A DNA stretch of 64,000 nucleotides. Origin: Salinicoccus halitifaciens. GTDB taxonomy: Bacteria > Bacillota > Bacilli > Staphylococcales > Salinicoccaceae. The translations under genes were made by a program, and so were the position numbers. Position 1 is the first letter of the stretch, and the number at the start of each line of letters is the position of its first letter. The DNA lies in contig NZ_JAJNCU010000004.1 in assembly GCF_021026095.1 (NCBI RefSeq), forward strand, positions 182,015 to 246,014. Direction: 5' to 3'. Shown here one piece after another: positions 1 to 64,000 of this stretch. The notes beneath the pieces were generated by a model. That model saw only the letters and a program-made list of their open reading frames with translations, had not been told where the DNA came from and did not search any database.

Positions 1-1378
1 CAAAGAACTCTTTGATGGACGCAATCACAGGACGGATGTTGATGAGCTGCTGCGGGGTGATCGATTCGGTGTCCTGGATGGACATACGCTCACGGATCAC
101 ACGCTCCATACGGGATACCCCGATCCTGAACTGGTTTTGGAGCAGTTCGCCCACGGAACGCAGACGACGGTTTCCAAGGTGGTCTATATCATCTGTGTAT
201 CCGACACCATGCAGCAGGTTGAAGAAATAACTGATTGAAGAAATGATATCTGATGGAGTGATGGATTTCACTTCTACATCCGGGAAGGCATTGCCGATGA
301 CTGTCGTCGTGCCTTCTTCAAAGTTCGGTGCTTCAACATTGATCGACTGGACCTCGATCGGCTCATCCAGGATACCCTGTTCAAGCTCATAAGTTTCCAG
401 GTTTGCTGTCGTTTCAAGCGCTTCGGTGATGGAATCCAGTGTTCTGCGGTCGATCGTCGCACCTTTTTCAGCGATGATTTCACCCGTCTCTTTGTCAACG
501 ATCGGTTCAGCCAGCACCTGGTTGAACAGACGGTTTTTCAGGTGAAGCTTCTTATTCATCTTATAGCGGCCGACGCTTGCCAGGTCATAGCGCTTCGGAT
601 CGAAAAACCTTGAGTACAGCAGGTTCTTCGCATTTTCCACCGTCGGTGGTTCACCCGGACGCAGGCGTTCGTAGATTTCAAGCAGTGCCTGATCCACGGT
701 TTCTGTAGTATCTTTGTCTAATGTGTTGCGTATATATTCATTATCTCCCAGAAGGTTGATGATCTCCTGGTCTGTTGAGAATCCTAGGGCTCTGACCAAA
801 ACCGTGATCGGCAGTTTGCGGGTACGGTCGATCCTGACGTACACCACATCCTTAGCATCGGTTTCATACTCAAGCCATGCACCGCGGTTCGGTATTACCG
901 TCGCACCATAACTCAGTCTGCCATTCTTGTCGTATTTTTCAGAGTAGTAGACGGAAGGGCTACGTACGAGCTGGGATACGATGACACGTTCAGCTCCATT
1001 AATGATGAAAGTTCCAGTGTCCGTCATCAATGGGAAGTCACCCATGAATACTTCCTGTTCCTTCACTTCACCCGTTTCTTTTATCACCAGGCGAACTTTC
1101 ACTCGTAATGGTGCAGAATAAGTAGCATCGTGGTTCTTTGCCTCATCTTCATCGTACTTGGGTTCACCAAGTTTGTAATCCACAAATTCCAATGACATAT
1201 TTCCAGTGAAATCCTCCACCGGTGAAATGTCCTTGAACATTTCTATCAGACCCGTCTTTAAAAACCATTCATAAGACTTCGTCTGAATCTCAATCAAGTT
1301 AGGCAGATCCAATTTCTCCTCGATACGTGCATAGCTTCTGCGTTTGGCATGTCTTCCATATTGAATCACTTGACTCAT
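1..1378 (-). CDS. rpoB: RNA polymerase beta subunit, 5' part (partial)
   Basis: First 459 codons of the RNA polymerase beta subunit; the rest lies beyond the left edge. Translation from the ATG at 1378 begins [20 protein letters not shown], the usual Firmicute start, with AGGGGTGA upstream. The last visible residues are [12 protein letters not shown], so the window stops just before the rifampicin-resistance cluster. The ORF is open throughout. It sits downstream of rplL and an RsmC-like gene as in staphylococci, and a strong promoter at 1565-1593 can drive it separately from the ribosomal genes. Identity is certain. Confidence 0.98.
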
Positions 1379-1564
1379 CGACAGATTCACCCCTAATAAA
1401 ATTTACGTAAAACATACACATTAGCATACTATTATGTTTAAAGACAAAAAGAAAACGGAATCGAAATCAACCCCATTTTCTATTTATATTAAACAGTATT
1501 TAATACGCTCCATTTCAATAAGCAGACAAAAAGTGCATACTTATTGGTATTATATTTTTACATT

Positions 1565-1593
1565 CTATAACTATATCACAACAGTTTTGTCAA
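1565..1593 (-). promoter_or_regulatory. SigA-type promoter for rpoB
   Basis: Minus-strand TTGACA (1593-1588), 17-bp spacer, TTATAG (1570-1565). It lies about 180 nt upstream of the rpoB start, giving a long A/T-rich 5' untranslated region. The rest of 1379-1649 holds no ORF; the only other structure seen is a 7-bp inverted repeat (CAATAAG/CTTATTG) near 1516-1546. Confidence 0.7.
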
Positions 1594-1649
1594 GTCAAAT
1601 TCGTTATTGATTTTCTTTTCGTTTTGTGGTTCCGGCCGTGCAGCCGCCG

Positions 1650-2240
1650 TCATTTGATGCCCTTCAATACATAGTAGCCTTTGTCTTTCATGACGGTGCT
1701 GACGTTGCCGAACTTTTGTTCAATTGCACTTTTATAAGACTTCATGCCCTGCTTTTTCTGGACGACCATGTAAAACGCACCGCCCTCCTCCAACCGCTCA
1801 TGACCGTCATCTATGATCGACATCACCGTGTCCTTCCCCGCCCTGAACGGAGGGTTCGTGACATACAGCCCCGCCGGGACATCCGAGCGGTCGTATTCTT
1901 CCCGGCTCAAAATCCTTGCGTCGATATGGTTCCTCTCAACATTGTCATGGAGCAGTGCGATCGCATCTTCATTGACTTCGACCATCACCGGTTCGAGCTT
2001 CAACACTCTGCCGAGGACGATACCGACCGGACCGTAGCCCGCACCCATATCAATCATTGAAGAGGGATTCCCGTGGCGGTCCGCAACGACGCCTTCAAGA
2101 AGCGTCTTTGTGCCGTAATCAACACGCTCCTTCGAAAATACGCCGCGGTCGGTCTTGAACCTGTACACCTCACCGTTGAAGTCGAAAGAGATTTCGCTGT
2201 AATCATGTGCACTCTGATCGGTTGTAAAGTAATGTGACAT
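1650..2240 (-). CDS. RsmC-like 16S rRNA guanine-N2 methyltransferase
   Basis: A 196-residue class I SAM-dependent methyltransferase of the small-MTS type found between rplL and rpoB in bacilli and staphylococci (YbxB family). Visible motifs are the SAM-binding loop DMGAGYGP (residues 64-71) and the catalytic NPPF (129-132) typical of N-methyltransferases acting on exocyclic amino groups. The start at 2240 has GGGGTGAGG just upstream. It probably methylates a guanine in 16S rRNA, but the exact position is inferred from the family. A terminator separates it from rplL, so it may rely on read-through. Confidence 0.88.
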   Translation of the reverse strand: MSHYFTTDQSAHDYSEISFDFNGEVYRFKTDRGVFSKERVDYGTKTLLEGVVADRHGNPSSMIDMGAGYGPVGIVLGRVLKLEPVMVEVNEDAIALLHDNVERNHIDARILSREEYDRSDVPAGLYVTNPPFRAGKDTVMSIIDDGHERLEEGGAFYMVVQKKQGMKSYKSAIEQKFGNVSTVMKDKGYYVLKGIK

Positions 2241-2269
2241 GGCCTCACCCCGGTAACATGATATGTAAT

Positions 2270-2313
2270 AAAAAAACGAGGCTCATCTAAACATTATGTT
2301 TATCATGAGCCTC
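2270..2313 (-). terminator. Intrinsic terminator after rplL
   Basis: GAGGCTCAT (2278-2286) pairs perfectly with ATGAGCCTC (2305-2313), the stem can extend inward, and seven T residues follow on the minus strand (2276-2270). It would end most rplJL transcripts before the methyltransferase and rpoB. Confidence 0.85.
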
Positions 2314-2340
2314 ATTCAAAAAACTTTCTTCACACAAAAA

Positions 2341-2709
2341 TTATTTAAGTTCTACGCCTGCGCCGACTTCTTCAAGCTTGCCTTTAAGCTCTTCAGCATC
2401 TTCTTTGGAAAGTGCTTCTTTAACCACTTTAGGCGCTTCATCGACTAGTGCTTTAGCATCTTTAAGGCCAAGGCCTGTTGCTTCACGCACAACTTTGATG
2501 ACTTTGATCTTGGATGAACCGGCATCCGTAAGTTCAACGTCGAATTCAGTCTGCTCTTCAGCAGCTGCTTCTCCGCCGCCTGCACCTGCTGCTGCTACTG
2601 GAGCCGCTGCAGTTACACCGAATTCTTCTTCAATTGCTTTTACCAGGTCGTTTAGTTCCAAAACTGACATTTCTTTAATAGACTCAATGATTTGTTCATG
2701 ATTAGCCAT
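2341..2709 (-). CDS. rplL: 50S ribosomal protein L7/L12
   Basis: Stalk protein L7/L12, 122 residues, the normal length. The N-terminal dimerisation segment (about 1-35) is followed by an Ala/Gly-rich hinge (37-50) and the C-terminal translation-factor-binding domain with [20 protein letters not shown]. It recruits initiation and elongation factors to the ribosome. It lies 37 nt after rplJ in one transcript, so it is co-controlled by the L10 leader; a strong terminator follows. Start supported by the upstream GGAGGAAAT. Confidence 0.98.
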
Positions 2710-2746
2710 TATAATTTCCTCCGATTTTTATATTATTTTCACGCGA

Positions 2747-3247
2747 TTATGCTTCTTCGTTTTCCTTTTCTTCACCGATCGCTTTAACTGCATAAGCGAA
2801 GTTGCGTACCGGAGCCTGAAGTACGGAAAGCAGCATTGATACAAGTCCGTCTTTTGAAGGGAGGGATGCGATTGCGTTCACATCTTCCGCCGGAGCGAAA
2901 GTTCCTTCGATGACACCTGCTTTGATCTCAAGCGCTTCGTGTTCCTTTGCAAAGTTATAAAGGACTTTGGCAGGAGCGATTACATCTTCATTGGAAAATG
3001 CAACAGCGTTTGGTCCAGTCAGGAATTCATTCAGCTCTGTAAGTTCAGCTTTTTCAGCTGCACGGCGCGTCATCGTATTTTTGTATACTTTGAATTCGAC
3101 GCCTGCTTCTCTGAGGTTCTTACGTAATTCGGTCATTTCAGCAACTGTCAGTCCACGGTAGTCGACGACCACTGTAGAAACAGATTCCTTCAGCTGTGTT
3201 GCGATCTGATCAACAAGCTGCTGTTTAGATTCCATCACTTTTGACAT
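2747..3247 (-). CDS. rplJ: 50S ribosomal protein L10
   Basis: Base of the ribosomal stalk, binds 23S rRNA and L12 dimers. The protein is 166 residues when started at the ATG at 3247, which follows GGAGGTG; an upstream in-frame ATG at 3316 would read through the leader terminator and is rejected. The N-terminal part ([17 protein letters not shown]) binds rRNA and the C-terminal helix carries L12. The 5' leader has its own promoter and an L10-type attenuator, so the protein probably represses itself. Ends in an acidic tail. Confidence 0.97.
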
Positions 3248-3284
3248 TTTTACACCTCCATAATTTTTGTGTGTATAGGCTGGT

Positions 3285-3431
3285 GCAATAAAAAAAGCAC
3301 CTTTTACCCACGGCAAAAAGTGCTTGAATATATGTTGGTCAATTCAAGTCTTTTTCATTTGCCTCGGCAGGATGTCGTTTTAAGTGACGGTGATCCGCCA
3401 CTCCTGCTGTCTCAGGTAATATTTTAATACA
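3285..3431 (-). promoter_or_regulatory. L10 ribosomal protein leader with attenuator
   Basis: The RNA read on the minus strand contains CTGAGACAGCAGGAG and, about 30 nt later, CATCCTGCCGAGG, the paired strands of the L10(L12)4-binding kink-turn structure of rplJ leaders. Further on, AGCAC-T-TTTT (from 3324) pairs with AAAA-G-GTGCT (to 3296) and is followed by a T run (3296-3290), giving a transcription terminator before the L10 ribosome-binding site. Known L10 leaders use this for autogenous control; the antiterminator here was not worked out base by base. Confidence 0.85.
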
Positions 3432-3437
3432 AGTGCA

Positions 3438-3466
3438 ACTGTACAACATGCAGCTGCACTTGTCAA
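3438..3466 (-). promoter_or_regulatory. Promoter for rplJ-rplL
   Basis: TTGACA (3466-3461), 17-bp spacer, TACAGT (3443-3438) on the minus strand, directly after the rplA stop. An 8-bp inverted repeat, CAAGTGCA (3430-3437) with TGCACTTG (3455-3462), overlaps it. The transcript would start near 3431, at the beginning of the L10 leader. Confidence 0.6.
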
Positions 3467-3478
3467 TATTATTTTAAA

Positions 3479-4177
3479 TTAGACGATTCTCGCTTCATTA
3501 TTATCCACTCTGATGCCAGGGCCCATCGTGGATGAAACTGCCACAGTCTTGAAGTAAGTGCCTTTGGCAGATGCAGGTTTTGCTTTTGCAAGGGCATCAT
3601 GGAGTGTGTTGAAGTTCTCAACCAGCTTATCTGTATCGAAAGATACTTTACCGATTGCGGCATGGACGATACCGGATTTCTCGGCACGGTATTCCACTTT
3701 ACCTGCTTTGATTTCTTCAACAGCTTTTTTGACATCCATTGTGACTGTGCCTGTCTTAGGGTTCGGCATTAAGCCTTTAGGTCCGAGTACACGGCCCAGT
3801 TTACCGACTTCACCCATCATGTCAGGTGTAGCGACGATTACATCAAAGTCAAACCAGCCGCCGTTGATCTTTTCAACGAACTCCTGGTCTCCTGCGTAAT
3901 CTGCGCCTGCTTCTTGAGCTTCTTTGAGCTTTTCACCTTTTGCGAATACTAATACACGCTGTGACTTTCCAGTACCGTGCGGCAATACGATTGCACCGCG
4001 GATCTGCTGGTCGTTTTTACGTGTATCAATACCCAGGCGGAAAGCGACTTCAACAGAAGCATCAAAATTTACAGTACTTGTTTCCTGAGCCAGTTTGACT
4101 GCTTCTTCGATTGAATACGAAGAATCGGCATCGAATTTTTCAAGTGCTGCCTGATACTTTTTACTTCTTTTAGCCAT
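3479..4177 (-). CDS. rplA: 50S ribosomal protein L1
   Basis: L1 stalk protein, 232 residues, normal length. It begins [14 protein letters not shown] and carries the L1 core motifs [14 protein letters not shown] and [20 protein letters not shown]. It binds 23S rRNA at the E-site stalk and, in other bacteria, represses the rplK-rplA mRNA. It follows rplK by about 78 nt and is probably cotranscribed with it. Start has AGGAGG upstream. Confidence 0.98.
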
Positions 4178-4255
4178 TTATAATTCCTCCTTGTGGTTTT
4201 AGCGGGTAATCCTCCCACGTTTGTATTAATACATTTCTATACAGTCTCGTTTAAT

Positions 4256-4681
4256 TTACTTTTGAACTTCGAAGCCCATGCTTCTGGCTGTACCTTCGAC
4301 CATGCGGATTGCCGCTTCTACGTCAGCCGCATTCAGGTCCTCCATTTTCGTTTCAGCGATTTCACGCACTTGCGCTTCTGATACTTTCGCCACTTTGTTC
4401 TTGTTCGGTTCACCAGAACCTTTGTCCACGCTTGCAGCTTGTTTCAAAAGCACTGCAGCCGGCGGAGTTTTTGTGATGAAAGTGAATGAGCGGTCCTCAA
4501 ATACAGAGATTTCAACCGGAATGATGAGTCCAGCCTGCTCCTGTGTACGTGCGTTGAATTCTTTACAGAACCCCATGATGTTGATACCTGCCTGACCCAG
4601 TGCCGGACCTACCGGTGGAGCCGGGTTCGCCTTACCTGCAGGAATCTGCAATTTCACAACGTTGATAACTTTTTTAGCCAC
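4256..4681 (-). CDS. rplK: 50S ribosomal protein L11
   Basis: L11 of the GTPase-associated centre, 141 residues, exactly the usual length when started at the GTG at 4681, which has GAGGAGGTG placed 6-7 nt upstream. A longer in-frame reading from an ATG at 4786 would run through the nusG terminator and is rejected. The N-terminal domain has the proline-rich [20 protein letters not shown] linker; the C-terminal domain binds 23S rRNA and is needed for thiostrepton action and RelA activation. Followed by rplA. Confidence 0.97.
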
Positions 4682-4749
4682 GATGTGCACCTCCTCGTTT
4701 ATCGTGATGTGGTCATAGGATATTATAAATTTTATCCTCCCACCCGCAT

Positions 4750-4786
4750 CTTTTAAAAATAAAGATGGCCGGAAAATTCCGACCAT
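4750..4786 (-). terminator. Intrinsic terminator after nusG
   Basis: ATGGTCGGAA (4786-4777) pairs with TTCCGGCCAT (4774-4765) with one G-U pair and a 2-nt loop, followed by the U-rich CTTTATTTTT. It separates nusG from rplK, which may need its own promoter; no good -35/-10 pair was seen in 4682-4750. Confidence 0.7.
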
Positions 4787-4827
4787 GATATTTTACCATT
4801 ATTCTGTTCATATTACAAGACGCGTTA

Positions 4828-5367
4828 TTATAATTTTTCAATCTGGTCGAATTCGACTTCAACCGGTGTTTCCCGCCCGAACATTTCGACGAGAACTGTC
4901 AGCTTATAACGTTCCTCATCAATGGATTTTATCTCACCGGACTGATTTTTGAACGGTCCGTCTATAATATTGACGACTTCTCCGACTTCAACTTCGAAAT
5001 CTATGGTCTTCTCAGCCATGCCCATGGATTTCAGGATGAACTTCACTTCCTCGGGCAGTAATGGATTCGGTTTGCTTCCTGCACCTTGTGAGCCTACAAA
5101 ACCCGTCACACCCGGTGTATTCCTCACAATATACCAGGATTCGTCTGTCATTATCAGTTCTACAAGCACATACCCGGGAAAGGTCTTCTTCATCGCTGTT
5201 TTACGCTTGCCGTCTTTGACCGTGGTCTCTTCCTCTTCCGGAATCACCACTCGGAAAATCTGATCCTGCATGTTCATCGATTCAAGACGGGCAAGCAGGT
5301 TCGCTTTTACTTTATTTTCATATCCCGAATAAGTATGTACGGCATACCAATTTTTTTCACCAGACAT
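4828..5367 (-). CDS. nusG: Transcription elongation/antitermination factor NusG
   Basis: NusG, 179 residues. The NGN domain (about 5-115) begins NWYAVHTYSGYENKVK and contains FPGYVLVE and TPGVTGFVG; the KOW domain follows (about 128-170) with VNIIDGPFKNQSG. It binds the RNA polymerase clamp and modulates pausing and Rho-type processes. It lies 17 nt after secE in the rpmG-secE-nusG transcript, the classical order, and ends at its own terminator. Confidence 0.98.
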   Translation of the reverse strand: MSGEKNWYAVHTYSGYENKVKANLLARLESMNMQDQIFRVVIPEEEETTVKDGKRKTAMKKTFPGYVLVELIMTDESWYIVRNTPGVTGFVGSQGAGSKPNPLLPEEVKFILKSMGMAEKTIDFEVEVGEVVNIIDGPFKNQSGEIKSIDEERYKLTVLVEMFGRETPVEVEFDQIEKL

Positions 5368-5384
5368 CCAATCGCTCCTTTAAA

Positions 5385-5561
5385 TTACAAAAAATCTATC
5401 ACTGCAGTGATACCTAAATCCAAAACATAGAAAAAAGCCAGAAAAAATATAACCGTCAATGTAACAATTACCGTAAATCTCGCAGTTTCCTGTCCTGTCG
5501 GCCAGCTGACCTTCTTCATCTCGCTAACGACGTTTTGAAAGAAATTCTTATTGTTAGACAT
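5385..5561 (-). CDS. secE: Preprotein translocase subunit SecE
   Basis: Short single-span SecE, 58 residues. It has the conserved amphipathic helix [19 protein letters not shown] followed by one membrane segment ([20 protein letters not shown]). It clamps SecY in the general export channel. The start at 5561 is chosen because GGAGG lies 11 nt upstream; the alternative ATG at 5570 sits only 2 nt from the Shine-Dalgarno sequence. Between rpmG and nusG, as usual. Confidence 0.95.
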
Positions 5562-5581
5562 CTTTAACATATCCTCCTACT

Positions 5582-5716
5582 TCAGATGGAACTTTTATGA
5601 GTCGTATGCCGATTACATTTTTTACAAAACTTTTTCAATGTCAGACGTTCTTTATGATCGGACATGATTTGATAATTTCTTGATCCACATACAGTACACG
5701 CCAATGCTATTTTCAT
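5582..5716 (-). CDS. rpmG: 50S ribosomal protein L33, zinc-binding form
   Basis: A 44-codon gene: it starts MKIALACTVCGSRNYQ and ends CNRHTTHKSSI. Four cysteines in two CxxC pairs (C7/C10 and C31/C34) mark the zinc-containing type of L33. It sits directly upstream of secE, the standard place for rpmG in Firmicutes, and follows a strong promoter. The Shine-Dalgarno sequence is weak (GGGATG). Identity rests on the paired CxxC pattern, the RLTLKKFC core motif and position. Confidence 0.93.
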   Translation of the reverse strand: MKIALACTVCGSRNYQIMSDHKERLTLKKFCKKCNRHTTHKSSI

Positions 5717-5744
5717 ATGATACATCCCATTTCAATTCTTATAC

Positions 5745-5773
5745 ACTATACCGATTTTAAAAAATAATGTCAA
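5745..5773 (-). promoter_or_regulatory. SigA promoter for rpmG-secE-nusG
   Basis: TTGACA (5773-5768), exact 17-bp spacer, TATAGT (5750-5745) on the minus strand, 29 nt before the rpmG ATG. A near-consensus promoter between sigH and rpmG. Confidence 0.85.
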
Positions 5774-5796
5774 TCACTGTTAAATCCGGCAGCCCG

Positions 5797-6390
5797 TCAT
5801 TTCCCGCGTTTTCTCCTGACTCTGTGCAGCCCGTTTACGATCGCCCTTTCACTCACGCAGAGCTTTTCGCTGATCTCTTTAATCTCATAACCGTAATCGC
5901 AGTAGTAGACGATCTTCCTTTCGAGCGGGGAACACACTTTCCGGTTGTTGAGTATGTTCATCCTGTTTTCCTCATCCAGGATGATGTCGAGGGGGTCATC
6001 CCGCCTAGTGTTCCTGTAGTCCCCCGCTTCAAAAGTGATGTCCTCCGCAGATTTCAGCATCTCACCTGACTGATGGTCGATCTCCCTGTAGAAGAGCTTC
6101 ATCAATTCATAAGTGATCACTTTGGAAGCATAATGGCGGTAGTTCCCCGCCACCGGGTCATACTTGTGGCACAGCCTCAGCGCAAGCTCCATCATCTCCT
6201 GCAGGGCATCTTCACGATCATGCACAGTGAAAGGGTATTTCAAGGTCTTCCTGAACACGGCGGGCCTGAAATTCTCATCTATCCAGTCGAATGCATCAGT
6301 GTCGCCCCTGCTGACCCTGTATGCACAGCGGTTCATTTCATCATCCAGTGTCTCTTTGATGCAGAAGCGGTGTTCGGCAATCAGATACAT
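5797..6390 (-). CDS. sigH: SigH-like sigma-70 family factor
   Basis: A 197-residue sigma-70 family protein. Region 2 is visible as HDREDALQEMMELALRLCHKYDP followed by YASKVITYELMKLFYREID (about 58-105), and region 4 as the C-terminal helix-turn-helix GYEIKEISEKLCVSERAIVNGL (about 167-188). Its place between rae1 and rpmG is the same as sigH in S. aureus and B. subtilis. In S. aureus SigH drives competence genes; that role is inferred. The start at 6390 follows AAGGGGGGA. The protein is divergent, so promoter specificity cannot be told. Confidence 0.85.
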   Translation of the reverse strand: MYLIAEHRFCIKETLDDEMNRCAYRVSRGDTDAFDWIDENFRPAVFRKTLKYPFTVHDREDALQEMMELALRLCHKYDPVAGNYRHYASKVITYELMKLFYREIDHQSGEMLKSAEDITFEAGDYRNTRRDDPLDIILDEENRMNILNNRKVCSPLERKIVYYCDYGYEIKEISEKLCVSERAIVNGLHRVRRKRGK

Positions 6391-6447
6391 AAACCGTCCC
6401 CCCTTTTATATATAAATATATGGGGAGGCGGATCATTCCTCAAGCTG

Positions 6448-6972
6448 CTATTTCAGGCCCCTTCTCCATTTTTCAAGTTCTGAAAGGACATCCGGACTGA
6501 TATCGAGTTTCTGCCTTGGCAGTTTTTCATTTATTGCATCAATTTCTTTACTGATATTTTTTTCCGAATCCTCAAGCAGCACCCACATCTCCCGTGAGGA
6601 TATCCTGTAGGCGCCGAGTGCAAATATGGCATTCTGTTCGGTCAGGTCGCTTGTGACCACGCTGATCTCGCAAAGGAAAGGATGGTATGTGTCATGCACG
6701 AAACGTTCAATGAACTCATCCGCCGTTTCCTTTTCCTTTGTAAAGATCACGGTGATGCCATGTTTCTCCATGATCGTTTCCATGCTCTTCACTTCATACG
6801 CATCAAACACGATGATGATTTCATAGTTCGAGACCATCTGGTATTCGGCAAGCACCGTCACGACTTCCTCCCTCGCAATTTCAAGAGACGCTTTCGATTC
6901 TGCATGCAGTTCTTTATTGGCACCGATGAGGTTGTAGCCGTCGACGAGCAGAATTCTGCGTTTTTTCCTCAT
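6448..6972 (-). CDS. rae1: Ribosome-associated endoribonuclease Rae1 (YacP, NYN domain)
   Basis: A 174-residue NYN/PIN-like nuclease. The opening ILLVDGYNLIGA carries the first catalytic aspartate, and IIIVFDAYEV and VVTSDLTEQNAIF carry further acidic residues. In B. subtilis Rae1 cleaves mRNA in the ribosomal A site. It lies 4 nt after rlmB in a tight minus-strand run (cysS-mrnC-rlmB-rae1), the usual arrangement, and precedes sigH. Confidence 0.9.
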   Translation of the reverse strand: MRKKRRILLVDGYNLIGANKELHAESKASLEIAREEVVTVLAEYQMVSNYEIIIVFDAYEVKSMETIMEKHGITVIFTKEKETADEFIERFVHDTYHPFLCEISVVTSDLTEQNAIFALGAYRISSREMWVLLEDSEKNISKEIDAINEKLPRQKLDISPDVLSELEKWRRGLK

Positions 6973-6976
6973 ATCA

Positions 6977-7717
6977 TCACGTCCCGGGAGGGTTTTGCTT
7001 CCTGTACACTTCGTACATCAAAAGTGCAGCAGACACCGAGGCATTCAAGCTCGTAATTTCACCATTCATCGGAATTTTGACGATGAAGTCACACTTTTCA
7101 AGCGTCTTTTTGCTGATGCCCTGCCCTTCGCTGCCGATCACAAGGGCGGTGCTCATATTCATGTCCAGTTCACGGTAGTCCGTCTTTCCGCTGCCATCGC
7201 TGCCGACGACCCAGAAACCCTTCTCCTTCAGCCTGTCGATCGTCTGGTTGATGTTGGTGACACGGACGACCGGGATATATTCGATGGCGCCCGTCGATGT
7301 CCTCGCCACCGTTTCGGTCAGCTGGACGGAACGCCTTTTCGGGATGATGACCCCGTCGAAGCCCGCACCGTCGCAGGTCCTTAAAATCGACCCGAGATTA
7401 TGCGGGTCTTCAAGCCCGTCGAGGATGATGACGTTCGCCGTCTCCTTTCCCGAGATGCGCTCCATGAATGTTTCGAGTTCCATGTACTCATGGGCACTGA
7501 TCATCGCTATGATGCCCTGGTGCTTCTCATCAGTCAGCCCGTCCATCTTGCTTTTCGGGACATGCTGGACGATCACTTTCCGGTCCTTCGCCAGGTCCAG
7601 CAGTTCCTTCACCTGGTTTTTATTGATTGTATCCTGAACGAATATTTTGTTGATGTCGCTTTTGGAACGTAATGCCTCCCTCACCGCATTTTTTCCTGCG
7701 ATCACCGATTCAGTCAT
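6977..7717 (-). CDS. rlmB: 23S rRNA (guanosine-2'-O-)-methyltransferase RlmB (SpoU family)
   Basis: A 246-residue SpoU/TrmH methyltransferase. An N-terminal L30e-like substrate-binding domain (about 1-75) is followed by the knotted SPOUT domain with motif 1 DPHNLGSILRT, motif 2 VIGSEGQGIS and motif 3 SLNASVSAALLMYE. It is expected to 2'-O-methylate a peptidyl-transferase-loop guanosine (G2251 in E. coli numbering). Its start overlaps the end of mrnC by 8 nt, pointing to translational coupling. Confidence 0.93.
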   Translation of the reverse strand: MTESVIAGKNAVREALRSKSDINKIFVQDTINKNQVKELLDLAKDRKVIVQHVPKSKMDGLTDEKHQGIIAMISAHEYMELETFMERISGKETANVIILDGLEDPHNLGSILRTCDGAGFDGVIIPKRRSVQLTETVARTSTGAIEYIPVVRVTNINQTIDRLKEKGFWVVGSDGSGKTDYRELDMNMSTALVIGSEGQGISKKTLEKCDFIVKIPMNGEITSLNASVSAALLMYEVYRKQNPPGT

Positions 7718-8114
7718 TGTGAACCCTCCCTTCCTTTATTATCTCCTGCATGAGCGTTTCAATCCTGCCGTGATTTCCCGTGAGGTCCAGATAACCGATC
7801 AGCGCCTCAAGACCCGAGGCGTTGCGGTATTCTTTGATGCTTGCATTTTTGGCACGTGTGGCGCTGGACTTATTGCGTGCACGCTTCGCTATATCCCACT
7901 CCTCATCCGTGAGGAGCGATGCTTTCCTCAAATGGAGCAGCGCGCGCGACTGGGCACCCGCACTCACCCATAAGTTCGCTTCCCTGTGCAGCTCTTCTGG
8001 CTTCATGCGCGGGTGCGCCTTTAAAAGACGGGTGCGTATATGCACCGCGTAGATCGCGTCCCCGAGAAAAGCGAGGGACAGGCTCGGCACGTCTTCCACT
8101 TTAAAGTCATCCAC
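7710..8114 (-). CDS. mrnC: Mini-ribonuclease III
   Basis: Mini-RNase III matures 23S rRNA by cleaving the stem joining its ends. The protein shows the RNase III catalytic segment [20 protein letters not shown] and a later [13 protein letters not shown] with the second acidic site; it has no dsRNA-binding domain, as expected for this family. The start is uncertain: GTG at 8114 (134 residues) gives a family-like N-terminus, whereas an in-frame TTG at 8147 would add 11 residues. It overlaps cysS by 8 nt and rlmB by 8 nt. Confidence 0.9.
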
Positions 8115-9501
8115 GCCTGAACCGTACCCCTTCTTTTGTATCTTCAAGCACGATGCCCTGTGCCTTCAATTCATCCCTGATTTCATCCGCCCGTGCAAAG
8201 TCTTTATTTTTCCGTGCCTCATTGCGTTCCTCGATCATCGCTTCAATCTCTTCATCCAGCAGGACTTCCTCTTCCTCCAGGATGATGCCGAGCACTTCAC
8301 CGTACTGATCGAACACTTTGATGAACTCGGACAGCACTTCACGGTTCGTTGTGTTATACCGCAGATATTTGTTGAGCTCGGTCGTCAGATCATGCCATGT
8401 GCTGATCGCATTTGCCGTATTGAAGTCGTCATCCATCTGGGATTCGAATGTTTCCACATTCTTCCGGATGATTTCCATCACTTTTTCATCCGCTTCCATG
8501 CCGACCGCGCTGTCCAGGCGTTCTTTCGCCTGGGCATAGCTGCCCTGGATACGTTCGAGACCTGCTTTCGCCGCTTCCACAAGTTCGCGGTTATAGTTGA
8601 TCGGATTGCGGTAATGGACACTGATCATGAAGAACCTCAGCACATTCGGATTGATCTCCTTGATGATGTCATTGACGAGTATGAAGTTGCCGAGGGATTT
8701 CGACATCTTCGTATTGTCGATATTGATATAGCCGTTATGCATCCAGTAGTTTGAGAATGTCGCGTCGGTCATGCACTCACTTTGTGCGATTTCATTTTCA
8801 TGATGCGGAAAAGTCAAATCCTGTCCGCCCGCATGGATATCAATCGTATCGCCGAGGTGCTCCCTTGCCATCACGCTGCATTCGATATGCCAGCCCGGAC
8901 GTCCCTCGCCCCACGGCGAATCCCATTTGATTTCATTGGGCTTTGCCTGCTTCCACAGCGCGAAATCCAGGGGGTCTTCCTTCTTCTCCCCTGCATCGAT
9001 GCGCGCGCCGACTTTGAGGTCGTTGATCGACTGGTGGCTCAGCTTGCCATACTCATTGAAAGAGCGCGTCTTGAAATAAACGTCTCCATCTGATTCGTAG
9101 GCATGCCCTTTTTCAATGAGCACCTCAATGAACTTGATGATATCGTCCATGTGGTCCATCACCCTCGGATGGGCGGTGGCGCGCCTCACATTCAACGCAC
9201 CCGTATCATTGAAGAACGCTTCGATGAAACGTTCGGCAATGTCAGGCACGGATTCCCCAAGCTCCTGTGATGCCTTGATGAGTTTATCATCCACATCTGT
9301 AAAGTTTGATACATATTCCACGTCATAGCCTTTGTATTCCAGATATCTCCTGACCGTATCGAAGGCGATTGCAGGTCTTGCGTTCCCTATGTGGATATAG
9401 TTATACACGGTGGGGCCGCAGACATACATCTTGACCTTACCTTCTTCGAGCGGTTTGAATGTTTCTTTCTGCCTTGTCAGCGTATTATATATGCGAACCA
9501 T
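8107..9501 (-). CDS. cysS: Cysteinyl-tRNA synthetase
   Basis: Class Ia synthetase charging tRNA-Cys, 464 residues from the ATG at 9501 (GAGGT 5 nt upstream); an ATG four codons earlier is too close to any Shine-Dalgarno. It shows the zinc cysteine in [20 protein letters not shown], which also contains the HIGH-type signature, the zinc ligands WHIECSVM, and KMSKSLGN. The first 17 nt overlap the end of cysE, so the pair is coupled and shares the upstream Cys T-box. Confidence 0.97.
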
Positions 9502-10141
9502 CTTGTACCTCATTCCTAACTTCTTTTCTGAAATCTTTTATTTCGTCTTCAAGACCCAGGATCATATCGAGGATCGGGTCCGGTAAATCCGTGACGTTCA
9601 TATCACGTGCATCCTTGACTCTCTCGCCGGCCTTCTTGACGACTCTCCCCGGGATGCCGACCACAGTCGAATCCTTTGGCGTATTGATGAGGACGACAGA
9701 ATTCGCGCCGATTTTGGTGTTTTCACCGATGCGGATATTCCCGAGCACTTTCGCCCCCGCGGAGACCAGTACGTTATCATCGATGTCCGGATGCCGCTTC
9801 GTTTCCTCTTTCCCTGTTCCGCCGAGCGTCACACCCTGGTAGATTGTCACGTTGTTGCCGATCCGGCATGTTTCGCCGATGACCACACCCATGCCGTGGT
9901 CTATGAAGAGGCGCCTGCCGATTTCTGCGCCCGGATGTATTTCTATCCCCGTTATAAAACGGCTGAGCTGTGAAATCGCCCTTGATAATGTCGCGAACTT
10001 CCTCTTGTACAGTTTGTGTGCCAGCAGATGCAGCCATACCGCATGCAGCCCCGAATATGTCAAAGCCACTTCTAATTTGCTCTTTGCGGCCGGGTCCAGT
10101 TCAAGTACCATATTGATGTCTTCCTTCATTCGATTAAGCAA
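9485..10141 (-). CDS. cysE: Serine O-acetyltransferase
   Basis: First step of cysteine synthesis: serine + acetyl-CoA to O-acetylserine. 218 residues, with an N-terminal helical domain and a left-handed beta-helix of hexapeptide repeats; [14 protein letters not shown] and [10 protein letters not shown] form the active site. The start is the TTG at 10141, placed 6 nt after GGAGG and matching the N-terminus of the S. aureus protein; earlier in-frame codons extend into the T-box terminator. Regulated by the T-box upstream and coupled to cysS. CysK (40083) supplies the next step. Confidence 0.95.
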
Positions 10142-10149
10142 GCTGATCC

Positions 10150-10350
10150 TCCTCTCAATAATAAAAGCGCCGCTGCCCAAATAACTGGACAGAGGCGCTT
10201 CCGCACGGTTCCACTCTGTTTACAAAATACACTTTGCACTTTTTAATATTCACCTGTGGTCTGCGCATTTCTGAATATACTGTGGTTGTCTTTTCAGCCG
10301 CCAGACAATCTCTGATTTCCACAATACACCATACTTCTTTTCTCTGTTAC
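10150..10350 (-). promoter_or_regulatory. T-box riboswitch (tRNA-Cys) upstream of cysE-cysS
   Basis: The minus-strand leader holds the T-box sequence AGAGTGGAACCGTGCGG (10217-10201). It is followed at once by a terminator in which AAGCGCC (10200-10194) pairs with GGCGCTT (10171-10165), then TTTTATTATT. A candidate specifier codon TGC (Cys) lies at 10267-10265 in AGAAATGCGC at the 3' side of stem I. Uncharged tRNA-Cys would pair with the T-box and prevent termination. Known cysES operons of staphylococci and bacilli use this control. Confidence 0.88.
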
Positions 10351-10354
10351 AGAT

Positions 10355-10383
10355 ATATTAATCGATTATTCCCCTTACTGCAA
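10355..10383 (-). promoter_or_regulatory. Possible promoter for the cysE T-box transcript
   Basis: TTGCAG (10383-10378), 17 bp, TAATAT (10360-10355) on the minus strand, placing the start just before the T-box stem I. The -35 box is poor; the position is the main support. Confidence 0.4.
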
Positions 10384-10398
10384 TCACTTAGGCTCATC

Positions 10399-11850
10399 TC
10401 ATTTCAGCTTGGCTACACGCTCGAGCACTTTTTCCCTGCCGATCAGGGAGATGGCATCCGGCAGTTCCGGCCCTCTCGTCTGCCCCGTCACCGCCACGCG
10501 GATCGGCATGAAAAGCTGCTTGCCTTTATAACCAGTCGCTTTCTGCACATTTTTAATGGACTTTTTGATCGTGGCGGGATCGAAGTCGGATAATCCTTCG
10601 AATTCATCATACAATGCGTTCATCAGTTCCGGTATGTGTTCCTGGTTGATCACTTCCGTCGCTTCTGCATCAAACTCGATGTCATCCTTGAAGAACTGCT
10701 CGGACAGCGTTGTGATCTCACCGGCAAAACTCATCTGCGGCTGATAGAGCGCCACAAGTTTCCTTGCCCATTCGAGTTCCTCGCCCTGCGGATCCCTGCT
10801 GATCAGCCCCTCTTCGACTAAAAATGGCAATGCCATTTCAAAGACGGTTTCAGCATCCTTTTCTTTCATGTACTGGTTGTTGATCCAGGTCAGCTTCTGC
10901 TTGTCGAAGAAGGCAGGTGCTTTTGAAAGTCTCTTTTCATCGAACAACTCGATGAATTCCTCTTTGGAGAAGATCTCCTCTTCACCTTCAGGCGTCCATC
11001 CGAGCAGTGCGATGAAGTTGAATAATGCTTCAGGCAGATAACCGAGTTCTTTGTACTGTTCAATAAACTGGATGATTGCACCGTCACGCTTGGACAATTT
11101 CTTTTTACTCTCATTGACGATCAGTGTCATATGGCCGAATTCCGGCGCTTCCAGACCAAGCGCTTCATACACCATCATTTGTTTCGGAGTGTTTGAAATG
11201 TGGTCATCCCCCCGCAGGACATGGGTGATTTCCATCTCATGATCATCGATCGCGACCGCAAAGTTGTACGTCGGCACACCGTCTTTTTTGACGATGACCC
11301 AGTCTCCGAAGCCGTTTGAGTCAAAAGTCACTTCGCCTTTTACGATGTCATTGAATTTATAGACTTTATCCTTCGGCACGCGGATGCGGATGGCAGGTTC
11401 CCTGCCCTCGGCGATCAGCGCCTCTTCTTCCTCTTTTGTCAGGTTGGCATGATGGCCGCCGTATCTCGGCATCTCACCGCGTGCAATCTGTTCTTCGCGC
11501 TCCTGCTGGAGCTCCTCGCTCGTCATATAGCACCGGTATGCCAGATCCTCATCCAGAAGTTTCTGGATGTATGGTTCATATATATGTCCGCGTTCAGACT
11601 GGCGGTACGGGCCGTAGCCTCCGTCCTTGTCTATGCTCTCATCCCAATCGATTCCGAGCCAGGCCAGGTTGTTGAGCTGGGATTCCTCGCCGGTCTCGAT
11701 ATGGCGGGATTTATCGGTGTCCTCGATGCGGATGATGAAATCACCGCCGTAATGGCGTGCAAACAAATAATTAAACAGCGCTGAACGCGCGTTCCCTATA
11801 TGCAGAAATCCGGTCGGACTCGGTGCATATCTGACTCTAACTTTATCCAT
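10399..11850 (-). CDS. gltX: Glutamyl-tRNA synthetase
   Basis: Class Ib synthetase, 483 residues. It begins [20 protein letters not shown] with the HIGH-type signature, and KKLSKRDG is the KMSKS equivalent. In Firmicutes this enzyme usually charges both tRNA-Glu and tRNA-Gln, with later amidation. Its start overlaps the ispF stop by one base (TAATG), so the two are translationally coupled. Length and motifs are normal. Confidence 0.97.
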
Positions 11851-12335
11851 TAATATTCCTCCATTTTTGTAAGCAGAACAACTGCTTCCGAAGTGATGCC
11901 TTCAGCCCTGCCGACAAATCCTAGTTTTTCTGTAGTGGTCGCTTTAATATTAACATTTGAAACCTCTGTGTTCAAAATCGATGCCACACTTTCCCTCATC
12001 TCATCGATATGGGGCCTGAACTTCGGCGCCTGGGCCATGATGACGGCATCGACATTGCCGATTTTGTACTGCTCCTCATTCATTTTTTCAACCACTTCAC
12101 CGAGCAGCACTTTGGAATCCATATCTTTGAATGACTCATCGGTGTCCGGAAAAAATTTCCCGATATCACCGAGTGCAAGTGCCCCGAGGATTGCATCCGC
12201 AATCGTATGGAGCAGGACGTCCGCATCCGAATGGCCTGCGAGACCTTTATCATGCGGTATCTTCAGCCCGCCGATGATCAGCGGCCTGCCTTCGGCAAAC
12301 GCATGGACGTCAAAACCATGACCGATCCTTATCAT
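11850..12335 (-). CDS. ispF: 2-C-methyl-D-erythritol 2,4-cyclodiphosphate synthase
   Basis: MEP-pathway enzyme, 161 residues. The metal site appears in GHGFDVHAF and [10 protein letters not shown], and [13 protein letters not shown] and [16 protein letters not shown] are family hallmarks. It overlaps ispD by 4 nt (ATGA) and gltX by 1 nt. The window also holds ispD and ispE, so isopentenyl diphosphate may come from the MEP route. Staphylococcus itself uses mevalonate, so an MEP route here differs from that genus. Confidence 0.96.
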
Positions 12336-13015
12336 TTACTCTCACCTCTTCCGGCTATGATCGACTCCGCGATGACGAGGTCTTCCCGTGTCGTAATTTT
12401 AATGTTGTTGTAATCCGATTCCACAATATATACTGATTCCCCCAGGGCTTCGACCATGCTTGAATCATCCGTCACCGCAAGGCCCTCGCGGCGGGCATTC
12501 TCATGTGCCTTCATGATCAGCCGGTAATCGAACGCCTGCGGCGTATGGGTGATGAGCAGCTCTTCCCGCTCCAGCGTCTCCGTCACTGTGGCGCCGTCCA
12601 CCCTTTTGATCGTGTCCTTGACTTTCACGCCGCATATTACGGCCTTGTGCGTGATGACCGCCTTATAAACCTCATTCAAAAGTTTACGGCTTGCAAACGG
12701 CCTCGCACCGTCATGTATGAATACATGGTCACTCTCGGGAATCTTCTTCAAAACGTTATAAATGCTGTCCTGCCTCTCCCGGCCGCCGGCGAAGACACCT
12801 TTGACTTTAGGGTAGGCCGAAAGCTTCTCTTCCATCAATGCCGTCTCATCTTCCCTCACCGCAAGGTAAATACCGGTGCAGTTCGGATCTTCCTCGAAGA
12901 GCGCCACCGTCCGTTCGATGATGGATTTCCCGTCCAGTTCGATGAATACCTTGTTTTTACCATAACCCATGCGGCTGCCTAGGCCGGCCGCCGGTATAAT
13001 CGCAATATAAGACAT
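12332..13015 (-). CDS. ispD: 2-C-methyl-D-erythritol 4-phosphate cytidylyltransferase
   Basis: Transfers CMP from CTP to methylerythritol phosphate; 227 residues. The nucleotide-binding loop [20 protein letters not shown] is at the N-terminus, with HDGARPF and TDDSSMVE further on. The start at 13015 ([11 protein letters not shown]) is chosen over an ATG 18 codons upstream, which lies inside the preceding gene; AGAGAGAG precedes it. Overlaps ispF by 4 nt. Confidence 0.95.
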
Positions 13016-13016
13016 A

Positions 13017-14075
13017 TTAACTCTCTCTCTTTGTAAAAATAATGCGCCCTGAATTCGTCTGCAGGACACTTGTCACTTCGACACTGACGGTGCGGTTGAT
13101 CAGATTCCTGCCTTCCTCTATGACCACCATCGTCCCATCTTCAAGGTAACCGACGCCCTGACCTTCTTCCTTACCGTGTTTCGTCACCATGATATCCAGT
13201 GTATCGCCCTGTCTGATGACCAGCTTTATCGCATCCGACAATTCATTGACGTTGAGCACTTTGATGTTATGGACCTGACACACACGGTTCAGATTATAGT
13301 CCGTAGTGATGAGGGCGGCATCTTCCTCTTTGGCGAGCTGTACGAGCTGCTGGTCCACATCCAGCTTTTCATAGGCGACCGGCTGGACGGTGACGTCCAG
13401 TCCGCTGTCCTGAAGCTCATTCAGCATATCGAGACCCCTCTGCCCGCGGTCACGCTTCATGGCATCCGTGGAATCTGCAATCAGCTGGAGTTCATCCAGG
13501 ACAAACTGGGGGACCACCAGTTCACCTTCTATAAAACCGGTTTTGACGACATCTACAATCCTGCCGTCTATGATCGCACTGGTGTCCACCAATTTCTTCT
13601 GGCCCTGCACCACTTTCCCGGCTTGCCTGCCGTTCTGTCCCGGGAAGACATCCAGCAGTTCAGTATGCTTTTTCATACCGATCTGGAAGCCGAGATAACC
13701 GAGTATGACTGCCAGTGCAAAAGAAATGACTTCACTGACTATAGGGATATTCAACGTATTTAATAATAATGATATTAAGACAGCAACGACAAGCCCTATA
13801 ATCATGCCCAATGTCGCAAAGATGATTTCCGGCAGATTCCGGTTCAGGATCATCCCCTCGCCCTTGGCGATCAGGGATTCGACCTTCGGAACAGTCCAAA
13901 GGAAGAGGAATAAAAAGAGCAATCCCCCGATCAGGCCATGGATGAGCACGTTATCCAGCAGCAGGGGCAGTTCGACCGGGAGCAGAGAAATCAAATCCGG
14001 CAGCAGCCATACGCCGAGGGATACACCGATCAGGAAATATAATATATATATCAGATATTTCAGCAAATCATTCAC
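13017..14075 (-). CDS. Membrane-anchored PIN/TRAM domain protein (YacL family)
   Basis: 352 residues: four predicted membrane segments in the first 140 residues, then a PIN nuclease-like domain beginning KLVDTSAIIDGRIVDVV (acidic metal ligands) with DAALITTDYNLNR, and a C-terminal TRAM-like RNA-binding segment GVGYLEDGTMVVIEEGRNLI. The cellular role of YacL is unknown. The GTG at 14075 lies very near AAAGG; a TTG three codons later (10 nt from the Shine-Dalgarno) is a fair alternative. The gene sits between radA and ispD as in bacilli. Confidence 0.9.
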   Translation of the reverse strand: MNDLLKYLIYILYFLIGVSLGVWLLPDLISLLPVELPLLLDNVLIHGLIGGLLFLFLFLWTVPKVESLIAKGEGMILNRNLPEIIFATLGMIIGLVVAVLISLLLNTLNIPIVSEVISFALAVILGYLGFQIGMKKHTELLDVFPGQNGRQAGKVVQGQKKLVDTSAIIDGRIVDVVKTGFIEGELVVPQFVLDELQLIADSTDAMKRDRGQRGLDMLNELQDSGLDVTVQPVAYEKLDVDQQLVQLAKEEDAALITTDYNLNRVCQVHNIKVLNVNELSDAIKLVIRQGDTLDIMVTKHGKEEGQGVGYLEDGTMVVIEEGRNLINRTVSVEVTSVLQTNSGRIIFTKRES

Positions 14076-14099
14076 CGCCTTTCAAATAATTTAAAAATG

Positions 14100-15473
14100 C
14101 TAGCCGAAGGCGTGCTTTATCGCCTCGGTCAGGTGGCTCACACCCTGGACTTCCAATCCTTCCGGCAGCTGGATGCCTGCAAGGGAGGATTTTGGCACGA
14201 TTGCCCGCTTGAACCCGAGTTTTGCCGCTTCCTGCAGACGTGATTCTATTTTCGTGACCCTTCTGACTTCACCTGTCAGTCCGACTTCCCCGATGAAGCA
14301 GTCATCCCCGCGCACTTCCATGTTCTTGAAGCTGGAGGCGATGCTGATGATGACGCTCAAGTCCACAGCAGGTTCGTCCAGTTTCACACCGCCGGCCACC
14401 TTGATGTAGGCATCATGCTGCTGCATAAGGTAGCCGCCGCTCTTCTCAAGCACCGCCATCAATAAAGACAAACGGTTATGGTCGACGCCCGTCGCCATGC
14501 GCCTCGGGTTATGGAAATGTGTCGGTGCGACAAGTGCCTGGACTTCGACCAGCATCGCCCGCGTGCCTTCCATCGTTGCGACTATTGCCGAACCGGGTGT
14601 GTTTTTGGACCGTTCCTCAAGGAAGATTTCCGACGGATTCAGGACTTCCTTCAACCCCGAGCTCTTCATCTCGAATATGCCCATCTCATTCGTGGAGCCG
14701 AAACGGTTTTTGACCGCCCTTAAAATCCGGTAAGTCTGGTGCTGATCGCCTTCAAAATAAAGTACCGTGTCCACCATATGCTCGAGCATGCGCGGTCCGG
14801 CAATCTGCCCTTCCTTCGTCACGTGGCCCACTATGAAAGTTGCGATGTTCTCGCCCTTCGCGATGTTCATCAGACTCTGCGTACATTCCCTCACCTGGGA
14901 GACGCTGCCCGGCGCGCTGGTGATGTCCGGATGGAATATGGTCTGGATGGAGTCGATGATGAGGAAATCCGGCTTTGACCTTTTGACTTCCTCATGGATA
15001 TGGTAAAGGTTCGTCTCGCAGTATACTTGCAGGTTATCACTTCTCTCATCCAGCCGGTCCGCCCGGAGCTTGATCTGTTCAAGCGATTCCTCGCCCGAGA
15101 CATATAACACTTCATGCTCTTCCGACAGTGTCAGTGCAGTCTGGAGCAGGATCGTCGATTTGCCGATCCCCGGGTCCCCGCCGATCAATATGAGCGAGCC
15201 GTCGACGATCCCGCCGCCCAGCACCCGGTCGAATTCGCCGCTTTTCGTCAATGTTCTCGGCGTCTGTGATTTTTTGACGTTGTTCAACTTTGTCGGGCGG
15301 CTGACTTTTTCATCCGGCGCCTGCTTGCCGAGCGTACCCCGTCCTTTCGTCTCCTTATGCACGAGCTTTTCTTCCATCTGGTTCCAGCCGCCGCAGCTCG
15401 GGCATTTGCCCATCCACTTCGGCGATTCATATCCGCATGCCATGCACTCGAAGACATTCTTCACTTTTGCCAT
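14100..15473 (-). CDS. radA: DNA repair protein RadA (Sms)
   Basis: RecA-related helicase that promotes branch migration in recombination; 457 residues. Domains in order: a C4 zinc finger (C10, C13, C24, C27), an ATPase core with Walker [11 protein letters not shown] (98-107), the RadA-specific KNRFG motif, and a Lon-protease-like C-terminal domain. Located after clpC, separated by a terminator-like hairpin. Confidence 0.96.
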
Positions 15474-15544
15474 ATGTGCTGATGACCTCCGCTTCTTTTT
15501 CTTATTATTGTATTACTATCGGGCCTGTTTTGAAAGTATGTAAA

Positions 15545-15586
15545 AGAAAACAGAACAGCCCAAACCATTCATACATGATTTGGGCT
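15545..15586 (-). terminator. Terminator-like hairpin between clpC and radA
   Basis: AGCCCAAA (15586-15579) pairs with TTTGGGCT (15564-15557) on the minus strand, followed by CTGTTTTCTTTT. The U tract is interrupted, so termination may be partial, allowing some radA read-through. Confidence 0.6.
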
Positions 15587-15594
15587 GACACTGC

Positions 15595-18042
15595 TTATTT
15601 CTCCGCCGCTTCTTTTTCCTTCATGCCCACCGTAAATTCTTCATTTTCATAATCCACAGTGACAACTTTGTTTTCGAAGTCGGCACCTGAGAGCAATGAC
15701 TCACTCAAAGTATCTTCAATATTCTTCTGTATGCTTCTTGCAAGCGGCCTTGCACCATATTCAGGGTCATAGCCGTCTTCTGCAATCTGTGCTTTTGCAG
15801 CTTCAGTGACCTCGATATTGATGTTCTGGTCGCTCAGCCTTTCCTGCAGCTGATCAATCATCAGGGAGACGATCTCTTTCAGGTGTTCTTTTTCAAGGCT
15901 GTGGAAGACGATGATATCATCGACACGGTTGATGAACTCCGGCCTGAATGTATCTTTCAGCTCTTTCATCATCGTGCTCTTGATCGTCTCATAGTCATTG
16001 GTGGTTGAATCGGAAGTCGTGCCGAAACCTGCGAACTTGCGGTCCTTCAGTTCCTGGGCGCCGACGTTTGATGTCATGACGATGATCGTGTTCCTGAAAT
16101 CGACCGTACGGCCGTTTGCATCCGTCAGCCTGCCGTCATCCAGCACCTGCAGCAGCATGTTGAAGACATCAGGGTGCGCTTTTTCAATTTCATCGAACAG
16201 GACGAGTGAGTAAGGTTTTCTTCTGACTTTCTCGGTCAGCTGGCCGCCGTCTTCATACCCGACGTAACCCGGCGGTGAACCGACGAGTCTGGATACCGAG
16301 TGTTTCTCCATGTACTCACTCATATCCACACGGATCATCGCATCATCTTCACCGAACATCGCTTCGCTGAGCGCCCTTGCAAGTTCGGTCTTACCAACCC
16401 CGGTCGGACCGAGGAAGATGAAACTGCCGATCGGGCGTTTCGGATTTTTAAGGCCGGCCCTTGCACGGCGCACAGCTTTGGAGATCGAAGTCACTGCTTC
16501 CTGCTGTCCGATGACCCTGTCATGAAGGATGGATTCCAGGTTAAGGAGACGATCCGATTCGCCCTCTGCAATCTTGGACAGCGGGATGCCCGTAATTCCG
16601 CTGATGACGATTTCTATATCACCCTGGGTGACGGACTGCGATGCCTGACCCTGTTCCTTTTTCCACTTCTCCTCTTTTTCCTTCAGTTCTTTTTCAAGCT
16701 TGGACTGGCGGTCGCGGTAGTTGGCCGCAGCTTCGAATTCCTGGCTCTGCACCGCTGCATTCTTCTCCTTCTTGATCGCTTCGAGCTTGCTCTCAAGATC
16801 TTTCAAGTCCGGCGGTGAAGTGTAGCTGCGCAGTCTGACTTTGGATGAAGCTTCATCAATCAAATCGATCGCCTTGTCCGGCAGGAAGCGGTCCTGGATG
16901 TAGCGGTCACTCATTTTGGCTGCCGCCTCGACCGCTTCATCGGTGATCGTTATCCTGTGGTGCGCTTCGTACTTGTCCCTGAGGCCTTTAAGAATGAGGA
17001 TCGTATCGTCGACATTCGGCTCATCAACCTGAACCGGCTGGAAGCGGCGTTCGAGCGCTGCATCTTTTTCAATATGCTTACGGTATTCCTCAAGGGTTGT
17101 GGCACCGATGCACTGCAGCTCACCGCGGGCAAGCGCCGGCTTCAGGATGTTGGATGCATCGATTGCACCTTCCGCCCCGCCTGCGCCGATCAATGTATGG
17201 AGCTCGTCAATGAACAGCACTACGTTTCCTGCCTTATGGATTTCTTCCATCACTTTCTTCATGCGCTCTTCAAATTCACCGCGGTATTTCGTACCGGCAA
17301 CGACCGTGCCCATGTCAAGGGACATCACACGTTTGTCCTTCAATGTTTCCGGCACTTCATTTTTGATGATGGACTGGGCGAGACCTTCTGCGATCGCAGT
17401 TTTACCGACACCCGGCTCACCGATCAGGACAGGGTTGTTCTTGGTCCTGCGGGACAGTACTTCAATCACCCTGGTGATTTCCTTGGATCTTCCGATCACC
17501 GGATCGAGACGGTCTTCACGAGCGATTTCCGTGAGATCTCTTGCGAGTGAATCAAGCGTCGGGGTGTTGTTGTCCTTCTTCTGCCCCTCTTTGCTCTGGA
17601 TCGCTTCCGGATTGCCGAGCATCTTGATGACGGAAGCTCGTGCTTTTGTGATATTCAAGTCCAGGTTGGTCAGGACGCGTGCCGCCACACCTTCACTTTC
17701 GCGGATGAGGCCGAGCAGCAGGTGCTCAGTGCCCACGAAATTATGGTGCAGCTTGCGCGCTTCATCCATGGAGAGCTCTATCACTTTTTTCGCGCGCGGG
17801 GTGTAATGGATGGATCCGGTTCCGTCCTCGCCCTCATTGATGAGGTTGAAGACTTCGTCGCGTACATTATCTTCGCTTATATTGAAGCTCGACAGGACTT
17901 TTGCAGCAATGCCTTCCTTCTCCTTGACCAGACCGAGTAACAGGTGTTCTGTCCCTATGCTTGAATGTTTCAGGCTGATTGCTTCTTCCTGCGCATAAGC
18001 GAGCACTTTTTGGGCTCTTTCAGTTAATCTTCCAAATAACAT
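15595..18042 (-). CDS. clpC: ATP-dependent Clp protease ATP-binding subunit ClpC
   Basis: HSP100 unfoldase, 815 residues. Two N-terminal Clp repeats (about 1-145), first ATPase domain with [16 protein letters not shown], a UVR-containing middle domain ([20 protein letters not shown]) and a second ATPase domain with [16 protein letters not shown]. Works with ClpP and the adaptors McsB and MecA to degrade arginine-phosphorylated or misfolded proteins. Last gene of the ctsR-mcsA-mcsB-clpC operon; starts one base after mcsB ends. Confidence 0.98.
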
Positions 18043-19065
18043 TTATGATGTCCCTCCTATTAATTCACGTAATAGTGTTGCACGTTCTTCGTCGACTGCT
18101 CTTTCTAATGATCCATACTCTTTTTCCATGGTGTTCAAACGCATTTTGATGAATGCCGGCTGAATCAGCTGTATCTGTTCCTGAAACCTTATGGTGTTTT
18201 CGGGGAGCAGATTCAAGTCCATCCCCAGTTTAACATTACTCAAGTGATTCGCCGCTTCTTTCAAGGAAATTGTATGGGCATATTTGAGAGTGCCGTAGGA
18301 ACGGTAAATTGAATCCTTCGCTTTCAGGAGATGATCATCATTCATGATGGAGCGCATCTCGTTTTCTTCTTCCATGATCCTCATCTTCAACTCATTCAGG
18401 CTGCTGATGATGTCCTCTTCAGTCCGGCCGAGCGTCAGCTGATTGGACAACTGGTAGATGTGGCCGAGCGGGACGGAGCCTTCCCCATATATTCCCCTAA
18501 GCGTAAATCCGAAACGGTTCAGATTGCTTGCAATCCTCTGTATCCTGCTGCCGAGTGACAGACCGGGCAGATGCAGCATGACTGACGCCCTGAGTCCTGT
18601 GCCGACATTCGTGGGACAGGCGGTCAGGAAGCCGTATTTGTCATCGAAGGCATAATTGATCTCCGCCTCCAGTTTATCATCAAGTTCGGATGCCCTCTCA
18701 TATAATTCATCAAGCGACTCATCCGCCCCCATCACCTGGATGCGGATATGATCTTCCTCATTGACCATGATGGACACCGATTCATCACCGCTGATGTAGC
18801 TCAGCTGTCCCCGCTTCGTGAACAGGGGGCTGATCAGGTGCTTTTCGACGAGGAGCGCTTTGTCTTCAAACTTCATCACATTCAGATCGACTTCCCCGAA
18901 GCCGCTCAATACAGTTTTCAACCTGGCCGTGACCTCATCCATCTCCCCGCCTTTCAGCATATGGGGGAAAGGGATGTCCCTCACATTCCTTGCAAGGCGG
19001 ATCCTTGAAGACATTTCCACAGGCTTCTCTTCGGCTGCCGTGATCCATGGACTAACCTTCGCCAT
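18043..19065 (-). CDS. mcsB: Protein-arginine kinase McsB
   Basis: Guanidino-kinase fold enzyme that phosphorylates protein arginines and tags them for ClpCP; 340 residues. Motifs: SSRIRLARN (19-27), NEEDHIR (102-108) and CPTNVGTGLRA (150-160) with the catalytic-loop cysteine. The ATG at 19065 is preferred because AGGTG lies 7 nt upstream; a GTG and an ATG in the same frame lie 9 and 6 nt earlier. Overlaps mcsA by 14 nt. Confidence 0.95.
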   Translation of the reverse strand: MAKVSPWITAAEEKPVEMSSRIRLARNVRDIPFPHMLKGGEMDEVTARLKTVLSGFGEVDLNVMKFEDKALLVEKHLISPLFTKRGQLSYISGDESVSIMVNEEDHIRIQVMGADESLDELYERASELDDKLEAEINYAFDDKYGFLTACPTNVGTGLRASVMLHLPGLSLGSRIQRIASNLNRFGFTLRGIYGEGSVPLGHIYQLSNQLTLGRTEEDIISSLNELKMRIMEEENEMRSIMNDDHLLKAKDSIYRSYGTLKYAHTISLKEAANHLSNVKLGMDLNLLPENTIRFQEQIQLIQPAFIKMRLNTMEKEYGSLERAVDEERATLLRELIGGTS

Positions 19066-19573
19066 TGCCATCACCTGCTTCCAATGATTTTATCTGGTCC
19101 CTGACCACTGCAGCTTCCTCGAACTCCTGGCGCTCCACGAGTTCTGCGAGCTTCTCCCGGAGGCTTTCGATTTCTTTCTTCACTTTAAGGTAAGCAGAAG
19201 ACTTCGCCGGGACCTTCCCGACATGTTCCGTCTGGTAGAGCTGCACCCTGGTGATGATCTCATTGCTTTTGCCGCTGAAAGTGCCGTAACAGTCCGCACA
19301 GCCGAACTTGCCGTTTTTAAGTATGTTCTCTATCGTGGAGCCGCACGTATCACAGTGCCTTTTCTGCTTCATCCCCGCCCCCGCCGGCTGTTGTGCCGAG
19401 AGTGACTGCAGAAGCTGATGAATGTTGAACGAATCATCCGGGAAATTCGCGAACTGATTCGAAAACGACTTATTGGCACAAACTTCGCATAAATACCTCT
19501 CTGTTTTGTTCAAGCCACTGCCTGTCGTTATATGAACAGTCGCTTCATTTTCCTGACATGATTCACATATCAT
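19052..19573 (-). CDS. mcsA: McsA, activator of the McsB kinase
   Basis: 173 residues. Two zinc-finger-like cysteine pairs (CESC at 3-6 with CEVC, and CDTCG with CADC) precede a C-terminal UVR segment (LREKLAELVERQEFEEAAVV). McsA binds metal and activates McsB in CtsR control. It follows ctsR by 4 nt and overlaps mcsB, so all four proteins come from one mRNA. Confidence 0.95.
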   Translation of the reverse strand: MICESCQENEATVHITTGSGLNKTERYLCEVCANKSFSNQFANFPDDSFNIHQLLQSLSAQQPAGAGMKQKRHCDTCGSTIENILKNGKFGCADCYGTFSGKSNEIITRVQLYQTEHVGKVPAKSSAYLKVKKEIESLREKLAELVERQEFEEAAVVRDQIKSLEAGDGNGEG

Positions 19574-19577
19574 AAAA

Positions 19578-20045
19578 TCACTCCTCGGTGTATAGGATGA
19601 CGTCGATAATATTTAGCAAAATCTTCGCCCTGAGCTGATCCCTGTACGGCAGTTCGATCATCAGCGATTCCCTGTCGAGGGCTGCGTTGATGATTTTGCC
19701 TTCCTTTAATGTGATCACTTTGTTTTCATACATGGACTGGACGATATGCTGTGCATTCCGCTGGCTCAGTCCGGTCCCTATCATCTGCTTTAAACGGGCA
19801 AGATATTCCGCTTTTGAATGTGTTTCGACCTTGGTGATCCGGATATATCCACCGCCGCCCCGTTTACTTTCCACAAGGTATCCGTGCTCATTGGTGAACC
19901 TCGTTTTTATGACATAGTTCAATTGAGATGGGACACAGTCGAATTTCTCAGCAATAGATGCACGCTTGATTTCAACGGCTTCGCCGTCGGAATCCGCAAG
20001 TAATTCCTTCAAATATTCTTCAATGATATCCGACATATTACGCAT
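19578..20045 (-). CDS. ctsR: Heat-shock repressor CtsR
   Basis: 155-residue class III heat-shock repressor. The N-terminal winged-helix domain contains the conserved DNA-contacting wing SKRGGGGYIRI; the C-terminal dimerisation domain ends in ILLNIIDVILY. The start at 20045 has AGAGGTG 5 nt upstream. It binds its own operator at 20058-20074 and so controls mcsA, mcsB and clpC; heat or McsB releases it. Confidence 0.97.
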   Translation of the reverse strand: MRNMSDIIEEYLKELLADSDGEAVEIKRASIAEKFDCVPSQLNYVIKTRFTNEHGYLVESKRGGGGYIRITKVETHSKAEYLARLKQMIGTGLSQRNAQHIVQSMYENKVITLKEGKIINAALDRESLMIELPYRDQLRAKILLNIIDVILYTEE

Positions 20046-20057
20046 GCAATCACCTCT

Positions 20058-20074
20058 TTTGACCTTCTTTGACT
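20058..20074 (-). promoter_or_regulatory. CtsR operator
   Basis: On the minus strand AGTCAAA-GAA-GGTCAAA, a full match to the known CtsR heptad direct repeat (RGTCAAA-NAN-RGTCAAA). It covers the start-point region just downstream of the -10 box, where a repressor would block transcription. Confidence 0.92.
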
Positions 20075-20076
20075 AA

Positions 20077-20105
20077 AGTATACAGCCTGCGATATATTTT
20101 GGCAA
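20077..20105 (-). promoter_or_regulatory. SigA promoter for ctsR-mcsA-mcsB-clpC
   Basis: TTGCCA (20105-20100), 17-bp spacer, TATACT (20082-20077) on the minus strand, directly upstream of the CtsR operator. Confidence 0.8.
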
Positions 20106-20141
20106 ATTTCTTGTTCAAAAAATAAAGTCTTTCTTTATTTC

Positions 20142-20162
20142 TGCAAACGTTTGCATTATAAT
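20142..20162 (+). promoter_or_regulatory. CcpA cre site overlapping the nupC promoter
   Basis: TGCAAACGTTTGCA (20142-20155) is a perfect 14-bp palindrome fitting the catabolite-responsive element consensus TGNAANCGNTNNCA. It is followed at 20157-20162 by TATAAT, the -10 box of a promoter reading toward the nucleoside transporter, with only a weak -35 (TTTATT, 20134-20139). A cre between -35 and -10 predicts repression on good carbon sources. Confidence 0.75.
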
Positions 20163-20261
20163 GATTCGGTATCGCGTTTCAGCCTTTTATACTTTATAAT
20201 GGAAAGCGGGACAGCATATACATATTTTACATCATATATTTTTATTTTGGAGGATTTTATC

Positions 20262-21473
20262 ATGAGTATTGTAATGGGGATAGTCGGCCTGCTGTTTGTA
20301 ATGTTACTCGCCTGGCTTGCAAGCAGCAACCGTAAGCTTGCGCTCAAGAAGTGGAAGAACATCCTGCTTCTGATTGCACTCCAGATCCTTTTCGCATTTC
20401 TTTTACTGAATACGACATGGGGTCAGACATTTATCGGATGGCTTGCGGCAGCCTTCGACCATCTGCTCGGTTTCGCGCGTGAAGGCGGATTGTTCGTCTT
20501 CGGAGATCTGATGACGGACGAGGCGGGGGATCCGGTCAACGTCTTCCTCTTTAACGTTCTGGTTCCGATCATTTTCATATCGGCGATCATCGGCATCCTT
20601 TCCTATACAAGGATCCTGCCGCTCATCATCAAAGGTCTCGGAATCCTGCTGACGAGAATCACAGGACTCCCTTACATCGAGTCCTACAATGGTGCGGCTT
20701 CAATGATGCTTGGCCAGTCGGAGGTCTTCGTATCACTCAAGAACCAGCTGCCGAAGATGACGACTCCGCGGCTCTATACACTCGCAGCACAGGCGATGAG
20801 TTCCATCTCGCTCTCCATCGTGGGCGCATTCTTCACGATGCTTGAGCCCCAGTTTGTATTGATTGCGATTGTACTGAACCTGTTCGGCATCTATGTCATC
20901 GTACATATCATCAACCCTTACGAAGAGGAGATCGTCGATGACGGTGCTGAAATCTCCACCAAGCCGGAAGCGGGCAAATCGTTCTTCCAGGTGCTTGGCG
21001 ACTATATCATCGATGGTGGTAAAATCGTCCTGATCGTCGGCGCGATGCTGATCGGTTTCATCGCACTGATCAACCTGCTCAACGAGCTGTTCCTGCTCAT
21101 ACCGGGCTCGAACCTCACGTTCCAGGATATCCTCGGCTACATCTTCATGCCGATCGCATTCCTGATCGGGATTCCATGGGAGGACGCCCAGATTGCAGGA
21201 AGCCTGATGGCGACCAAGCTGATCACCAACGAATTCGTTGCGATCGTGGAATTCCAGCCTATCGCTGAAGAAGTATCGAGGAAGACACAGGCGATGCTTT
21301 CAGTATTCATGATCTCATTTGCCAACTTCGGCAGCATCGGTATCATCGCTGGTTCCGTCAAAGGTCTCCACAGCGAAAGCGGGGACAAGGTGGCAAGATT
21401 CGGCCTGAAGCTCGTATACGGTGCAACACTCGTCAGCCTGCTTACAGCAGCTGTCGTCGGTTTCTTCTTTTAA
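20262..21473 (+). CDS. nupC: Concentrative nucleoside transporter (NupC/CNT family)
   Basis: 403-residue membrane protein importing nucleosides with a cation gradient. It has about ten membrane segments and the CNT core ESYNGAASMMLGQSEVFVSLK and AAQAMSSISLSIVGAFFTML, matching the nucleoside-binding motifs of the family. The start at 20262 follows TTGGAGGA; an upstream in-frame ATG at 20151 lies in the promoter. S. aureus also carries nupC next to ctsR. The cre site suggests CcpA repression. Confidence 0.92.
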   Translation: MSIVMGIVGLLFVMLLAWLASSNRKLALKKWKNILLLIALQILFAFLLLNTTWGQTFIGWLAAAFDHLLGFAREGGLFVFGDLMTDEAGDPVNVFLFNVLVPIIFISAIIGILSYTRILPLIIKGLGILLTRITGLPYIESYNGAASMMLGQSEVFVSLKNQLPKMTTPRLYTLAAQAMSSISLSIVGAFFTMLEPQFVLIAIVLNLFGIYVIVHIINPYEEEIVDDGAEISTKPEAGKSFFQVLGDYIIDGGKIVLIVGAMLIGFIALINLLNELFLLIPGSNLTFQDILGYIFMPIAFLIGIPWEDAQIAGSLMATKLITNEFVAIVEFQPIAEEVSRKTQAMLSVFMISFANFGSIGIIAGSVKGLHSESGDKVARFGLKLVYGATLVSLLTAAVVGFFF

Positions 21474-21487
21474 TCGATGAATCAAAA

Positions 21488-21519
21488 AAGAACGCTCTCG
21501 AATGAGCGTTCTTTTTTTG
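21488..21519. terminator. Bidirectional terminator between nupC and a small ORF
   Basis: AAGAACGCTC (21488-21497) pairs with GAGCGTTCTT (21504-21513) with T7 on the + side and six T on the minus side, so it can end both convergent transcripts. Confidence 0.9.
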
Positions 21520-21538
21520 CACTGATTTAAAAATATAT

Positions 21539-21727
21539 TTAAGACGCGATGATGGTGAATATGCCCATCATAATGATTGTGATGACAGCGAAAACGATGA
21601 AATATTTTATATACCGCTGACGGTGCTTTTTGAAGTAGCCGCCGAACTGCAGGATGGAAAGCATCCCGCTGATGAGGAAGCCGGATATTGAAATGATGAG
21701 CAGTGCATACATGATTTCCAAAAGCAT
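21539..21727 (-). CDS. Small two-span membrane protein, unknown function
   Basis: A 62-residue protein not recognised. Two hydrophobic stretches (about 5-27 and 42-61) flank a basic loop FKKHRQRYIK, giving a hairpin topology with the positive loop probably cytoplasmic. The start has a clear Shine-Dalgarno (GGGGGA, 7 nt upstream) and the gene ends just before a shared terminator, both of which support real expression. It faces nupC and lies back to back with the guanidine locus. No function is proposed. Confidence 0.65.
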   Translation of the reverse strand: MLLEIMYALLIISISGFLISGMLSILQFGGYFKKHRQRYIKYFIVFAVITIIMMGIFTIIAS

Positions 21728-21812
21728 GATTGTATCCCCCAGTATGATTCATAAAATCATTGTACAGGAAATCCCCGGGGCCGGCACTGATAATCTGCGG
21801 GAAGCCCATGGT

Positions 21813-21841
21813 TTGAAAGAAACAATCCCGTGTGCTAACAT
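21813..21841 (+). promoter_or_regulatory. Promoter for the guanidine riboswitch operon
   Basis: TTGAAA (21813-21818), 17 bp, TAACAT (21836-21841) with an extended TG at 21833-21834. The transcript would begin around 21848, at the start of the riboswitch. Confidence 0.6.
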
Positions 21842-21849
21842 ATGATTGA

Positions 21850-21977
21850 ATATAGCAGAGAGAGTTCACTAGGGTTCCGCAGCACCGCTGGCCTGGACCG
21901 AGAGTGGACCCATGGCAGAGGCCGTGACACGGAGGGATAAAAGCCTGGGAGATTTAAATATCTCCCAGGCTTTTTTT
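21850..21977 (+). promoter_or_regulatory. Guanidine-I (ykkC) riboswitch with terminator
   Basis: The leader contains the ykkC/guanidine-I signature segments in order: CACTAGGGTTCCGC, GGACCGAGAGTGGACC, GACACGGAGGGATAAAAGCC and GGGAGAT. The aptamer's 3' end is shared with a terminator in which GCCTGGGAGAT (21943-21953) pairs with ATCTCCCAGGC (21960-21970), followed by T7. Guanidinium binding should stop terminator formation and switch on the two exporter genes downstream. Confidence 0.93.
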
Positions 21978-22005
21978 ATTTTATATATCGAAAGGATTTG
22001 AAATT

Positions 22006-22341
22006 ATGAACTGGATCAAGATCATCATCGCTTCGATTTTTGAAGTCGGCTGGGTCATCGGCCTGAACCATGCCGACAACTGGTGGCAGTGGGTGCTGAC
22101 CCTGATTGCGATTTATATCAGCTTCTATCTGCTGATCGTCGCTTCCATGGAGCTGCCGGTCGGCACATCTTATGCGGTGTTCGTCGGACTCGGCGCGACC
22201 GGTGTCGCAATCACCGATTTCCTGTTGTTCGGGCAGCCGTTCACAGTCTGGAACCTCGTATTCATCGCAGTGCTGCTCACAGGCGTCATCGGCCTGAAGA
22301 TGGTCACATCGGAAGAACGCATTGAGGAGGCGGAAAAATAA
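22006..22341 (+). CDS. gdnC: Guanidinium exporter subunit, SMR family (YkkC/GdnC-like)
   Basis: 111-residue small multidrug resistance protein with four membrane segments and the essential membrane glutamate E13 (IFEVGW). Gdx-type SMR pairs behind a ykkC riboswitch export guanidinium in exchange for protons; the B. subtilis pair YkkCD works as a heteromer. The next gene starts inside this stop codon (TAATG), which supports a two-subunit exporter. The longer, charged C-terminus (SEERIEEAEK) is typical of the YkkC-type partner. Confidence 0.88.
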   Translation: MNWIKIIIASIFEVGWVIGLNHADNWWQWVLTLIAIYISFYLLIVASMELPVGTSYAVFVGLGATGVAITDFLLFGQPFTVWNLVFIAVLLTGVIGLKMVTSEERIEEAEK

Positions 22342-22655
22342 TGGCCTGGATACTTTTGATACTGGCGGGCATCTTCGAGATGCTCGGCGTCAACGCAATA
22401 AACGTCTATACGCATAAAAGGACGAGACTCTCGCTTTTCGGCATATTATTCTTCTTTGGCATCAGTTTCATCTCCCTGTCGCTTGCGATGAATGAGATCG
22501 CCATGAGCACCGCCTATGCCGTCTGGACGGGAATCGGCGCAGCAGGCGGCGCGATACTCGGCATGCTGTTTTATAATGAACCGAAAAACTTCCCGAGGAT
22601 CTTCTTCATCGCCCTCATCATCGGCAGTGCCGTCGGGCTGAAGGCGATCAGCTGA
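22341..22655 (+). CDS. gdnD: Guanidinium exporter subunit, SMR family (YkkD/GdnD-like)
   Basis: 104-residue SMR protein, four membrane segments, glutamate E13 (IFEMLG) and AMSTAYAVWTGIGAAGGA in the third helix region, as in SMR proteins. Partner of the preceding gene, overlapping it by one base. Expression depends on the upstream guanidine-I riboswitch. A terminator follows. Confidence 0.88.
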   Translation: MAWILLILAGIFEMLGVNAINVYTHKRTRLSLFGILFFFGISFISLSLAMNEIAMSTAYAVWTGIGAAGGAILGMLFYNEPKNFPRIFFIALIIGSAVGLKAIS

Positions 22656-22662
22656 TATGTAG

Positions 22663-22688
22663 CCGCACAACAGTGCGGGTTTTTATTT
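22663..22688 (+). terminator. Terminator after the guanidinium exporter genes
   Basis: CCGCAC-AACA-GTGCGG (22663-22678) followed by GTTTTTATTTT. Confidence 0.75.
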
Positions 22689-22690
22689 TG

Positions 22691-23167
22691 TCAGCGCCCC
22701 AGCTTCTCCCTCACCTTTTTCTCCAAAGTCTGGAAGGCGTCATCGTCCATTTCCTTCAGTTCCCCGGTTTCGGCGATATGTTTTAAATTTTCGATCTGGA
22801 AATACCAGCCGGTGAAATCTTTGACGATGCCTTTGAATGCGAGCGGCATCCTTTCCTCGAATGTCACCCTGACGGTATCTTCGTCGATGTCATGCACTTC
22901 AAGGCTGATGTCCCCAGGGTCCCATGTGAACATCAGCCTTCTCGGCTCCGCATAATCCAGTATATATAAGTGGTCATGCGTCCCGTCACCCTTTTCAAAG
23001 AATAACTTCTCAGGTCTCGGCTCGTCTTCGAAAGTCAATTCGGGAAACCATTTTTTACTGCCTTCCGAGGTTCCGAAAAAGTAGAATACGTCCTCGGTCG
23101 TCGCGTTGATGTCGATTTCAAGTTTCTGATACGCATTGTATTCGTTGGTGCTGTACTCGGTGTTCAT
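22691..23167 (-). CDS. SRPBCC/AHSA1-family protein
   Basis: 158-residue START-like protein. EIDINATTEDVFYFFGTSEGSKKWFP is the usual AHSA1 opening and RVTFEERMPLA...FTGWYFQIENLK the closing helix region. Such proteins bind hydrophobic ligands in a deep cavity; the ligand is not known. The start at 23167 is preferred because AAGGGGG lies 9 nt upstream; an ATG three codons earlier abuts the Shine-Dalgarno. It converges on the exporter genes. Confidence 0.8.
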   Translation of the reverse strand: MNTEYSTNEYNAYQKLEIDINATTEDVFYFFGTSEGSKKWFPELTFEDEPRPEKLFFEKGDGTHDHLYILDYAEPRRLMFTWDPGDISLEVHDIDEDTVRVTFEERMPLAFKGIVKDFTGWYFQIENLKHIAETGELKEMDDDAFQTLEKKVREKLGR

Positions 23168-23234
23168 TGTGTTCATCCCCCTTGTATTTAATTATATCAG
23201 GCATATTTCCAGTATACCAAACTTCCCGAAAATT

Positions 23235-23262
23235 AAAAAAGCACAGGGGTGTATTCCTGTGC
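23235..23262 (-). terminator. Terminator after the flavin monooxygenase gene
   Basis: GCACAGG (minus, 23262-23256) pairs with CCTGTGC (23247-23241), then TTTTTT (23240-23235). Confidence 0.85.
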
Positions 23263-23280
23263 GTGCAGTGGTTTATTCTG

Positions 23281-24273
23281 TTACAAAAGCTCTTTTGCGA
23301 GCAGCCTGTATACATCCAGCCGCTTCTCCTGAGAATGCGGGATGCTGCATATCATCGCCTCTTCGAAGCCATACATCTCCTGCTCTTCCTTCAGCTGTTC
23401 CGCGACTTCTTTGGCGGAGCCGACAAGATGCAGTTTACGTCCCTCGCGTATGGACATCTTATCCATTTCGCTGAGCGGATAGTTCTGTGCCTCTTCTGGG
23501 GTCATCGTCTGGGTGATGCGGCCCTGCTGCAGCATGAGCCTTGAAATGTCATACGGCAGCGCCTCATATTCCGCTTCCTCGCGTGTCTCGGCCACTGTCG
23601 CCATATATGATACGTTGATCGCCGGCTTTTCCATCAGCGGCGACGGTTTGAACCGGTCTCTGTAGAGGTCGAGTATTTCTTTCGAAAGTTCCCCGTTGAA
23701 GAACTGTGCGAATGAATAGCCCGCCCCCATCTCGGCAGTTGCAATCGCACTGTTGCCGGTCGATCCGAGCATCCAAGCCTCAGGCCGTACGACATCTTCC
23801 GGGTATGCCGGCACTGAGCCGTACAGGCGGCCTTCCGGCACTTCATCATTCAGCAGCTGCATCGTGATCCGGAATTTTTCATATAAATCATCCACTTTCG
23901 GCTGCCCGCCCTGTGCGAGTGCGTACATTGCGAAGTGGTCGCCGCCCGGCGCGCGCCCTGCACCGAAATCGATCCGTCCGGGTGAAAACGCACTGAGCGT
24001 CTTGAACACCTCGGCAAGCTTAAGCGGCGAGTAGTGCATCACCATTACACCGCCCGTGCCGATCCGGATATTTTCAGTTTTCGCAGCAAGCCGTGCCGCC
24101 GTGATTTCCGGTGCCGAGCTTACATGCGATTTGGTGCCGTGGTGTTCAGCCATCCACATGCGGTGGTACCCGAGTTCATCTGCAAGCACCGCGAGTTCCT
24201 CGGCTTTTATGAGTGCATCCGCCGACTTGTTTCCCGTCGTGACCGGCGCCTGATCCAATACGCTTAATTTCAT
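23281..24273 (-). CDS. Luciferase-like flavin monooxygenase (LLM class, MsnO8/YtmO type)
   Basis: 330-residue TIM-barrel flavin-dependent oxidoreductase. It begins MKLSVLDQAPVTTGNKS and shows the LLM features RMWMAEHHGT, GTGGVMVMHYSPLKLAEVF and RIDFGAGRAPGGD. It is a relative of bacterial luciferase that would use reduced FMN and oxygen; the substrate is unknown. The ATG at 24273 follows AAAGG; an in-frame TTG lies 6 codons earlier. It is divergent from a sulfonate/nitrate-family ABC importer, which raises a possible role in sulfur scavenging, but the protein is not an obvious SsuD. Confidence 0.85.
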   Translation of the reverse strand: MKLSVLDQAPVTTGNKSADALIKAEELAVLADELGYHRMWMAEHHGTKSHVSSAPEITAARLAAKTENIRIGTGGVMVMHYSPLKLAEVFKTLSAFSPGRIDFGAGRAPGGDHFAMYALAQGGQPKVDDLYEKFRITMQLLNDEVPEGRLYGSVPAYPEDVVRPEAWMLGSTGNSAIATAEMGAGYSFAQFFNGELSKEILDLYRDRFKPSPLMEKPAINVSYMATVAETREEAEYEALPYDISRLMLQQGRITQTMTPEEAQNYPLSEMDKMSIREGRKLHLVGSAKEVAEQLKEEQEMYGFEEAMICSIPHSQEKRLDVYRLLAKELL

Positions 24274-24323
24274 TTGAAGCCATCCTTTCAAATTTCCAGC
24301 AGTTATTTTCCAAATTAGAAATA

Positions 24324-24352
24324 ATACTATCAGCTGCCTGTTTCCCGTTCAA
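24324..24352 (-). promoter_or_regulatory. Possible promoter for the flavin monooxygenase gene
   Basis: TTGAAC (24352-24347), 17 bp, TAGTAT (24329-24324) on the minus strand. Moderate match. The 222-bp divergent region 24274-24494 holds no ORF or riboswitch that I recognise. Confidence 0.45.
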
Positions 24353-24424
24353 TTTTACTGCCTGAAATGAAGCCTTGCCCTGCCCTCCGTAACATGGGAA
24401 TATAAAGGGATGGACCAAATTATA

Positions 24425-24453
24425 TTGACTTACTAGGATATTATGGTTATTAT
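24425..24453 (+). promoter_or_regulatory. SigA promoter for the ABC importer operon
   Basis: TTGACT (24425-24430), 17 bp, TATTAT (24448-24453), 41 nt before the first gene. Confidence 0.7.
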
Positions 24454-24494
24454 TCCTATTGTATTCGTATGATTTTTTAGTGAGGTGAACGGAC

Positions 24495-25337
24495 TTGAAA
24501 GTGGAATTGAAAGATGTACATAAAGAATTTAAAAAAGGTGACGGTCAGAAACTCCATGTGCTGGACGACATCAACTTCAATATTGAAGAAGGAGAGTTCG
24601 TCTCCCTCCTCGGACCTTCCGGCTGCGGGAAGTCGACAATCTTAAAATTGATTGCAGGGCTGGACAAAGCGACATCCGGAGACGTCCGTGTCAATGGTGA
24701 GCAGGTGACGAAGCCCGGCACGGACCGGATCGTCGTATTCCAGGAAGGCGGGTTGTTCCCCTGGATGACCGTGAAGCAGAATGTCACTTACGGACTGAAC
24801 CTGAAGAAGATGTCCAAGGCCGAAGTGGAAGAAAAAGCGGTCGAGGGTCTGCAGATGGTGCACCTCGGCAATTTTGCCGATGCCTATCCGCATGAATTAT
24901 CCGGAGGCATGAAACAGCGGGTGGCCATTGCGCGCGCCCTTGTGATGGATCCGGAAGTCCTGCTGATGGATGAGCCGTTTGCGGCCCTCGATGAACAGAC
25001 AAGGCTCGTACTGCATAAGGAACTTCAGAATATATGGAGGAAGACCGGCAACACGATTTTATTCATCACCCACAACATCCGTGAGGCGCTGACTTTATCG
25101 GACCGCGTACTTTTGATGAGCACGCGTCCCGGAAAGATAAAGGAATCCTTCACCGTCCGCGCTGCACGCCCGAGAGATCCGGCCGACAGTGTCATCGTCG
25201 ATCTTGAAAAACGTGTGATGACAGAGCTTGAAATTGAAATGGAAAAAGTGTTGAAGGAGGAGTTTGGTGATGACTACAGCCTTAAGACGGATCATCTTCG
25301 TAGCGGTGATCATCGGGATATGGGAAGTAATATCTAA
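24495..25337 (+). CDS. ABC importer ATPase, sulfonate/nitrate/taurine family
   Basis: 280 residues starting at a TTG (24495) with GAGGTG 8 nt upstream. Walker A GPSGCGKST, Q-loop VFQEGGLFPWMTV, signature LSGGMKQRV and Walker B LLMDEPFAALD are all intact, and the Q-loop and D-loop sequence is the SsuB/TauB/NrtD type. Substrate cannot be fixed from sequence. The last ~22 codons lie in a different frame over the start of the permease gene, giving a tail (DYSLKTDHLRSGDHRD...) unlike the family. Confidence 0.9.
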   Translation: MKVELKDVHKEFKKGDGQKLHVLDDINFNIEEGEFVSLLGPSGCGKSTILKLIAGLDKATSGDVRVNGEQVTKPGTDRIVVFQEGGLFPWMTVKQNVTYGLNLKKMSKAEVEEKAVEGLQMVHLGNFADAYPHELSGGMKQRVAIARALVMDPEVLLMDEPFAALDEQTRLVLHKELQNIWRKTGNTILFITHNIREALTLSDRVLLMSTRPGKIKESFTVRAARPRDPADSVIVDLEKRVMTELEIEMEKVLKEEFGDDYSLKTDHLRSGDHRDMGSNI

Positions 25338-26049
25338 GCTCGGCTTCTTCCCGACATTCATGTTCCCGCCCCTCATCATCCCGAATGAACCGGGCGGTGT
25401 CACGGTGATCGGCACACTGATCAGCAGCATCATTTCCGGCCAGATCGTCACCGCGACGGCCACGACGCTCACAAGACTGCTCGTGGGCTTCTCGATTGCC
25501 ATCGTCCTCGGCCTGACCTTCGGGTTCCTGATCGCACGTTATAAGTGGGTCGACGACACCCTCGGCTTCTTTGTGACTGCACTGCAGTCCATACCGAGCA
25601 TCGTATGGTTCCCTCTTGCGATCGTATGGTTCGGCCTCGGCAACACCGCAATATTATTCATCGTCGCCATCGGGGCGACATGGACGATGACAGTGAACTC
25701 GAGTGCAGGATTCAAGAATGTGCCATCCCTTTATTTGAACGCAGCAAAAACACTCGGCTCCTCAGGTGCACACCTCGTCAGGACGGTGGTCATCCCCGCC
25801 TCCATCCCGCACATCATCTCCGGCCTCCGGGTCGCATGGGCCTTTGCATGGCGGGCGATCATGGCGGGTGAACTGCTCGGTTCGACCGGGGGTCTCGGCT
25901 ACCTGCTCGACCTTGGCCGTTCAATCCAGGCGATGGACCTTGTACTGTCCATCATGATCGTCATCGGCATCATCGGAACGATCATAGACAATCAGGTCTT
26001 CCTGCGCATGGAACGTGCAGTAGCACGCCGTTACGGCCAGACAGTTTAA
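25270..26049 (+). CDS. ABC importer permease, sulfonate/nitrate/taurine family
   Basis: 259 residues, about six membrane segments, BPD_transp_1 fold with the EAA loop NAAKTLGSSGAHLVRTVVIPASIPHI. The ATG at 25270 follows AAGGAGG by 9 nt; a GTG one codon earlier is possible. It overlaps the ATPase reading frame by 68 nt. Works with the ATPase before it and the lipoprotein after it. Confidence 0.9.
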   Translation: MTTALRRIIFVAVIIGIWEVISKLGFFPTFMFPPLIIPNEPGGVTVIGTLISSIISGQIVTATATTLTRLLVGFSIAIVLGLTFGFLIARYKWVDDTLGFFVTALQSIPSIVWFPLAIVWFGLGNTAILFIVAIGATWTMTVNSSAGFKNVPSLYLNAAKTLGSSGAHLVRTVVIPASIPHIISGLRVAWAFAWRAIMAGELLGSTGGLGYLLDLGRSIQAMDLVLSIMIVIGIIGTIIDNQVFLRMERAVARRYGQTV

Positions 26050-26072
26050 ATAAAAAATCAGGAGGATATAAA

Positions 26073-27065
26073 ATGAAAAAATTCATACTGGGCATCATCG
26101 CATTATCTTTGGCAGTCGTTGCAGGCTGCGGCGGCGCGGAAGAACCCGCCGAAGAAGTGAGGATCGGCTATTTCCCGAACCTGACACACATCTCGACGGT
26201 GATTGCACTTCAGAACGGTTACTTTGAAGAAGAACTCGGTGAGGACATTGCAATTGAAACCATGACCTTCCCGGACGGCAGTGCTTTCATGGAAGCCATG
26301 TCCACCGATGAATTCGACATCGGCACGGTCGGCCCTACGCCTGCCACGACGACTTACATGAGGAACCCGGCACACTCCATCATTGCCGGTGCGGTCAACG
26401 GCGGTGCAGTCCTTGCCACGGCTGAAGGTTCCGGCATCGATTCCGTGGAGGATCTGGACGGCAAAAACGTTGCGGTTCCGACCATCGGTTCCACACAGGA
26501 CATCATGTTGAGGAAAGCCCTGCATGAAGTCGGGCTCGACATCGATGATTCCGGCGGGACAGTGAGCCTGAACCCTCAGGCGCCTGCAGATACTTCAACG
26601 TTGTTCCTGCAGGGTGATGTGGACGCGGCGGCAACCCAGGAACCTTGGGGCGTTTTCCTGGAAAACCAGGCGAATGCAGACATCCTTCTGGATGAGGATG
26701 AATTCGGTTGGGGAGAAGATTCGACGATGACCGTGGTGACAGCGAGAGATGCATTCACCGAAACGAACCCCGAGCTCACTGAAGCCTATTTGAGAGCGCA
26801 CGTCCGGGCAATCGACTTCATAAACGAGAACACCGAAGAAGCAGTCGGCATCTTTGTAGATCACATCAGGGATGTCACAGGCAGTGAACTGAGTGAGGAA
26901 GAGACGCTTGAAGCAAGCGACAGATTGTATCCAACTCACGAAATAAACGAACAGGTCCTCCAGGAGATGGCAACTATCAGCTTTGAAGCGGACTACATTT
27001 CAAGCGATGACATCGAGGGTCTGATCAACACAGAGTTCATCGATAACGTGACTTCAGAGGAATAA
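26073..27065 (+). CDS. ABC importer substrate-binding lipoprotein (SsuA/NMT1-like)
   Basis: 330 residues with a lipoprotein signal: MKKFILGIIALSLAVVAGCG, lipid-anchored cysteine at 19. The mature domain (RIGYFPNLTHISTVIALQNG...) is of the NMT1/SsuA type with GTVGPTPATTTYM and TIGSTQDIMLRKAL around the ligand cleft. It is rich in Asp/Glu, as expected for an exposed protein of a halotolerant cell. Ligand unknown: sulfonate, nitrate-like or pyrimidine-type compounds are all possible. Last gene of the three. Confidence 0.9.
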   Translation: MKKFILGIIALSLAVVAGCGGAEEPAEEVRIGYFPNLTHISTVIALQNGYFEEELGEDIAIETMTFPDGSAFMEAMSTDEFDIGTVGPTPATTTYMRNPAHSIIAGAVNGGAVLATAEGSGIDSVEDLDGKNVAVPTIGSTQDIMLRKALHEVGLDIDDSGGTVSLNPQAPADTSTLFLQGDVDAAATQEPWGVFLENQANADILLDEDEFGWGEDSTMTVVTARDAFTETNPELTEAYLRAHVRAIDFINENTEEAVGIFVDHIRDVTGSELSEEETLEASDRLYPTHEINEQVLQEMATISFEADYISSDDIEGLINTEFIDNVTSEE

Positions 27066-27078
27066 AGCGAAACAGAGT

Positions 27079-27109
27079 AAAAAGGCCGGGACATCGTCCC
27101 GGCCTTTTT
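27079..27109 (+). terminator. Terminator after the ABC importer operon
   Basis: AAAAAGGCCGGGA...TCCCGGCCTTTTT, a perfect stem with a 5-nt loop. Confidence 0.92.
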
Positions 27110-27148
27110 GTTGTTCGCTGCCGTTTGTGCATCTTGAGGGCATTGTGA

Positions 27149-27238
27149 CTGCTCACTCGTCCTCTTAAAACATCCTGAGTGAGCAGAAAAGCATCGGGAT
27201 TGCTCATTCACGCCTTAAAATTCCTCCTGAATGAGCGG
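27149..27238. repeat. Two tandem hairpin repeat units
   Basis: Unit 1 (27149-27186) has arms CTGCTCACT/AGTGAGCAG; unit 2 (27201-27237) has arms GCTCATTC/GAATGAGC. Both have a loop of about 20 nt with shared CTTAAAA and TCCTGA. The arm differences are compensated on both sides. The units lie beyond the importer terminator and before the pdxS 3' end, in 27110-27323 where no gene is seen. Confidence 0.7.
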
Positions 27239-27323
27239 CAAGGTCCCAGCACGCTTCTCCTATCCACCTGCATTACAATAAAATGAGACCGAAACTTGAT
27301 GTCCCGGTCTCATTTTATTCGTA

Positions 27324-28184
27324 TCACCAGCCGCGGTCCTGCATCCTGTCGGCTTCGGCGAGTGTACGCACATCGATGCCGGACATCGGACTGCCCAGTT
27401 CTTTTGCCAGCTCACCGATCAGCTTATAATCCTGATAGTTCTCGGTCGCCTGTACGATCGCCCTTGCGAACTTTTCAGGCTGTTCGGATTTGAATATGCC
27501 GGATCCGACAAATACGCCGTCAGCGCCGAGTTCCATCATCAACGCCGCATCCTGGGGTGTTGCGACGCCGCCTGCTGCATAGTTGACTACAGGCAGTTCG
27601 CCCTCTTCCCTGATCTGTTTGAGCACGTCATACGGTGCACCCAGGTCTTTTGCGAATGTCATCAGCTCGTCATCATTTAAAACAGTGATCATTTTAACCT
27701 GCTGGTTCACCTTCCTGATATGACGCACCGCTTCAACGATGTTGCCCGTTCCCGGCTCACCTTTCGTGCGCAGCATTTCAGCGCCTTCACCGATACGGCG
27801 GGCCGCTTCACCGAGATCCCGGCAACCGCAGACGAACGGCACTTTATAATCGGATTTCAACAGGTGGTATTCTTCATCCGCAGGGGTCAGCACTTCTGAT
27901 TCATCGATGTAATCGACGCCCATCGCTTCCAGTACGCGTGCTTCGGAAATGTGGCCGATGCGGCACTTCGCCATCACCGGAATCGATACGGCGTTCACCA
28001 CTTCTTCTATGATGCGCGGATCTGCAGCACGCGCGACGCCGCCTGCAGCGCGTATATCAGACGGCACACGCTCCAGTGCCATTACAGCCACCGCACCTGC
28101 AGCCTCTGCGATTTTTGCCTGTTCAGCATTCACTACATCCATGATGACACCTTTATACGGCATCGTCAGCTTATCTTGAGTCAT
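27324..28184 (-). CDS. pdxS: Pyridoxal 5'-phosphate synthase subunit PdxS, short N-terminus
   Basis: Makes PLP from ribose 5-phosphate, glyceraldehyde 3-phosphate and ammonia. 286 residues; the barrel is intact, with the catalytic lysine in [13 protein letters not shown] (K73, equal to B. subtilis K81), the [16 protein letters not shown] phosphate site and the C-terminal MQDRGW. The N-terminus ([18 protein letters not shown]) is about 8-9 residues shorter than usual and lacks the ERVKRGMAEMQ helix that contacts PdxT. An in-frame TGA two codons upstream excludes extension. No pdxT is present nearby. Divergent from pdxR. Confidence 0.95.
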
Positions 28185-28237
28185 TGTTCATCCCACTTCC
28201 TTATATTTTGTTCTTATGATATATTCTAGTGTATTAA

Positions 28238-28258
28238 CTGACTCTTAAAAAGTGTCAG
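28238..28258. promoter_or_regulatory. Inverted repeat in the pdxS-pdxR divergent region (candidate PdxR operator)
   Basis: CTGACTCTTAAAAAGTGTCAG, an imperfect 21-bp palindrome (8 of 10 pairs). A further GGTCAG lies at 28276-28281, giving direct half-sites as reported for MocR/PdxR regulators. No clear -35/-10 pair could be fixed for either gene. Confidence 0.5.
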
Positions 28259-28285
28259 AATGATTAATTATATAGGGGTCAGATA

Positions 28286-29620
28286 ATGTATATAAAATTG
28301 GATGCAAAAAGTGAAACGAGTTTATATGAACAGGTCTATCAAGAGATGAAAAGGCGGATTTTAAGCGGCGAGCTCAAAAGCCGGGATAAACTCCCGAGCA
28401 AACGACAGCTTGAAATGGACTTGAATATCAGCATGACCACAGTTGAACGTGCCTATGCACAGCTCCTTGATGAAGATCTCATATACAGCGTGGAAAAGAG
28501 CGGGTTCTTCGTATCTGAAATCGATCTGCTGAAAACCGCACCGAAAGAGACACCCGTCATCACCAGGCCGGAGCCCGTCAATTACAACCTCAGCCTCGGC
28601 GCAATCGACACCACCATCGTCCAAAAAGGCATCATCAAGCAGATTTCAAGGGAGGTGTTCGGGGAGGAGGATCTGCTCAACCCCGGGGAGGACAGCGGCG
28701 AGCATGCCCTCAGAAAAGCGATTTTCGACTATCTTCATTTCAACCGCGGCGTCTCCTGCTCGATCGATCAGATCTTCATCGGCCCCTCGACGGAATACCT
28801 GCTGCAGCAGGCTTTATTTTTAATGGATTATCCGAAAATGACGATTGAAGATCCCGGCTATCCCATAGTTAAAAAAGTCCTTTCCCATTTGAAGTTGTCG
28901 TGTGATATCGCGGAAGTCGAAGAAGACGGGATCAATATCGAAGATGTCAAAAAACATGAAAACCCAGTGGTGCACATCACGCCTTCCCATCAGTTCCCGA
29001 GCGGTGCCGTACTCTCCATGAAGAAGCGTGTGAAACTTTTGAACTATGCTTTTCTGGACGGCAAATACATCATTGAAGACGATTATGACAGTGAATTCAG
29101 ATATACGGGCAGGCCCCTGCCGTCACTCCAGGGGCTTGACCGGAACGAGCGCACCATATATATGAGCACGTTCTCCAAATCGCTCTATCCGTCGCTCAGG
29201 CTGTCGGTGATGGTGCTTCCGAAACCGCTGGCAGAAAAGTATTATGCTGAAAAATTATCCTGCAATGTATCCAGGCAGATGCAGCATATCGTGGCGAGGT
29301 ATATTTCGGAAGGTTATTTGAACAGGCATATCAACAGGGTGCGCAAAATATACTCAAGGAAGATGAAGGAGATCACGGACTGGCTTGGGGAACATTTCCC
29401 CCAGGTGAGAGTCAGCGGCGAGCATACCGGCATGCACTTCGTTTTGAAGTGTCCGGGCAGGGACATCGGCCCGGATATTGAAGCCTACGGCCTGATCAGT
29501 AAAAACAATTATTCGGTGAGCGATCATTTCAATGATGCGGTAATCATCGGCATCGGTGAAGCGAAGACGGAGGAAATCATCGGCACTCTCAGCCATTTTC
29601 TTGGCGATGTATATAAATAA
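28286..29620 (+). CDS. pdxR: MocR/PdxR-type transcriptional regulator
   Basis: 444 residues: a GntR winged helix (about 1-75, LPSKRQLEMDLNISMTTVERAYAQL) and a class I aminotransferase-like domain (about 110-440) with the PLP-lysine motif STFSKSLYPSLRLSVM. PdxR proteins sense PLP through this lysine and activate pdxST when PLP is low. Divergent from pdxS with a 101-bp shared control region, the typical layout. Start follows ATAGGGGTC. Confidence 0.9.
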   Translation: MYIKLDAKSETSLYEQVYQEMKRRILSGELKSRDKLPSKRQLEMDLNISMTTVERAYAQLLDEDLIYSVEKSGFFVSEIDLLKTAPKETPVITRPEPVNYNLSLGAIDTTIVQKGIIKQISREVFGEEDLLNPGEDSGEHALRKAIFDYLHFNRGVSCSIDQIFIGPSTEYLLQQALFLMDYPKMTIEDPGYPIVKKVLSHLKLSCDIAEVEEDGINIEDVKKHENPVVHITPSHQFPSGAVLSMKKRVKLLNYAFLDGKYIIEDDYDSEFRYTGRPLPSLQGLDRNERTIYMSTFSKSLYPSLRLSVMVLPKPLAEKYYAEKLSCNVSRQMQHIVARYISEGYLNRHINRVRKIYSRKMKEITDWLGEHFPQVRVSGEHTGMHFVLKCPGRDIGPDIEAYGLISKNNYSVSDHFNDAVIIGIGEAKTEEIIGTLSHFLGDVYK

Positions 29621-29652
29621 AGCTTTCCGGAAGAATTTCCGGAAAGCTTTAT
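29616..29652. terminator. Bidirectional terminator between pdxR and the CitMHS transporter
   Basis: ATAAAGCTTTCCGGAA and TTCCGGAAAGCTTTAT form a perfect 16-bp stem, A/T-flanked on both sides, serving the two convergent genes. Confidence 0.85.
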
Positions 29653-29656
29653 TGAT

Positions 29657-30973
29657 TTAATACAGACCCAGGAGGAACCCGACAAAGAGGATCACCAGAC
29701 TGAAACCCCAGATCCAGAAAAATGCATACTTGATGTATCTGCCCATTTCGATTCCTGCGAGCCCGACCGCAAGCCAAAGCGCAGGGGAAAAAGGACTGAC
29801 GAACGTGCCGATGATGTTGCCGATCAAGAGGGAATATGCGATTTCAACACTTTCCACACCAAGCGGGCTGACGATGCCTTCAACGATCGGCAGCAGAGCA
29901 AAGTAATAGGCATCCGTATTCAGCACCATATCAAGCGGTACACCAAATGCCCCCACTACATAATGAAGATAAGGGACAATGAACGCCGGGAGTACGCTGA
30001 CCATGTCTTCAGCCAGGGACTCAAGCATGCCGCTGTTGTCCATGATGCCGAGGAACGTACCTGCTGCAAGGATGATGCTCCCCATCATGAGCGCGTTCGG
30101 TGCATGGCTCGCCAGACGGTCTTTTTGGACTTCCGCATCCGGGTAGTTCACCAGCATGCCGATACATAAAGCGATCATGAAGATCAGTCCCGCCGGAAGG
30201 ATGTTCGTCACCAAAGAGATGATGACAACCACAACAAGAAGGAGATTGAACCAGAGCAATTTAGGACGTTCAAGATCCTTGCCCTCGGACTCAGAGCCTG
30301 TGTTGACGCTGCTTTCAAACATTCCGGCATTATCCGGGTTGATGAGCTGCCCTTCTTTTTCTATCCTTTTCTTTTCCATCCAGCCGAGGAATGCAGCAAA
30401 CAAAATCAATAAGATGATTGCAATGATCTGCAGAGGGATCAGAGGCGGCCACAGTTCTGCAGCATCCACACCGAGCACGGCTGCAGTACGTCCAAGCGGC
30501 CCGGCCCACGGTACCATATTGATGATGCTCGCACTCAGGCCAATCAGCAGGACGAGCAGATAAGGACTCATATTGAGCTTCTTGTAGAGCGGCAGCAGCG
30601 CCGGTATCGTGATCAGGAATGTCGAGGCGCCCGCCCCGTCCAGATGGGCGAGTCCGCCGATGATTACGGTGACCATCGCCACGAGGATGACATTCCCCCG
30701 TGAGATTTTCACCATATTATGTATTAATGGGTTGAACATGCCTGAATCCTGCATGATTCCGAAGAATAAAATCGCAAAGATGAACATGATGACCACCGGC
30801 AGGACGGAGGCGATGCCTTCGCTGAAAAAGTCGCTGATTTCTTCAAAGCCGAAACCTGCAATCAGGGCTCCCACCACCGGGACGAGCGTGAGGGCGATGA
30901 CAGGATGCACCCTCTGGGTGATCAATAATGCAACAATCGTTGCGATGATTATAAAAGCGATGATGCTGAGCAT
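29657..30973 (-). CDS. CitMHS-family citrate-metal/proton symporter
   Basis: 438-residue transporter with about 11-12 membrane segments. GGLAHLDGAGASTFLITIPALLPLY near residue 110 is the CitMHS hallmark, and a hydrophilic central loop with charged residues (EKKRIEKEGQ) splits two halves. Members take up citrate complexed with Mg or Ca; metal choice cannot be read from sequence. The start follows AAAGGGG by 8 nt. The upstream region carries the inverted repeat at 31024-31039. Confidence 0.88.
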   Translation of the reverse strand: MLSIIAFIIIATIVALLITQRVHPVIALTLVPVVGALIAGFGFEEISDFFSEGIASVLPVVIMFIFAILFFGIMQDSGMFNPLIHNMVKISRGNVILVAMVTVIIGGLAHLDGAGASTFLITIPALLPLYKKLNMSPYLLVLLIGLSASIINMVPWAGPLGRTAAVLGVDAAELWPPLIPLQIIAIILLILFAAFLGWMEKKRIEKEGQLINPDNAGMFESSVNTGSESEGKDLERPKLLWFNLLLVVVVIISLVTNILPAGLIFMIALCIGMLVNYPDAEVQKDRLASHAPNALMMGSIILAAGTFLGIMDNSGMLESLAEDMVSVLPAFIVPYLHYVVGAFGVPLDMVLNTDAYYFALLPIVEGIVSPLGVESVEIAYSLLIGNIIGTFVSPFSPALWLAVGLAGIEMGRYIKYAFFWIWGFSLVILFVGFLLGLY

Positions 30974-31023
30974 AAATGAAACCCCTTTCCAAAATCTCAG
31001 CCCGCAAAGGCCAATAAAACTAT

Positions 31024-31039
31024 TTTGACAGAGGTCAAA
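31024..31039. promoter_or_regulatory. Inverted repeat upstream of the CitMHS gene
   Basis: TTTGAC-AGAG-GTCAAA, perfect 6-bp arms with a 4-bp spacer, 51 nt before the transporter start. A TTGACC lies a further 6 bp upstream on the minus strand. It could be an operator; the regulator is unknown. Confidence 0.45.
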
Positions 31040-31105
31040 TTACCGGTCAAGTGCAAATTTTGAGAAAACTGTAATCGGTAACATATATTTCAAAAAAAAG
31101 ACAAA

Positions 31106-31137
31106 ATTAAAAACGCACGGATATTTCCATGCGTTTT
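31106..31137 (-). terminator. Terminator of the tRNA array
   Basis: AAAACGCATGGA pairs with TCCGTGCGTTTT on the minus strand (31137-31110), followed by TTTTTAATTTT. Confidence 0.88.
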
Positions 31138-31140
31138 GAG

Positions 31141-31214
<74 letters not shown>

Positions 31215-31240
31215 TTCTTATGTATGTAAATTAAAAAAAG

Positions 31241-31313
31241 TGGAGACTAGCGGGATCGAACCGCTGACCTCCTGCGTGCAAGGCAGGCGCTCTCCCAGCT
31301 GAGCTAAGCCCCC
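31241..31313 (-). tRNA. tRNA-Ala (TGC)
   Basis: 73 nt; acceptor GGGGGCT with AGTCTCC (two G-U pairs), anticodon loop CTTGCAC, T-loop GGTTCGATCCC. No encoded CCA. Confidence 0.96.
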
Positions 31314-31342
31314 GTATAACAAATATATTATGATAAAAATGA

Positions 31343-31424
31343 TGCGGGTAAGAGGACTTGAACCTCCACGTCCGAAGACACTAGATCCTGATTCTAGCGC
31401 GTCTGCCAATTCCGCCATACCCGC
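31343..31424 (-). tRNA. tRNA-Leu (CAG)
   Basis: 82 nt with a short variable arm, class II; acceptor GCGGGTA/TACCCGC, anticodon stem CTAGA/TCTAG around loop ATCAGGA. No encoded CCA. Confidence 0.95.
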
Positions 31425-31434
31425 GTTGTAAAAG

Positions 31435-31508
31435 TCGGGAAGACAGGATTCGAACCTGCGACCCCTTGGTCCCAAACCAAGTGCTCTACCAAGCTGAGCT
31501 ACTTCCCG
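31435..31508 (-). tRNA. tRNA-Pro (TGG)
   Basis: 74 nt; acceptor CGGGAAG/CTTCCCG, anticodon loop TTTGGGA, T-loop GGTTCGAATCC. No encoded CCA. Confidence 0.96.
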
Positions 31509-31564
31509 TAAAGTTGTTTTAACTGCCTTCAAAAAAATAAAACGGCATAACCGCTTAATGAAAA

Positions 31565-31639
31565 TGGAGCGGAAGACGGGATTCGAACCCGCGACCCCCA
31601 CCTTGGCAAGGTGGTGTTCTACCACTGAACTACTTCCGC
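31565..31639 (-). tRNA. tRNA-Gly (GCC)
   Basis: 75 nt including an encoded CCA; acceptor GCGGAAG/CTTCCGC, anticodon loop TTGCCAA, T-loop GGTTCGAATCC. Confidence 0.96.
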
Positions 31640-31663
31640 AATATGTAAATTGAATTTTAGAAA

Positions 31664-31739
31664 TGGTGGAGAATGACGGGCTCGAACCGCCGACCCTCTG
31701 CTTGTAAGGCAGATGCTCTCCCAGCTGAGCTAATTCTCC
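31664..31739 (-). tRNA. tRNA-Val (TAC)
   Basis: 76 nt including an encoded CCA; acceptor GGAGAAT/ATTCTCC, anticodon loop CTTACAA, T-loop GGTTCGAGCCC. First tRNA after the promoter. Confidence 0.96.
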
Positions 31740-31765
31740 GTTCACCGGATGATGAATACTAATAC

Positions 31766-31795
31766 ATCATAATATATCATCCATTACAATGTCAA
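31766..31795 (-). promoter_or_regulatory. Promoter of the tRNA array
   Basis: TTGACA (31795-31790), 18-bp spacer, TATGAT (31771-31766) on the minus strand, 26 bp before tRNA-Val. Shows the array is a separate transcription unit, not the tail of an rRNA operon. Confidence 0.82.
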
Positions 31796-31820
31796 CACTA
31801 TCTTAACATTTTAATGTGTA

Positions 31821-31872
31821 AAAAGGGAAAGCAGGTGGAAAGGCTCAATTAAATTGAGTTTTCCCCCTGCTT
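31821..31872 (-). terminator. Terminator of the small peptide gene
   Basis: Long interrupted stem on the minus strand: AAGCAGG / CCTGCTT, then GGAAA / TTTCC and CTCAATT / AATTGAG, followed by TCCCTTTTT. It isolates the peptide gene from the tRNA promoter. Confidence 0.7.
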
Positions 31873-31938
31873 TTGGGAGCTAATGTATTTATACAAAAAT
31901 GTATAACAAGGTCAAAAGTGCTTCTGAAGATTCATGTC

Positions 31939-32043
31939 TTACATTAAATAAAGGATAGGATCAACCGGCAGACTCTTTGTTCCAACAATTGTGAGTATCC
32001 CCGTCAACGCAATAACAGTAACTAAACGTCTTGCTTTTTTCAT
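31939..32043 (-). CDS. Short signal-type peptide, candidate pheromone precursor of the Rgg-like regulator
   Basis: 34 codons. The N-terminus MKKARRLVTVIALTG is basic then hydrophobic like an export signal; the C-terminus is TKSLPVDPILYLM. The start has a strong Shine-Dalgarno (GGTGGGGGAG, 5 nt upstream), the gene has a -10 box (TATAAT, 32080-32075) and its own terminator, so it is a complete unit. It is divergent from an Rgg-like gene, the layout of rgg/shp and plcR/papR peptide-signalling pairs. Alternatives are a small membrane toxin or a chance ORF. The active peptide, if any, would come from the C-terminal 7-10 residues. Confidence 0.62.
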   Translation of the reverse strand: MKKARRLVTVIALTGILTIVGTKSLPVDPILYLM

Positions 32044-32074
32044 AATATCTCCCCCACCTTTTCTTGATGACTTT

Positions 32075-32123
32075 ATTATACTACGAATATTCTGACTCCA
32101 TTAACTATTTTCATATATGAAAA
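32075..32123 (-). promoter_or_regulatory. Peptide gene promoter with upstream palindrome (candidate Rgg box)
   Basis: TATAAT (32080-32075) with no recognisable -35 (TAATGG at the right place), so an activator is expected. Just upstream is the perfect 16-bp palindrome TTTTCATATATGAAAA (32108-32123), centred near -47 relative to the predicted start, as in Rgg-activated promoters. The palindrome also lies 80 bp before the regulator gene. Confidence 0.55.
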
Positions 32124-32203
32124 CAAAAAGATTATAGTTTTCTTTTTACTTCTCCATGACCATGTAGTATCTTTAATGAAAGCTAACATCAGAGGTGAGG
32201 AAA

Positions 32204-33076
32204 ATGTCAAATCAATCCATAGGTATGCTGCTCAGGGACTTCCGGCAGTCAAGGAACCTGACGATGAAGGAAGTCTGTGATACCGATTTGTCAATCGCCC
32301 AGTTGTCCAAATTCGAGCGCGGTGTCAGTGAACTGACCATCAATAAGCTGCTTGTGATTCTGGACCGGCTCAATATTACCATTGAAGAATTCTTCCATGC
32401 TGAAAAAGAGTTTGAACTGAGTGAATTCGAACAACTTATAAATGATATGAAAGAACACTACATACAACGTGACGTCGAAAAGATCATTGAACTCAGGGAT
32501 GCGCAGCTGAAGAAGTACGAAGAACGGGACATCAAATTCTTCGAGCTCAATGCGATCATGCTCTCAGCACTGATCAAGGACCTCGATGAAGAGCGGTACG
32601 AGAAAAATGAACGGGAAGCCAAATTGATCGATCATCTGATGGAAGTGGATCTTTGGTGCAATTATGAAATCGTCCTGTTCGCCAATTCACTCCCCCTCTT
32701 CACCATCGAATCACTCGTCATGCTGACCAACGAGATGATCAACAACACACAGTATTACCGGGTGATCGGCAAACACCGGACGATGACCATCCAGACATTG
32801 ACGAACGTCATACTGGTCCTTCTGGAAAAAGGGGAAACCGTGCACAGCAAAAAATTCCATGATATTCTGGAAGAACTGCTGGAGACGGACCAATATCTGC
32901 TGTATGAGAAAAATGTCTCTAAATATCTAAGCGGATTCTACCACTACGTGACAGGTGACGAGGACCGTGGCATACAGTTAATGGAAGAATCCATCCATAC
33001 GTTTGATATACTGGACCGGAAGCAGCTCGCCGACAATTTCAGGATGCACCTCGACAATATTCAAATGCAAAAATGA
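32204..33076 (+). CDS. Rgg/PlcR-type (RRNPP) transcriptional regulator
   Basis: 290 residues. An N-terminal XRE helix-turn-helix (about 1-62, GMLLRDFRQSRNLTMKEVCD and LSIAQLSKFERGVSELTINK) closely resembles Rgg/MutR proteins. The rest is all helical, fits TPR-like repeats of the peptide-binding domain and contains LLVILDRLNITIEEFF at the junction. Such proteins bind imported peptides and switch nearby promoters. The ATG at 32204 follows GAGGTGAGG; an in-frame GTG lies three codons before. A divergent peptide gene and a palindrome lie upstream. The C-terminal domain is assigned from pattern only. Confidence 0.82.
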   Translation: MSNQSIGMLLRDFRQSRNLTMKEVCDTDLSIAQLSKFERGVSELTINKLLVILDRLNITIEEFFHAEKEFELSEFEQLINDMKEHYIQRDVEKIIELRDAQLKKYEERDIKFFELNAIMLSALIKDLDEERYEKNEREAKLIDHLMEVDLWCNYEIVLFANSLPLFTIESLVMLTNEMINNTQYYRVIGKHRTMTIQTLTNVILVLLEKGETVHSKKFHDILEELLETDQYLLYEKNVSKYLSGFYHYVTGDEDRGIQLMEESIHTFDILDRKQLADNFRMHLDNIQMQK

Positions 33077-33108
33077 GCGGAGAAGTTCTCCGCTCATTTT
33101 CATTTTAA
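33072..33108. terminator. Bidirectional terminator between the Rgg-like gene and the cupin gene
   Basis: AATGAGCGGAGA (33072-33083) pairs with TCTCCGCTCATT (33087-33098); T-rich on both sides. Confidence 0.85.
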
Positions 33109-33476
33109 ATATCTTTATCTTCCACCGGGCCCATCCAGTCCACTTCACCGGCAGTCAATGCCAGATGCACGAGTTCGCTGTCCTTCTTCGCACCGTGCCA
33201 ATGGACGACGTCCTTATCGATATTGAGGACATCACCCGCTTTGATCGTCTGCGGCTCTTTGCCTTCTTCCTGGTACCAGCCTTCACCATGGGTGACGAGG
33301 AGCACCTGGCCCACCTCATGCGAATGCCACTTCGTCCTGCCGCCGGGCTTGAATGTCACATTCGCAATCGGCGTGTTCAACGGGGCATCATCTTTGAAGA
33401 TTACATTGAAATAAACTTCCCCCGTAAAATGGTCCGTCCTCTGTTCACCTTCCGGAAAGATTTTTTCTGAAGCCAT
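33105..33476 (-). CDS. Cupin-domain protein
   Basis: 123-residue single-domain cupin. Motif 1 is PGGRTKWHSHEVGQVLLVTHGEG (two His and a Glu/Gln-type ligand position) and motif 2 is AGDVLNIDKDVVHWHGA (His ligands), giving a metal-binding barrel. Relatives include quercetinase-like and (R)-mandelonitrile lyase-like proteins often next to oxidoreductases; substrate unknown. Convergent with the Rgg-like gene, upstream of nothing obvious. Confidence 0.82.
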   Translation of the reverse strand: MASEKIFPEGEQRTDHFTGEVYFNVIFKDDAPLNTPIANVTFKPGGRTKWHSHEVGQVLLVTHGEGWYQEEGKEPQTIKAGDVLNIDKDVVHWHGAKKDSELVHLALTAGEVDWMGPVEDKDI

Positions 33477-33548
33477 CCCACTTCTCCCCCTTCATTCATT
33501 ACTGCCTTAAAAATACCATATTGAGTGGAGCCGGTGAAATGAACAACA

Positions 33549-34820
33549 TCATTCCCTGATCTGGCCGGAACCTTCGACGATATATTTATAGCTCGTCAGC
33601 GCTTCTAGACCCATCGGCCCCCTTGCATGCAGTTTCTGTGTACTGATGCCGATCTCACCGCCGAAGCCGAACATCTCGCCGTCCGAGAAGCGTGTGGATG
33701 CATTGACATAAACCGCCGCCGAATCCACTTCATTCAGGAAATCCTGTATGGCCTGATAATCCGTCGCAACGATCGCGTCGGAGTGGCCCGTTGAATACTC
33801 ATCAATGTGCGCAATCGCTTCATCGTAACCGCCCACGACCTTCACTGCGATATCGTATCCGAGGTATTCATCCGTATAATCGGACTCTCCTGCACTGACT
33901 GCACTTTCGACGATCTCACATACCTTTTCATCGCCGTGTATAGTGACGCCCGCTTCTTCCAGCGCCTTGGCGAACACCGGCAGCATATCCTCCGCCACAC
34001 TCTCGTCCACAAGCAGCGTCTCCAGTGCGTTGCATACGGAAACCCTGTGGGTTTTGGCATTGACGATCAGCGAAGAGGCCATTTCCACATCCGCTGAAGC
34101 ATGCACATACATATGGCAGTTGCCTGTGCCCGTCTCGATCACCGGCACAGTCGCCTGTTTCAGCACCGCCTGGATCAGGCCCGCGCCGCCCCTCGGTATG
34201 AGGCAGTCGACACCTTCATTGAACTGCATGAACTGTGTGGCGAGTTCCCTGGACGGATCTTTGATCAGCTGGATGCTCTCCTTCGGCACATTCGTCCCGG
34301 CGAGCCCTTCCTGGAGCACTTCAACGAGCGCCGTATTGCTGTTCAGCGCCTCTTTTCCGCCCCTTAAAATGACGGCATTTCCGGCCTTCAGGCATAACCC
34401 TGAAGCATCAGCCGTCACATTCGGGCGCGATTCGTAAATGATGCCGATGACGCCGAGCGGCACCCTTTTCTTGCTGATTTTAAGGCCTGCCTCGTTGACC
34501 CACTGGGCATCACTCTTCGACGTCGGATCTTCAAGCCCGGCCATCTTTTTAAGTCCGGTCTGCATGCCGGCAAGCCTGTCCGGGTTCAGCGTCAGCCTCT
34601 CGATCAATGCATCCGTCAATCCGTTTTCTTTACCGTTCTTAATATCTTCTGCGTTCGCTTTCAAAATCTTTTCATGGTTTTTTTCAATTGCTTCGCTCAT
34701 CGCCAGGAGCGCTGCGTTTTTATCCCCTGCCGGAAGGCCTCTTAAGACCTTTGCCGCTTTTTTGGCGTTCTTCCCGAGTCCGTACAGTACATTTTCTTCC
34801 GTCATCATTGTTTTCATCAT
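33549..34820 (-). CDS. proA: Gamma-glutamyl phosphate reductase
   Basis: Second step of proline synthesis, reducing glutamyl-5-phosphate with NADPH. About 418-423 residues depending on which of several ATGs is used (34820 overlaps the proB stop as ATGA; ATGs at 34808 and 34805 are also possible). The ALDH-type active site is HRVSVCNALE with the catalytic cysteine; VIYESRPNVT and EIGISTQKLHARGPMGLEALTS are ProA signatures. Coupled to proB. Proline is a common compatible solute in halotolerant cocci. Confidence 0.96.
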   Translation of the reverse strand: MMKTMMTEENVLYGLGKNAKKAAKVLRGLPAGDKNAALLAMSEAIEKNHEKILKANAEDIKNGKENGLTDALIERLTLNPDRLAGMQTGLKKMAGLEDPTSKSDAQWVNEAGLKISKKRVPLGVIGIIYESRPNVTADASGLCLKAGNAVILRGGKEALNSNTALVEVLQEGLAGTNVPKESIQLIKDPSRELATQFMQFNEGVDCLIPRGGAGLIQAVLKQATVPVIETGTGNCHMYVHASADVEMASSLIVNAKTHRVSVCNALETLLVDESVAEDMLPVFAKALEEAGVTIHGDEKVCEIVESAVSAGESDYTDEYLGYDIAVKVVGGYDEAIAHIDEYSTGHSDAIVATDYQAIQDFLNEVDSAAVYVNASTRFSDGEMFGFGGEIGISTQKLHARGPMGLEALTSYKYIVEGSGQIRE

Positions 34821-35653
34821 TCATTCTCCCCCTGTATCATTAATTCCACTGTTTCTTTTTTGAATAAAGTCCCGACATTCTCACCATTCAATATGTCAAA
34901 GACGATCGTCGGATTTTTCGCAGAAGCGATGATCATGAGTTTATCATTGTCCATCACACGTTTCGCCGCACCGAGCTTCGTCTCCATACCGCCCGTCGAG
35001 AAGACCGAACCGGCACCGCCGGCCATCTCCAGTATCTCTTCATCGATTTCACCGACGAACGGGATCAGCTTTGCATCCGCTTCCGTATGTGGATTGGCAT
35101 CGAACAGCCCGTCTATGTCACTCAGTATGATCAGAAGATCCGCATCCACGACTTCCGAAACCACAGCCGACAGTGTATCATTCTCACCGAACTTTGAGCA
35201 GTGGCCGGATTCATCGACATACACCGCATCATTTTCATTGATGATCGGAATGATGTTGTTCTTCAGAAGCGTGTTGATGGCGGTCTGACAGTTTGCATAT
35301 GAATTCGGATAATTGATGATGTCCCGCGTCATAAGTATTTGCCCGACATGCTGGTCGTAATGCTGGAAGAACCTGCTGTATAAATTAATCAGTTCCCCCT
35401 GGCCGACTGAAGCAAGCGCCTGTTTCTCCGCAATGTCCTCCGGGTATTCGTCGAGGTTCATCACGCTCGCCCCGACACCGACGGCACCTGATGCCACAAG
35501 GACGACATCGCAGCCCTGCTGGCGCAGGGTTGCGCACACGAAAGCAAGACGGTCAATCTTATGATAGTCGATTTTATTTATGGATTTCATGATGGAGTTC
35601 GTTCCAATCTTAATCACGACACGGTTTACATCTTTTAAAATATCACGATTCAT
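34817..35653 (-). CDS. proB: Glutamate 5-kinase, short form without PUA domain
   Basis: First step of proline synthesis. 278 residues of amino-acid-kinase fold: VVIKIGTNSIM at the start, VLVASGAVGVG, NENDAVYVDE and GTGGMETKLGAAKR-type motif (here STGGMETKLGAAKRVM). The C-terminal PUA domain of the ~365-residue enzymes is absent. The ATG at 35653 follows AGGAG by 8 nt; a GTG three codons earlier is possible. Overlaps proA by 4 nt. A cre-like site lies upstream of the predicted promoter. Confidence 0.95.
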   Translation of the reverse strand: MNRDILKDVNRVVIKIGTNSIMKSINKIDYHKIDRLAFVCATLRQQGCDVVLVASGAVGVGASVMNLDEYPEDIAEKQALASVGQGELINLYSRFFQHYDQHVGQILMTRDIINYPNSYANCQTAINTLLKNNIIPIINENDAVYVDESGHCSKFGENDTLSAVVSEVVDADLLIILSDIDGLFDANPHTEADAKLIPFVGEIDEEILEMAGGAGSVFSTGGMETKLGAAKRVMDNDKLMIIASAKNPTIVFDILNGENVGTLFKKETVELMIQGENE

Positions 35654-35685
35654 ATTTACCACTCCTGAACTACATAATGATTGTA

Positions 35686-35741
35686 ATTATACATGAATCT
35701 GTATATAAATAAAGACCTAAACTCAATGAATACGTTTTCAT
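35686..35741 (-). promoter_or_regulatory. proBA promoter region with cre-like site
   Basis: TATAAT (35691-35686) without a good -35. Upstream, ATGAAAACGTATTCAT (minus strand, 35741-35726) fits the cre consensus WTGNAARCGNWWWCA exactly, centred near -54 from the predicted start, the place where CcpA activates some promoters. The same 16 bases occur at 62051-62066. Confidence 0.5.
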
Positions 35742-35744
35742 GAA

Positions 35745-35781
35745 TAAAAAATGCAAAACCCGATACATTCGGGTTCTGCAT
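35745..35781 (-). terminator. Terminator after lysS
   Basis: ATGCAGAACCCGA and TCGGGTTTTGCAT (35781-35751, minus strand) form a near-perfect stem with loop ATGTA, then TTTTT. Confidence 0.88.
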
Positions 35782-35793
35782 TCTCCACTCGGA

Positions 35794-38303
<2,510 letters not shown>

Positions 38304-38311
<8 letters not shown>

Positions 38312-38771
38312 CCCTTTCCAGGTCTTCCTTCAGCTCGAGCACCGTCTTATCCAGTGTCGGATGTTTCACGTCCGGTGCAATTTCAGCGAGGGGCTCCAGC
38401 ACAAAACTCCGTTTATGCATCTCCTTATGCGGAATCGAAAGGTCATCGAGCTCAAGCTCCAGATCTTCGTAAAGCAGGATGTCGATGTCGATGATCCTCG
38501 GCCCCCATACTTCTTCCCTCACGCGGCCGAGGGAATGCTCGATGCCGAGCACCGTCTCAAGCAGGCTGAGCGGGGACATGCGCGTCTTGATCGCCACACA
38601 CATATTCATGAATTCAGGCTGGTCGGTCTTTCCGTAAGGTTCAGTCTCAAGAACCCGGGAACGGTCTTTTACGTCGATTTCATCGAAATCATTCAAGGCG
38701 TCAATTGCTTTTTCCAGATTTTCTTCCCGGTCGCCCAGGTTGCTTCCCAGGCCAAGATACACATTTGCCAT
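38304..38771 (-). CDS. folK: HPPK, 6-hydroxymethyl-7,8-dihydropterin pyrophosphokinase
   Basis: 155 residues, transfers pyrophosphate to the pterin in folate synthesis. VYLGLGSNLGDREENL at the start and WGPRIIDIDILLYEDL, with the two metal-binding aspartates, are the family signatures. The ATG at 38771 shares one base with the folB stop (TGATG). A TTG one codon earlier is in frame but unneeded. Confidence 0.96.
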
Positions 38772-39136
38772 CAATTTTCCCGCTTTCTGTTTAGAGTAAT
38801 GCTCACATTTTCATAATGTCCGTCGATCGGCGGACTCGGTTTTGTGACTGTAACATCCATCTCCAATATTTTATCATACCGGTCAAATAAAGCCCTCGAG
38901 ACTTTTTCGGCCAGATGTTCGATCAGATTGACCGGTTCGCTTTTGATGACCTGTTCCACCAGTTCATATGCTTCCCCGTAGTGCACAGTGCCATCCAGAT
39001 CATCGTTTTCTGAAGCGGCCCTCAAATCAAGATACATGGTGACATCGGTGATGAAGAACTGGCCGAGGACGCGCTCCGCATCAAGTGCACCGTGGTATGC
39101 GTATGTTTTAATTCCATTTATCTTAATGTTATCCAT
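38771..39136 (-). CDS. folB: Dihydroneopterin aldolase
   Basis: 121 residues, splits 7,8-dihydroneopterin to the hydroxymethylpterin used by FolK. Shows INGIKTYAYHGALDAERVLGQFF with the substrate-binding region and a catalytic lysine near the C-terminus (VTVTKPSPPIDGHYENV). ATG at 39136 with GGAAG upstream; overlaps folP by 8 nt and folK by 1 nt. Confidence 0.95.
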   Translation of the reverse strand: MDNIKINGIKTYAYHGALDAERVLGQFFITDVTMYLDLRAASENDDLDGTVHYGEAYELVEQVIKSEPVNLIEHLAEKVSRALFDRYDKILEMDVTVTKPSPPIDGHYENVSITLNRKREN

Positions 39137-39917
39137 CAATATCTTCCTTCAGTTTGACATAAGTATCCGCCAGCTGACGGTTGATGGCGATATTATGGAC
39201 ACGCACCGCACCCACACCCTTTTCAAGGCCGTAGATCGTGGTTGCCGCAGTCGCCGCATCCCTTTCATCCGCTTTTGATTCACCGTCTATCAATTCCTTG
39301 ATCATCCGTTTCCGGCTCGTCGCAAGGAGGACAGGATAGCCGACGGCCACAAGTTCATCAAGACGGCGCATGACTTCAAGCTCCTCTTCCCGTGACTTTG
39401 CAAAACCGATGCCCGGATCGAGCCAGATCTTCTCCTTTTTCACACCATGAGACATAGCAAGTTCCGCCGATTCCTCCAGCTCACTGATCATATCCTTCAC
39501 CACATCATCGTATTGAGCATGATGATTATTATGCATCAGGAAGATCGGCGCATCGAACTCGGCCGCCACGTCAAGGATGGCCTCATCATATGTACCGCGC
39601 CATTGGTCATTGATCATCGTGGCCCCCGCCTCAAGGGCGGCTCTCGCCACGTTGGAGCGGAATGTATCGATGGATATTTCCACGCCCAGATCTTTGATCG
39701 CCTCAATGACGGGTTTTACACGGCTGATTTCTTCTTCTTCCGTGATCTCCGTATATCCGGGACGCGTCGAGTAGCCCCCGACATCTATGATATCCACGCC
39801 TTCATCCACCATTTCATGCGCACGTCTGACTGCACTGTCCGCATCATGATATTTGCCCCCATCACTGAAGGAATCCGGTGTGATGTTCAGTATTCCCATG
39901 ATCTTCAATTTTTTCAT
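39129..39917 (-). CDS. folP: Dihydropteroate synthase
   Basis: 262 residues, sulfonamide target, joins the pterin to p-aminobenzoate. Signatures: MGILNITPDSFSDGG, DVGGYSTRPG, and WLDPGIGFAKS with the TSRKRMI phosphate-site region. First gene of the fol-dusB-lysS operon, preceded by an extended -10 promoter. Confidence 0.97.
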   Translation of the reverse strand: MKKLKIMGILNITPDSFSDGGKYHDADSAVRRAHEMVDEGVDIIDVGGYSTRPGYTEITEEEEISRVKPVIEAIKDLGVEISIDTFRSNVARAALEAGATMINDQWRGTYDEAILDVAAEFDAPIFLMHNNHHAQYDDVVKDMISELEESAELAMSHGVKKEKIWLDPGIGFAKSREEELEVMRRLDELVAVGYPVLLATSRKRMIKELIDGESKADERDAATAATTIYGLEKGVGAVRVHNIAINRQLADTYVKLKEDIDG

Positions 39918-39955
39918 GACAGATACCTCTTACTATTTAGAATTTTAACAGACAT

Positions 39956-39964
39956 ATTATAACA
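39956..39964 (-). promoter_or_regulatory. Extended -10 promoter for the folP operon
   Basis: TGTTATAAT on the minus strand (39964-39956), about 40 nt before folP. No -35 match at the expected distance, consistent with an extended -10 promoter. Confidence 0.5.
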
Positions 39965-40030
39965 CGTTTCCGCCCGGCGATTCCACACCGTAAAGCCATT
40001 GTGCAGGAATTCGCCCGATGCGTCCGGCAC

Positions 40031-40067
40031 AAATAAAAAATGACTGTAAGCATGCTTACAGTCATTT
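40031..40067 (-). terminator. Terminator after cysK
   Basis: A perfect 30-bp palindrome, AAATGACTGTAAGC on one arm, centred on GCATGC (40038-40067), followed on the minus strand by TTTTTATTT. Confidence 0.9.
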
Positions 40068-40082
40068 CTCATTGTAATTGCA

Positions 40083-41012
40083 TCAGTCCTCGAAATTGAA
40101 TAATGCCGTCGACAAATATCTCTCGCCGTTTGAAGGCAGGATGACGATGACGTTTTTACCTTTTCCGAGCTCTTTGGCGACATCGAGGCCGACTTTGACC
40201 GCAGCGCCCGAGGAAATCCCACCGAGGATCCCTTCTTTTGCTGCAAGCTCACGGCCGACTTCCATCGCTTCATCATTTGTGACCGTTGCAACTTCATCAT
40301 AAATCTCCGTGTCCAGTGTTTTCGGAACAAATCCTGCACCGATACCCTGGATTTTGTGGGGTCCCGGGTCCTTACCACTCAGGATTGCAGAATCCGCCGG
40401 CTCAACCGCAACGATCCTCACATTCGGATGATGCTCCTTCAGCACACGGCCTGCACCTGATACTGTACCGCCGGTCCCTATGCCGGAGATGAAACCGTCT
40501 ATGGACAATCCTTCCATCTGGTTGACCAGTTCCACGCCTGTCGTTTTTGCATGGATTTCAGGATTGGCCATGTTTTCAAACTGCTGCGGCATGAAATAGC
40601 CTTCTTTTTCAGCCAGTTCGCCTGCTTTTTTAATTGCACCTTTCATGCCGTCGGCGCCCGGTGTGAGCACAAGCTCTGCACCGTATGCACGCAGCAGGTT
40701 GCGCCGTTCCTTACTCATCGTATCCGGCATGACAAGGGTCGCTTTGTAGCCTTTGCTCGCTGCCACCATGGCAAGTCCGATGCCGGTGTTGCCGCTTGTC
40801 GGTTCGACGATCACCGTATCCTTCGTCAGTTTCCCTTCTTTTTCAGCCGCTTCAATCATCGCCAGCGCAATCCTGTCCTTTACAGAACTGCCCGGATTCA
40901 TGAATTCAAGTTTTACATATACATCTGCGCTGTTTTCATCAGTGAGATTGTTCAATTTCACCAGAGGCGTGTTGCCGATCGTTTCTGAAATGTTGTTATA
41001 AACTTTACTCAA
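40083..41012 (-). CDS. cysK: Cysteine synthase (O-acetylserine sulfhydrylase)
   Basis: 309 residues, PLP enzyme making cysteine from O-acetylserine and sulfide. The PLP lysine is K45 in [27 protein letters not shown] and [14 protein letters not shown] bind substrate and cofactor phosphate. The start is most likely the TTG at 41012, 8 nt after GGGAG; a GTG at 41021 touches the Shine-Dalgarno. Works with CysE (9485). Own promoter at 41047-41075. Confidence 0.95.
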
Positions 41013-41046
41013 TGAAAGCACTCCCTTTTCCTAGTATCACACTATG

Positions 41047-41075
41047 AATATAGCACGCAATGCGCTCCATTACAA
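41047..41075 (-). promoter_or_regulatory. Promoter for cysK
   Basis: TTGTAA (41075-41070), 17 bp, TATATT (41052-41047) with a TG extension, on the minus strand just past the hslO stop. Confidence 0.6.
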
Positions 41076-41079
41076 TGGA

Positions 41080-41952
41080 TTAGTGCGTGATCAATTCCTG
41101 CAGTTCTTCCTTTTCGATCCATACTTTATTGCGGCAGAAATGACAGTCCGCTTCCGCACCGCCGTCTTCTTTGATCATCGAGATGATCTCTGAAGGATCG
41201 AGTGCCGAAATCGCGTTCAGGAACCGTTCCTTTGAACAGTTGCACTCGAAGGAAACCGGCATTTCGCCAAGCTCTCTCCAGTTATCTTCCCCGATTGCTG
41301 CGTTTATAATCTCCCTCGGGGACATCCCTTTATCGATCTGTTTGGACACCGGCTCCATTTCTTTCGACCGTGCATCCAGGAAATCGAAAGTCTCTTCGCT
41401 CGCTCCCGGCAACACCTGTATGATGAAGCCGCCTGCAGCCTTGATCGTGTTGTCCGGATTGACGAGTACGCCGAGACCGACGATGGACGGCACCTGCTCA
41501 CTCGCATAGAAATAGTAGGAGAAGTCTTCGCCGATCTCACCGGAGACTATTTCAGTCGAGCCGGTGAAATGCTCTTTGAGGCCAATGTCCTTCACCACAC
41601 GCAGGTAGCCCTCTGTACCGACCGCACGTTTCACATCCAGCTTGCCCGAATCGTTCAAGTCAAAATGAACCTGCGGGTTCCCCAGATATCCACGGACCGT
41701 ACCGTTCGCATTACTGTCGGCGACGATCGCACCGATCGGCCCGCCGCCTTCGATGGTCGCAGTCACTTTCTCTTCATTCTTGAGCATCGATCCCATCAAT
41801 ACGGCTGCAGTCATCGTACGCCCGAGCGCTGCTGCCGCTGTCGGATAGGCGCCGTGGCGGCTCACCGCTTCATTGATCGTTTCCGTCGTATCCACTGCCA
41901 ATATGCGGATTTCATCATCCAATCCAAGTCCTCTTACTAAATGGTCACTCAT
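41080..41952 (-). CDS. hslO: Redox-regulated chaperone Hsp33
   Basis: 290 residues. The N-terminal domain (LVRGLGLDDEIRILAVDTTE...) and the C-terminal zinc switch CNCSKERF...CHFCRNKVW, with four cysteines in CxC and CxxC pairs. Oxidation releases zinc and turns the protein into a holdase. Between ftsH and cysK, as in bacilli. Confidence 0.96.
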   Translation of the reverse strand: MSDHLVRGLGLDDEIRILAVDTTETINEAVSRHGAYPTAAAALGRTMTAAVLMGSMLKNEEKVTATIEGGGPIGAIVADSNANGTVRGYLGNPQVHFDLNDSGKLDVKRAVGTEGYLRVVKDIGLKEHFTGSTEIVSGEIGEDFSYYFYASEQVPSIVGLGVLVNPDNTIKAAGGFIIQVLPGASEETFDFLDARSKEMEPVSKQIDKGMSPREIINAAIGEDNWRELGEMPVSFECNCSKERFLNAISALDPSEIISMIKEDGGAEADCHFCRNKVWIEKEELQELITH

Positions 41953-41969
41953 TTTATTCCTCCTGAATC

Positions 41970-41995
41970 ACCAAAAGTCGCCGGAAGGCGACTTT
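41970..41995 (-). terminator. Terminator-like hairpin after ftsH
   Basis: AAAGTCGCC-TTCC-GGCGACTTT (41995-41974, minus) followed by only a short T run, so termination may be weak. Confidence 0.45.
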
Positions 41996-42007
41996 GGCTG
42001 TGATTGA

Positions 42008-44122
42008 TTAATTCTTTCTGTTATTATCTTCCCACTCTTCTGCACGTCTCTTCTGTTCATCGAGACGCACATTATCCTCACGGTTTTCCGGTTCACCGAC
42101 CATGTCCGGACGTTCTTCCAGACTGCGGCCGGAGTCTTCGGATGTACCTTGACCGGAGCTGCGTTCTTTCTCTTCTGCTTCTTTTTTCACTTCTTCGTAT
42201 GATTTTCCGATTTTGCCCTCTTCTTCGGACTCATCGAGTTCGGAATCATCCGCCGTGTGGTCCACAAACGTTCTCTCAGGCAGCTTGCCATCGTAGAAGA
42301 GACTTTCAATCTGTTCACGGTCGAGCGTCTCGACCTCAAGCAATGTTTCCGCAATCAATACAAGCTGTTCCTTATGGTCGGTCAGGATCTGACGGCAGCG
42401 TTCATACTGCGTCTTGACGATGTTCTGCATCTCCTGATCGATTTCATAGGCGATCTTATCCGAGTAGTTCGGATCGCCCTGCATGCTTTTACCAAGGAAC
42501 ACCTGTCCGTTCGATTCGCCGAATTGAAGGGGTCCGAGCTTATCACTCATACCGTATTCCGTAACCATGCTGCGCGCAATCCCTGTAGAGCGTTGGAAGT
42601 CGTTATGGGCACCGGTGGATACTTCACCGAAGTTGATCTCTTCGGAGACACGTCCGCCGAGCAGGCCGACGATCTTATCTTCAAGTTCCGGCTTCGTCAT
42701 GAAGTAACGGTCCTCACGCGGAAGCATGACGGCATATCCGCCTGCCTGGCCGCGGGGGACGATCGTGACTTTATGGACCATGTCCGCATCATCCAGCACC
42801 ATGCCGATGATTGTGTGCCCCGCTTCGTGGAACGCCACGATCTTCCTTTCCTTCTCGGAAATGATCTTGCTCTTCTTGGCCGGACCGGCAATGACACGGT
42901 CGGTCGCTTCATCGACGTCACGCATGTCGATCTTCGTCTTGTTCTGCCTTGCCGCAACAAGTGCCGCTTCATTCAGCAGGTTCTCAAGATCTGCACCTGT
43001 GAAGCCCGGCGTGCGCTGTGCGATCGCCTTCAAGTCGACGGTGTCGTCAAGCGGCTTATTGCGTGAATGCACTTTAAGCACTGCTTCACGGCCTCTGACA
43101 TCCGGACGGCCGACCTGGATCTGCCTGTCGAAACGTCCCGGGCGCAGAAGCGCCGGGTCGAGGATATCCGGTCTATTCGTCGCTGCAATCATGATGATGC
43201 CTTCGTTTTCACCAAAGCCATCCATCTCAACAAGCAGCTGGTTCAGTGTCTGCTCACGCTCATCATGACCGCCGCCCACACCGGCGCCACGCTGGCGTCC
43301 GACTGCGTCGATCTCATCTATGAAGATGATGCATGGTGCGTTCTTTTTCGCATTTTCGAACAAATCACGTACACGGGATGCACCGACACCGACGAACATC
43401 TCAACGAAGTCGGAACCACTGATCGAGAAGAACGGTACGCCGGCTTCACCGGCAACAGCCCTTGCGATCAATGTCTTACCGGTACCCGGAGGTCCCACTA
43501 AAAGGACACCTTTCGGTATACGTGCGCCGATCCTGTCAAAGCGTCGGTGATCCTTCAGGAAGTCGACGACTTCGATCAGTTCCTGCTTCTCTTCATCTGC
43601 ACCGGCAACATCGTCAAAACGGACCTTTTTCTTATTCTGGTCATAGAGCTTCGCCTTGGATTTGCCGAAGTTCATCATCTTGCCGCCGCCTCCGCCGCCG
43701 CCCTGGGCCTGACTCATCAGGAACAGGAAGAGGAAGAGTATGAGGAGCAGTGGTATGAATGTAAACAGCATGGTCGTCCATGGACTCTGCTGCTCAGCCG
43801 GTTCCACCGCAAAGTTCAGGCCGTCCTGGGCCCGTGCCGTATCCAATATGCTGTCGAGGTCATCCACACTGTTATAGGGAATGACGGATGTAAATGACTC
43901 CTGTTCTTCCTGCGTGCTGAGACGCCCCTCGATCAAATAAACATTCCTGTCCGGCTGGATGAGTAATTCTTCAACGTTGCCGGCTTCAAGCTGTTCTAAA
44001 AATTCACTGTACTGAAGCTCTTCTTCAAGACCGCCAGTACCATTAAATTGTGAGAAAATACCAAACATGATGACAACTAATACAAGGATTAGTATCATAT
44101 TACGACCTGTATTCTTCGGCAT
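42008..44122 (-). CDS. ftsH: ATP-dependent membrane zinc protease FtsH
   Basis: 704 residues: two membrane segments (about 8-26 and 113-135), AAA domain with Walker A GPPGTGKT and SRH region, and the M41 protease domain with HEAGH zinc site. Degrades unassembled membrane proteins and some regulators. The C-terminal ~90 residues are a charged low-complexity tail rich in Glu, Asp and Arg. Follows hpt and tilS, the standard order. Confidence 0.98.
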
Positions 44123-44195
44123 TCGTAATCCTCCATTTCTAATACACTAAAAAAAATAATATCACAATATCTTCAAGTAATTCCACTTATATGGT

Positions 44196-44735
44196 TTATG
44201 AATAAAACTCAGGTTTAAGCAGGCCGATATATGGCAGGTTCCGGTATTTCTCATCGAAATCCAGGCCATATCCGACGACGAAACCATCAGGAATTTCCGT
44301 TCCTATGTACTTGACGTCGACGTGCAGCTTCCTGTTCACCGGTTTATCCAGCAGTGTGACGATTTCAATCGATGCGGCATTACGATACTTGATGAGGTCG
44401 ATGATCGAATTCAGCGTCGTCCCCGTCTCAATGATGTCCTCAACGATCAGAACATGCCTGCCGTCGACCGATCCGGAAAGGTCTTTTAATATCTGGACTT
44501 CCCCCGTCGATTTTGTACCCACATAGCTTGATACATCCATGAAATCTATTTCCAGATGCGTATCGATCTTTTTGATCAGATCCCCCATGAACAGGACAGA
44601 CCCTTTAAGCAGCCCGACCATGATCGGGGTTTTTCCTTCATAGTCTTTTGTGATCGTCTCGCCCAGATGGGTCACGATCCGTTCAATATCTTCTTCCGAT
44701 AAAACTATTTCACTGATATCATTCCTCAGGCTCAT
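44196..44735 (-). CDS. hpt: Hypoxanthine phosphoribosyltransferase
   Basis: 179 residues, purine salvage using PRPP. The PRPP-binding loop VLIVEDIIETGTTL and the flexible-loop segment FMDVSSYVG are present. Overlaps the end of tilS by 17 nt, so translation is coupled, as in the tilS-hpt-ftsH cluster of bacilli. Confidence 0.97.
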   Translation of the reverse strand: MSLRNDISEIVLSEEDIERIVTHLGETITKDYEGKTPIMVGLLKGSVLFMGDLIKKIDTHLEIDFMDVSSYVGTKSTGEVQILKDLSGSVDGRHVLIVEDIIETGTTLNSIIDLIKYRNAASIEIVTLLDKPVNRKLHVDVKYIGTEIPDGFVVGYGLDFDEKYRNLPYIGLLKPEFYS

Positions 44736-45999
44736 GCGCTTTCTCCTTTGATATATTTAATCCGTTATAATTTTCTCGTGGTTCAATTATATTATAGATC
44801 GTTCCCAGTGCAATGATTTCATTGCACTTATCGGCGATCACGGGAATTTTTTCCCGCTCCTCCCGCGGGACCTTGTTGTCGATGAAAATTCTGGACAACT
44901 TCTTCCGCCCCACCTTCGGCAGCCTGATCACATCACCATCCATCCTCGGACGTACGGTGAGCGGCAGCATCTCCCGGGGAAGCTCCACATCTATCCGGTA
45001 ACCGTTATGATGGTAAGTCCCGTTGGCTGTGATCAAAAGATCCTCATCCATTAATCTTACATGTTTTGTGCTCCCATCATCGATGAACAGCCTGCCGTAT
45101 CTCAATTTGATGGTTTTACCCCCGGCATGGAGGTCACTCTGGGATGCATCACCCTGACTGACAGCGATGAGCTCTTCGATGAATTTCCGCCCGGCATGGA
45201 TCCCATGGAGGCTGAGCCACTTCTGAAGGATGAACACTTTGATGATGTGCGGCTCATTATTCAACGCAGTTCTTTCAAGGTCTTCATCTTTGGTGTGACT
45301 TATGAATTCCGATGCCCTGAGCCGTGCAAGTTTTTTCAGTTCATCCATATCTTCTGCAGCCCGGCCGAGGCTTGTTTCGTGAAGATGCTCATGCGCCCTG
45401 ATCGCCGGCATGATGTGATGGCGTATATAGTTCCTCGTATAATCATCTTCTGCATTCGTCTCATCTTCGAAGTAATGGACATGGTGCCTGTTCTGATACT
45501 GCTTTATCACTTGCCGGGAGACGGCCAAAAGGGGCCTTGCGACCGGGAGTCCATCGACGGTGCCTGCTGATTTTATACCGAGCGTATCATTGAGGTGCCT
45601 GCCCGTCAGCAGCTGGTGGAGGATGGTTTCATGGTGATCATCCAGATGATGGGCCGTCAGAAGGACAGCGGCCCCATGTTTCCCGCACTGTTCTTTAAAA
45701 AAACGGTAGCGCAAAGCCCTGGCCTTAGCCTGGGAAAAATCCCCCGCCATGGAGAGGTGCGCCACTTCCACAGCATGCCCGTTCCGGGAGCCGAGGCGCC
45801 TTATGTAGCTTTCTTCATCCGCCGATTCCGGCCTCACCCCGTGATTGACATGCAGCAGTACAAGCTTCCGGTATGTGTCGTCCCGTTCCGTGAGAATATG
45901 GTACAGGACCATGGAATCGATGCCTCCGGAGACTGCCAGCGCAATCGTATCGGACGGTGCCCACATCATCTGCATCAATTTATCGATATCTTCGGTCAT
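44719..45999 (-). CDS. tilS: tRNA(Ile)-lysidine synthetase
   Basis: 426 residues. N-type ATP pyrophosphatase with PP-loop SGGIDS (24-29) and HHLDDHHET region, followed by substrate-binding C-terminal domains. It converts the wobble C of tRNA-Ile(CAT) to lysidine and is essential. The ATG at 45999 follows GGAG by 6 nt; a TTG four codons earlier overlaps the Shine-Dalgarno. Confidence 0.95.
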   Translation of the reverse strand: MTEDIDKLMQMMWAPSDTIALAVSGGIDSMVLYHILTERDDTYRKLVLLHVNHGVRPESADEESYIRRLGSRNGHAVEVAHLSMAGDFSQAKARALRYRFFKEQCGKHGAAVLLTAHHLDDHHETILHQLLTGRHLNDTLGIKSAGTVDGLPVARPLLAVSRQVIKQYQNRHHVHYFEDETNAEDDYTRNYIRHHIMPAIRAHEHLHETSLGRAAEDMDELKKLARLRASEFISHTKDEDLERTALNNEPHIIKVFILQKWLSLHGIHAGRKFIEELIAVSQGDASQSDLHAGGKTIKLRYGRLFIDDGSTKHVRLMDEDLLITANGTYHHNGYRIDVELPREMLPLTVRPRMDGDVIRLPKVGRKKLSRIFIDNKVPREEREKIPVIADKCNEIIALGTIYNIIEPRENYNGLNISKEKAHEPEE

Positions 46000-46020
46000 T
46001 TTAATCTCCAACTTATATAC

Positions 46021-46055
46021 AAAAATAAAATAAGGCGATTACTAGTAATCGCCTT
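46021..46055 (-). terminator. Terminator between the S1 protein gene and tilS
   Basis: AAGGCGATTACT-AGTAATCGCCTT, a perfect 24-bp palindrome (46032-46055), then ATTTTATTTTT on the minus strand. Confidence 0.88.
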
Positions 46056-46061
46056 GATTTT

Positions 46062-46442
46062 TTATCTGCGACCCCCGCCGCCCCGACGAGATTCTGCTTG
46101 TCTCTTGATCGTGGAAAGTCGATCTTCACTGTCTTTAAGGAAAGAAGAAAGTTTCTCCTCAAAATCTTTTGGTGACGCTTCTTTGCGAGGTCTTGGCTTT
46201 GGTTTGTTTTCTTTCGCCTTTTTTATGGAAAGGCTGATTTTACCGTCATCACCGATGGACAGTACTTTGACCTCCACCTCCTGGCCGACACTCAAATGAT
46301 CATTGATATCTTCTACATACTGATCGGCCACTTCACTGATGTGCACCAATCCGTTCTTTCTGTCCGGCAACTCGACGAACGCACCGAAATGTTTGATACC
46401 TGTTACTTTCCCTGTGATTTTACTGCCCACTTCTAATGACAT
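46062..46442 (-). CDS. S1-domain RNA-binding protein (YabR/CvfD-like)
   Basis: 126 residues. One S1 domain (about 5-75) with KHFGAFVELPDRKNGLVHISE and DDGKISLSIKKAKE, then a basic tail ending RRGGGGRR. It closely resembles B. subtilis YabR; related general stress proteins bind RNA and ribosomes. The start at 46442 (MSLEVGSKITGKV) matches the family; GGAGG lies 13 nt upstream. Between divIC and tilS. Confidence 0.92.
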   Translation of the reverse strand: MSLEVGSKITGKVTGIKHFGAFVELPDRKNGLVHISEVADQYVEDINDHLSVGQEVEVKVLSIGDDGKISLSIKKAKENKPKPRPRKEASPKDFEEKLSSFLKDSEDRLSTIKRQAESRRGGGGRR

Positions 46443-46524
46443 GTTTATATGATATCCTCCCAATTACTGTTATCTCTATATATGATACTATAAAAATGAA
46501 AAATAATCATTACATATGTAATGA

Positions 46525-46950
46525 TTATTCTCCGTTTCCATCTTCGGTTGTAACACTTTCGTCATCATTGCCTTCCGAGAGGTTGAAAATGATTTCCCCT
46601 TCCTCGGACAGGAAGAATTCGCTGCGCGCAATGCGCATGATGTAATTATCATCGTTCAACTGCTTGATCTGCTGTTCCAGATCCCGGGCTTCCGTGATTT
46701 TATTCTCCAGGATCTCTTCGTTCGAGACCACTTCTTCTTTTAAAAGTGAATTTTGATTGTGTTGATGCAGGGCCATGACCAGAAGGATGCCTGCGACGAC
46801 CAGCATGAGACTGCTGACCAGCACTGTCCTTCTCCTGCTGACACGCTGCTCACCCGTCAGCACTTTTTTCTCGGATTCCTTTTTCCGGGTGTAGTTGTTG
46901 AGTAATTTCACAACTTTATTGTTCACAGCACCACGTCCATTCCTCATCAT
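46525..46950 (-). CDS. divIC: Cell division protein DivIC
   Basis: 141-residue bitopic membrane protein: a basic cytoplasmic N-terminus, one membrane segment (about 42-61, VLVSSLMLVVAGILLVMAL) and an outer leucine-zipper coiled coil (about 70-105). It forms a complex with FtsL and DivIB at the septum. The start is uncertain; no strong Shine-Dalgarno precedes the tandem ATGs at 46950. Position next to rqcP supports the call. Confidence 0.9.
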   Translation of the reverse strand: MMRNGRGAVNNKVVKLLNNYTRKKESEKKVLTGEQRVSRRRTVLVSSLMLVVAGILLVMALHQHNQNSLLKEEVVSNEEILENKITEARDLEQQIKQLNDDNYIMRIARSEFFLSEEGEIIFNLSEGNDDESVTTEDGNGE

Positions 46951-46990
46951 CAGCTCTCACTTTTAAAATACACTATTTTCAGATTAAATT

Positions 46991-47284
46991 CTACAGAAAC
47001 TCATTGATTTCCTCGTCTTTTTCTTCTTTTTCAATTCTTTCCTCGCTGATGATCTTATACATTCTTTCCGCTTCTTCTTTTCTTGCATGGGATTCGAGCA
47101 TCAGCACTTCAAGCGTCACGATTTTATTGCCGAACCTGATCTCGACGATATCGCCGACATTCAGGACCGTACCCGCCTTGGCCGTATGTCCGTTGATCTT
47201 CACGCGGCCTTCGTCGCTCACTTCTTTTGCGAGTGTCCGCCTCTTGATGACGCGTGACACCTTAAGAAATTTATCCAGTCTCAT
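46991..47284 (-). CDS. rqcP: RqcP, S4-domain ribosome quality control factor
   Basis: 97 residues, S4 RNA-binding domain [22 protein letters not shown]. In B. subtilis (YabO) it stabilises tRNA in the P site during RqcH-driven alanine tailing on split 50S subunits. Overlaps the yabN/mazG end by 14 nt. Charged C-terminal tail rich in Glu and Lys. Confidence 0.93.
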
Positions 47285-48452
47285 TCGTATCCTCCTTTTC
47301 CTCCACCTGTTCGGACAAAGTCTTCTGATGATGGATCGTCTCTTTCATCCACCCGAGAACCTTCTCCCCGTATTCTTTTTCATATTTGATCTTGTCTTTC
47401 TTGCCTTCGGCCTTCTTGGCTTTCTGCCAGACTTCGTTCAAGTCCTCCATATCCTCAACGACCGCATCCGAGAAGACGTGCGGATGGCGCCTGATGACCT
47501 TTTCGGTCATTCCGCCGAGGACATCCATGAAATCGAAGTGCCCCCTCTTGCTGCCGATGGCGGAATGCAGCGCAACCTGGAGCAGTATGTCCCCGAGTTC
47601 TTCGACGATGGCATCATCGTCCCCCTGCTCGATCGCCTCGATCACTTCATATGCCTCTTCCAGCAGGTATTTTTGAAGCGATTCATGCGTCTGCTTCTTA
47701 TCCCACGGGCAGCCGTCCTCACCGACAAGCGTATCAAAGATATTCATCATATGGTGGACCGACTTCACATCCTGCGCCTCGAGCGATGATGCAGGGATGA
47801 AGAGCGCCATCAGGTTGCTCGCAACGTGGAGATGATCGGTTTCATGGAGCGGCACCTCGTACACCATCTCATCACTGCCGCCTGCAGCGGTGATGATTTT
47901 GACATCCATCTCCGCCGGGTAGTAATCGAGCAGCGTCAGTTTGACATCACTCAGGCTGAACTGGTCATACACCTGCGTGATGATCGTATGCTTCCTGTGC
48001 GAAAGGTCCCGGAGTTCAAGCGTCGTCGCATCGAGCAGCTGGAAGCCGTCATTGACGGGCACCCCCGCTGCGGTGACGACCGCATCTATGAAACTGCCGC
48101 CGCCCTTGATGTCGACGCGGAAACCTTCCTCCGCTGCGCGTGCCAGCAGGAGCTCCGTCGTCGTTTCATAAAATAAAGGATGCCCCGGCACGGCATAATC
48201 CACATCCGATGATTCTACCGCCCGGATGAGGCGGCTGCAGATTTCTTCATATGTCTCCTCGAAAGTGCCGCTGCTTTCGTAAATGTCATCGAATGATTGC
48301 CATTTGAGCCCTTCTTCCTTCAATACTGCGGTGACCGGATGGTCCTCCGTCCGCAGATAAAGATTACGGGAAGACTTGATCTCCCTCCATATGCCGAGCG
48401 GCATGCTGTCGATGTCCGAACTGCCGAGTCCGATGATATTGATTGTATTCAT
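47271..48452 (-). CDS. YabN-like protein: tetrapyrrole methylase domain + MazG nucleotide pyrophosphohydrolase
   Basis: 393 residues. The N-terminal half (about 1-220) has a tetrapyrrole-methylase fold ([27 protein letters not shown]). The C-terminal half is MazG, with the metal-binding pattern [14 protein letters not shown]...[10 protein letters not shown] and [12 protein letters not shown]. MazG removes aberrant or alarmone nucleotides; the role of the methylase-like half is unknown. The ATG at 48452 lies 7 nt after GGAGG and shares a base with the mfd stop. The flippase gene yabM found here in other species is absent. Confidence 0.93.
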
Positions 48453-51400
48453 CATGCAACCTCCATCCTGCTGTCCTGTATATCTTCCATGATATTGACA
48501 AGCTTTTTGATATCTTTCGTTGCGACCGTAATCTTGAGTTCGCCGTCCTGGACCCCGACCTGGATGATGCGTCCGTAGTCCCTTGTATCCATGAACAATT
48601 TCTCCCCGTCGATTTGTGAAGTCGCCTGCCTGGAGACGTGGAGATGGATCCTGCCGCCGTCTTCCTTGACCTGGTAGATGCCGTACATCAGGGCATAGAC
48701 TTTCACACGCACAAGCTGCAGCAGATTGTCGACTTCTTCCGGGAATGTGCCGAACCTGTCGATCAGCTCGTCTTCAATGTCCATGACCGCATCGATCGAA
48801 CTTGCCGCCCGGAGGCGTTTATAAATATCGATCTTCGACTGTTCATGGGTGATGTAGGTGCCCGGTATATAGGCATCGAGCGTGATGTCGATCGGAATGT
48901 TGAGCGGTTTCTCCTCTTCTTCGATACCCCGCTTCTCCCTGACGGCGGATTCAAGCATTTCGGAGTACAGTTCATATCCGACGGAGTCGATGAAGCCCGA
49001 CTGGTGTTTGCCGAGCAGGTTCCCCGCACCGCGGATGTTGAGGTCCCGCATCGCAATCTTGAACCCGCTGCCGAGCTCGGTGTATTCCTTGATGGCTTCA
49101 AGCCGTTTTTCCGCCACTTCGGTGAGCACTTTATTCGGCTGATGGAAGAGGTAGGCGTAACTGATCCGGTTGCTCCGCCCGACCCGGCCCCGCAGCTGGT
49201 AGAGCTGGCTGAGGCCGAAGCGGTCGGCATCCTCGATGATCAGCGTATTCGCATTCGGCACGTCCACGCCCGTCTCTATGATCGTCGTCGTGACAAGGAC
49301 GTCGAACTCATGATTGACGAAGTCGAGCATCGTCTCCTCGATCTCTTTTTCGGTCATCTTCGCGTGCATGACGCCGACGTTCGCATCGGGGACAAGGGAT
49401 TCCACATGGGCCTTCTTCTGATAGATCGTATCCACACGGTTATGGAGGTAGAACACCTGCCCGTCCCGTGCAAGCTCCCTTTCGATCGCCTCACGGACGA
49501 AGTTGCCGTTGTATTCAAGCACGTAAGTCTGTACAGGGAAGCGGTTCTCAGGCGGCGTCTCGATCACCGACAAGTCCCTCACCCCGGATAAGCTCATGTG
49601 CAGTGTCCGCGGGATCGGCGTTGCAGTGAGCGTCAGCACATCCACATTCGTCTTCAGCTGTTTGATGCGCTCCTTGTGCCGCACCCCGAAACGCTGCTCC
49701 TCATCGACGATCAGGAGGCCGAGGTCCTTGAATTCGACATCCTTGCCCAGAATCTTATGGGTGCCGACGACGATGTCGATCGTCCCTTCCTTCAGGCCTT
49801 CCCGCGTCTTCTTGTTCTGTGCGGCGGTCCGGAAGCGGCTCATCATCGCCACATTCACCGGATAGTCCTCGATCCTCTCGATCAGGCTTTCGAAGTGCTG
49901 GGCTGCAAGTATGGTCGTCGGCACGAGGAATGCCACCTGCTTGCCGTCCTGGACGGCCTTGAAGGCTGCACGGATGGCGACTTCGGTCTTGCCGTAGCCC
50001 ACATCGCCGCAGAGCAGGCGGTCCATCGGCTTGATGTCTTCCATATCATTTTTGATTTCGTTCACCGAAGCTATCTGGTCGGGGGTCGGTTCATAAGGGA
50101 AACGCTCCTCGAACGCCTGCTGCATGTCGGTGTCCGGCGAAAACTTGTAGCCCCTCGCCTCTGCACGCTCCTGGTACAGCTTCATGAGCTCGTCGGCGAT
50201 CTCATTGACGCTCGCTTCGACTTTGGCCTTCGTCTTCTTCCACTCCGTGCCGCCGAGCTTGTGCATCTTCGGTGCATTGTCCTCATTCGATACATATTTC
50301 TGGACGAGGTCCATCTGATCCACAGGGATGTACAGCTGATCCGTCCCTTTGTACTGCAGCTTCATGTAGTCGTTGTGGATGCCGCCGACTTCCATCGTCT
50401 CTATGCCGAGGTAGCGCCCGACGCCGTGGTGCACATGGACGACGTAATCCCCGACATTCAAGTCCTGATAGGACTTGATCTTCTCGGCATTGGTGAGCTT
50501 CTGGCGCCGCTTCTTCTTTTTGATGGTTTTATTGTAAAGTTCCTTTGAAGTCAGCACCGCCACCTGCATGAAGGGCAGAATAAAGCCCTTCGGCATCTCA
50601 CCGAGGGTGAGGACGATGCCCGAGTCGACCGGTATTTCATGAATGTAGCTTGTGATCTTCAAATCATCGAGCAGCTGCTTGGTCTTCAAAAGCTCCTCTT
50701 CATTCCTCAGGATGATGTTGACCAAATAGTCGTCCTGCAGCATCCTGTTAAGGTTCGATGCAAGGATATCATACTGTCCGTAGTAGATTTCAGTCGGGCG
50801 CACCGATATTTTGACGATCTTCCCGATTTCAACCGGCATGCTCTTTGTGAAGAGCGTGAAATATGTGCTGCCTTTCATCGACAGCAGCCGGTCAAGCTGC
50901 CCTTCGAGGTAGTTGCCACCGCCTTTGAACACTTTGCCGGCTTCAACCATCGAACTGTAGAATTCACTGACCGCTGAAAGCTCCGCTTCATATGCCGATG
51001 TGATGTTCGTCACTTCGTCCACCATCACATGGTGATCCTCACCGATATAGTCGATGATCGAGTTCCCGGATTCATGCAGGAGATGCGCATACCGCGCGAG
51101 ATGTTCGAAAGCTAGGTCCGGGTGCGTCACTTCTTCGAAGTGCTCCGTCAAAGCTTCCTTTCCCGCCTCATCCAGATGATCCGCATCCTGTTCATACAAT
51201 TCGCGGATTTTGGCAAGGAGCCGCTCCCGATCATCGGCATCGAGGACATATTCAGCATACGGCTCCAGCGTGAAGGCATCGATGTTTTTAATCGAACGCT
51301 GCGTCTCCGGATCGATGATGCGCAGAGAATCGACTTCATCACCGAAAAGCTCCATGCGGTACAGCGATTCCGGCGTGAATATGTCGATGATGTCCCCGCG

Positions 51401-51922
51401 GACCGCGAACTCCCCGGCATTCTGTGCTTTCGATAAGCGTTTATAGCCGATGCTGACCAGATATTCCAACAACTCTTCGTAATCCACGATATCCGCATTT
51501 TTGAAAGTCCTTTGATGCGTCAGAAGCTTCTCCTTCGGCATGAGCGGTTTCATCAGCGCATGCACCGGCACGAGAAACAGCCCCGGCACATTATGTGCCA
51601 GAGCATAGCCTGCAGCCATCCTTGACTTGATGAATTCAGGGCTCTGTTTCGAATGGTTTTCTATCATGATATCGCCGACCGGGAATGTGTATACATTGTC
51701 CTCCATCAGGTCCATCAGCACTGCCGCCAGCTTTTCCATCTGGTGGTTGTTCTGGACGAAAATGACGTACGGCCTTTTGTTCATCTCGTAAAGCTGATAC
51801 AGCAGCGTGGCCTTGAAATCTTCGTTCACGCCGGTGACAAGCAGGTTCTCTTTTTTGTCGTGTTTTGCGACCTCGAGGAACCTTTCATCATTACGTATGC
51901 GCTTTAAAATTTTCTTATCCAT
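48452..51922 (-). CDS. mfd: Transcription-repair coupling factor
   Basis: 1156 residues. UvrB-homology N-terminal region, RNA-polymerase-interacting domain (DLNVGDYVVHVHHGVGRYLGIETM), RecG-like translocase with Walker A GDVGYGKTEVAIRAAF and DEEQ box, and TRCF C-terminal domain. It removes stalled polymerase at lesions and recruits UvrA. The start is uncertain: ATGs at 51922 and 51928 and a GTG at 51931 all overlap the pth end. Confidence 0.97.
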   Translation of the reverse strand: MDKKILKRIRNDERFLEVAKHDKKENLLVTGVNEDFKATLLYQLYEMNKRPYVIFVQNNHQMEKLAAVLMDLMEDNVYTFPVGDIMIENHSKQSPEFIKSRMAAGYALAHNVPGLFLVPVHALMKPLMPKEKLLTHQRTFKNADIVDYEELLEYLVSIGYKRLSKAQNAGEFAVRGDIIDIFTPESLYRMELFGDEVDSLRIIDPETQRSIKNIDAFTLEPYAEYVLDADDRERLLAKIRELYEQDADHLDEAGKEALTEHFEEVTHPDLAFEHLARYAHLLHESGNSIIDYIGEDHHVMVDEVTNITSAYEAELSAVSEFYSSMVEAGKVFKGGGNYLEGQLDRLLSMKGSTYFTLFTKSMPVEIGKIVKISVRPTEIYYGQYDILASNLNRMLQDDYLVNIILRNEEELLKTKQLLDDLKITSYIHEIPVDSGIVLTLGEMPKGFILPFMQVAVLTSKELYNKTIKKKKRRQKLTNAEKIKSYQDLNVGDYVVHVHHGVGRYLGIETMEVGGIHNDYMKLQYKGTDQLYIPVDQMDLVQKYVSNEDNAPKMHKLGGTEWKKTKAKVEASVNEIADELMKLYQERAEARGYKFSPDTDMQQAFEERFPYEPTPDQIASVNEIKNDMEDIKPMDRLLCGDVGYGKTEVAIRAAFKAVQDGKQVAFLVPTTILAAQHFESLIERIEDYPVNVAMMSRFRTAAQNKKTREGLKEGTIDIVVGTHKILGKDVEFKDLGLLIVDEEQRFGVRHKERIKQLKTNVDVLTLTATPIPRTLHMSLSGVRDLSVIETPPENRFPVQTYVLEYNGNFVREAIERELARDGQVFYLHNRVDTIYQKKAHVESLVPDANVGVMHAKMTEKEIEETMLDFVNHEFDVLVTTTIIETGVDVPNANTLIIEDADRFGLSQLYQLRGRVGRSNRISYAYLFHQPNKVLTEVAEKRLEAIKEYTELGSGFKIAMRDLNIRGAGNLLGKHQSGFIDSVGYELYSEMLESAVREKRGIEEEEKPLNIPIDITLDAYIPGTYITHEQSKIDIYKRLRAASSIDAVMDIEDELIDRFGTFPEEVDNLLQLVRVKVYALMYGIYQVKEDGGRIHLHVSRQATSQIDGEKLFMDTRDYGRIIQVGVQDGELKITVATKDIKKLVNIMEDIQDSRMEVA

Positions 51923-52487
51923 CGACATCACCGTTGAATTCCGTCATGACTTCCTCGAAAGGTTCGGTGATGAACTTGATGGTTGCCTCACTCGCCCTGT
52001 CAACGACTTTTCCGAGGATGGGCTGTTCCGCCTTCGAAAATTTGCTGAGCACATACTTCACGACCGTCGTGCCTTCAGGCGGACGGTCGATCCCTATGCG
52101 GACACGCTTGTACTTTTCGGTGGCGAGATGCTGGTTCAGTGATTTCATCCCGTTATGCCCGCCGCCGGTTCCTTTCTGCCGCAGCCGCAGTCTGCCGAGC
52201 GGCAGGTCCAGGTCATCGTAGAGCACAATGACTTTTTCCATTTCTATATTGTAATAGTCCAGCAGCGGACGGACGCCCTCGCCTGACAGGTTCATAAAAG
52301 TCTGGGGTTTGACCAGCATGACCTTATGACCGTCATGGACACCGATGCCGTAATCACATTTGAATTTATGGTCGGTGACTTCGATATTCAGATCCGAAGC
52401 AATTTTATCGACCACCATGAAACCAATGTTATGACGCGTCATTTCATATTTCTTCCCTGGATTTCCAAGCCCAATTATACATCTCAT
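51915..52487 (-). CDS. pth: Peptidyl-tRNA hydrolase
   Basis: 190 residues, releases peptides from drop-off tRNA. MRCIIGLGNPGKKYEMTRHN carries the catalytic His, and KPQTFMNLSGEGV, YDDLDLPLGRLRLR and GGGHNGMKS are family motifs. Overlaps mfd by a few bases. Follows the ctc gene and its terminator. Confidence 0.97.
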   Translation of the reverse strand: MRCIIGLGNPGKKYEMTRHNIGFMVVDKIASDLNIEVTDHKFKCDYGIGVHDGHKVMLVKPQTFMNLSGEGVRPLLDYYNIEMEKVIVLYDDLDLPLGRLRLRQKGTGGGHNGMKSLNQHLATEKYKRVRIGIDRPPEGTTVVKYVLSKFSKAEQPILGKVVDRASEATIKFITEPFEEVMTEFNGDVDG

Positions 52488-52508
52488 CTCATCACCTCAT
52501 GCAACGTT

Positions 52509-52536
52509 AAAAAAGGCGATGGTCGCCCACCGCCTG
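52509..52536 (-). terminator. Terminator after ctc
   Basis: AGGCGGTGG-GCGA-CCATCGCCT (52536-52515, minus strand, one mismatch) followed by TTTTTTAA. Confidence 0.82.
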
Positions 52537-52548
52537 TCATTTGATGTA

Positions 52549-53178
52549 TTACTCCTGTGAAGATTCTTCTTCAGTTTCTTCTGCTGATTCCTCTGCAGAT
52601 TCCTCTGACTCTTCGTCGTCAAGCTCTTCCTCTTTTTGTGGAGGTACAACTGTCACGAGTGCTTCATCATCTTCGTTTTCGATTGTGAAGTTGCCTGTCG
52701 TTCTGATGTCGGAGACATAAAGTGTATCGCCGATTCCAAGGTCGCTGACATCCACTACCAGTGTTTCCGGAATGTTGTCCGGTGTCGCCGTAACTTCAAC
52801 TTCGAAGATCGGCTGTTCCACGATGCCGCCTTCGTTAACGCCCACCGCTTCACCTGTGATTTCGATTGTAACATCAACAGTAACTTCCGTTTTCATGTTG
52901 ATTGCCACAAAGTCGATGTGAGTGATCTGGTTTTTAAGTGAATCGAACTGATAGTCATAGACCATCACTTTCGTCGTTTCACCGTTCAGGTCCAGATCGA
53001 TTACACCGTTACGGCCCACTTCACGGATGACTTTGATGAATTCAACTTCATCAACCGAAACTGAAGTGTTTTCAACTTGGTATCCGTATACTACTGCCGG
53101 TACTTGACCGCTGTTGCGCAGTTGTTTAACGGATGAACGGGTTTTTGCTTCTCTATTTGCCGAGGCTAATTTTGCCAT
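52549..53178 (-). CDS. ctc: General stress protein Ctc (ribosomal protein L25 family)
   Basis: 209 residues: an L25 5S-rRNA-binding domain (about 1-95, [25 protein letters not shown]) plus the C-terminal TL5-type domain, ending in a long acidic tail ([16 protein letters not shown]). The ATG at 53178 follows AAAGGTGG. In B. subtilis ctc is SigB-controlled; a SigB-like promoter is seen upstream here too. Confidence 0.94.
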
Positions 53179-53255
53179 GATAATAATTCCACCTTTCATA
53201 TAACAGACAATGTATTATGTCCAATTTAACACATAGCACAAACAATAATAACATA

Positions 53256-53280
53256 TTACCCGCCTGTTTGTAAAAAAAAC
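53256..53280 (-). promoter_or_regulatory. Possible SigB promoter for ctc
   Basis: GTTTTT (53280-53275), 13-bp spacer, GGGTAA (53261-53256), close to the SigB pattern GTTTAA-N12-15-GGGTAT, directly after the prs stop. A SigA-like CATAAT also lies nearby (about 53218), so both could act. Confidence 0.45.
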
Positions 53281-53282
53281 TT

Positions 53283-54251
53283 TTAATTATCGAATAAAGT
53301 GCTGACGGATTCCTCTTTATACACTCTGACGATCGCCTGGGCAATCAGCGCCCCCACCGAAAGTTCAGTGATTTTGTCTATCTTCTTCTCCTCGGCAAGC
53401 TGTATGGAATTGGTCACCACGAGTTCTTTTATAATGGAGCTTTCAATTCTTTCGATGGCCGGACCGGAGAGGACAGGATGTGTACAGCATGCATAAACCT
53501 CTTTTGCACCTTTGTCCACGAGGGCCTGTGCAGCAAGCTTGATCGTTCCGCCGGTATCTATGATGTCATCGATGATGATTGCCGTCTTGCCTTCGATATC
53601 ACCGACGATGTTCATCACTTCGGCGACATTCGGCCTCGGCCGGCGCTTATCAATGATGGCAATCGGAGTTTTCAGACGGTCCGCCATTTTACGGGCGCGG
53701 GTGACGCCGCCATGGTCCGGGGACACGACAACCACATCATCAAAATTCAGGTCTTCCTTTTCCGAGAAATAATCGCTCAACAGCGGCACACCCATCAGAT
53801 GGTCGATCGGGATGTCGAAGAAGCCCTGGATTTGCGGCGCATGAAGATCCAGTGAAATGACCCTGTCGGCACCTGCAGTCTCCAGTAAGTTCGCAACGAG
53901 TTTAGCCGTTATCGGTTCACGGGAGCGGCTTTTACGGTCCTGCCTCGCATAACCGTAATAAGGCATCACCAGATTGATCGTCTTGGCTGATGCACGCTTT
54001 AATGCATCCACCATGATCAAAAGCTCCATAAGATGTTCATTTACAGGCTGGGAAGTCGACTGGATGACGAATGTATCACAGCCGCGCACACTTTCTTCGA
54101 TGCTGATTGAAACTTCCTCATCCGAGAAGTGGTTGACTTCGCAGGCTCCGAGCGGAATGCCGATATGGCGCGAAATTTCTTCTGCGAGCGGTTCGTTGCT
54201 GTTTAGTGAAAAGAGCCTTAATTTGGAATTGGTTACGTTTGTAGATGACAT
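53283..54251 (-). CDS. prs: Ribose-phosphate pyrophosphokinase
   Basis: 322 residues, makes PRPP from ribose 5-phosphate and [38 protein letters not shown] and the PRPP loop [13 protein letters not shown] are all present. Supplies PurR ligand and Hpt substrate. Lies 12 nt after glmU in one transcript. Confidence 0.98.
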
Positions 54252-54263
54252 GATTTGCCTCCA

Positions 54264-55625
54264 TTATTTTGAGTTTTTATAATAGCCTTCTTTTGTTGTC
54301 TGCCTGTTCCTTGCGATTGCCAGACTGTCGTCCGGCACTTCGTCTGTTACCGTCGAGCCGGCTGCGATGAATGAACGGTCCCCGATTTTGACAGGGGCGA
54401 CCAGGTTTGCATTACAGCCTATGAAAGCATCCTTGCCGATTTCCGTCCTGAATTTATTCTTGCCATCATAATTCACCGTGATTGTACCACATCCTATGTT
54501 GGTGCGCTCGCCTATGCTGGCGTCCCCGATATAACTCAGATGGGATACTTTGGATTCATCTTCAAGCTGCGACTTTTTCACTTCGACAAAATTACCAATT
54601 TTTACATTCTTTCCAAGCTCCGTACCCGGTCTGAGCTGGGCGTATGGACCGACAGTCGTCCCTCTGCCCACTTTTGCATCGGTTATGACGGACTGCTTGA
54701 TCACTGCGTCATCCTCTATATGGGAATCCGTAATGTGGGAAGCGGAAGTGATCGTGACGTTCTCTCCGATCACGGTATCGCCGCTCAATACGACCCCCGG
54801 ATAAATCAGGGTGTCCATGCCGATTTCCACTGTTGCATCGATATAAGTTGATTTCGGGTCTGTAAAGGTTACCCCGTTCTGCATATGGCGGGTATTGATC
54901 TGCTCACGGAGGATCTCCTCGGCCTTCGCGAGGGCAACCCGGTCATGGATTCCCATCGTTTCATTGAAGTCCGCGGTTTCATAGGCGTCTATCAGCTTGT
55001 GTTCCGAAAACATTATGCTGATGACCTCCGGCAGATGATATTCCTTCTGTGCGTTGTCATTGGTGACTTTATCCAGCGCTTTGAACAATGTCTTATTATC
55101 AAAGATGAAGGTGCCTGTATTGATTTCATGAAGTTCCCTGACCTCTGAAGTGGCATCTTTTTCTTCCACAATCCTCTTCACAGAGCCATCATAATTTCTG
55201 ACGACCCTGCCGTAGCCGGTCGGCACCTCCGCTTCGGCGGAAAGTATGGTGGCAAGCGATTTCCTTTCCTTGTGGAATTCAAGGAGATTTTTGATCGTCA
55301 GCGGGGAAATCAGAGGCGTATCCCCGTATATGACCAGAGTATGCCCTTCCTTACCTGCCAGCGCATCACTCAGCTGACCCACTGCATGCGCCGTACCGAG
55401 CTGCTCATCCTGCACCGTCTTCTCCACACTGTCACCCAGATATTCGCCGACTCCCCGGCTGTCAGGCCCGATGATTGTATGTATTTCATCAAATCCGGCC
55501 TCTTTAACGTTATTGATCACATGCTGGATCATTGGTAAACCACATAATTCATGTAAGACCTTCGCCTTCCTCGACTTCATGCGTGTTCCCTTGCCGGCCG
55601 CCAAGATTATCGCTCGTGTTTGCAT
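54264..55625 (-). CDS. glmU: Bifunctional UDP-GlcNAc pyrophosphorylase / GlcN-1-P acetyltransferase
   Basis: 453 residues. N-terminal uridyltransferase domain (IILAAGKGTRMKSRKAKVLH, DTPLISP) and C-terminal left-handed beta-helix acetyltransferase with hexapeptide repeats and GCGTITVNYDGKNK. Makes UDP-GlcNAc for peptidoglycan. The ATG at 55625 follows GGAGG by 6 nt. Preceded by a consensus promoter. Confidence 0.97.
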   Translation of the reverse strand: MQTRAIILAAGKGTRMKSRKAKVLHELCGLPMIQHVINNVKEAGFDEIHTIIGPDSRGVGEYLGDSVEKTVQDEQLGTAHAVGQLSDALAGKEGHTLVIYGDTPLISPLTIKNLLEFHKERKSLATILSAEAEVPTGYGRVVRNYDGSVKRIVEEKDATSEVRELHEINTGTFIFDNKTLFKALDKVTNDNAQKEYHLPEVISIMFSEHKLIDAYETADFNETMGIHDRVALAKAEEILREQINTRHMQNGVTFTDPKSTYIDATVEIGMDTLIYPGVVLSGDTVIGENVTITSASHITDSHIEDDAVIKQSVITDAKVGRGTTVGPYAQLRPGTELGKNVKIGNFVEVKKSQLEDESKVSHLSYIGDASIGERTNIGCGTITVNYDGKNKFRTEIGKDAFIGCNANLVAPVKIGDRSFIAAGSTVTDEVPDDSLAIARNRQTTKEGYYKNSK

Positions 55626-55653
55626 AATCACCCTCCATTTAATCGATATATCA

Positions 55654-55682
55654 ATTATATTTTACTCTATAAGGACTTTCAA
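55654..55682 (-). promoter_or_regulatory. SigA promoter for glmU-prs
   Basis: TTGAAA (55682-55677), 17 bp, TATAAT (55659-55654) on the minus strand. Confidence 0.82.
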
Positions 55683-55692
55683 GACGAACGTT

Positions 55693-55722
55693 AAGAGTTT
55701 GTAACAAAATTAACAAACTCTT
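55693..55722. promoter_or_regulatory. Inverted repeat upstream of the glmU promoter
   Basis: AAGAGTTTGT (55693-55702) and ACAAACTCTT (55713-55722), perfect 10-bp arms with a 10-bp loop, centred near -60 from the glmU start and just after the spoVG terminator. Could be an operator or a second hairpin; no regulator is suggested. Confidence 0.4.
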
Positions 55723-55734
55723 TCCTGCAAAGCA

Positions 55735-55780
55735 AATAAAAAATGAGCATAAAACCTGAATCCAGATTTCATGCTCATTT
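55735..55780 (-). terminator. Terminator after spoVG
   Basis: AAATGAGCAT and ATGCTCATTT (55780-55741) with inner pairing, followed by TTTATTTGC-type T-rich sequence on the minus strand. Confidence 0.85.
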
Positions 55781-55787
55781 TGGAATT

Positions 55788-56162
55788 TTAAACGTTCTTT
55801 TCTTCATCATCTTCGTCTTCCATGACAGTTGATTCTTCTTCCATTTCCTCTGCCGCTTCTTCTCCGGTACTGCCGTCTTCATCCGTCTTAGGTGTCTCCG
55901 GTACGTCTTCGGTTTCATCATAGACCCTCATGATTTCTTCCTGCACATGCTGCCTCATATCCGAATGGATCGGGTGGGCAATGTCCCTGAATTCACCGTC
56001 CGGTGTCCGCTTGCTCGGCATGGCCACGAAAAGTCCGTTATTGCCTTCGATCACCCTTAAATCATGGATGACGAACGCATCATCAAACGTGATTGAAACC
56101 AACGCCTTCATTCTTGTATCTTGATTATTAACTTTACGCAGCCTAACATCTGTAATTTGCAT
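55788..56162 (-). CDS. spoVG: SpoVG, site-specific DNA/RNA-binding regulator
   Basis: 124 residues. The conserved ~85-residue core ([41 protein letters not shown]) is followed by an unusually long acidic tail of about 40 residues rich in Glu and Asp. In S. aureus SpoVG acts downstream of SigB and YabJ on virulence and wall genes. The ATG at 56162 follows GGGGGAA; an upstream ATG at 56198 is rejected. Third gene of purR-ridA-spoVG. Confidence 0.95.
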
Positions 56163-56250
56163 ATCCGTTCCCCCAATACGTTGATATTGTTGGATCAAAT
56201 GTGTTACTGCTGCAGTCCAATAATGATCAATTCAGTTATTGCCTAATGTG

Positions 56251-56625
56251 TCATTCTATCGATGCAACAACTTCGATTTCTACCTGAACATCCTTAGGTA
56301 GACGACTGACTTCCACACATGACCTTGCTGGTAATTTACCCTGAAAGTAAGATCCGTAAACCTCATTGATGTGCGGGAAATCGTTCATGTCGGCGATGAA
56401 GATCGTCGTCTTGACCACGTCTTCAAAACTCAAGCCTGCCGCTTCAAGCACATGCCCGACGTTCTTCATCACCTGATCGGTCTGCTCCTTGACATCTTCG
56501 GAAATGATCTCGCCTTCCTTAGTGAGGGGGATCTGGCCTGATGAGAAGAAGAGGTTGCCGGTCTTCACGCCGTGACTGTACGGCCCCAGAGCCTCCGGGG
56601 CTTTATCTGCATTGATCGGTTGCAT
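56251..56625 (-). CDS. ridA: RidA family enamine/imine deaminase (YabJ)
   Basis: 124 residues, YjgF/YER057c fold. [21 protein letters not shown] and [20 protein letters not shown] with the ligand-binding arginine are conserved. It hydrolyses reactive 2-aminoacrylate. Sits between purR and spoVG, the classical order. Confidence 0.96.
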
Positions 56626-56639
56626 TCATAACACTCCTT

Positions 56640-57473
56640 TTAGTTGTTATTATCAATATACTCCAAACAGTTGCCTTCTTCTACTACAAAGGACTGGTTA
56701 TACTCATCGATTTTGGAAACTTTGAGCAGTGATGTATAGTCCCTGAACCTTCTGTTCGCCACTTCCTTCGCCTCCACCAGCACACTGACGCCGACGACCC
56801 GTGCATTGAATTCCTCCATCAGATTCATCACACCTGAAATGGACCCGCCCGCGCGGAGGAAATCATCCACGACGAGGACGCTTGAGCCTTCCTGCAATGT
56901 GCGTTTGGAGAGCACCATCGTCTCTATCTTGCGTGTCGAACCCGATACATAGTTCACGGATACGGTGGAGCCCTCGGTCACTTTATTGTCCTTTCGGATG
57001 ATCGCAACCGGCGCATTCAGCTTCCTTGCCACTGCATTCGCAAGCGAAATGCCTTTTGTCGCGATGGTCACGACCGCATCAATCTGTTCATTCTTATACA
57101 TCGTCGCGATCAGCTCACCTATGGAATCCATCAGCGACGGATTGCCCATGATGTCCGACATGTACAGGTATCCCCCCGGCAGCAGCCGGTCGCTTTTCTC
57201 GAGGACTTCCTTGAAGCTCGTGACGATGTCCGCTGCACGTGCCCTGCTGATCTCCGGATGGAATGTGATGCCGCCGCCGGCGCCTGCAGTCGTCCTGATG
57301 GTGCCGATGCCGTCCTCTTCAAACACATGTTTGATGATCCGGATATCCTCACTGATCGAAGACTTCGCCTGATTGAACTGATCCACAAAAAATGTCAGCG
57401 GGATGAGGCGGTTTGGGTGGGTGGCTAAATACTGCGTCATAAACACCAGACGCTCACTGCGTTTATATTTCAT
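56640..57473 (-). CDS. purR: Purine operon repressor PurR
   Basis: 277 residues: N-terminal winged helix (KYKRSERLVFMTQYLATHPNRL...) and a phosphoribosyltransferase-like domain with the PRPP site SVLVVDDFLRAGGS. It represses purine genes at PurBoxes and is released by PRPP (in S. aureus also by ppGpp binding). ATG at 57473 with GGAGAG upstream; an upstream ATG at 57515 is rejected. Confidence 0.96.
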   Translation of the reverse strand: MKYKRSERLVFMTQYLATHPNRLIPLTFFVDQFNQAKSSISEDIRIIKHVFEEDGIGTIRTTAGAGGGITFHPEISRARAADIVTSFKEVLEKSDRLLPGGYLYMSDIMGNPSLMDSIGELIATMYKNEQIDAVVTIATKGISLANAVARKLNAPVAIIRKDNKVTEGSTVSVNYVSGSTRKIETMVLSKRTLQEGSSVLVVDDFLRAGGSISGVMNLMEEFNARVVGVSVLVEAKEVANRRFRDYTSLLKVSKIDEYNQSFVVEEGNCLEYIDNNN

Positions 57474-57535
57474 GATAACTCTCCAATTCCGTATTATTAA
57501 GTAAGATGTTATCATAAATGTTCGCCTTTAGGCAA

Positions 57536-58381
57536 TTATCCGAGCAATCTCACCCGGTAAACTTCGTTACAGCACCCCCGCATTGAATTATAAACATGGA
57601 TGGCCTGCCTTTCTTTCTGAACAAGACCGAACACCGTCGGCCCGCTGCCGCTCATCATCGCCTTGTCTGCACCTGAAGCCTCCATATTCTGGATCAGCTT
57701 CTTCACTTCTGGATAATGCCTGACCGTCACTTCTTCCAGATCGTTTTTCATATGGCGGATCACGCCGTCATAATCCCCCGCCAGTGCCGCTTCGACCACT
57801 TTTCCGGATGCCGGCTCATGTTTCCCGGGCTCCAGATGCGAATAGATCGTCTTGGTCGAGACGCCGATTGAGGGCTTTGCGAGTATCACCCATGCATTCG
57901 TCGGTTTAGGCAGGAGTTTCACCTCTTCCCCCCTGCCCGTGCAGAGCGCTGTGCGGCCGTAGACGCAAAAAGGAATGTCCGAGCCCAGCTGCGCACTGAG
58001 GTCCGCAAGCTCATCAAGCGGCCGCTCCAGGCCGTAGAGTTTATTCATTCCCCTGAAAGTCGCAGCCGCATCACTTGAGCCGCCCGCGAGCCCCGCCGCG
58101 ATCGGTATGTTCTTATCGATGACGATGTTCACACCTGTTTTGATATTGTATGTTTCCATCATCAAGGCCGCAGCCTGGTAAGCCAGATTCTTCCTGTCAT
58201 TCGGCACATACTGATTTTCGGTCTCTATGATTATTTTGTCATCGCTGCGCTTCTCGAAGGACAATTGATCATTCAGATCCACCGTCGTCATCACCATGCT
58301 CACTTCATGATAATTGTCCTCACGTTTAAAAAGAGTATCCAAAGTTAAGTTGATTTTAGCCGGAGCTGTTTCATAATGCAT
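57536..58381 (-). CDS. ispE: 4-diphosphocytidyl-2-C-methyl-D-erythritol kinase
   Basis: 281 residues, GHMP kinase of the MEP pathway. PAKINLTLD at the start, ATP loop PIAAGLAGGSSDAAA, and SGSGPTVFGL near the end. The ATG at 58381 follows GGAG by 8 nt; the frame stays open for 93 codons upstream, across the terminator and repeats, but this is not coding. With ispD and ispF it shows an MEP route or a near relative; in staphylococci an IspE-like gene is kept at this locus without the full path. Confidence 0.95.
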   Translation of the reverse strand: MHYETAPAKINLTLDTLFKREDNYHEVSMVMTTVDLNDQLSFEKRSDDKIIIETENQYVPNDRKNLAYQAAALMMETYNIKTGVNIVIDKNIPIAAGLAGGSSDAAATFRGMNKLYGLERPLDELADLSAQLGSDIPFCVYGRTALCTGRGEEVKLLPKPTNAWVILAKPSIGVSTKTIYSHLEPGKHEPASGKVVEAALAGDYDGVIRHMKNDLEEVTVRHYPEVKKLIQNMEASGADKAMMSGSGPTVFGLVQKERQAIHVYNSMRGCCNEVYRVRLLG

Positions 58382-58454
58382 AATACTGTCTCCATTTGTC
58401 CTGATATTTTTGTCTATTTTAACACAGATCAAAGATGCATATGAAAAATCCATC

Positions 58455-58494
58455 AAAATAAAAGGCCCAGCCGCCCGGGAGGCAGCTGAACCTT
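58455..58494 (-). terminator. Terminator after the ABC-2 locus
   Basis: AAGG-TT-CAGCTGCC-TCCCG-GGCGGCTG-GG-CCTT on the minus strand (58494-58462), then TTATTTT. Confidence 0.85.
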
Positions 58495-58529
58495 GCTGGA
58501 TGCCCTTCATACTTTGTCCATCTCCCCGG

Positions 58530-58620
58530 ATTCGATTATCTTCGAAGCTTGAGGCCAACTTAATCGAATTTTCGAACTGAATTCGATTATCTCTGAAGCT
58601 TGAGTCCGACTTAATCGAAT
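58530..58620. repeat. Two tandem 40-bp hairpin repeat units
   Basis: Units 58530-58569 and 58581-58620 are 40 bp each, differ at only four positions and are 11 bp apart. Each has perfect arms ATTCGATTA/TAATCGAAT and a 22-nt loop containing GAAGCTTGAG. They lie in the 3' untranslated part of the ABC-2 locus, between the last permease stop and the terminator. Confidence 0.85.
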
Positions 58621-58626
58621 GTCCCA

Positions 58627-59328
58627 TCAACCATCTGACTTCCTCCTCTTGAACGCCCACAGGACAATGCTAAGACTCGCAGCCACCCAGGCGAGAAGGA
58701 TCAGAAACTCTGCTGCACCGCCATCGCCATTGTAAATATACAAGTTCTGATACAGCGGGAAGTATTCTGCAATCTGCCTTGCGATATGGTCTTCCTCCGT
58801 GACCAGAAATTCGATATACGGGGTGAAGCCGAACAGGAACATGATCGGTATCAGGTATACGGATGTCGTCGCCACACTCTTGACAAGCAGCCCGATGCCG
58901 ATGCCGAGGTTCAGGAAGAATATGCCGAGGAGCATGAGCCCCGCGATATTTTCAAGACTCCAGAAACCGTCCGACTCGATCAGGAAAATGGATGCGGCCA
59001 GTGAGATGACAGTCATTAAAATGATCACAAGACTTTTCCCCGCTATGAGATCAAGAATCGAGGCCGGTGACTGCAGCAGCCCCCTGAGCGTATCTTTTTC
59101 ATTCTCTTCCGCCATCATCGTCATCATTCCGCTGAACGTCACCGACGTGAAGACGACCCCGACGATGATGATCACCAGTTCACTTGGCAGAGCCCCTGCC
59201 TCCGGATCCATCCTGCCGAAGAATGCCGCGAGCACCATCGGTATCAGCACTGAAGTGAACAGCATCATGTTCCTCATGAATTCCTTATAATCCTTTTCAA
59301 ATATCGCCATCACTCTTGTAATATTCAT
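58627..59328 (-). CDS. ABC-2 type permease
   Basis: 233 residues, six membrane segments, with the motif MAEENEKDTLRGLLQSP after the second segment typical of ABC-2 exporters. Its region FTPYIEFLVTEEDHIARQIAEYFPLYQ matches MSPYIDFLIEDRSNIIRQFFELTPVYQ of the other permease in this locus, so the two are related and may form a heterodimer. The ATG at 59328 follows AAGGAG; starts one base after the ATPase stop. Confidence 0.88.
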   Translation of the reverse strand: MNITRVMAIFEKDYKEFMRNMMLFTSVLIPMVLAAFFGRMDPEAGALPSELVIIIVGVVFTSVTFSGMMTMMAEENEKDTLRGLLQSPASILDLIAGKSLVIILMTVISLAASIFLIESDGFWSLENIAGLMLLGIFFLNLGIGIGLLVKSVATTSVYLIPIMFLFGFTPYIEFLVTEEDHIARQIAEYFPLYQNLYIYNGDGGAAEFLILLAWVAASLSIVLWAFKRRKSDG

Positions 59329-59329
59329 A

Positions 59330-60169
59330 TTAGACAAGCTCCTTTCCAGTCACTTTTTTAAACACTTCACCTAATGTCGGGAAATCCGTGCGAATATCGA
59401 TGACACTCTCGTCGAACAGCGCTGCTCTCAAAAGGCCGCTGTTCTCCTCATCCCGCCCGACTGTACGGACACCGCCGTCTTCATAAGTCAGGTGCACTTC
59501 ATTCCTTTTATACTTGTGGCGCAACACTTCCGGAGCACCGGTTTCCTTGATCACACCTTCATGCAGGAATGCCACCCGGTCACACAATCTCGTCGCTTCA
59601 TCCATATTATGTGTCGTCAGCATGATCGTCGTGCCCTCACCCTTCAAATCTTCAAGCATTTCATGGATCTTTTCGGTCGTCGTCGGATCGAGTGCACTCG
59701 TCGGCTCATCCAGGAACATCACATCCGGTTTATGCAGCACTGCTTTGCACAGTAGCACCCGCTGCTTCATCCCTTTGGAGAGCTTTGAAACCCTCTTGTC
59801 CTTTTCATCGGCAAGACCCACCTTATCCAAAACTTCATCCACAACCTGTTTAGGCGCACCATACAGTTTCCTGAAAAGTTCGAGGTTGTCCCTGACCGTC
59901 AGCCTTTCATATAAGGCACTTTTATCCGACAGTATGCCTAAGTTCCTTACATATGAAGTTCTGCCAAAATGCCTGCTCCCTGTACCGTTCACTTCAATAT
60001 CACCGCCGTCCGGTCTGAACTCACCGGTCAAAAGTTTGATCGTCGTCGTCTTTCCCGATCCGCTCGGGCCAAGAAGTCCGAACACCTCGCCTTTCCCCAC
60101 TTCAAAATCTATGCCTTTCAATGCATGTTCGTTGCCGAATGTCTTTTTCAGGTCCGTTACATGTATCAT
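59330..60169 (-). CDS. ABC transporter ATPase
   Basis: 279 residues from the ATG at 60169 (GGAGGG 6 nt upstream). Walker A GLLGPSGSGKT (31-41), signature LSKGMKQRV and Walker B VMFLDEPTSALDP are intact. It belongs to the antibiotic/lantibiotic-export type ABC-2 ATPases. It has its own 5' region after a terminator, so it may be expressed partly apart from the upstream permease. Substrate unknown. Confidence 0.9.
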   Translation of the reverse strand: MIHVTDLKKTFGNEHALKGIDFEVGKGEVFGLLGPSGSGKTTTIKLLTGEFRPDGGDIEVNGTGSRHFGRTSYVRNLGILSDKSALYERLTVRDNLELFRKLYGAPKQVVDEVLDKVGLADEKDKRVSKLSKGMKQRVLLCKAVLHKPDVMFLDEPTSALDPTTTEKIHEMLEDLKGEGTTIMLTTHNMDEATRLCDRVAFLHEGVIKETGAPEVLRHKYKRNEVHLTYEDGGVRTVGRDEENSGLLRAALFDESVIDIRTDFPTLGEVFKKVTGKELV

Positions 60170-60225
60170 CTGTATCCCTCCGTTTTTCGCTTGGTTTGTC
60201 CTTGATTCAAGATTACATGCAAAAT

Positions 60226-60251
60226 AAAAACACCGCGATATCATCACGGTG
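60226..60251 (-). terminator. Terminator between permease and ATPase
   Basis: CACCGTGAT...ATCGCGGTG (60251-60231) followed by TTTTTATTTT on the minus strand, inside the ABC-2 locus. Confidence 0.75.
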
Positions 60252-60343
60252 AGTTGTAGTCATTTATTGGCCGGTTGTAGCTGAATACCCGTAAATACTG
60301 AGGACGGTATGCTGAACTGTACTCAATAACGGTGAAGTGTACC
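60247..60343. repeat. Degenerate short repeats between permease and ATPase
   Basis: Four related segments: CGGTGAGTTGTAG (60247), CCGGTTGTAGCTGAA (60271), ACGGTATGCTGAACTGT (60304) and ACGGTGAAGTGTACC (60329), spaced 24-33 bp. No ORF. Could be decayed operator or hairpin repeats. Confidence 0.35.
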
Positions 60344-60359
60344 GACCCGGACCGGGCTG

Positions 60360-61055
60360 TTACAGCGATTTCGCCTTCCTGTTGAAAAGCGTAATGAAGA
60401 AAATGAAACTGAAGACCACCCAGGCAATCAGACTGATATAAGGGCCCGCCAAAAATCCATCTTCAATGTGCCTGATTTGATAGACAGGCGTCAGCTCAAA
60501 GAACTGCCTGATAATATTGGACCTGTCCTCGATCAGAAAATCTATGTACGGCGACATGGCGAATACGAAAAGCAGAATCATTATGAATAATGACGTCGCC
60601 GCCACTGAATTGGAGAGCATGCCGAACGTTGCAGAGATGAAGTAGAAGAACAGCCATATGAGCACCAGTGCCGGAAAAACGGTGAAGCTCATCATGTTCG
60701 TATAGCCAAGCATGAGCAGATTGCCGCCAAGGATGATGAAAGTGACCGGAAAGAGCAGCAGCGCCTTGCCCAGAAAATTGGCGGCCATACTCTGCCTGTC
60801 GACGATCAGATGCGCCATTGTTCCATGCTCATTCTCCTCCGCCACCAGCCCCATCAATATGGCAGCCAGCGCAGATGCAAAGGTGACCCCGATGATGACA
60901 TTGACGACGATGAACGGCATCGCTGCCCCGGCCGTTTCCATCCTCTGGAACATCAATGCCATGACGACCGGCAGGAGCAGGCTCGTCAGCATGGACATGT
61001 TCACTATGATTTCTTTGGCGTTCATCATGAATACCGCCATTATTTTATGCCTCAT
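60360..61055 (-). CDS. ABC-2 type permease
   Basis: 231 residues, six membrane segments, with MGLVAEENEHGTMAHLIV after the second segment. It is related to the permease at 58627 (shared PYID/EFL...QF motif). The ATG at 61055 has GAGGT 8 nt upstream; an in-frame ATG at 61112 lies inside the regulator gene and is rejected. Follows the LytTR regulator by 25 nt. Confidence 0.87.
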   Translation of the reverse strand: MRHKIMAVFMMNAKEIIVNMSMLTSLLLPVVMALMFQRMETAGAAMPFIVVNVIIGVTFASALAAILMGLVAEENEHGTMAHLIVDRQSMAANFLGKALLLFPVTFIILGGNLLMLGYTNMMSFTVFPALVLIWLFFYFISATFGMLSNSVAATSLFIMILLFVFAMSPYIDFLIEDRSNIIRQFFELTPVYQIRHIEDGFLAGPYISLIAWVVFSFIFFITLFNRKAKSL

Positions 61056-61080
61056 GATTTCGACCTCATTTCCAACACCT

Positions 61081-61989
61081 TCACAGTTTGATGAGCCTGT
61101 CCTGAATTTCATTGTACTTTGTACGGGACAGGGGGATTTTGGATTCTTCAGGATTGCTGATCACGACGGAATATGTGTTTTTGGACCATGTGATGATTTC
61201 CTTCACTTTATGGAGGTTCACGATGTATGAGCGGTGGCATCTGTAAAAGCCGTGATCGCCCAGTGACTTCTCGGCATCCTGCAGAGTCGACTCCATTGCG
61301 AACTTTTCCCGGGAAATATTGATGAAGACTTTCCCTTCATTGCTTTCAATGTATTCTATGTCCCGGATATTCACAAATAAAGTCTTATCTTCCGCCTTCA
61401 CTCTGATTTTGCTTATATGATCCGTCCCGGATGTTTTTTCATCCTCCTCAGTTTCGACGCTTTGGAGACCGTCCCGGGTCAGCCGCATGATTTCAGGCTG
61501 GACGAGGAATGCATCCTCCGTTTTCGTCACTGCAACGACTATGCTCTTGTCCTGATCACCAAGCTGGGCTTTCAATTTATGGAACAGATGGATGTTTTCC
61601 CTGGTCGCCTGGAAGAAAGGTTCAATGAATAATATATGCTCCTGCCGGCACATCAGCCCGAGTATGAAACTGAGCCGCTGATTCAATTCGGCACTTGCCC
61701 TGCCGAGCTTTGTCTTACCCTCATCCTCCAATTTGAACTGTTTCATCAGATCAGTGACGTCGAATCCCCGGCTGTACCACTTATTGTAGAATGAAATATG
61801 ATCTTTTATGCTGAGACGCTTATACACCGGGATATTGGCTCTTACGATATTGATCTGTCTTGGATCGACCGCTTCTTCCAGGCGGCTCAAATACTCAAAA
61901 GGCATCTGGATCGCTTTTACCGTACCGGGTTCAAATGAGATCTGTCCGCCGGCCGCTTCCCCTGTGAGTTCACTGACGTTTATCTTCAT
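61081..61989 (-). CDS. LytTR regulator fused to a degenerate ABC ATPase-like domain
   Basis: 302 residues. The C-terminal part (about 195-302) is a LytTR DNA-binding domain (IRDIEYIESNEGKVFI, FYRCHRSYIVNL). The N-terminal ~175 residues resemble an ABC ATPase: IPVYKRLSIKDHISFYNKWY matches the ATPase LYERLTVRDNLELFRKLYG, ASAELNQRLSFILGL the signature region and ILFIEPFFQ the Walker B strand. Walker A, Walker B Asp, signature Gly and H-loop His are missing, so it should not hydrolyse ATP. The ATG at 61989 lies behind AAGG; it heads the ABC-2 locus it probably controls. Confidence 0.82.
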   Translation of the reverse strand: MKINVSELTGEAAGGQISFEPGTVKAIQMPFEYLSRLEEAVDPRQINIVRANIPVYKRLSIKDHISFYNKWYSRGFDVTDLMKQFKLEDEGKTKLGRASAELNQRLSFILGLMCRQEHILFIEPFFQATRENIHLFHKLKAQLGDQDKSIVVAVTKTEDAFLVQPEIMRLTRDGLQSVETEEDEKTSGTDHISKIRVKAEDKTLFVNIRDIEYIESNEGKVFINISREKFAMESTLQDAEKSLGDHGFYRCHRSYIVNLHKVKEIITWSKNTYSVVISNPEESKIPLSRTKYNEIQDRLIKL

Positions 61990-62012
61990 ATACTTCACGC
62001 CTTTCCTTCTCA

Positions 62013-62066
62013 ATTATATAAAAACCCGGCACGAAGAACCACAAATCTTTATGAAAACGTATTCAT
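62013..62066 (-). promoter_or_regulatory. Promoter of the LytTR/ABC-2 locus with cre-like site
   Basis: TATAAT (62018-62013) without a good -35. ATGAAAACGTATTCAT (62051-62066 on the + strand), fitting the cre consensus, is centred near -52. The identical 16-mer lies upstream of proBA at a similar distance. Confidence 0.5.
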
Positions 62067-62131
62067 TTAGATTTCGAGACTTTTTTCCTTCCATTCTGTA
62101 AAAACATATTGTAATATAAATATATAGTTAG

Positions 62132-62144
62132 TTACATTATGTAA
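62132..62144. promoter_or_regulatory. Palindrome upstream of the FMN reductase gene
   Basis: TTACAT-T-ATGTAA, perfect 13-bp palindrome 34 bp before the start codon, in an A/T-rich region; a candidate operator for a MarR-type or similar repressor. Confidence 0.4.
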
Positions 62145-62177
62145 TTAAATAAATATATGTTATCCGGAGGAAAGACT

Positions 62178-62741
62178 ATGACTAAAATTGGTATTATAGT
62201 AGGAAGCACACGCGAAGGACGCGTCAGCACGCAGGTCGCAGAATGGGTTAAGGATTTTGCTGAGAAGCAGAATACTGACGCAGAATTTGAAGTCGTTGAC
62301 ATCAAGGAATACGGCCTTGACCGCTTCAACGAAAAACTGCCGCCGGCTATGGCGAACAAAGAGTACTCAAATGAAAAAATTGATGCGTGGTCCGAGAAGA
62401 TCGATTCATTGGACGGTTTCATCTTCGTCACGCCTGAATACAATAAAAACATCTCCTCTTCACTGAAAGACCATATCGACTACATCGCTTCAGAGTGGAA
62501 CAACAAATCAGCTGGAATCGTATCTTACGGCTCCACGCTCGGAATCGCTGCATCAATGGCACTGCGCAGCACTTTGGCAAACTTGAAGCTCGCAATCGTC
62601 ACACCTCAGGGTGCATTCAGCCTCTTCACAGACTTTGAAAACATGAGTACTTTCAAGCCGGCAGAAGTGCACAATCCAACTATGGAAGCAGTCGTCACGG
62701 ATGTTGTGAATTGGGCAAAAGCACTTAAGACAATCCGTTAA
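62178..62741 (+). CDS. NADPH-dependent FMN reductase / azoreductase-type flavoprotein
   Basis: 187-residue flavodoxin-fold protein. KIGIIVGSTREGRVST binds FMN phosphate and FVTPEYNKNISSSLKDHIDY carries the reductase signature. Such enzymes reduce flavins, quinones or azo dyes. The ATG at 62178 follows GGAGGAAAG. A palindrome at 62132-62144 may control it. Convergent with another flavin reductase. Confidence 0.88.
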   Translation: MTKIGIIVGSTREGRVSTQVAEWVKDFAEKQNTDAEFEVVDIKEYGLDRFNEKLPPAMANKEYSNEKIDAWSEKIDSLDGFIFVTPEYNKNISSSLKDHIDYIASEWNNKSAGIVSYGSTLGIAASMALRSTLANLKLAIVTPQGAFSLFTDFENMSTFKPAEVHNPTMEAVVTDVVNWAKALKTIR

Positions 62742-62768
62742 TCAGAATTCAATATGTAAGATATAAAG

Positions 62769-62802
62769 AAACCTGCATGAAAAATTCATGCAGGTTTTAT
62801 TT
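62769..62802 (+). terminator. Terminator after the FMN reductase gene
   Basis: AAACCTGCATGAA-AAA-TTCATGCAGGTTT followed by TATTTTGG; also usable weakly by the convergent gene. Confidence 0.85.
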
Positions 62803-62805
62803 TGG

Positions 62806-63372
62806 TTAAAAACCGAATTGAGCATCTTTTTCAGCCCGGATATCCTGATACGTGCGTGACAGGACCATCGTATCATCGATCAGCCTGTCCAGGCGCATAT
62901 CCACGTCATCTCCCTGGAGTTTTCCGTCCTGGAAGTTCGTATCCAGTATGAAGACATACCTGGGGACGATGTTCGCCTTCAAGTAGCTGAGTACCGGCTT
63001 ATAGTTATACTCCGGAATCAAAAAGTGTTTGTCGGAGCCGGCCGTGATCAGCATGCTCACCGTCTTATCCTCAAGTGCATTCTGAGGAAGGAGATCGAAG
63101 ACGTTCTTCAATGGCGCCGGCATGGACGCCTGGAAAATCGGGCTGCCGATGAAAAGTACATCAGCTTCCATGATTTTCGTCAACACTTCAGTCGCATCCC
63201 CGCCGTAATCCATATAATTCCTGCCGTCACTGAATGGAAGGGTGACGTCCTGAAGGTTGATGTAGTCTATATTCTCTCCGCTGTACTGCCTCTGCAGCTT
63301 CTCCTTTAACAGTGTCGTCGCAATCCGTGTCTTGCTGCCTGCGTTTGAACCTGACAAAACCAATATATTCAT
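62806..63372 (-). CDS. NADPH-dependent FMN reductase
   Basis: 188 residues. LVLSGSNAGSKTRIA is the flavin phosphate loop and FIGSPIFQASMPAPLKNVFDLL the FMN-reductase motif. It starts 4 nt after a luciferase-like monooxygenase gene ends, so the two probably form a two-component flavin monooxygenase: this protein supplies reduced FMN. Resembles SsuE-type reductases. Confidence 0.88.
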   Translation of the reverse strand: MNILVLSGSNAGSKTRIATTLLKEKLQRQYSGENIDYINLQDVTLPFSDGRNYMDYGGDATEVLTKIMEADVLFIGSPIFQASMPAPLKNVFDLLPQNALEDKTVSMLITAGSDKHFLIPEYNYKPVLSYLKANIVPRYVFILDTNFQDGKLQGDDVDMRLDRLIDDTMVLSRTYQDIRAEKDAQFGF

Positions 63373-63376
63373 AACC

Positions 63377-64000
63377 CTATTCTCCTTTAGTCCTCTTAGT
63401 ATGTTTCTTCACTTCCGGCACCACTTTCTCGCCGAGTAGGTCGATTGTCCTTTTTATATCATCAATGGAGACGCCGCCGAAATCAATCTGTCCAATGTAG
63501 CGGTCGTGGTTGAACATTTCATGTTGATACAATATCTTTTCCACGATATGTTCAGGCGAGCCTACATTGAGGACGCTTTTGACATCCTGGCCCTGGGCGA
63601 ACGCTTCCTTCGGGAAGCCCTGACCGTTTGAAAGTTTCATCCCCTCATTGATATGCGGGTAATATTCCCTGTAGGCATCCATCATATTTTCCCTGATATA
63701 CAGGAAGCCTGCCGTGGCCACAGGAAGGTCATCGGGATTGAACCCGTTTTCGAAAGCCGTCTGTCTGTAGAGGTCGATTCGCGACTTGAAGGCCTCGGCT
63801 GATCCGCCGAGATGCGCCTGATACATCGGTACGCCAAGCCTCCCCGCTTTCTGTGCGGATGCGAGCGAACCGCCGACGGCCCGCCATATCGGCAGCCCGG
63901 CAGCTTCGTTTTCCGGCCTTGGGATGACTTGTGCATTATTCAGCGGTGCACGGAATTCCCCCTGCCAGTTCACGGTCTCGTTTTCATTGATCTGCAGGAG
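63377..64000 (-). CDS. Luciferase-like flavin monooxygenase (partial)
   Basis: C-terminal 207 codons; the frame is open to the right edge, so the start lies outside. LPIWRAVGGSLASAQKAGRLGVPMYQAH and GSPEHIVEKILYQHEMF are LLM-family features and differ from the enzyme at 23281, so this is a separate subfamily. Translationally linked to the FMN reductase after it. Substrate unknown. Confidence 0.85.
   Translation of the reverse strand, partial: LLQINENETVNWQGEFRAPLNNAQVIPRPENEAAGLPIWRAVGGSLASAQKAGRLGVPMYQAHLGGSAEAFKSRIDLYRQTAFENGFNPDDLPVATAGFLYIRENMMDAYREYYPHINEGMKLSNGQGFPKEAFAQGQDVKSVLNVGSPEHIVEKILYQHEMFNHDRYIGQIDFGGVSIDDIKRTIDLLGEKVVPEVKKHTKRTKGE

Follow-up and report, generated by a model that had tools for sequence, protein, structure and literature searches.

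A candidate Rgg/SHP-type signalling pair with a putatively extended propeptide in Salinicoccus halitifaciens

Introduction

Rgg systems have been described mainly in streptococci. In the Rgg2/Rgg3 systems the regulator gene adjoins a gene for a small hydrophobic peptide, and the C-terminal helical-repeat domain binds the peptide in relatives of the regulator described here. PlcR-PapR likewise combines a regulator with an adjoining gene for a small propeptide and a palindromic box. The active signal is the C-terminal end of the peptide in PapR, SHP and ComS alike. For Rgg3, binding to shp promoters has been reported (PMC3150281). In streptococci, Rgg systems are known to control the capsule (PMC5913232, PMC6482233): Rgg144 affects capsule genes, and so does an Rgg/Shp system of S. 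zooepidemicus. For RopB, another Rgg-family receptor, the signals (LCPs) are leaderless and mostly 8-10 residues long, a homologue in S. salivarius has an inverted repeat placed directly before the -35 hexamer, and RopB-clan members were reported in Staphylococcaceae (PMC10518010).

Five biosynthetic clusters with RRNPP systems were reported in Staphylococcaceae with RRNPP_detector (PMC10075063). We found no paper combining Salinicoccus and Rgg, and none combining Macrococcus, Rgg and quorum sensing; supplementary tables of surveys may list these loci. The available part of the Salinicoccus roseus genome paper mentions quorum sensing and names neither Rgg nor RRNPP (PMC10642018).

Here we describe a locus of Salinicoccus halitifaciens located in a 64,000-nucleotide stretch of contig NZ_JAJNCU010000004.1 (the window). 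We assign a probability of about 0.85 to the reading, made from sequence comparison, that it encodes an auto-inducing Rgg/SHP-type intercellular signalling pair. Such a pair would extend the system from streptococci to a salt-tolerant staphylococcal relative, in which the extra tail on the signal peptide is unusual.

Results and Discussion

The regulator gene (positions 32204-33076, plus strand) encodes 290 amino acids with an N-terminal HTH and a C-terminal helical-repeat domain. The protein matched Pfam Rgg_C (PF21259) at 2.7e-46 (158 bits, cut-off 27) and HTH_3 (PF01381) at 30.5 bits (cut-off 23), as well as NCBIfam TIGR01716 RGG_Cterm at 9.4e-37 (126.8 bits, cut-off 36.9). The nearest solved chains by sequence, among 21 PDB matches, were Rgg2 (2.2e-29) and Rgg3 (5.9e-28), and a family-profile search of the PDB returned the same two proteins at 2.6e-64 and 1.7e-59. 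An AlphaFold model built on an 11-row alignment (mean pLDDT 86.7, pTM 0.72) was all helical; Foldseek placed Rgg2 best, followed by Rgg3 and Rgg144, with 57 matches at E ≤0.001. The regulator therefore belongs to the Rgg family of RRNPP regulators, with an HTH and an Rgg_C/RGG_Cterm domain, and the HTH and all-helical C-terminal domain given in the preliminary description were both recovered.

That description had likened the locus to both rgg/shp and plcR/papR. The first comparison stood, as a short propeptide gene and a candidate operator accompany the regulator; the second failed for the regulator. We rejected a PlcR-PapR assignment, since the protein passes the Rgg_C and RGG_Cterm cut-offs and no PlcR-named chain occurred among the 21 PDB sequence matches or the best 50 of 588 Foldseek rows. 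The sequence of the PlcR box also differs from the palindrome found here.

The regulator gene faces a propeptide gene of 34 codons on the minus strand (31939-32043), which encodes MKKARRLVTVIALTGILTIVGTKSLPVDPILYLM. Rechecking of this ORF bore out the basic-hydrophobic N-terminus noted earlier. The basic N-terminus and hydrophobic segment are followed by an SHP-like core, TGILTIVG (residues 14-21), and a tail, TKSLPVDPILYLM (residues 22-34). The peptide had no match to Pfam, NCBIfam or PHROGs models. Its ribosome-binding site, GGTGGGGGAG (32049-32058, minus strand), is identical in Salinicoccus (Lacicoccus) kekensis and Lacicoccus alkaliphilus. The -10 box is TATAAT (32075-32080, minus strand) and a good -35 is absent. 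A terminator-like hairpin (31828-31873, minus strand) lies 65 nt past the peptide stop, between the peptide gene and a six-gene tRNA cluster; the 86 nt tested folded with an MFE of -22.9 kcal/mol (z -4.45), equalled by 0 of 200 shuffles. The strong ribosome-binding site, the -10 box lacking a good -35 and the terminator-like hairpin all held up when they were read again.

A perfect 16-bp palindrome, TTTTCATATATGAAAA (32108-32123), is separated from the -10 of the peptide gene by exactly 27 nt. It had been described as sitting just upstream of the missing -35, and its position and conservation next to the -35 region mark it as a candidate operator, the putative binding site of the regulator. 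The exact palindrome occurs as a single copy in the 2.68-Mb genome. The association of peptide gene, regulator and palindrome is confirmed as a real observation beyond chance.

Among 60 genomes, the window's own included, full-length regulator matches of at least 37% identity were found in five members of the genus and in Phocicoccus schoeneichii (G013, 37%). The genus members are the window's genome (G000), S. kekensis (G005, 97%), L. alkaliphilus (G002, 84%), Salinicoccus sp. UBA3372 (G004, 70%) and Salinicoccus sp. YB14-2 (G001, 70%). In the same set G055 gave a match of 27% identity, and most other matches covered the HTH only. The regulator of Macrococcus sp. DPC7161 (G084) is 43% identical to that of the window. 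At 1e-12 the family profile matched 14 of 157 genomes searched for the order.

The preliminary description would have been refuted by a peptide ORF that was absent or frame-broken in relatives keeping the regulator. This was not the case: the ORF is intact in all four regulator-bearing genus members with readable flanks (the window, kekensis, alkaliphilus and YB14-2) and in Phocicoccus schoeneichii. The kekensis peptide differs from that of the window by a single change (YVM for YLM); the others read MKRAMSFITAIALTGILTIVGTKSLPVDPILYLM in alkaliphilus, MNKRIVTLMILAVTGILIIVGEKSIPIDMIAQFI in YB14-2 and MKRFTPKFILFLGIYFIIDLEPIIEGSLPVTQLF in Phocicoccus. The pattern of synonymous and nonsynonymous changes fits selection, in small numbers. 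An adjacent short propeptide gene, the arrangement of Rgg/SHP systems, is thus kept in the relatives, and in Macrococcus it lies one gene further off, upstream of a protease gene that precedes the regulator. The exact palindrome stands upstream of the regulator in all five regulator-bearing genus members, and in Phocicoccus it has one mismatch. In UBA3372 the contig stops at the palindrome, so that the peptide region is out of reach; at its start (L053, 1-72) the sequence folds back on itself around the palindrome, which is probably an assembly artefact.

The peptide gene and the regulator were lost together in one genus member, G003, which keeps the tRNA cluster and a cupin gene with neither member of the pair between them. 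G009 retains a C-terminal remnant of the regulator only. No palindrome within 1 mismatch was found in G003 or G009.

The small ORF might instead encode a short membrane peptide, toxin or leader that is under Rgg control and carries no signal, as a basic N-terminus and a hydrophobic segment also suit small membrane peptides. We consider this improbable. The ORF stays beside an Rgg regulator in the four readable genus members and Phocicoccus, it is missing along with the regulator in G003, and its promoter layout is held in common with SHP genes (see below). One finding runs against the signalling pair: an insertion in YB14-2 between the -10 and the ribosome-binding site has severed the peptide ORF from its promoter, both ORF and regulator being intact.

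The YB14-2 insertion (L048, about 6040-7700) bears a transposase split in two ORFs, presumably IS110-like, and constitutes a natural separation of promoter and peptide.

The distance of 27 nt between the palindrome and the -10 is kept in the window, kekensis, alkaliphilus (-10 TACAAT), the stranded promoter of YB14-2 and Phocicoccus (-10 TATCAT). Macrococcus shows the same layout before its peptide MKLKLQRLMTFGLGILIVVTLDDSISNLANLR, with the operator ATTTCATATATGATAA and the -10 TATGAT. We scanned 56 upstream regions, namely 55 regulator loci and the Macrococcus peptide region, which was added once found, for a palindrome-like 16-mer (at least 12 of 16 positions matching) and compared spacings of 8-49 nt to a -10. 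A spacing of exactly 27 nt occurred in 12 of the 56 regions and the next commonest in 5, some of the loci coming from close relatives and hence not being independent. At thresholds of 11 and 13 the figures for 27 nt and the next spacing were 15 versus 10 and 6 versus 4. The layout is missing from 44 of the 56 regions at threshold 12.

A small ORF with a ribosome-binding site comes after eight of the 12 layouts, those of kekensis, alkaliphilus, Macrococcus, Phocicoccus, Aerococcus (MKQKILSLLTTIAIFGIIGVL), Pilibacter (MFYLNILELFEKITGFWE), Lactococcus nasutitermitis (MKKSKLKWIIFLAFDIIIISKFAAILPTLLK) and Vagococcus (MDIIIITPRGGGLVVVGP). The remaining four comprise YB14-2, split by its insertion, two Streptococcus layouts that point toward the regulator, and one without an ORF. 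Eleven regions, picked after the scan and hence not blind, were compared with 300 dinucleotide shuffles each; the layout was present in 10 of them and in 0-9 of the shuffles, and was absent from Lapidilactobacillus. The 18-residue ORFs of Pilibacter termitis (L076, 3763-3819, minus strand) and Vagococcus allomyrinae (L098, 3827-3883, minus strand) face Rgg genes, and the Pilibacter regulator is split in two frames.

A second scan of 79 regions combined the core CATATATG (at least 7 of 8 positions), a -10 and a small ORF; here 31 nt is the equivalent spacing. This spacing led with 12 regions, the window among them, versus 4 for the next; of the 12 ORFs, two or more (L054, L184) appear to be chance occurrences. 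In a sample of the class, 53 of 398 genomes matched at 1e-20; 30 loci were read, and the combination of core, spacing and small ORF was present in five of them, the window included, and missing from 25. The operator layout is not general among Rgg relatives, which likewise weighs against the signalling pair.

Three loci of one genus (L168, L176 and L177), probably Streptococcus as judged by its SHPs, combine the CATATATG core and the same spacing with the SHP genes MKNQKLLPLLFLLFEGIIIIVVG, MKKQKILPLLLFLLEGIIIIGVG and MKKQKLLPLLFLILGGIMIIVVG, which end in EGIIIIVVG, EGIIIIGVG and GGIMIIVVG. We take these loci to be of the Rgg144-SHP144 type. The window locus resembles them in the Gly-Ile peptide core, the operator core and its spacing to the -10. 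It differs in that its regulator is 22% identical to the solved Rgg144 by Foldseek, and in that Shp144 has no tail, its active form being the C-terminal 12 residues (PMC5913232). The position of the palindrome is not new, as the S. salivarius RopB homologue also has an inverted repeat just before its -35 (PMC10518010); the CATATATG layout common to these genera was not found in the available parts of the literature on Rgg systems.

We rejected an assignment to RopB/LCP, whose signals have no leader, in view of the 34-residue propeptide with its basic-hydrophobic leader; the half-sites reported for that system also differ (PMC10518010). The Shp of S. zooepidemicus is unlike SHP2/3; it has 25 residues, where the peptide here has 34, and is active as its C-terminal 7 residues (PMC6482233). 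Rgg2 and Rgg3 are the closest solved regulators to that of the window, but the Lacicoccus core starts with T, in the place where SHP2/3 have D, and carries a 13-residue tail. By sequence, the stretch that follows the SHP-like core sets the pair apart from canonical SHPs, and the leader sets it apart from RopB/LCP.

The distribution of codon changes within the peptide was compared between species, in small counts throughout. Between the window and alkaliphilus, synonymous/nonsynonymous changes numbered 0/6 in residues 1-13, 4/0 in residues 14-21 and 1/0 in residues 22-34; between the window and YB14-2 they numbered 1/10, 4/1 and 2/8. The values for residues 14-21 make TGILTIVG the best-kept block of the peptide on sequence comparison, and not the C-terminus, to which conservation had been expected to be limited. 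The statement that the peptide resembles no known pheromone likewise has to be given up, as this core resembles streptococcal SHPs. Residues 1-21 are comparable to a whole SHP propeptide (for example the 23-residue ones of the probable streptococcal loci) in length and pattern, with 13 residues added. An SHP-like core may thus have been extended at its C-terminus by TKSLPVDPILYLM.

Other peptides combine a core and a tail. That of Macrococcus has LGILIVVT plus 12 residues, that of Phocicoccus has a weaker core, and another was found in a further Bacilli genome (MKKFVRNHFVDIVHILGILIVVSVPLVNL), in which no such operator was found. G055 and G143, both probably Staphylococcus, encode DVIIIVGG plus the 13-residue YMHRFTPKSLDTI and DIIIIVGG plus 34 residues. 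The cores follow the patterns G-I-[IL]-x-[IV]-[IV] or DxIIIVGG, and the tails mostly have 7 to 16 residues, 34 in one.

The locus raises the question of what processing an SHP-like core undergoes within a longer peptide, and how it is read. Within an Rgg/SHP pair, the mature pheromone could be TGILTIVG or a peptide containing it, with TKSLPVDPILYLM as an extension to be trimmed. This is a real possibility, which we put a little short of even. The low number of replacements in residues 14-21 relative to the tail argues for it, as does Gly-Ile at positions 13-16, which recurs in Lacicoccus, Macrococcus, Phocicoccus, Aerococcus (L063) and the three probable streptococcal peptides; the tailed DVIIIVGG of G055 agrees with it too. 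However, Gly-Ile is missing from the Vagococcus, Pilibacter and Lactococcus peptides and from that of L164, which is related to the Aerococcus one. The changed codons are few, and a conserved core could reflect membrane insertion or processing. The trimming step would be without known precedent, and the active peptide of characterised systems is the C-terminal end, as in Shp144 (PMC5913232).

With even odds, the mature pheromone would consist of the C-terminal 7-13 residues within TKSLPVDPILYLM, and the core would be only a membrane segment. The tail is near-invariant across the window, kekensis and alkaliphilus (one change), KS[LI]P[VI]D is shared with YB14-2, and SLPV appears again in Phocicoccus. 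A signal in this segment would fit the C-terminal rule of PapR, SHP and ComS. On the other hand, with 8 of 13 residues changed from the window to YB14-2, the tail has diverged further than the core, and in Macrococcus it can no longer be recognised. The SLPV match in Phocicoccus was rejected as proof of a shared code, four residues being too short.

Candidate targets were sought with the palindrome. A second copy lies upstream of a Wzz-like gene, with 1 mismatch in the window's genome, 0 in kekensis and 1 in alkaliphilus. In the window's genome it lies inside a polysaccharide cluster, which encodes a sugar transferase, a glycosyltransferase, Wzz, an AAA_31 ATPase (tyrosine-kinase-like), Polysacc_synt_2 and a DegT aminotransferase; of the eight proteins tested, two scored above no family cut-off. 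Because this palindrome precedes a Wzz/kinase-like operon in three species, the exopolysaccharide operon is a plausible, if weak, candidate target of the regulator in Lacicoccus. A backwards-pattern control within 1 mismatch gave 0 matches in six of seven genomes and 1 in kekensis. The site was kept as a candidate but downgraded: it has no -10 at 27 nt, and no leader ORF with a ribosome-binding site recurs on the coding strand. Fourteen of its 16 columns are invariant, and 39 of 454 intergenic 16-column windows are equally or more conserved. The Wzz-like protein had no match in YB14-2, G003 or UBA3372, and therefore no regulator-free congener tests the site. G012 has a 52% Wzz homologue; it lacks an Rgg match at 1e-12 and also a palindrome within 1 mismatch.

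Two second polysaccharide loci were read and contained no palindrome site. Sites with 2 mismatches numbered 23 (6 in the window's genome, 7 in alkaliphilus, 6 in kekensis and 4 in G012), of which 8 were inspected (3, 3, 2 and 0). Those that recurred, at the start of an rpoC-like gene (by eye), at the start codon of a solute-binding protein and inside an ORF, were dropped as coding. Two alkaliphilus sites were also dropped, one being intergenic without a counterpart and one lying at an ORF start. Of the sites within 1 mismatch, one in YB14-2 was rejected as lying inside coding sequence and one in kekensis as having no clear promoter context.

In Phocicoccus (L006, 153-1402, minus strand) a subtilase gene that encodes a signal-like N-terminus comes directly after the peptide gene, which suggests a co-transcribed protease output. 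In Macrococcus sp. DPC7161 the peptide gene (2130-2228), a thermolysin-type protease gene and the Rgg regulator gene run in one direction. Two CATATATG sites, at 1957 and 2054, lie upstream in this locus (L055, 1957-4849).

The Rgg-type peptide signalling pair put forward in the preliminary description is supported by the regulator family and its predicted fold, the conserved and jointly lost peptide gene, and the conserved palindrome and spacing. Export of the 34-residue propeptide would probably run through an EcsAB/PptAB-type transporter; after trimming, an oligopeptide permease would bring the peptide back into the cell. The genome holds one EcsB (PptB-like) match and 16 SBP_bac_5 matches, which are permissive and not specific. 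The imported peptide would then bind the helical-repeat domain of the Rgg regulator, a dimer of which is predicted to occupy TTTTCATATATGAAAA, right next to the weak -35 region and 27 nt from the -10. Activation of the peptide promoter from this position would create a positive feedback loop. Further outputs would probably include surface or secreted factors: the exopolysaccharide operon in Lacicoccus (weak) and, from gene order, secreted proteases in Phocicoccus and Macrococcus. With its defined operator and peptide and its candidate outputs, the conserved pair of halotolerant Lacicoccus offers a testable signalling channel.

More tentatively, and with odds somewhat below even, some Staphylococcales and their neighbours might use C-terminally extended SHPs with a fast-changing tail. 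Either the core would be freed by carboxy-side trimming, or the tail would be a species-specific signal and the old pheromone would now serve as a membrane segment. The circuit would keep the operator layout of the probable streptococcal SHP loci; it would control exopolysaccharide in Lacicoccus, and in Phocicoccus and Macrococcus its targets would be secreted proteases.

Two loci, probably of Staphylococcus, L155 (1262-1435, minus strand) and L007 (1290-1400, minus strand), have Rgg regulators with DIIIIVGG/DVIIIVGG SHP-like genes that overrun the streptococcal SHP end. Both SHP-like genes lie near a gene that, judged by eye, appears to encode a radical-SAM enzyme.
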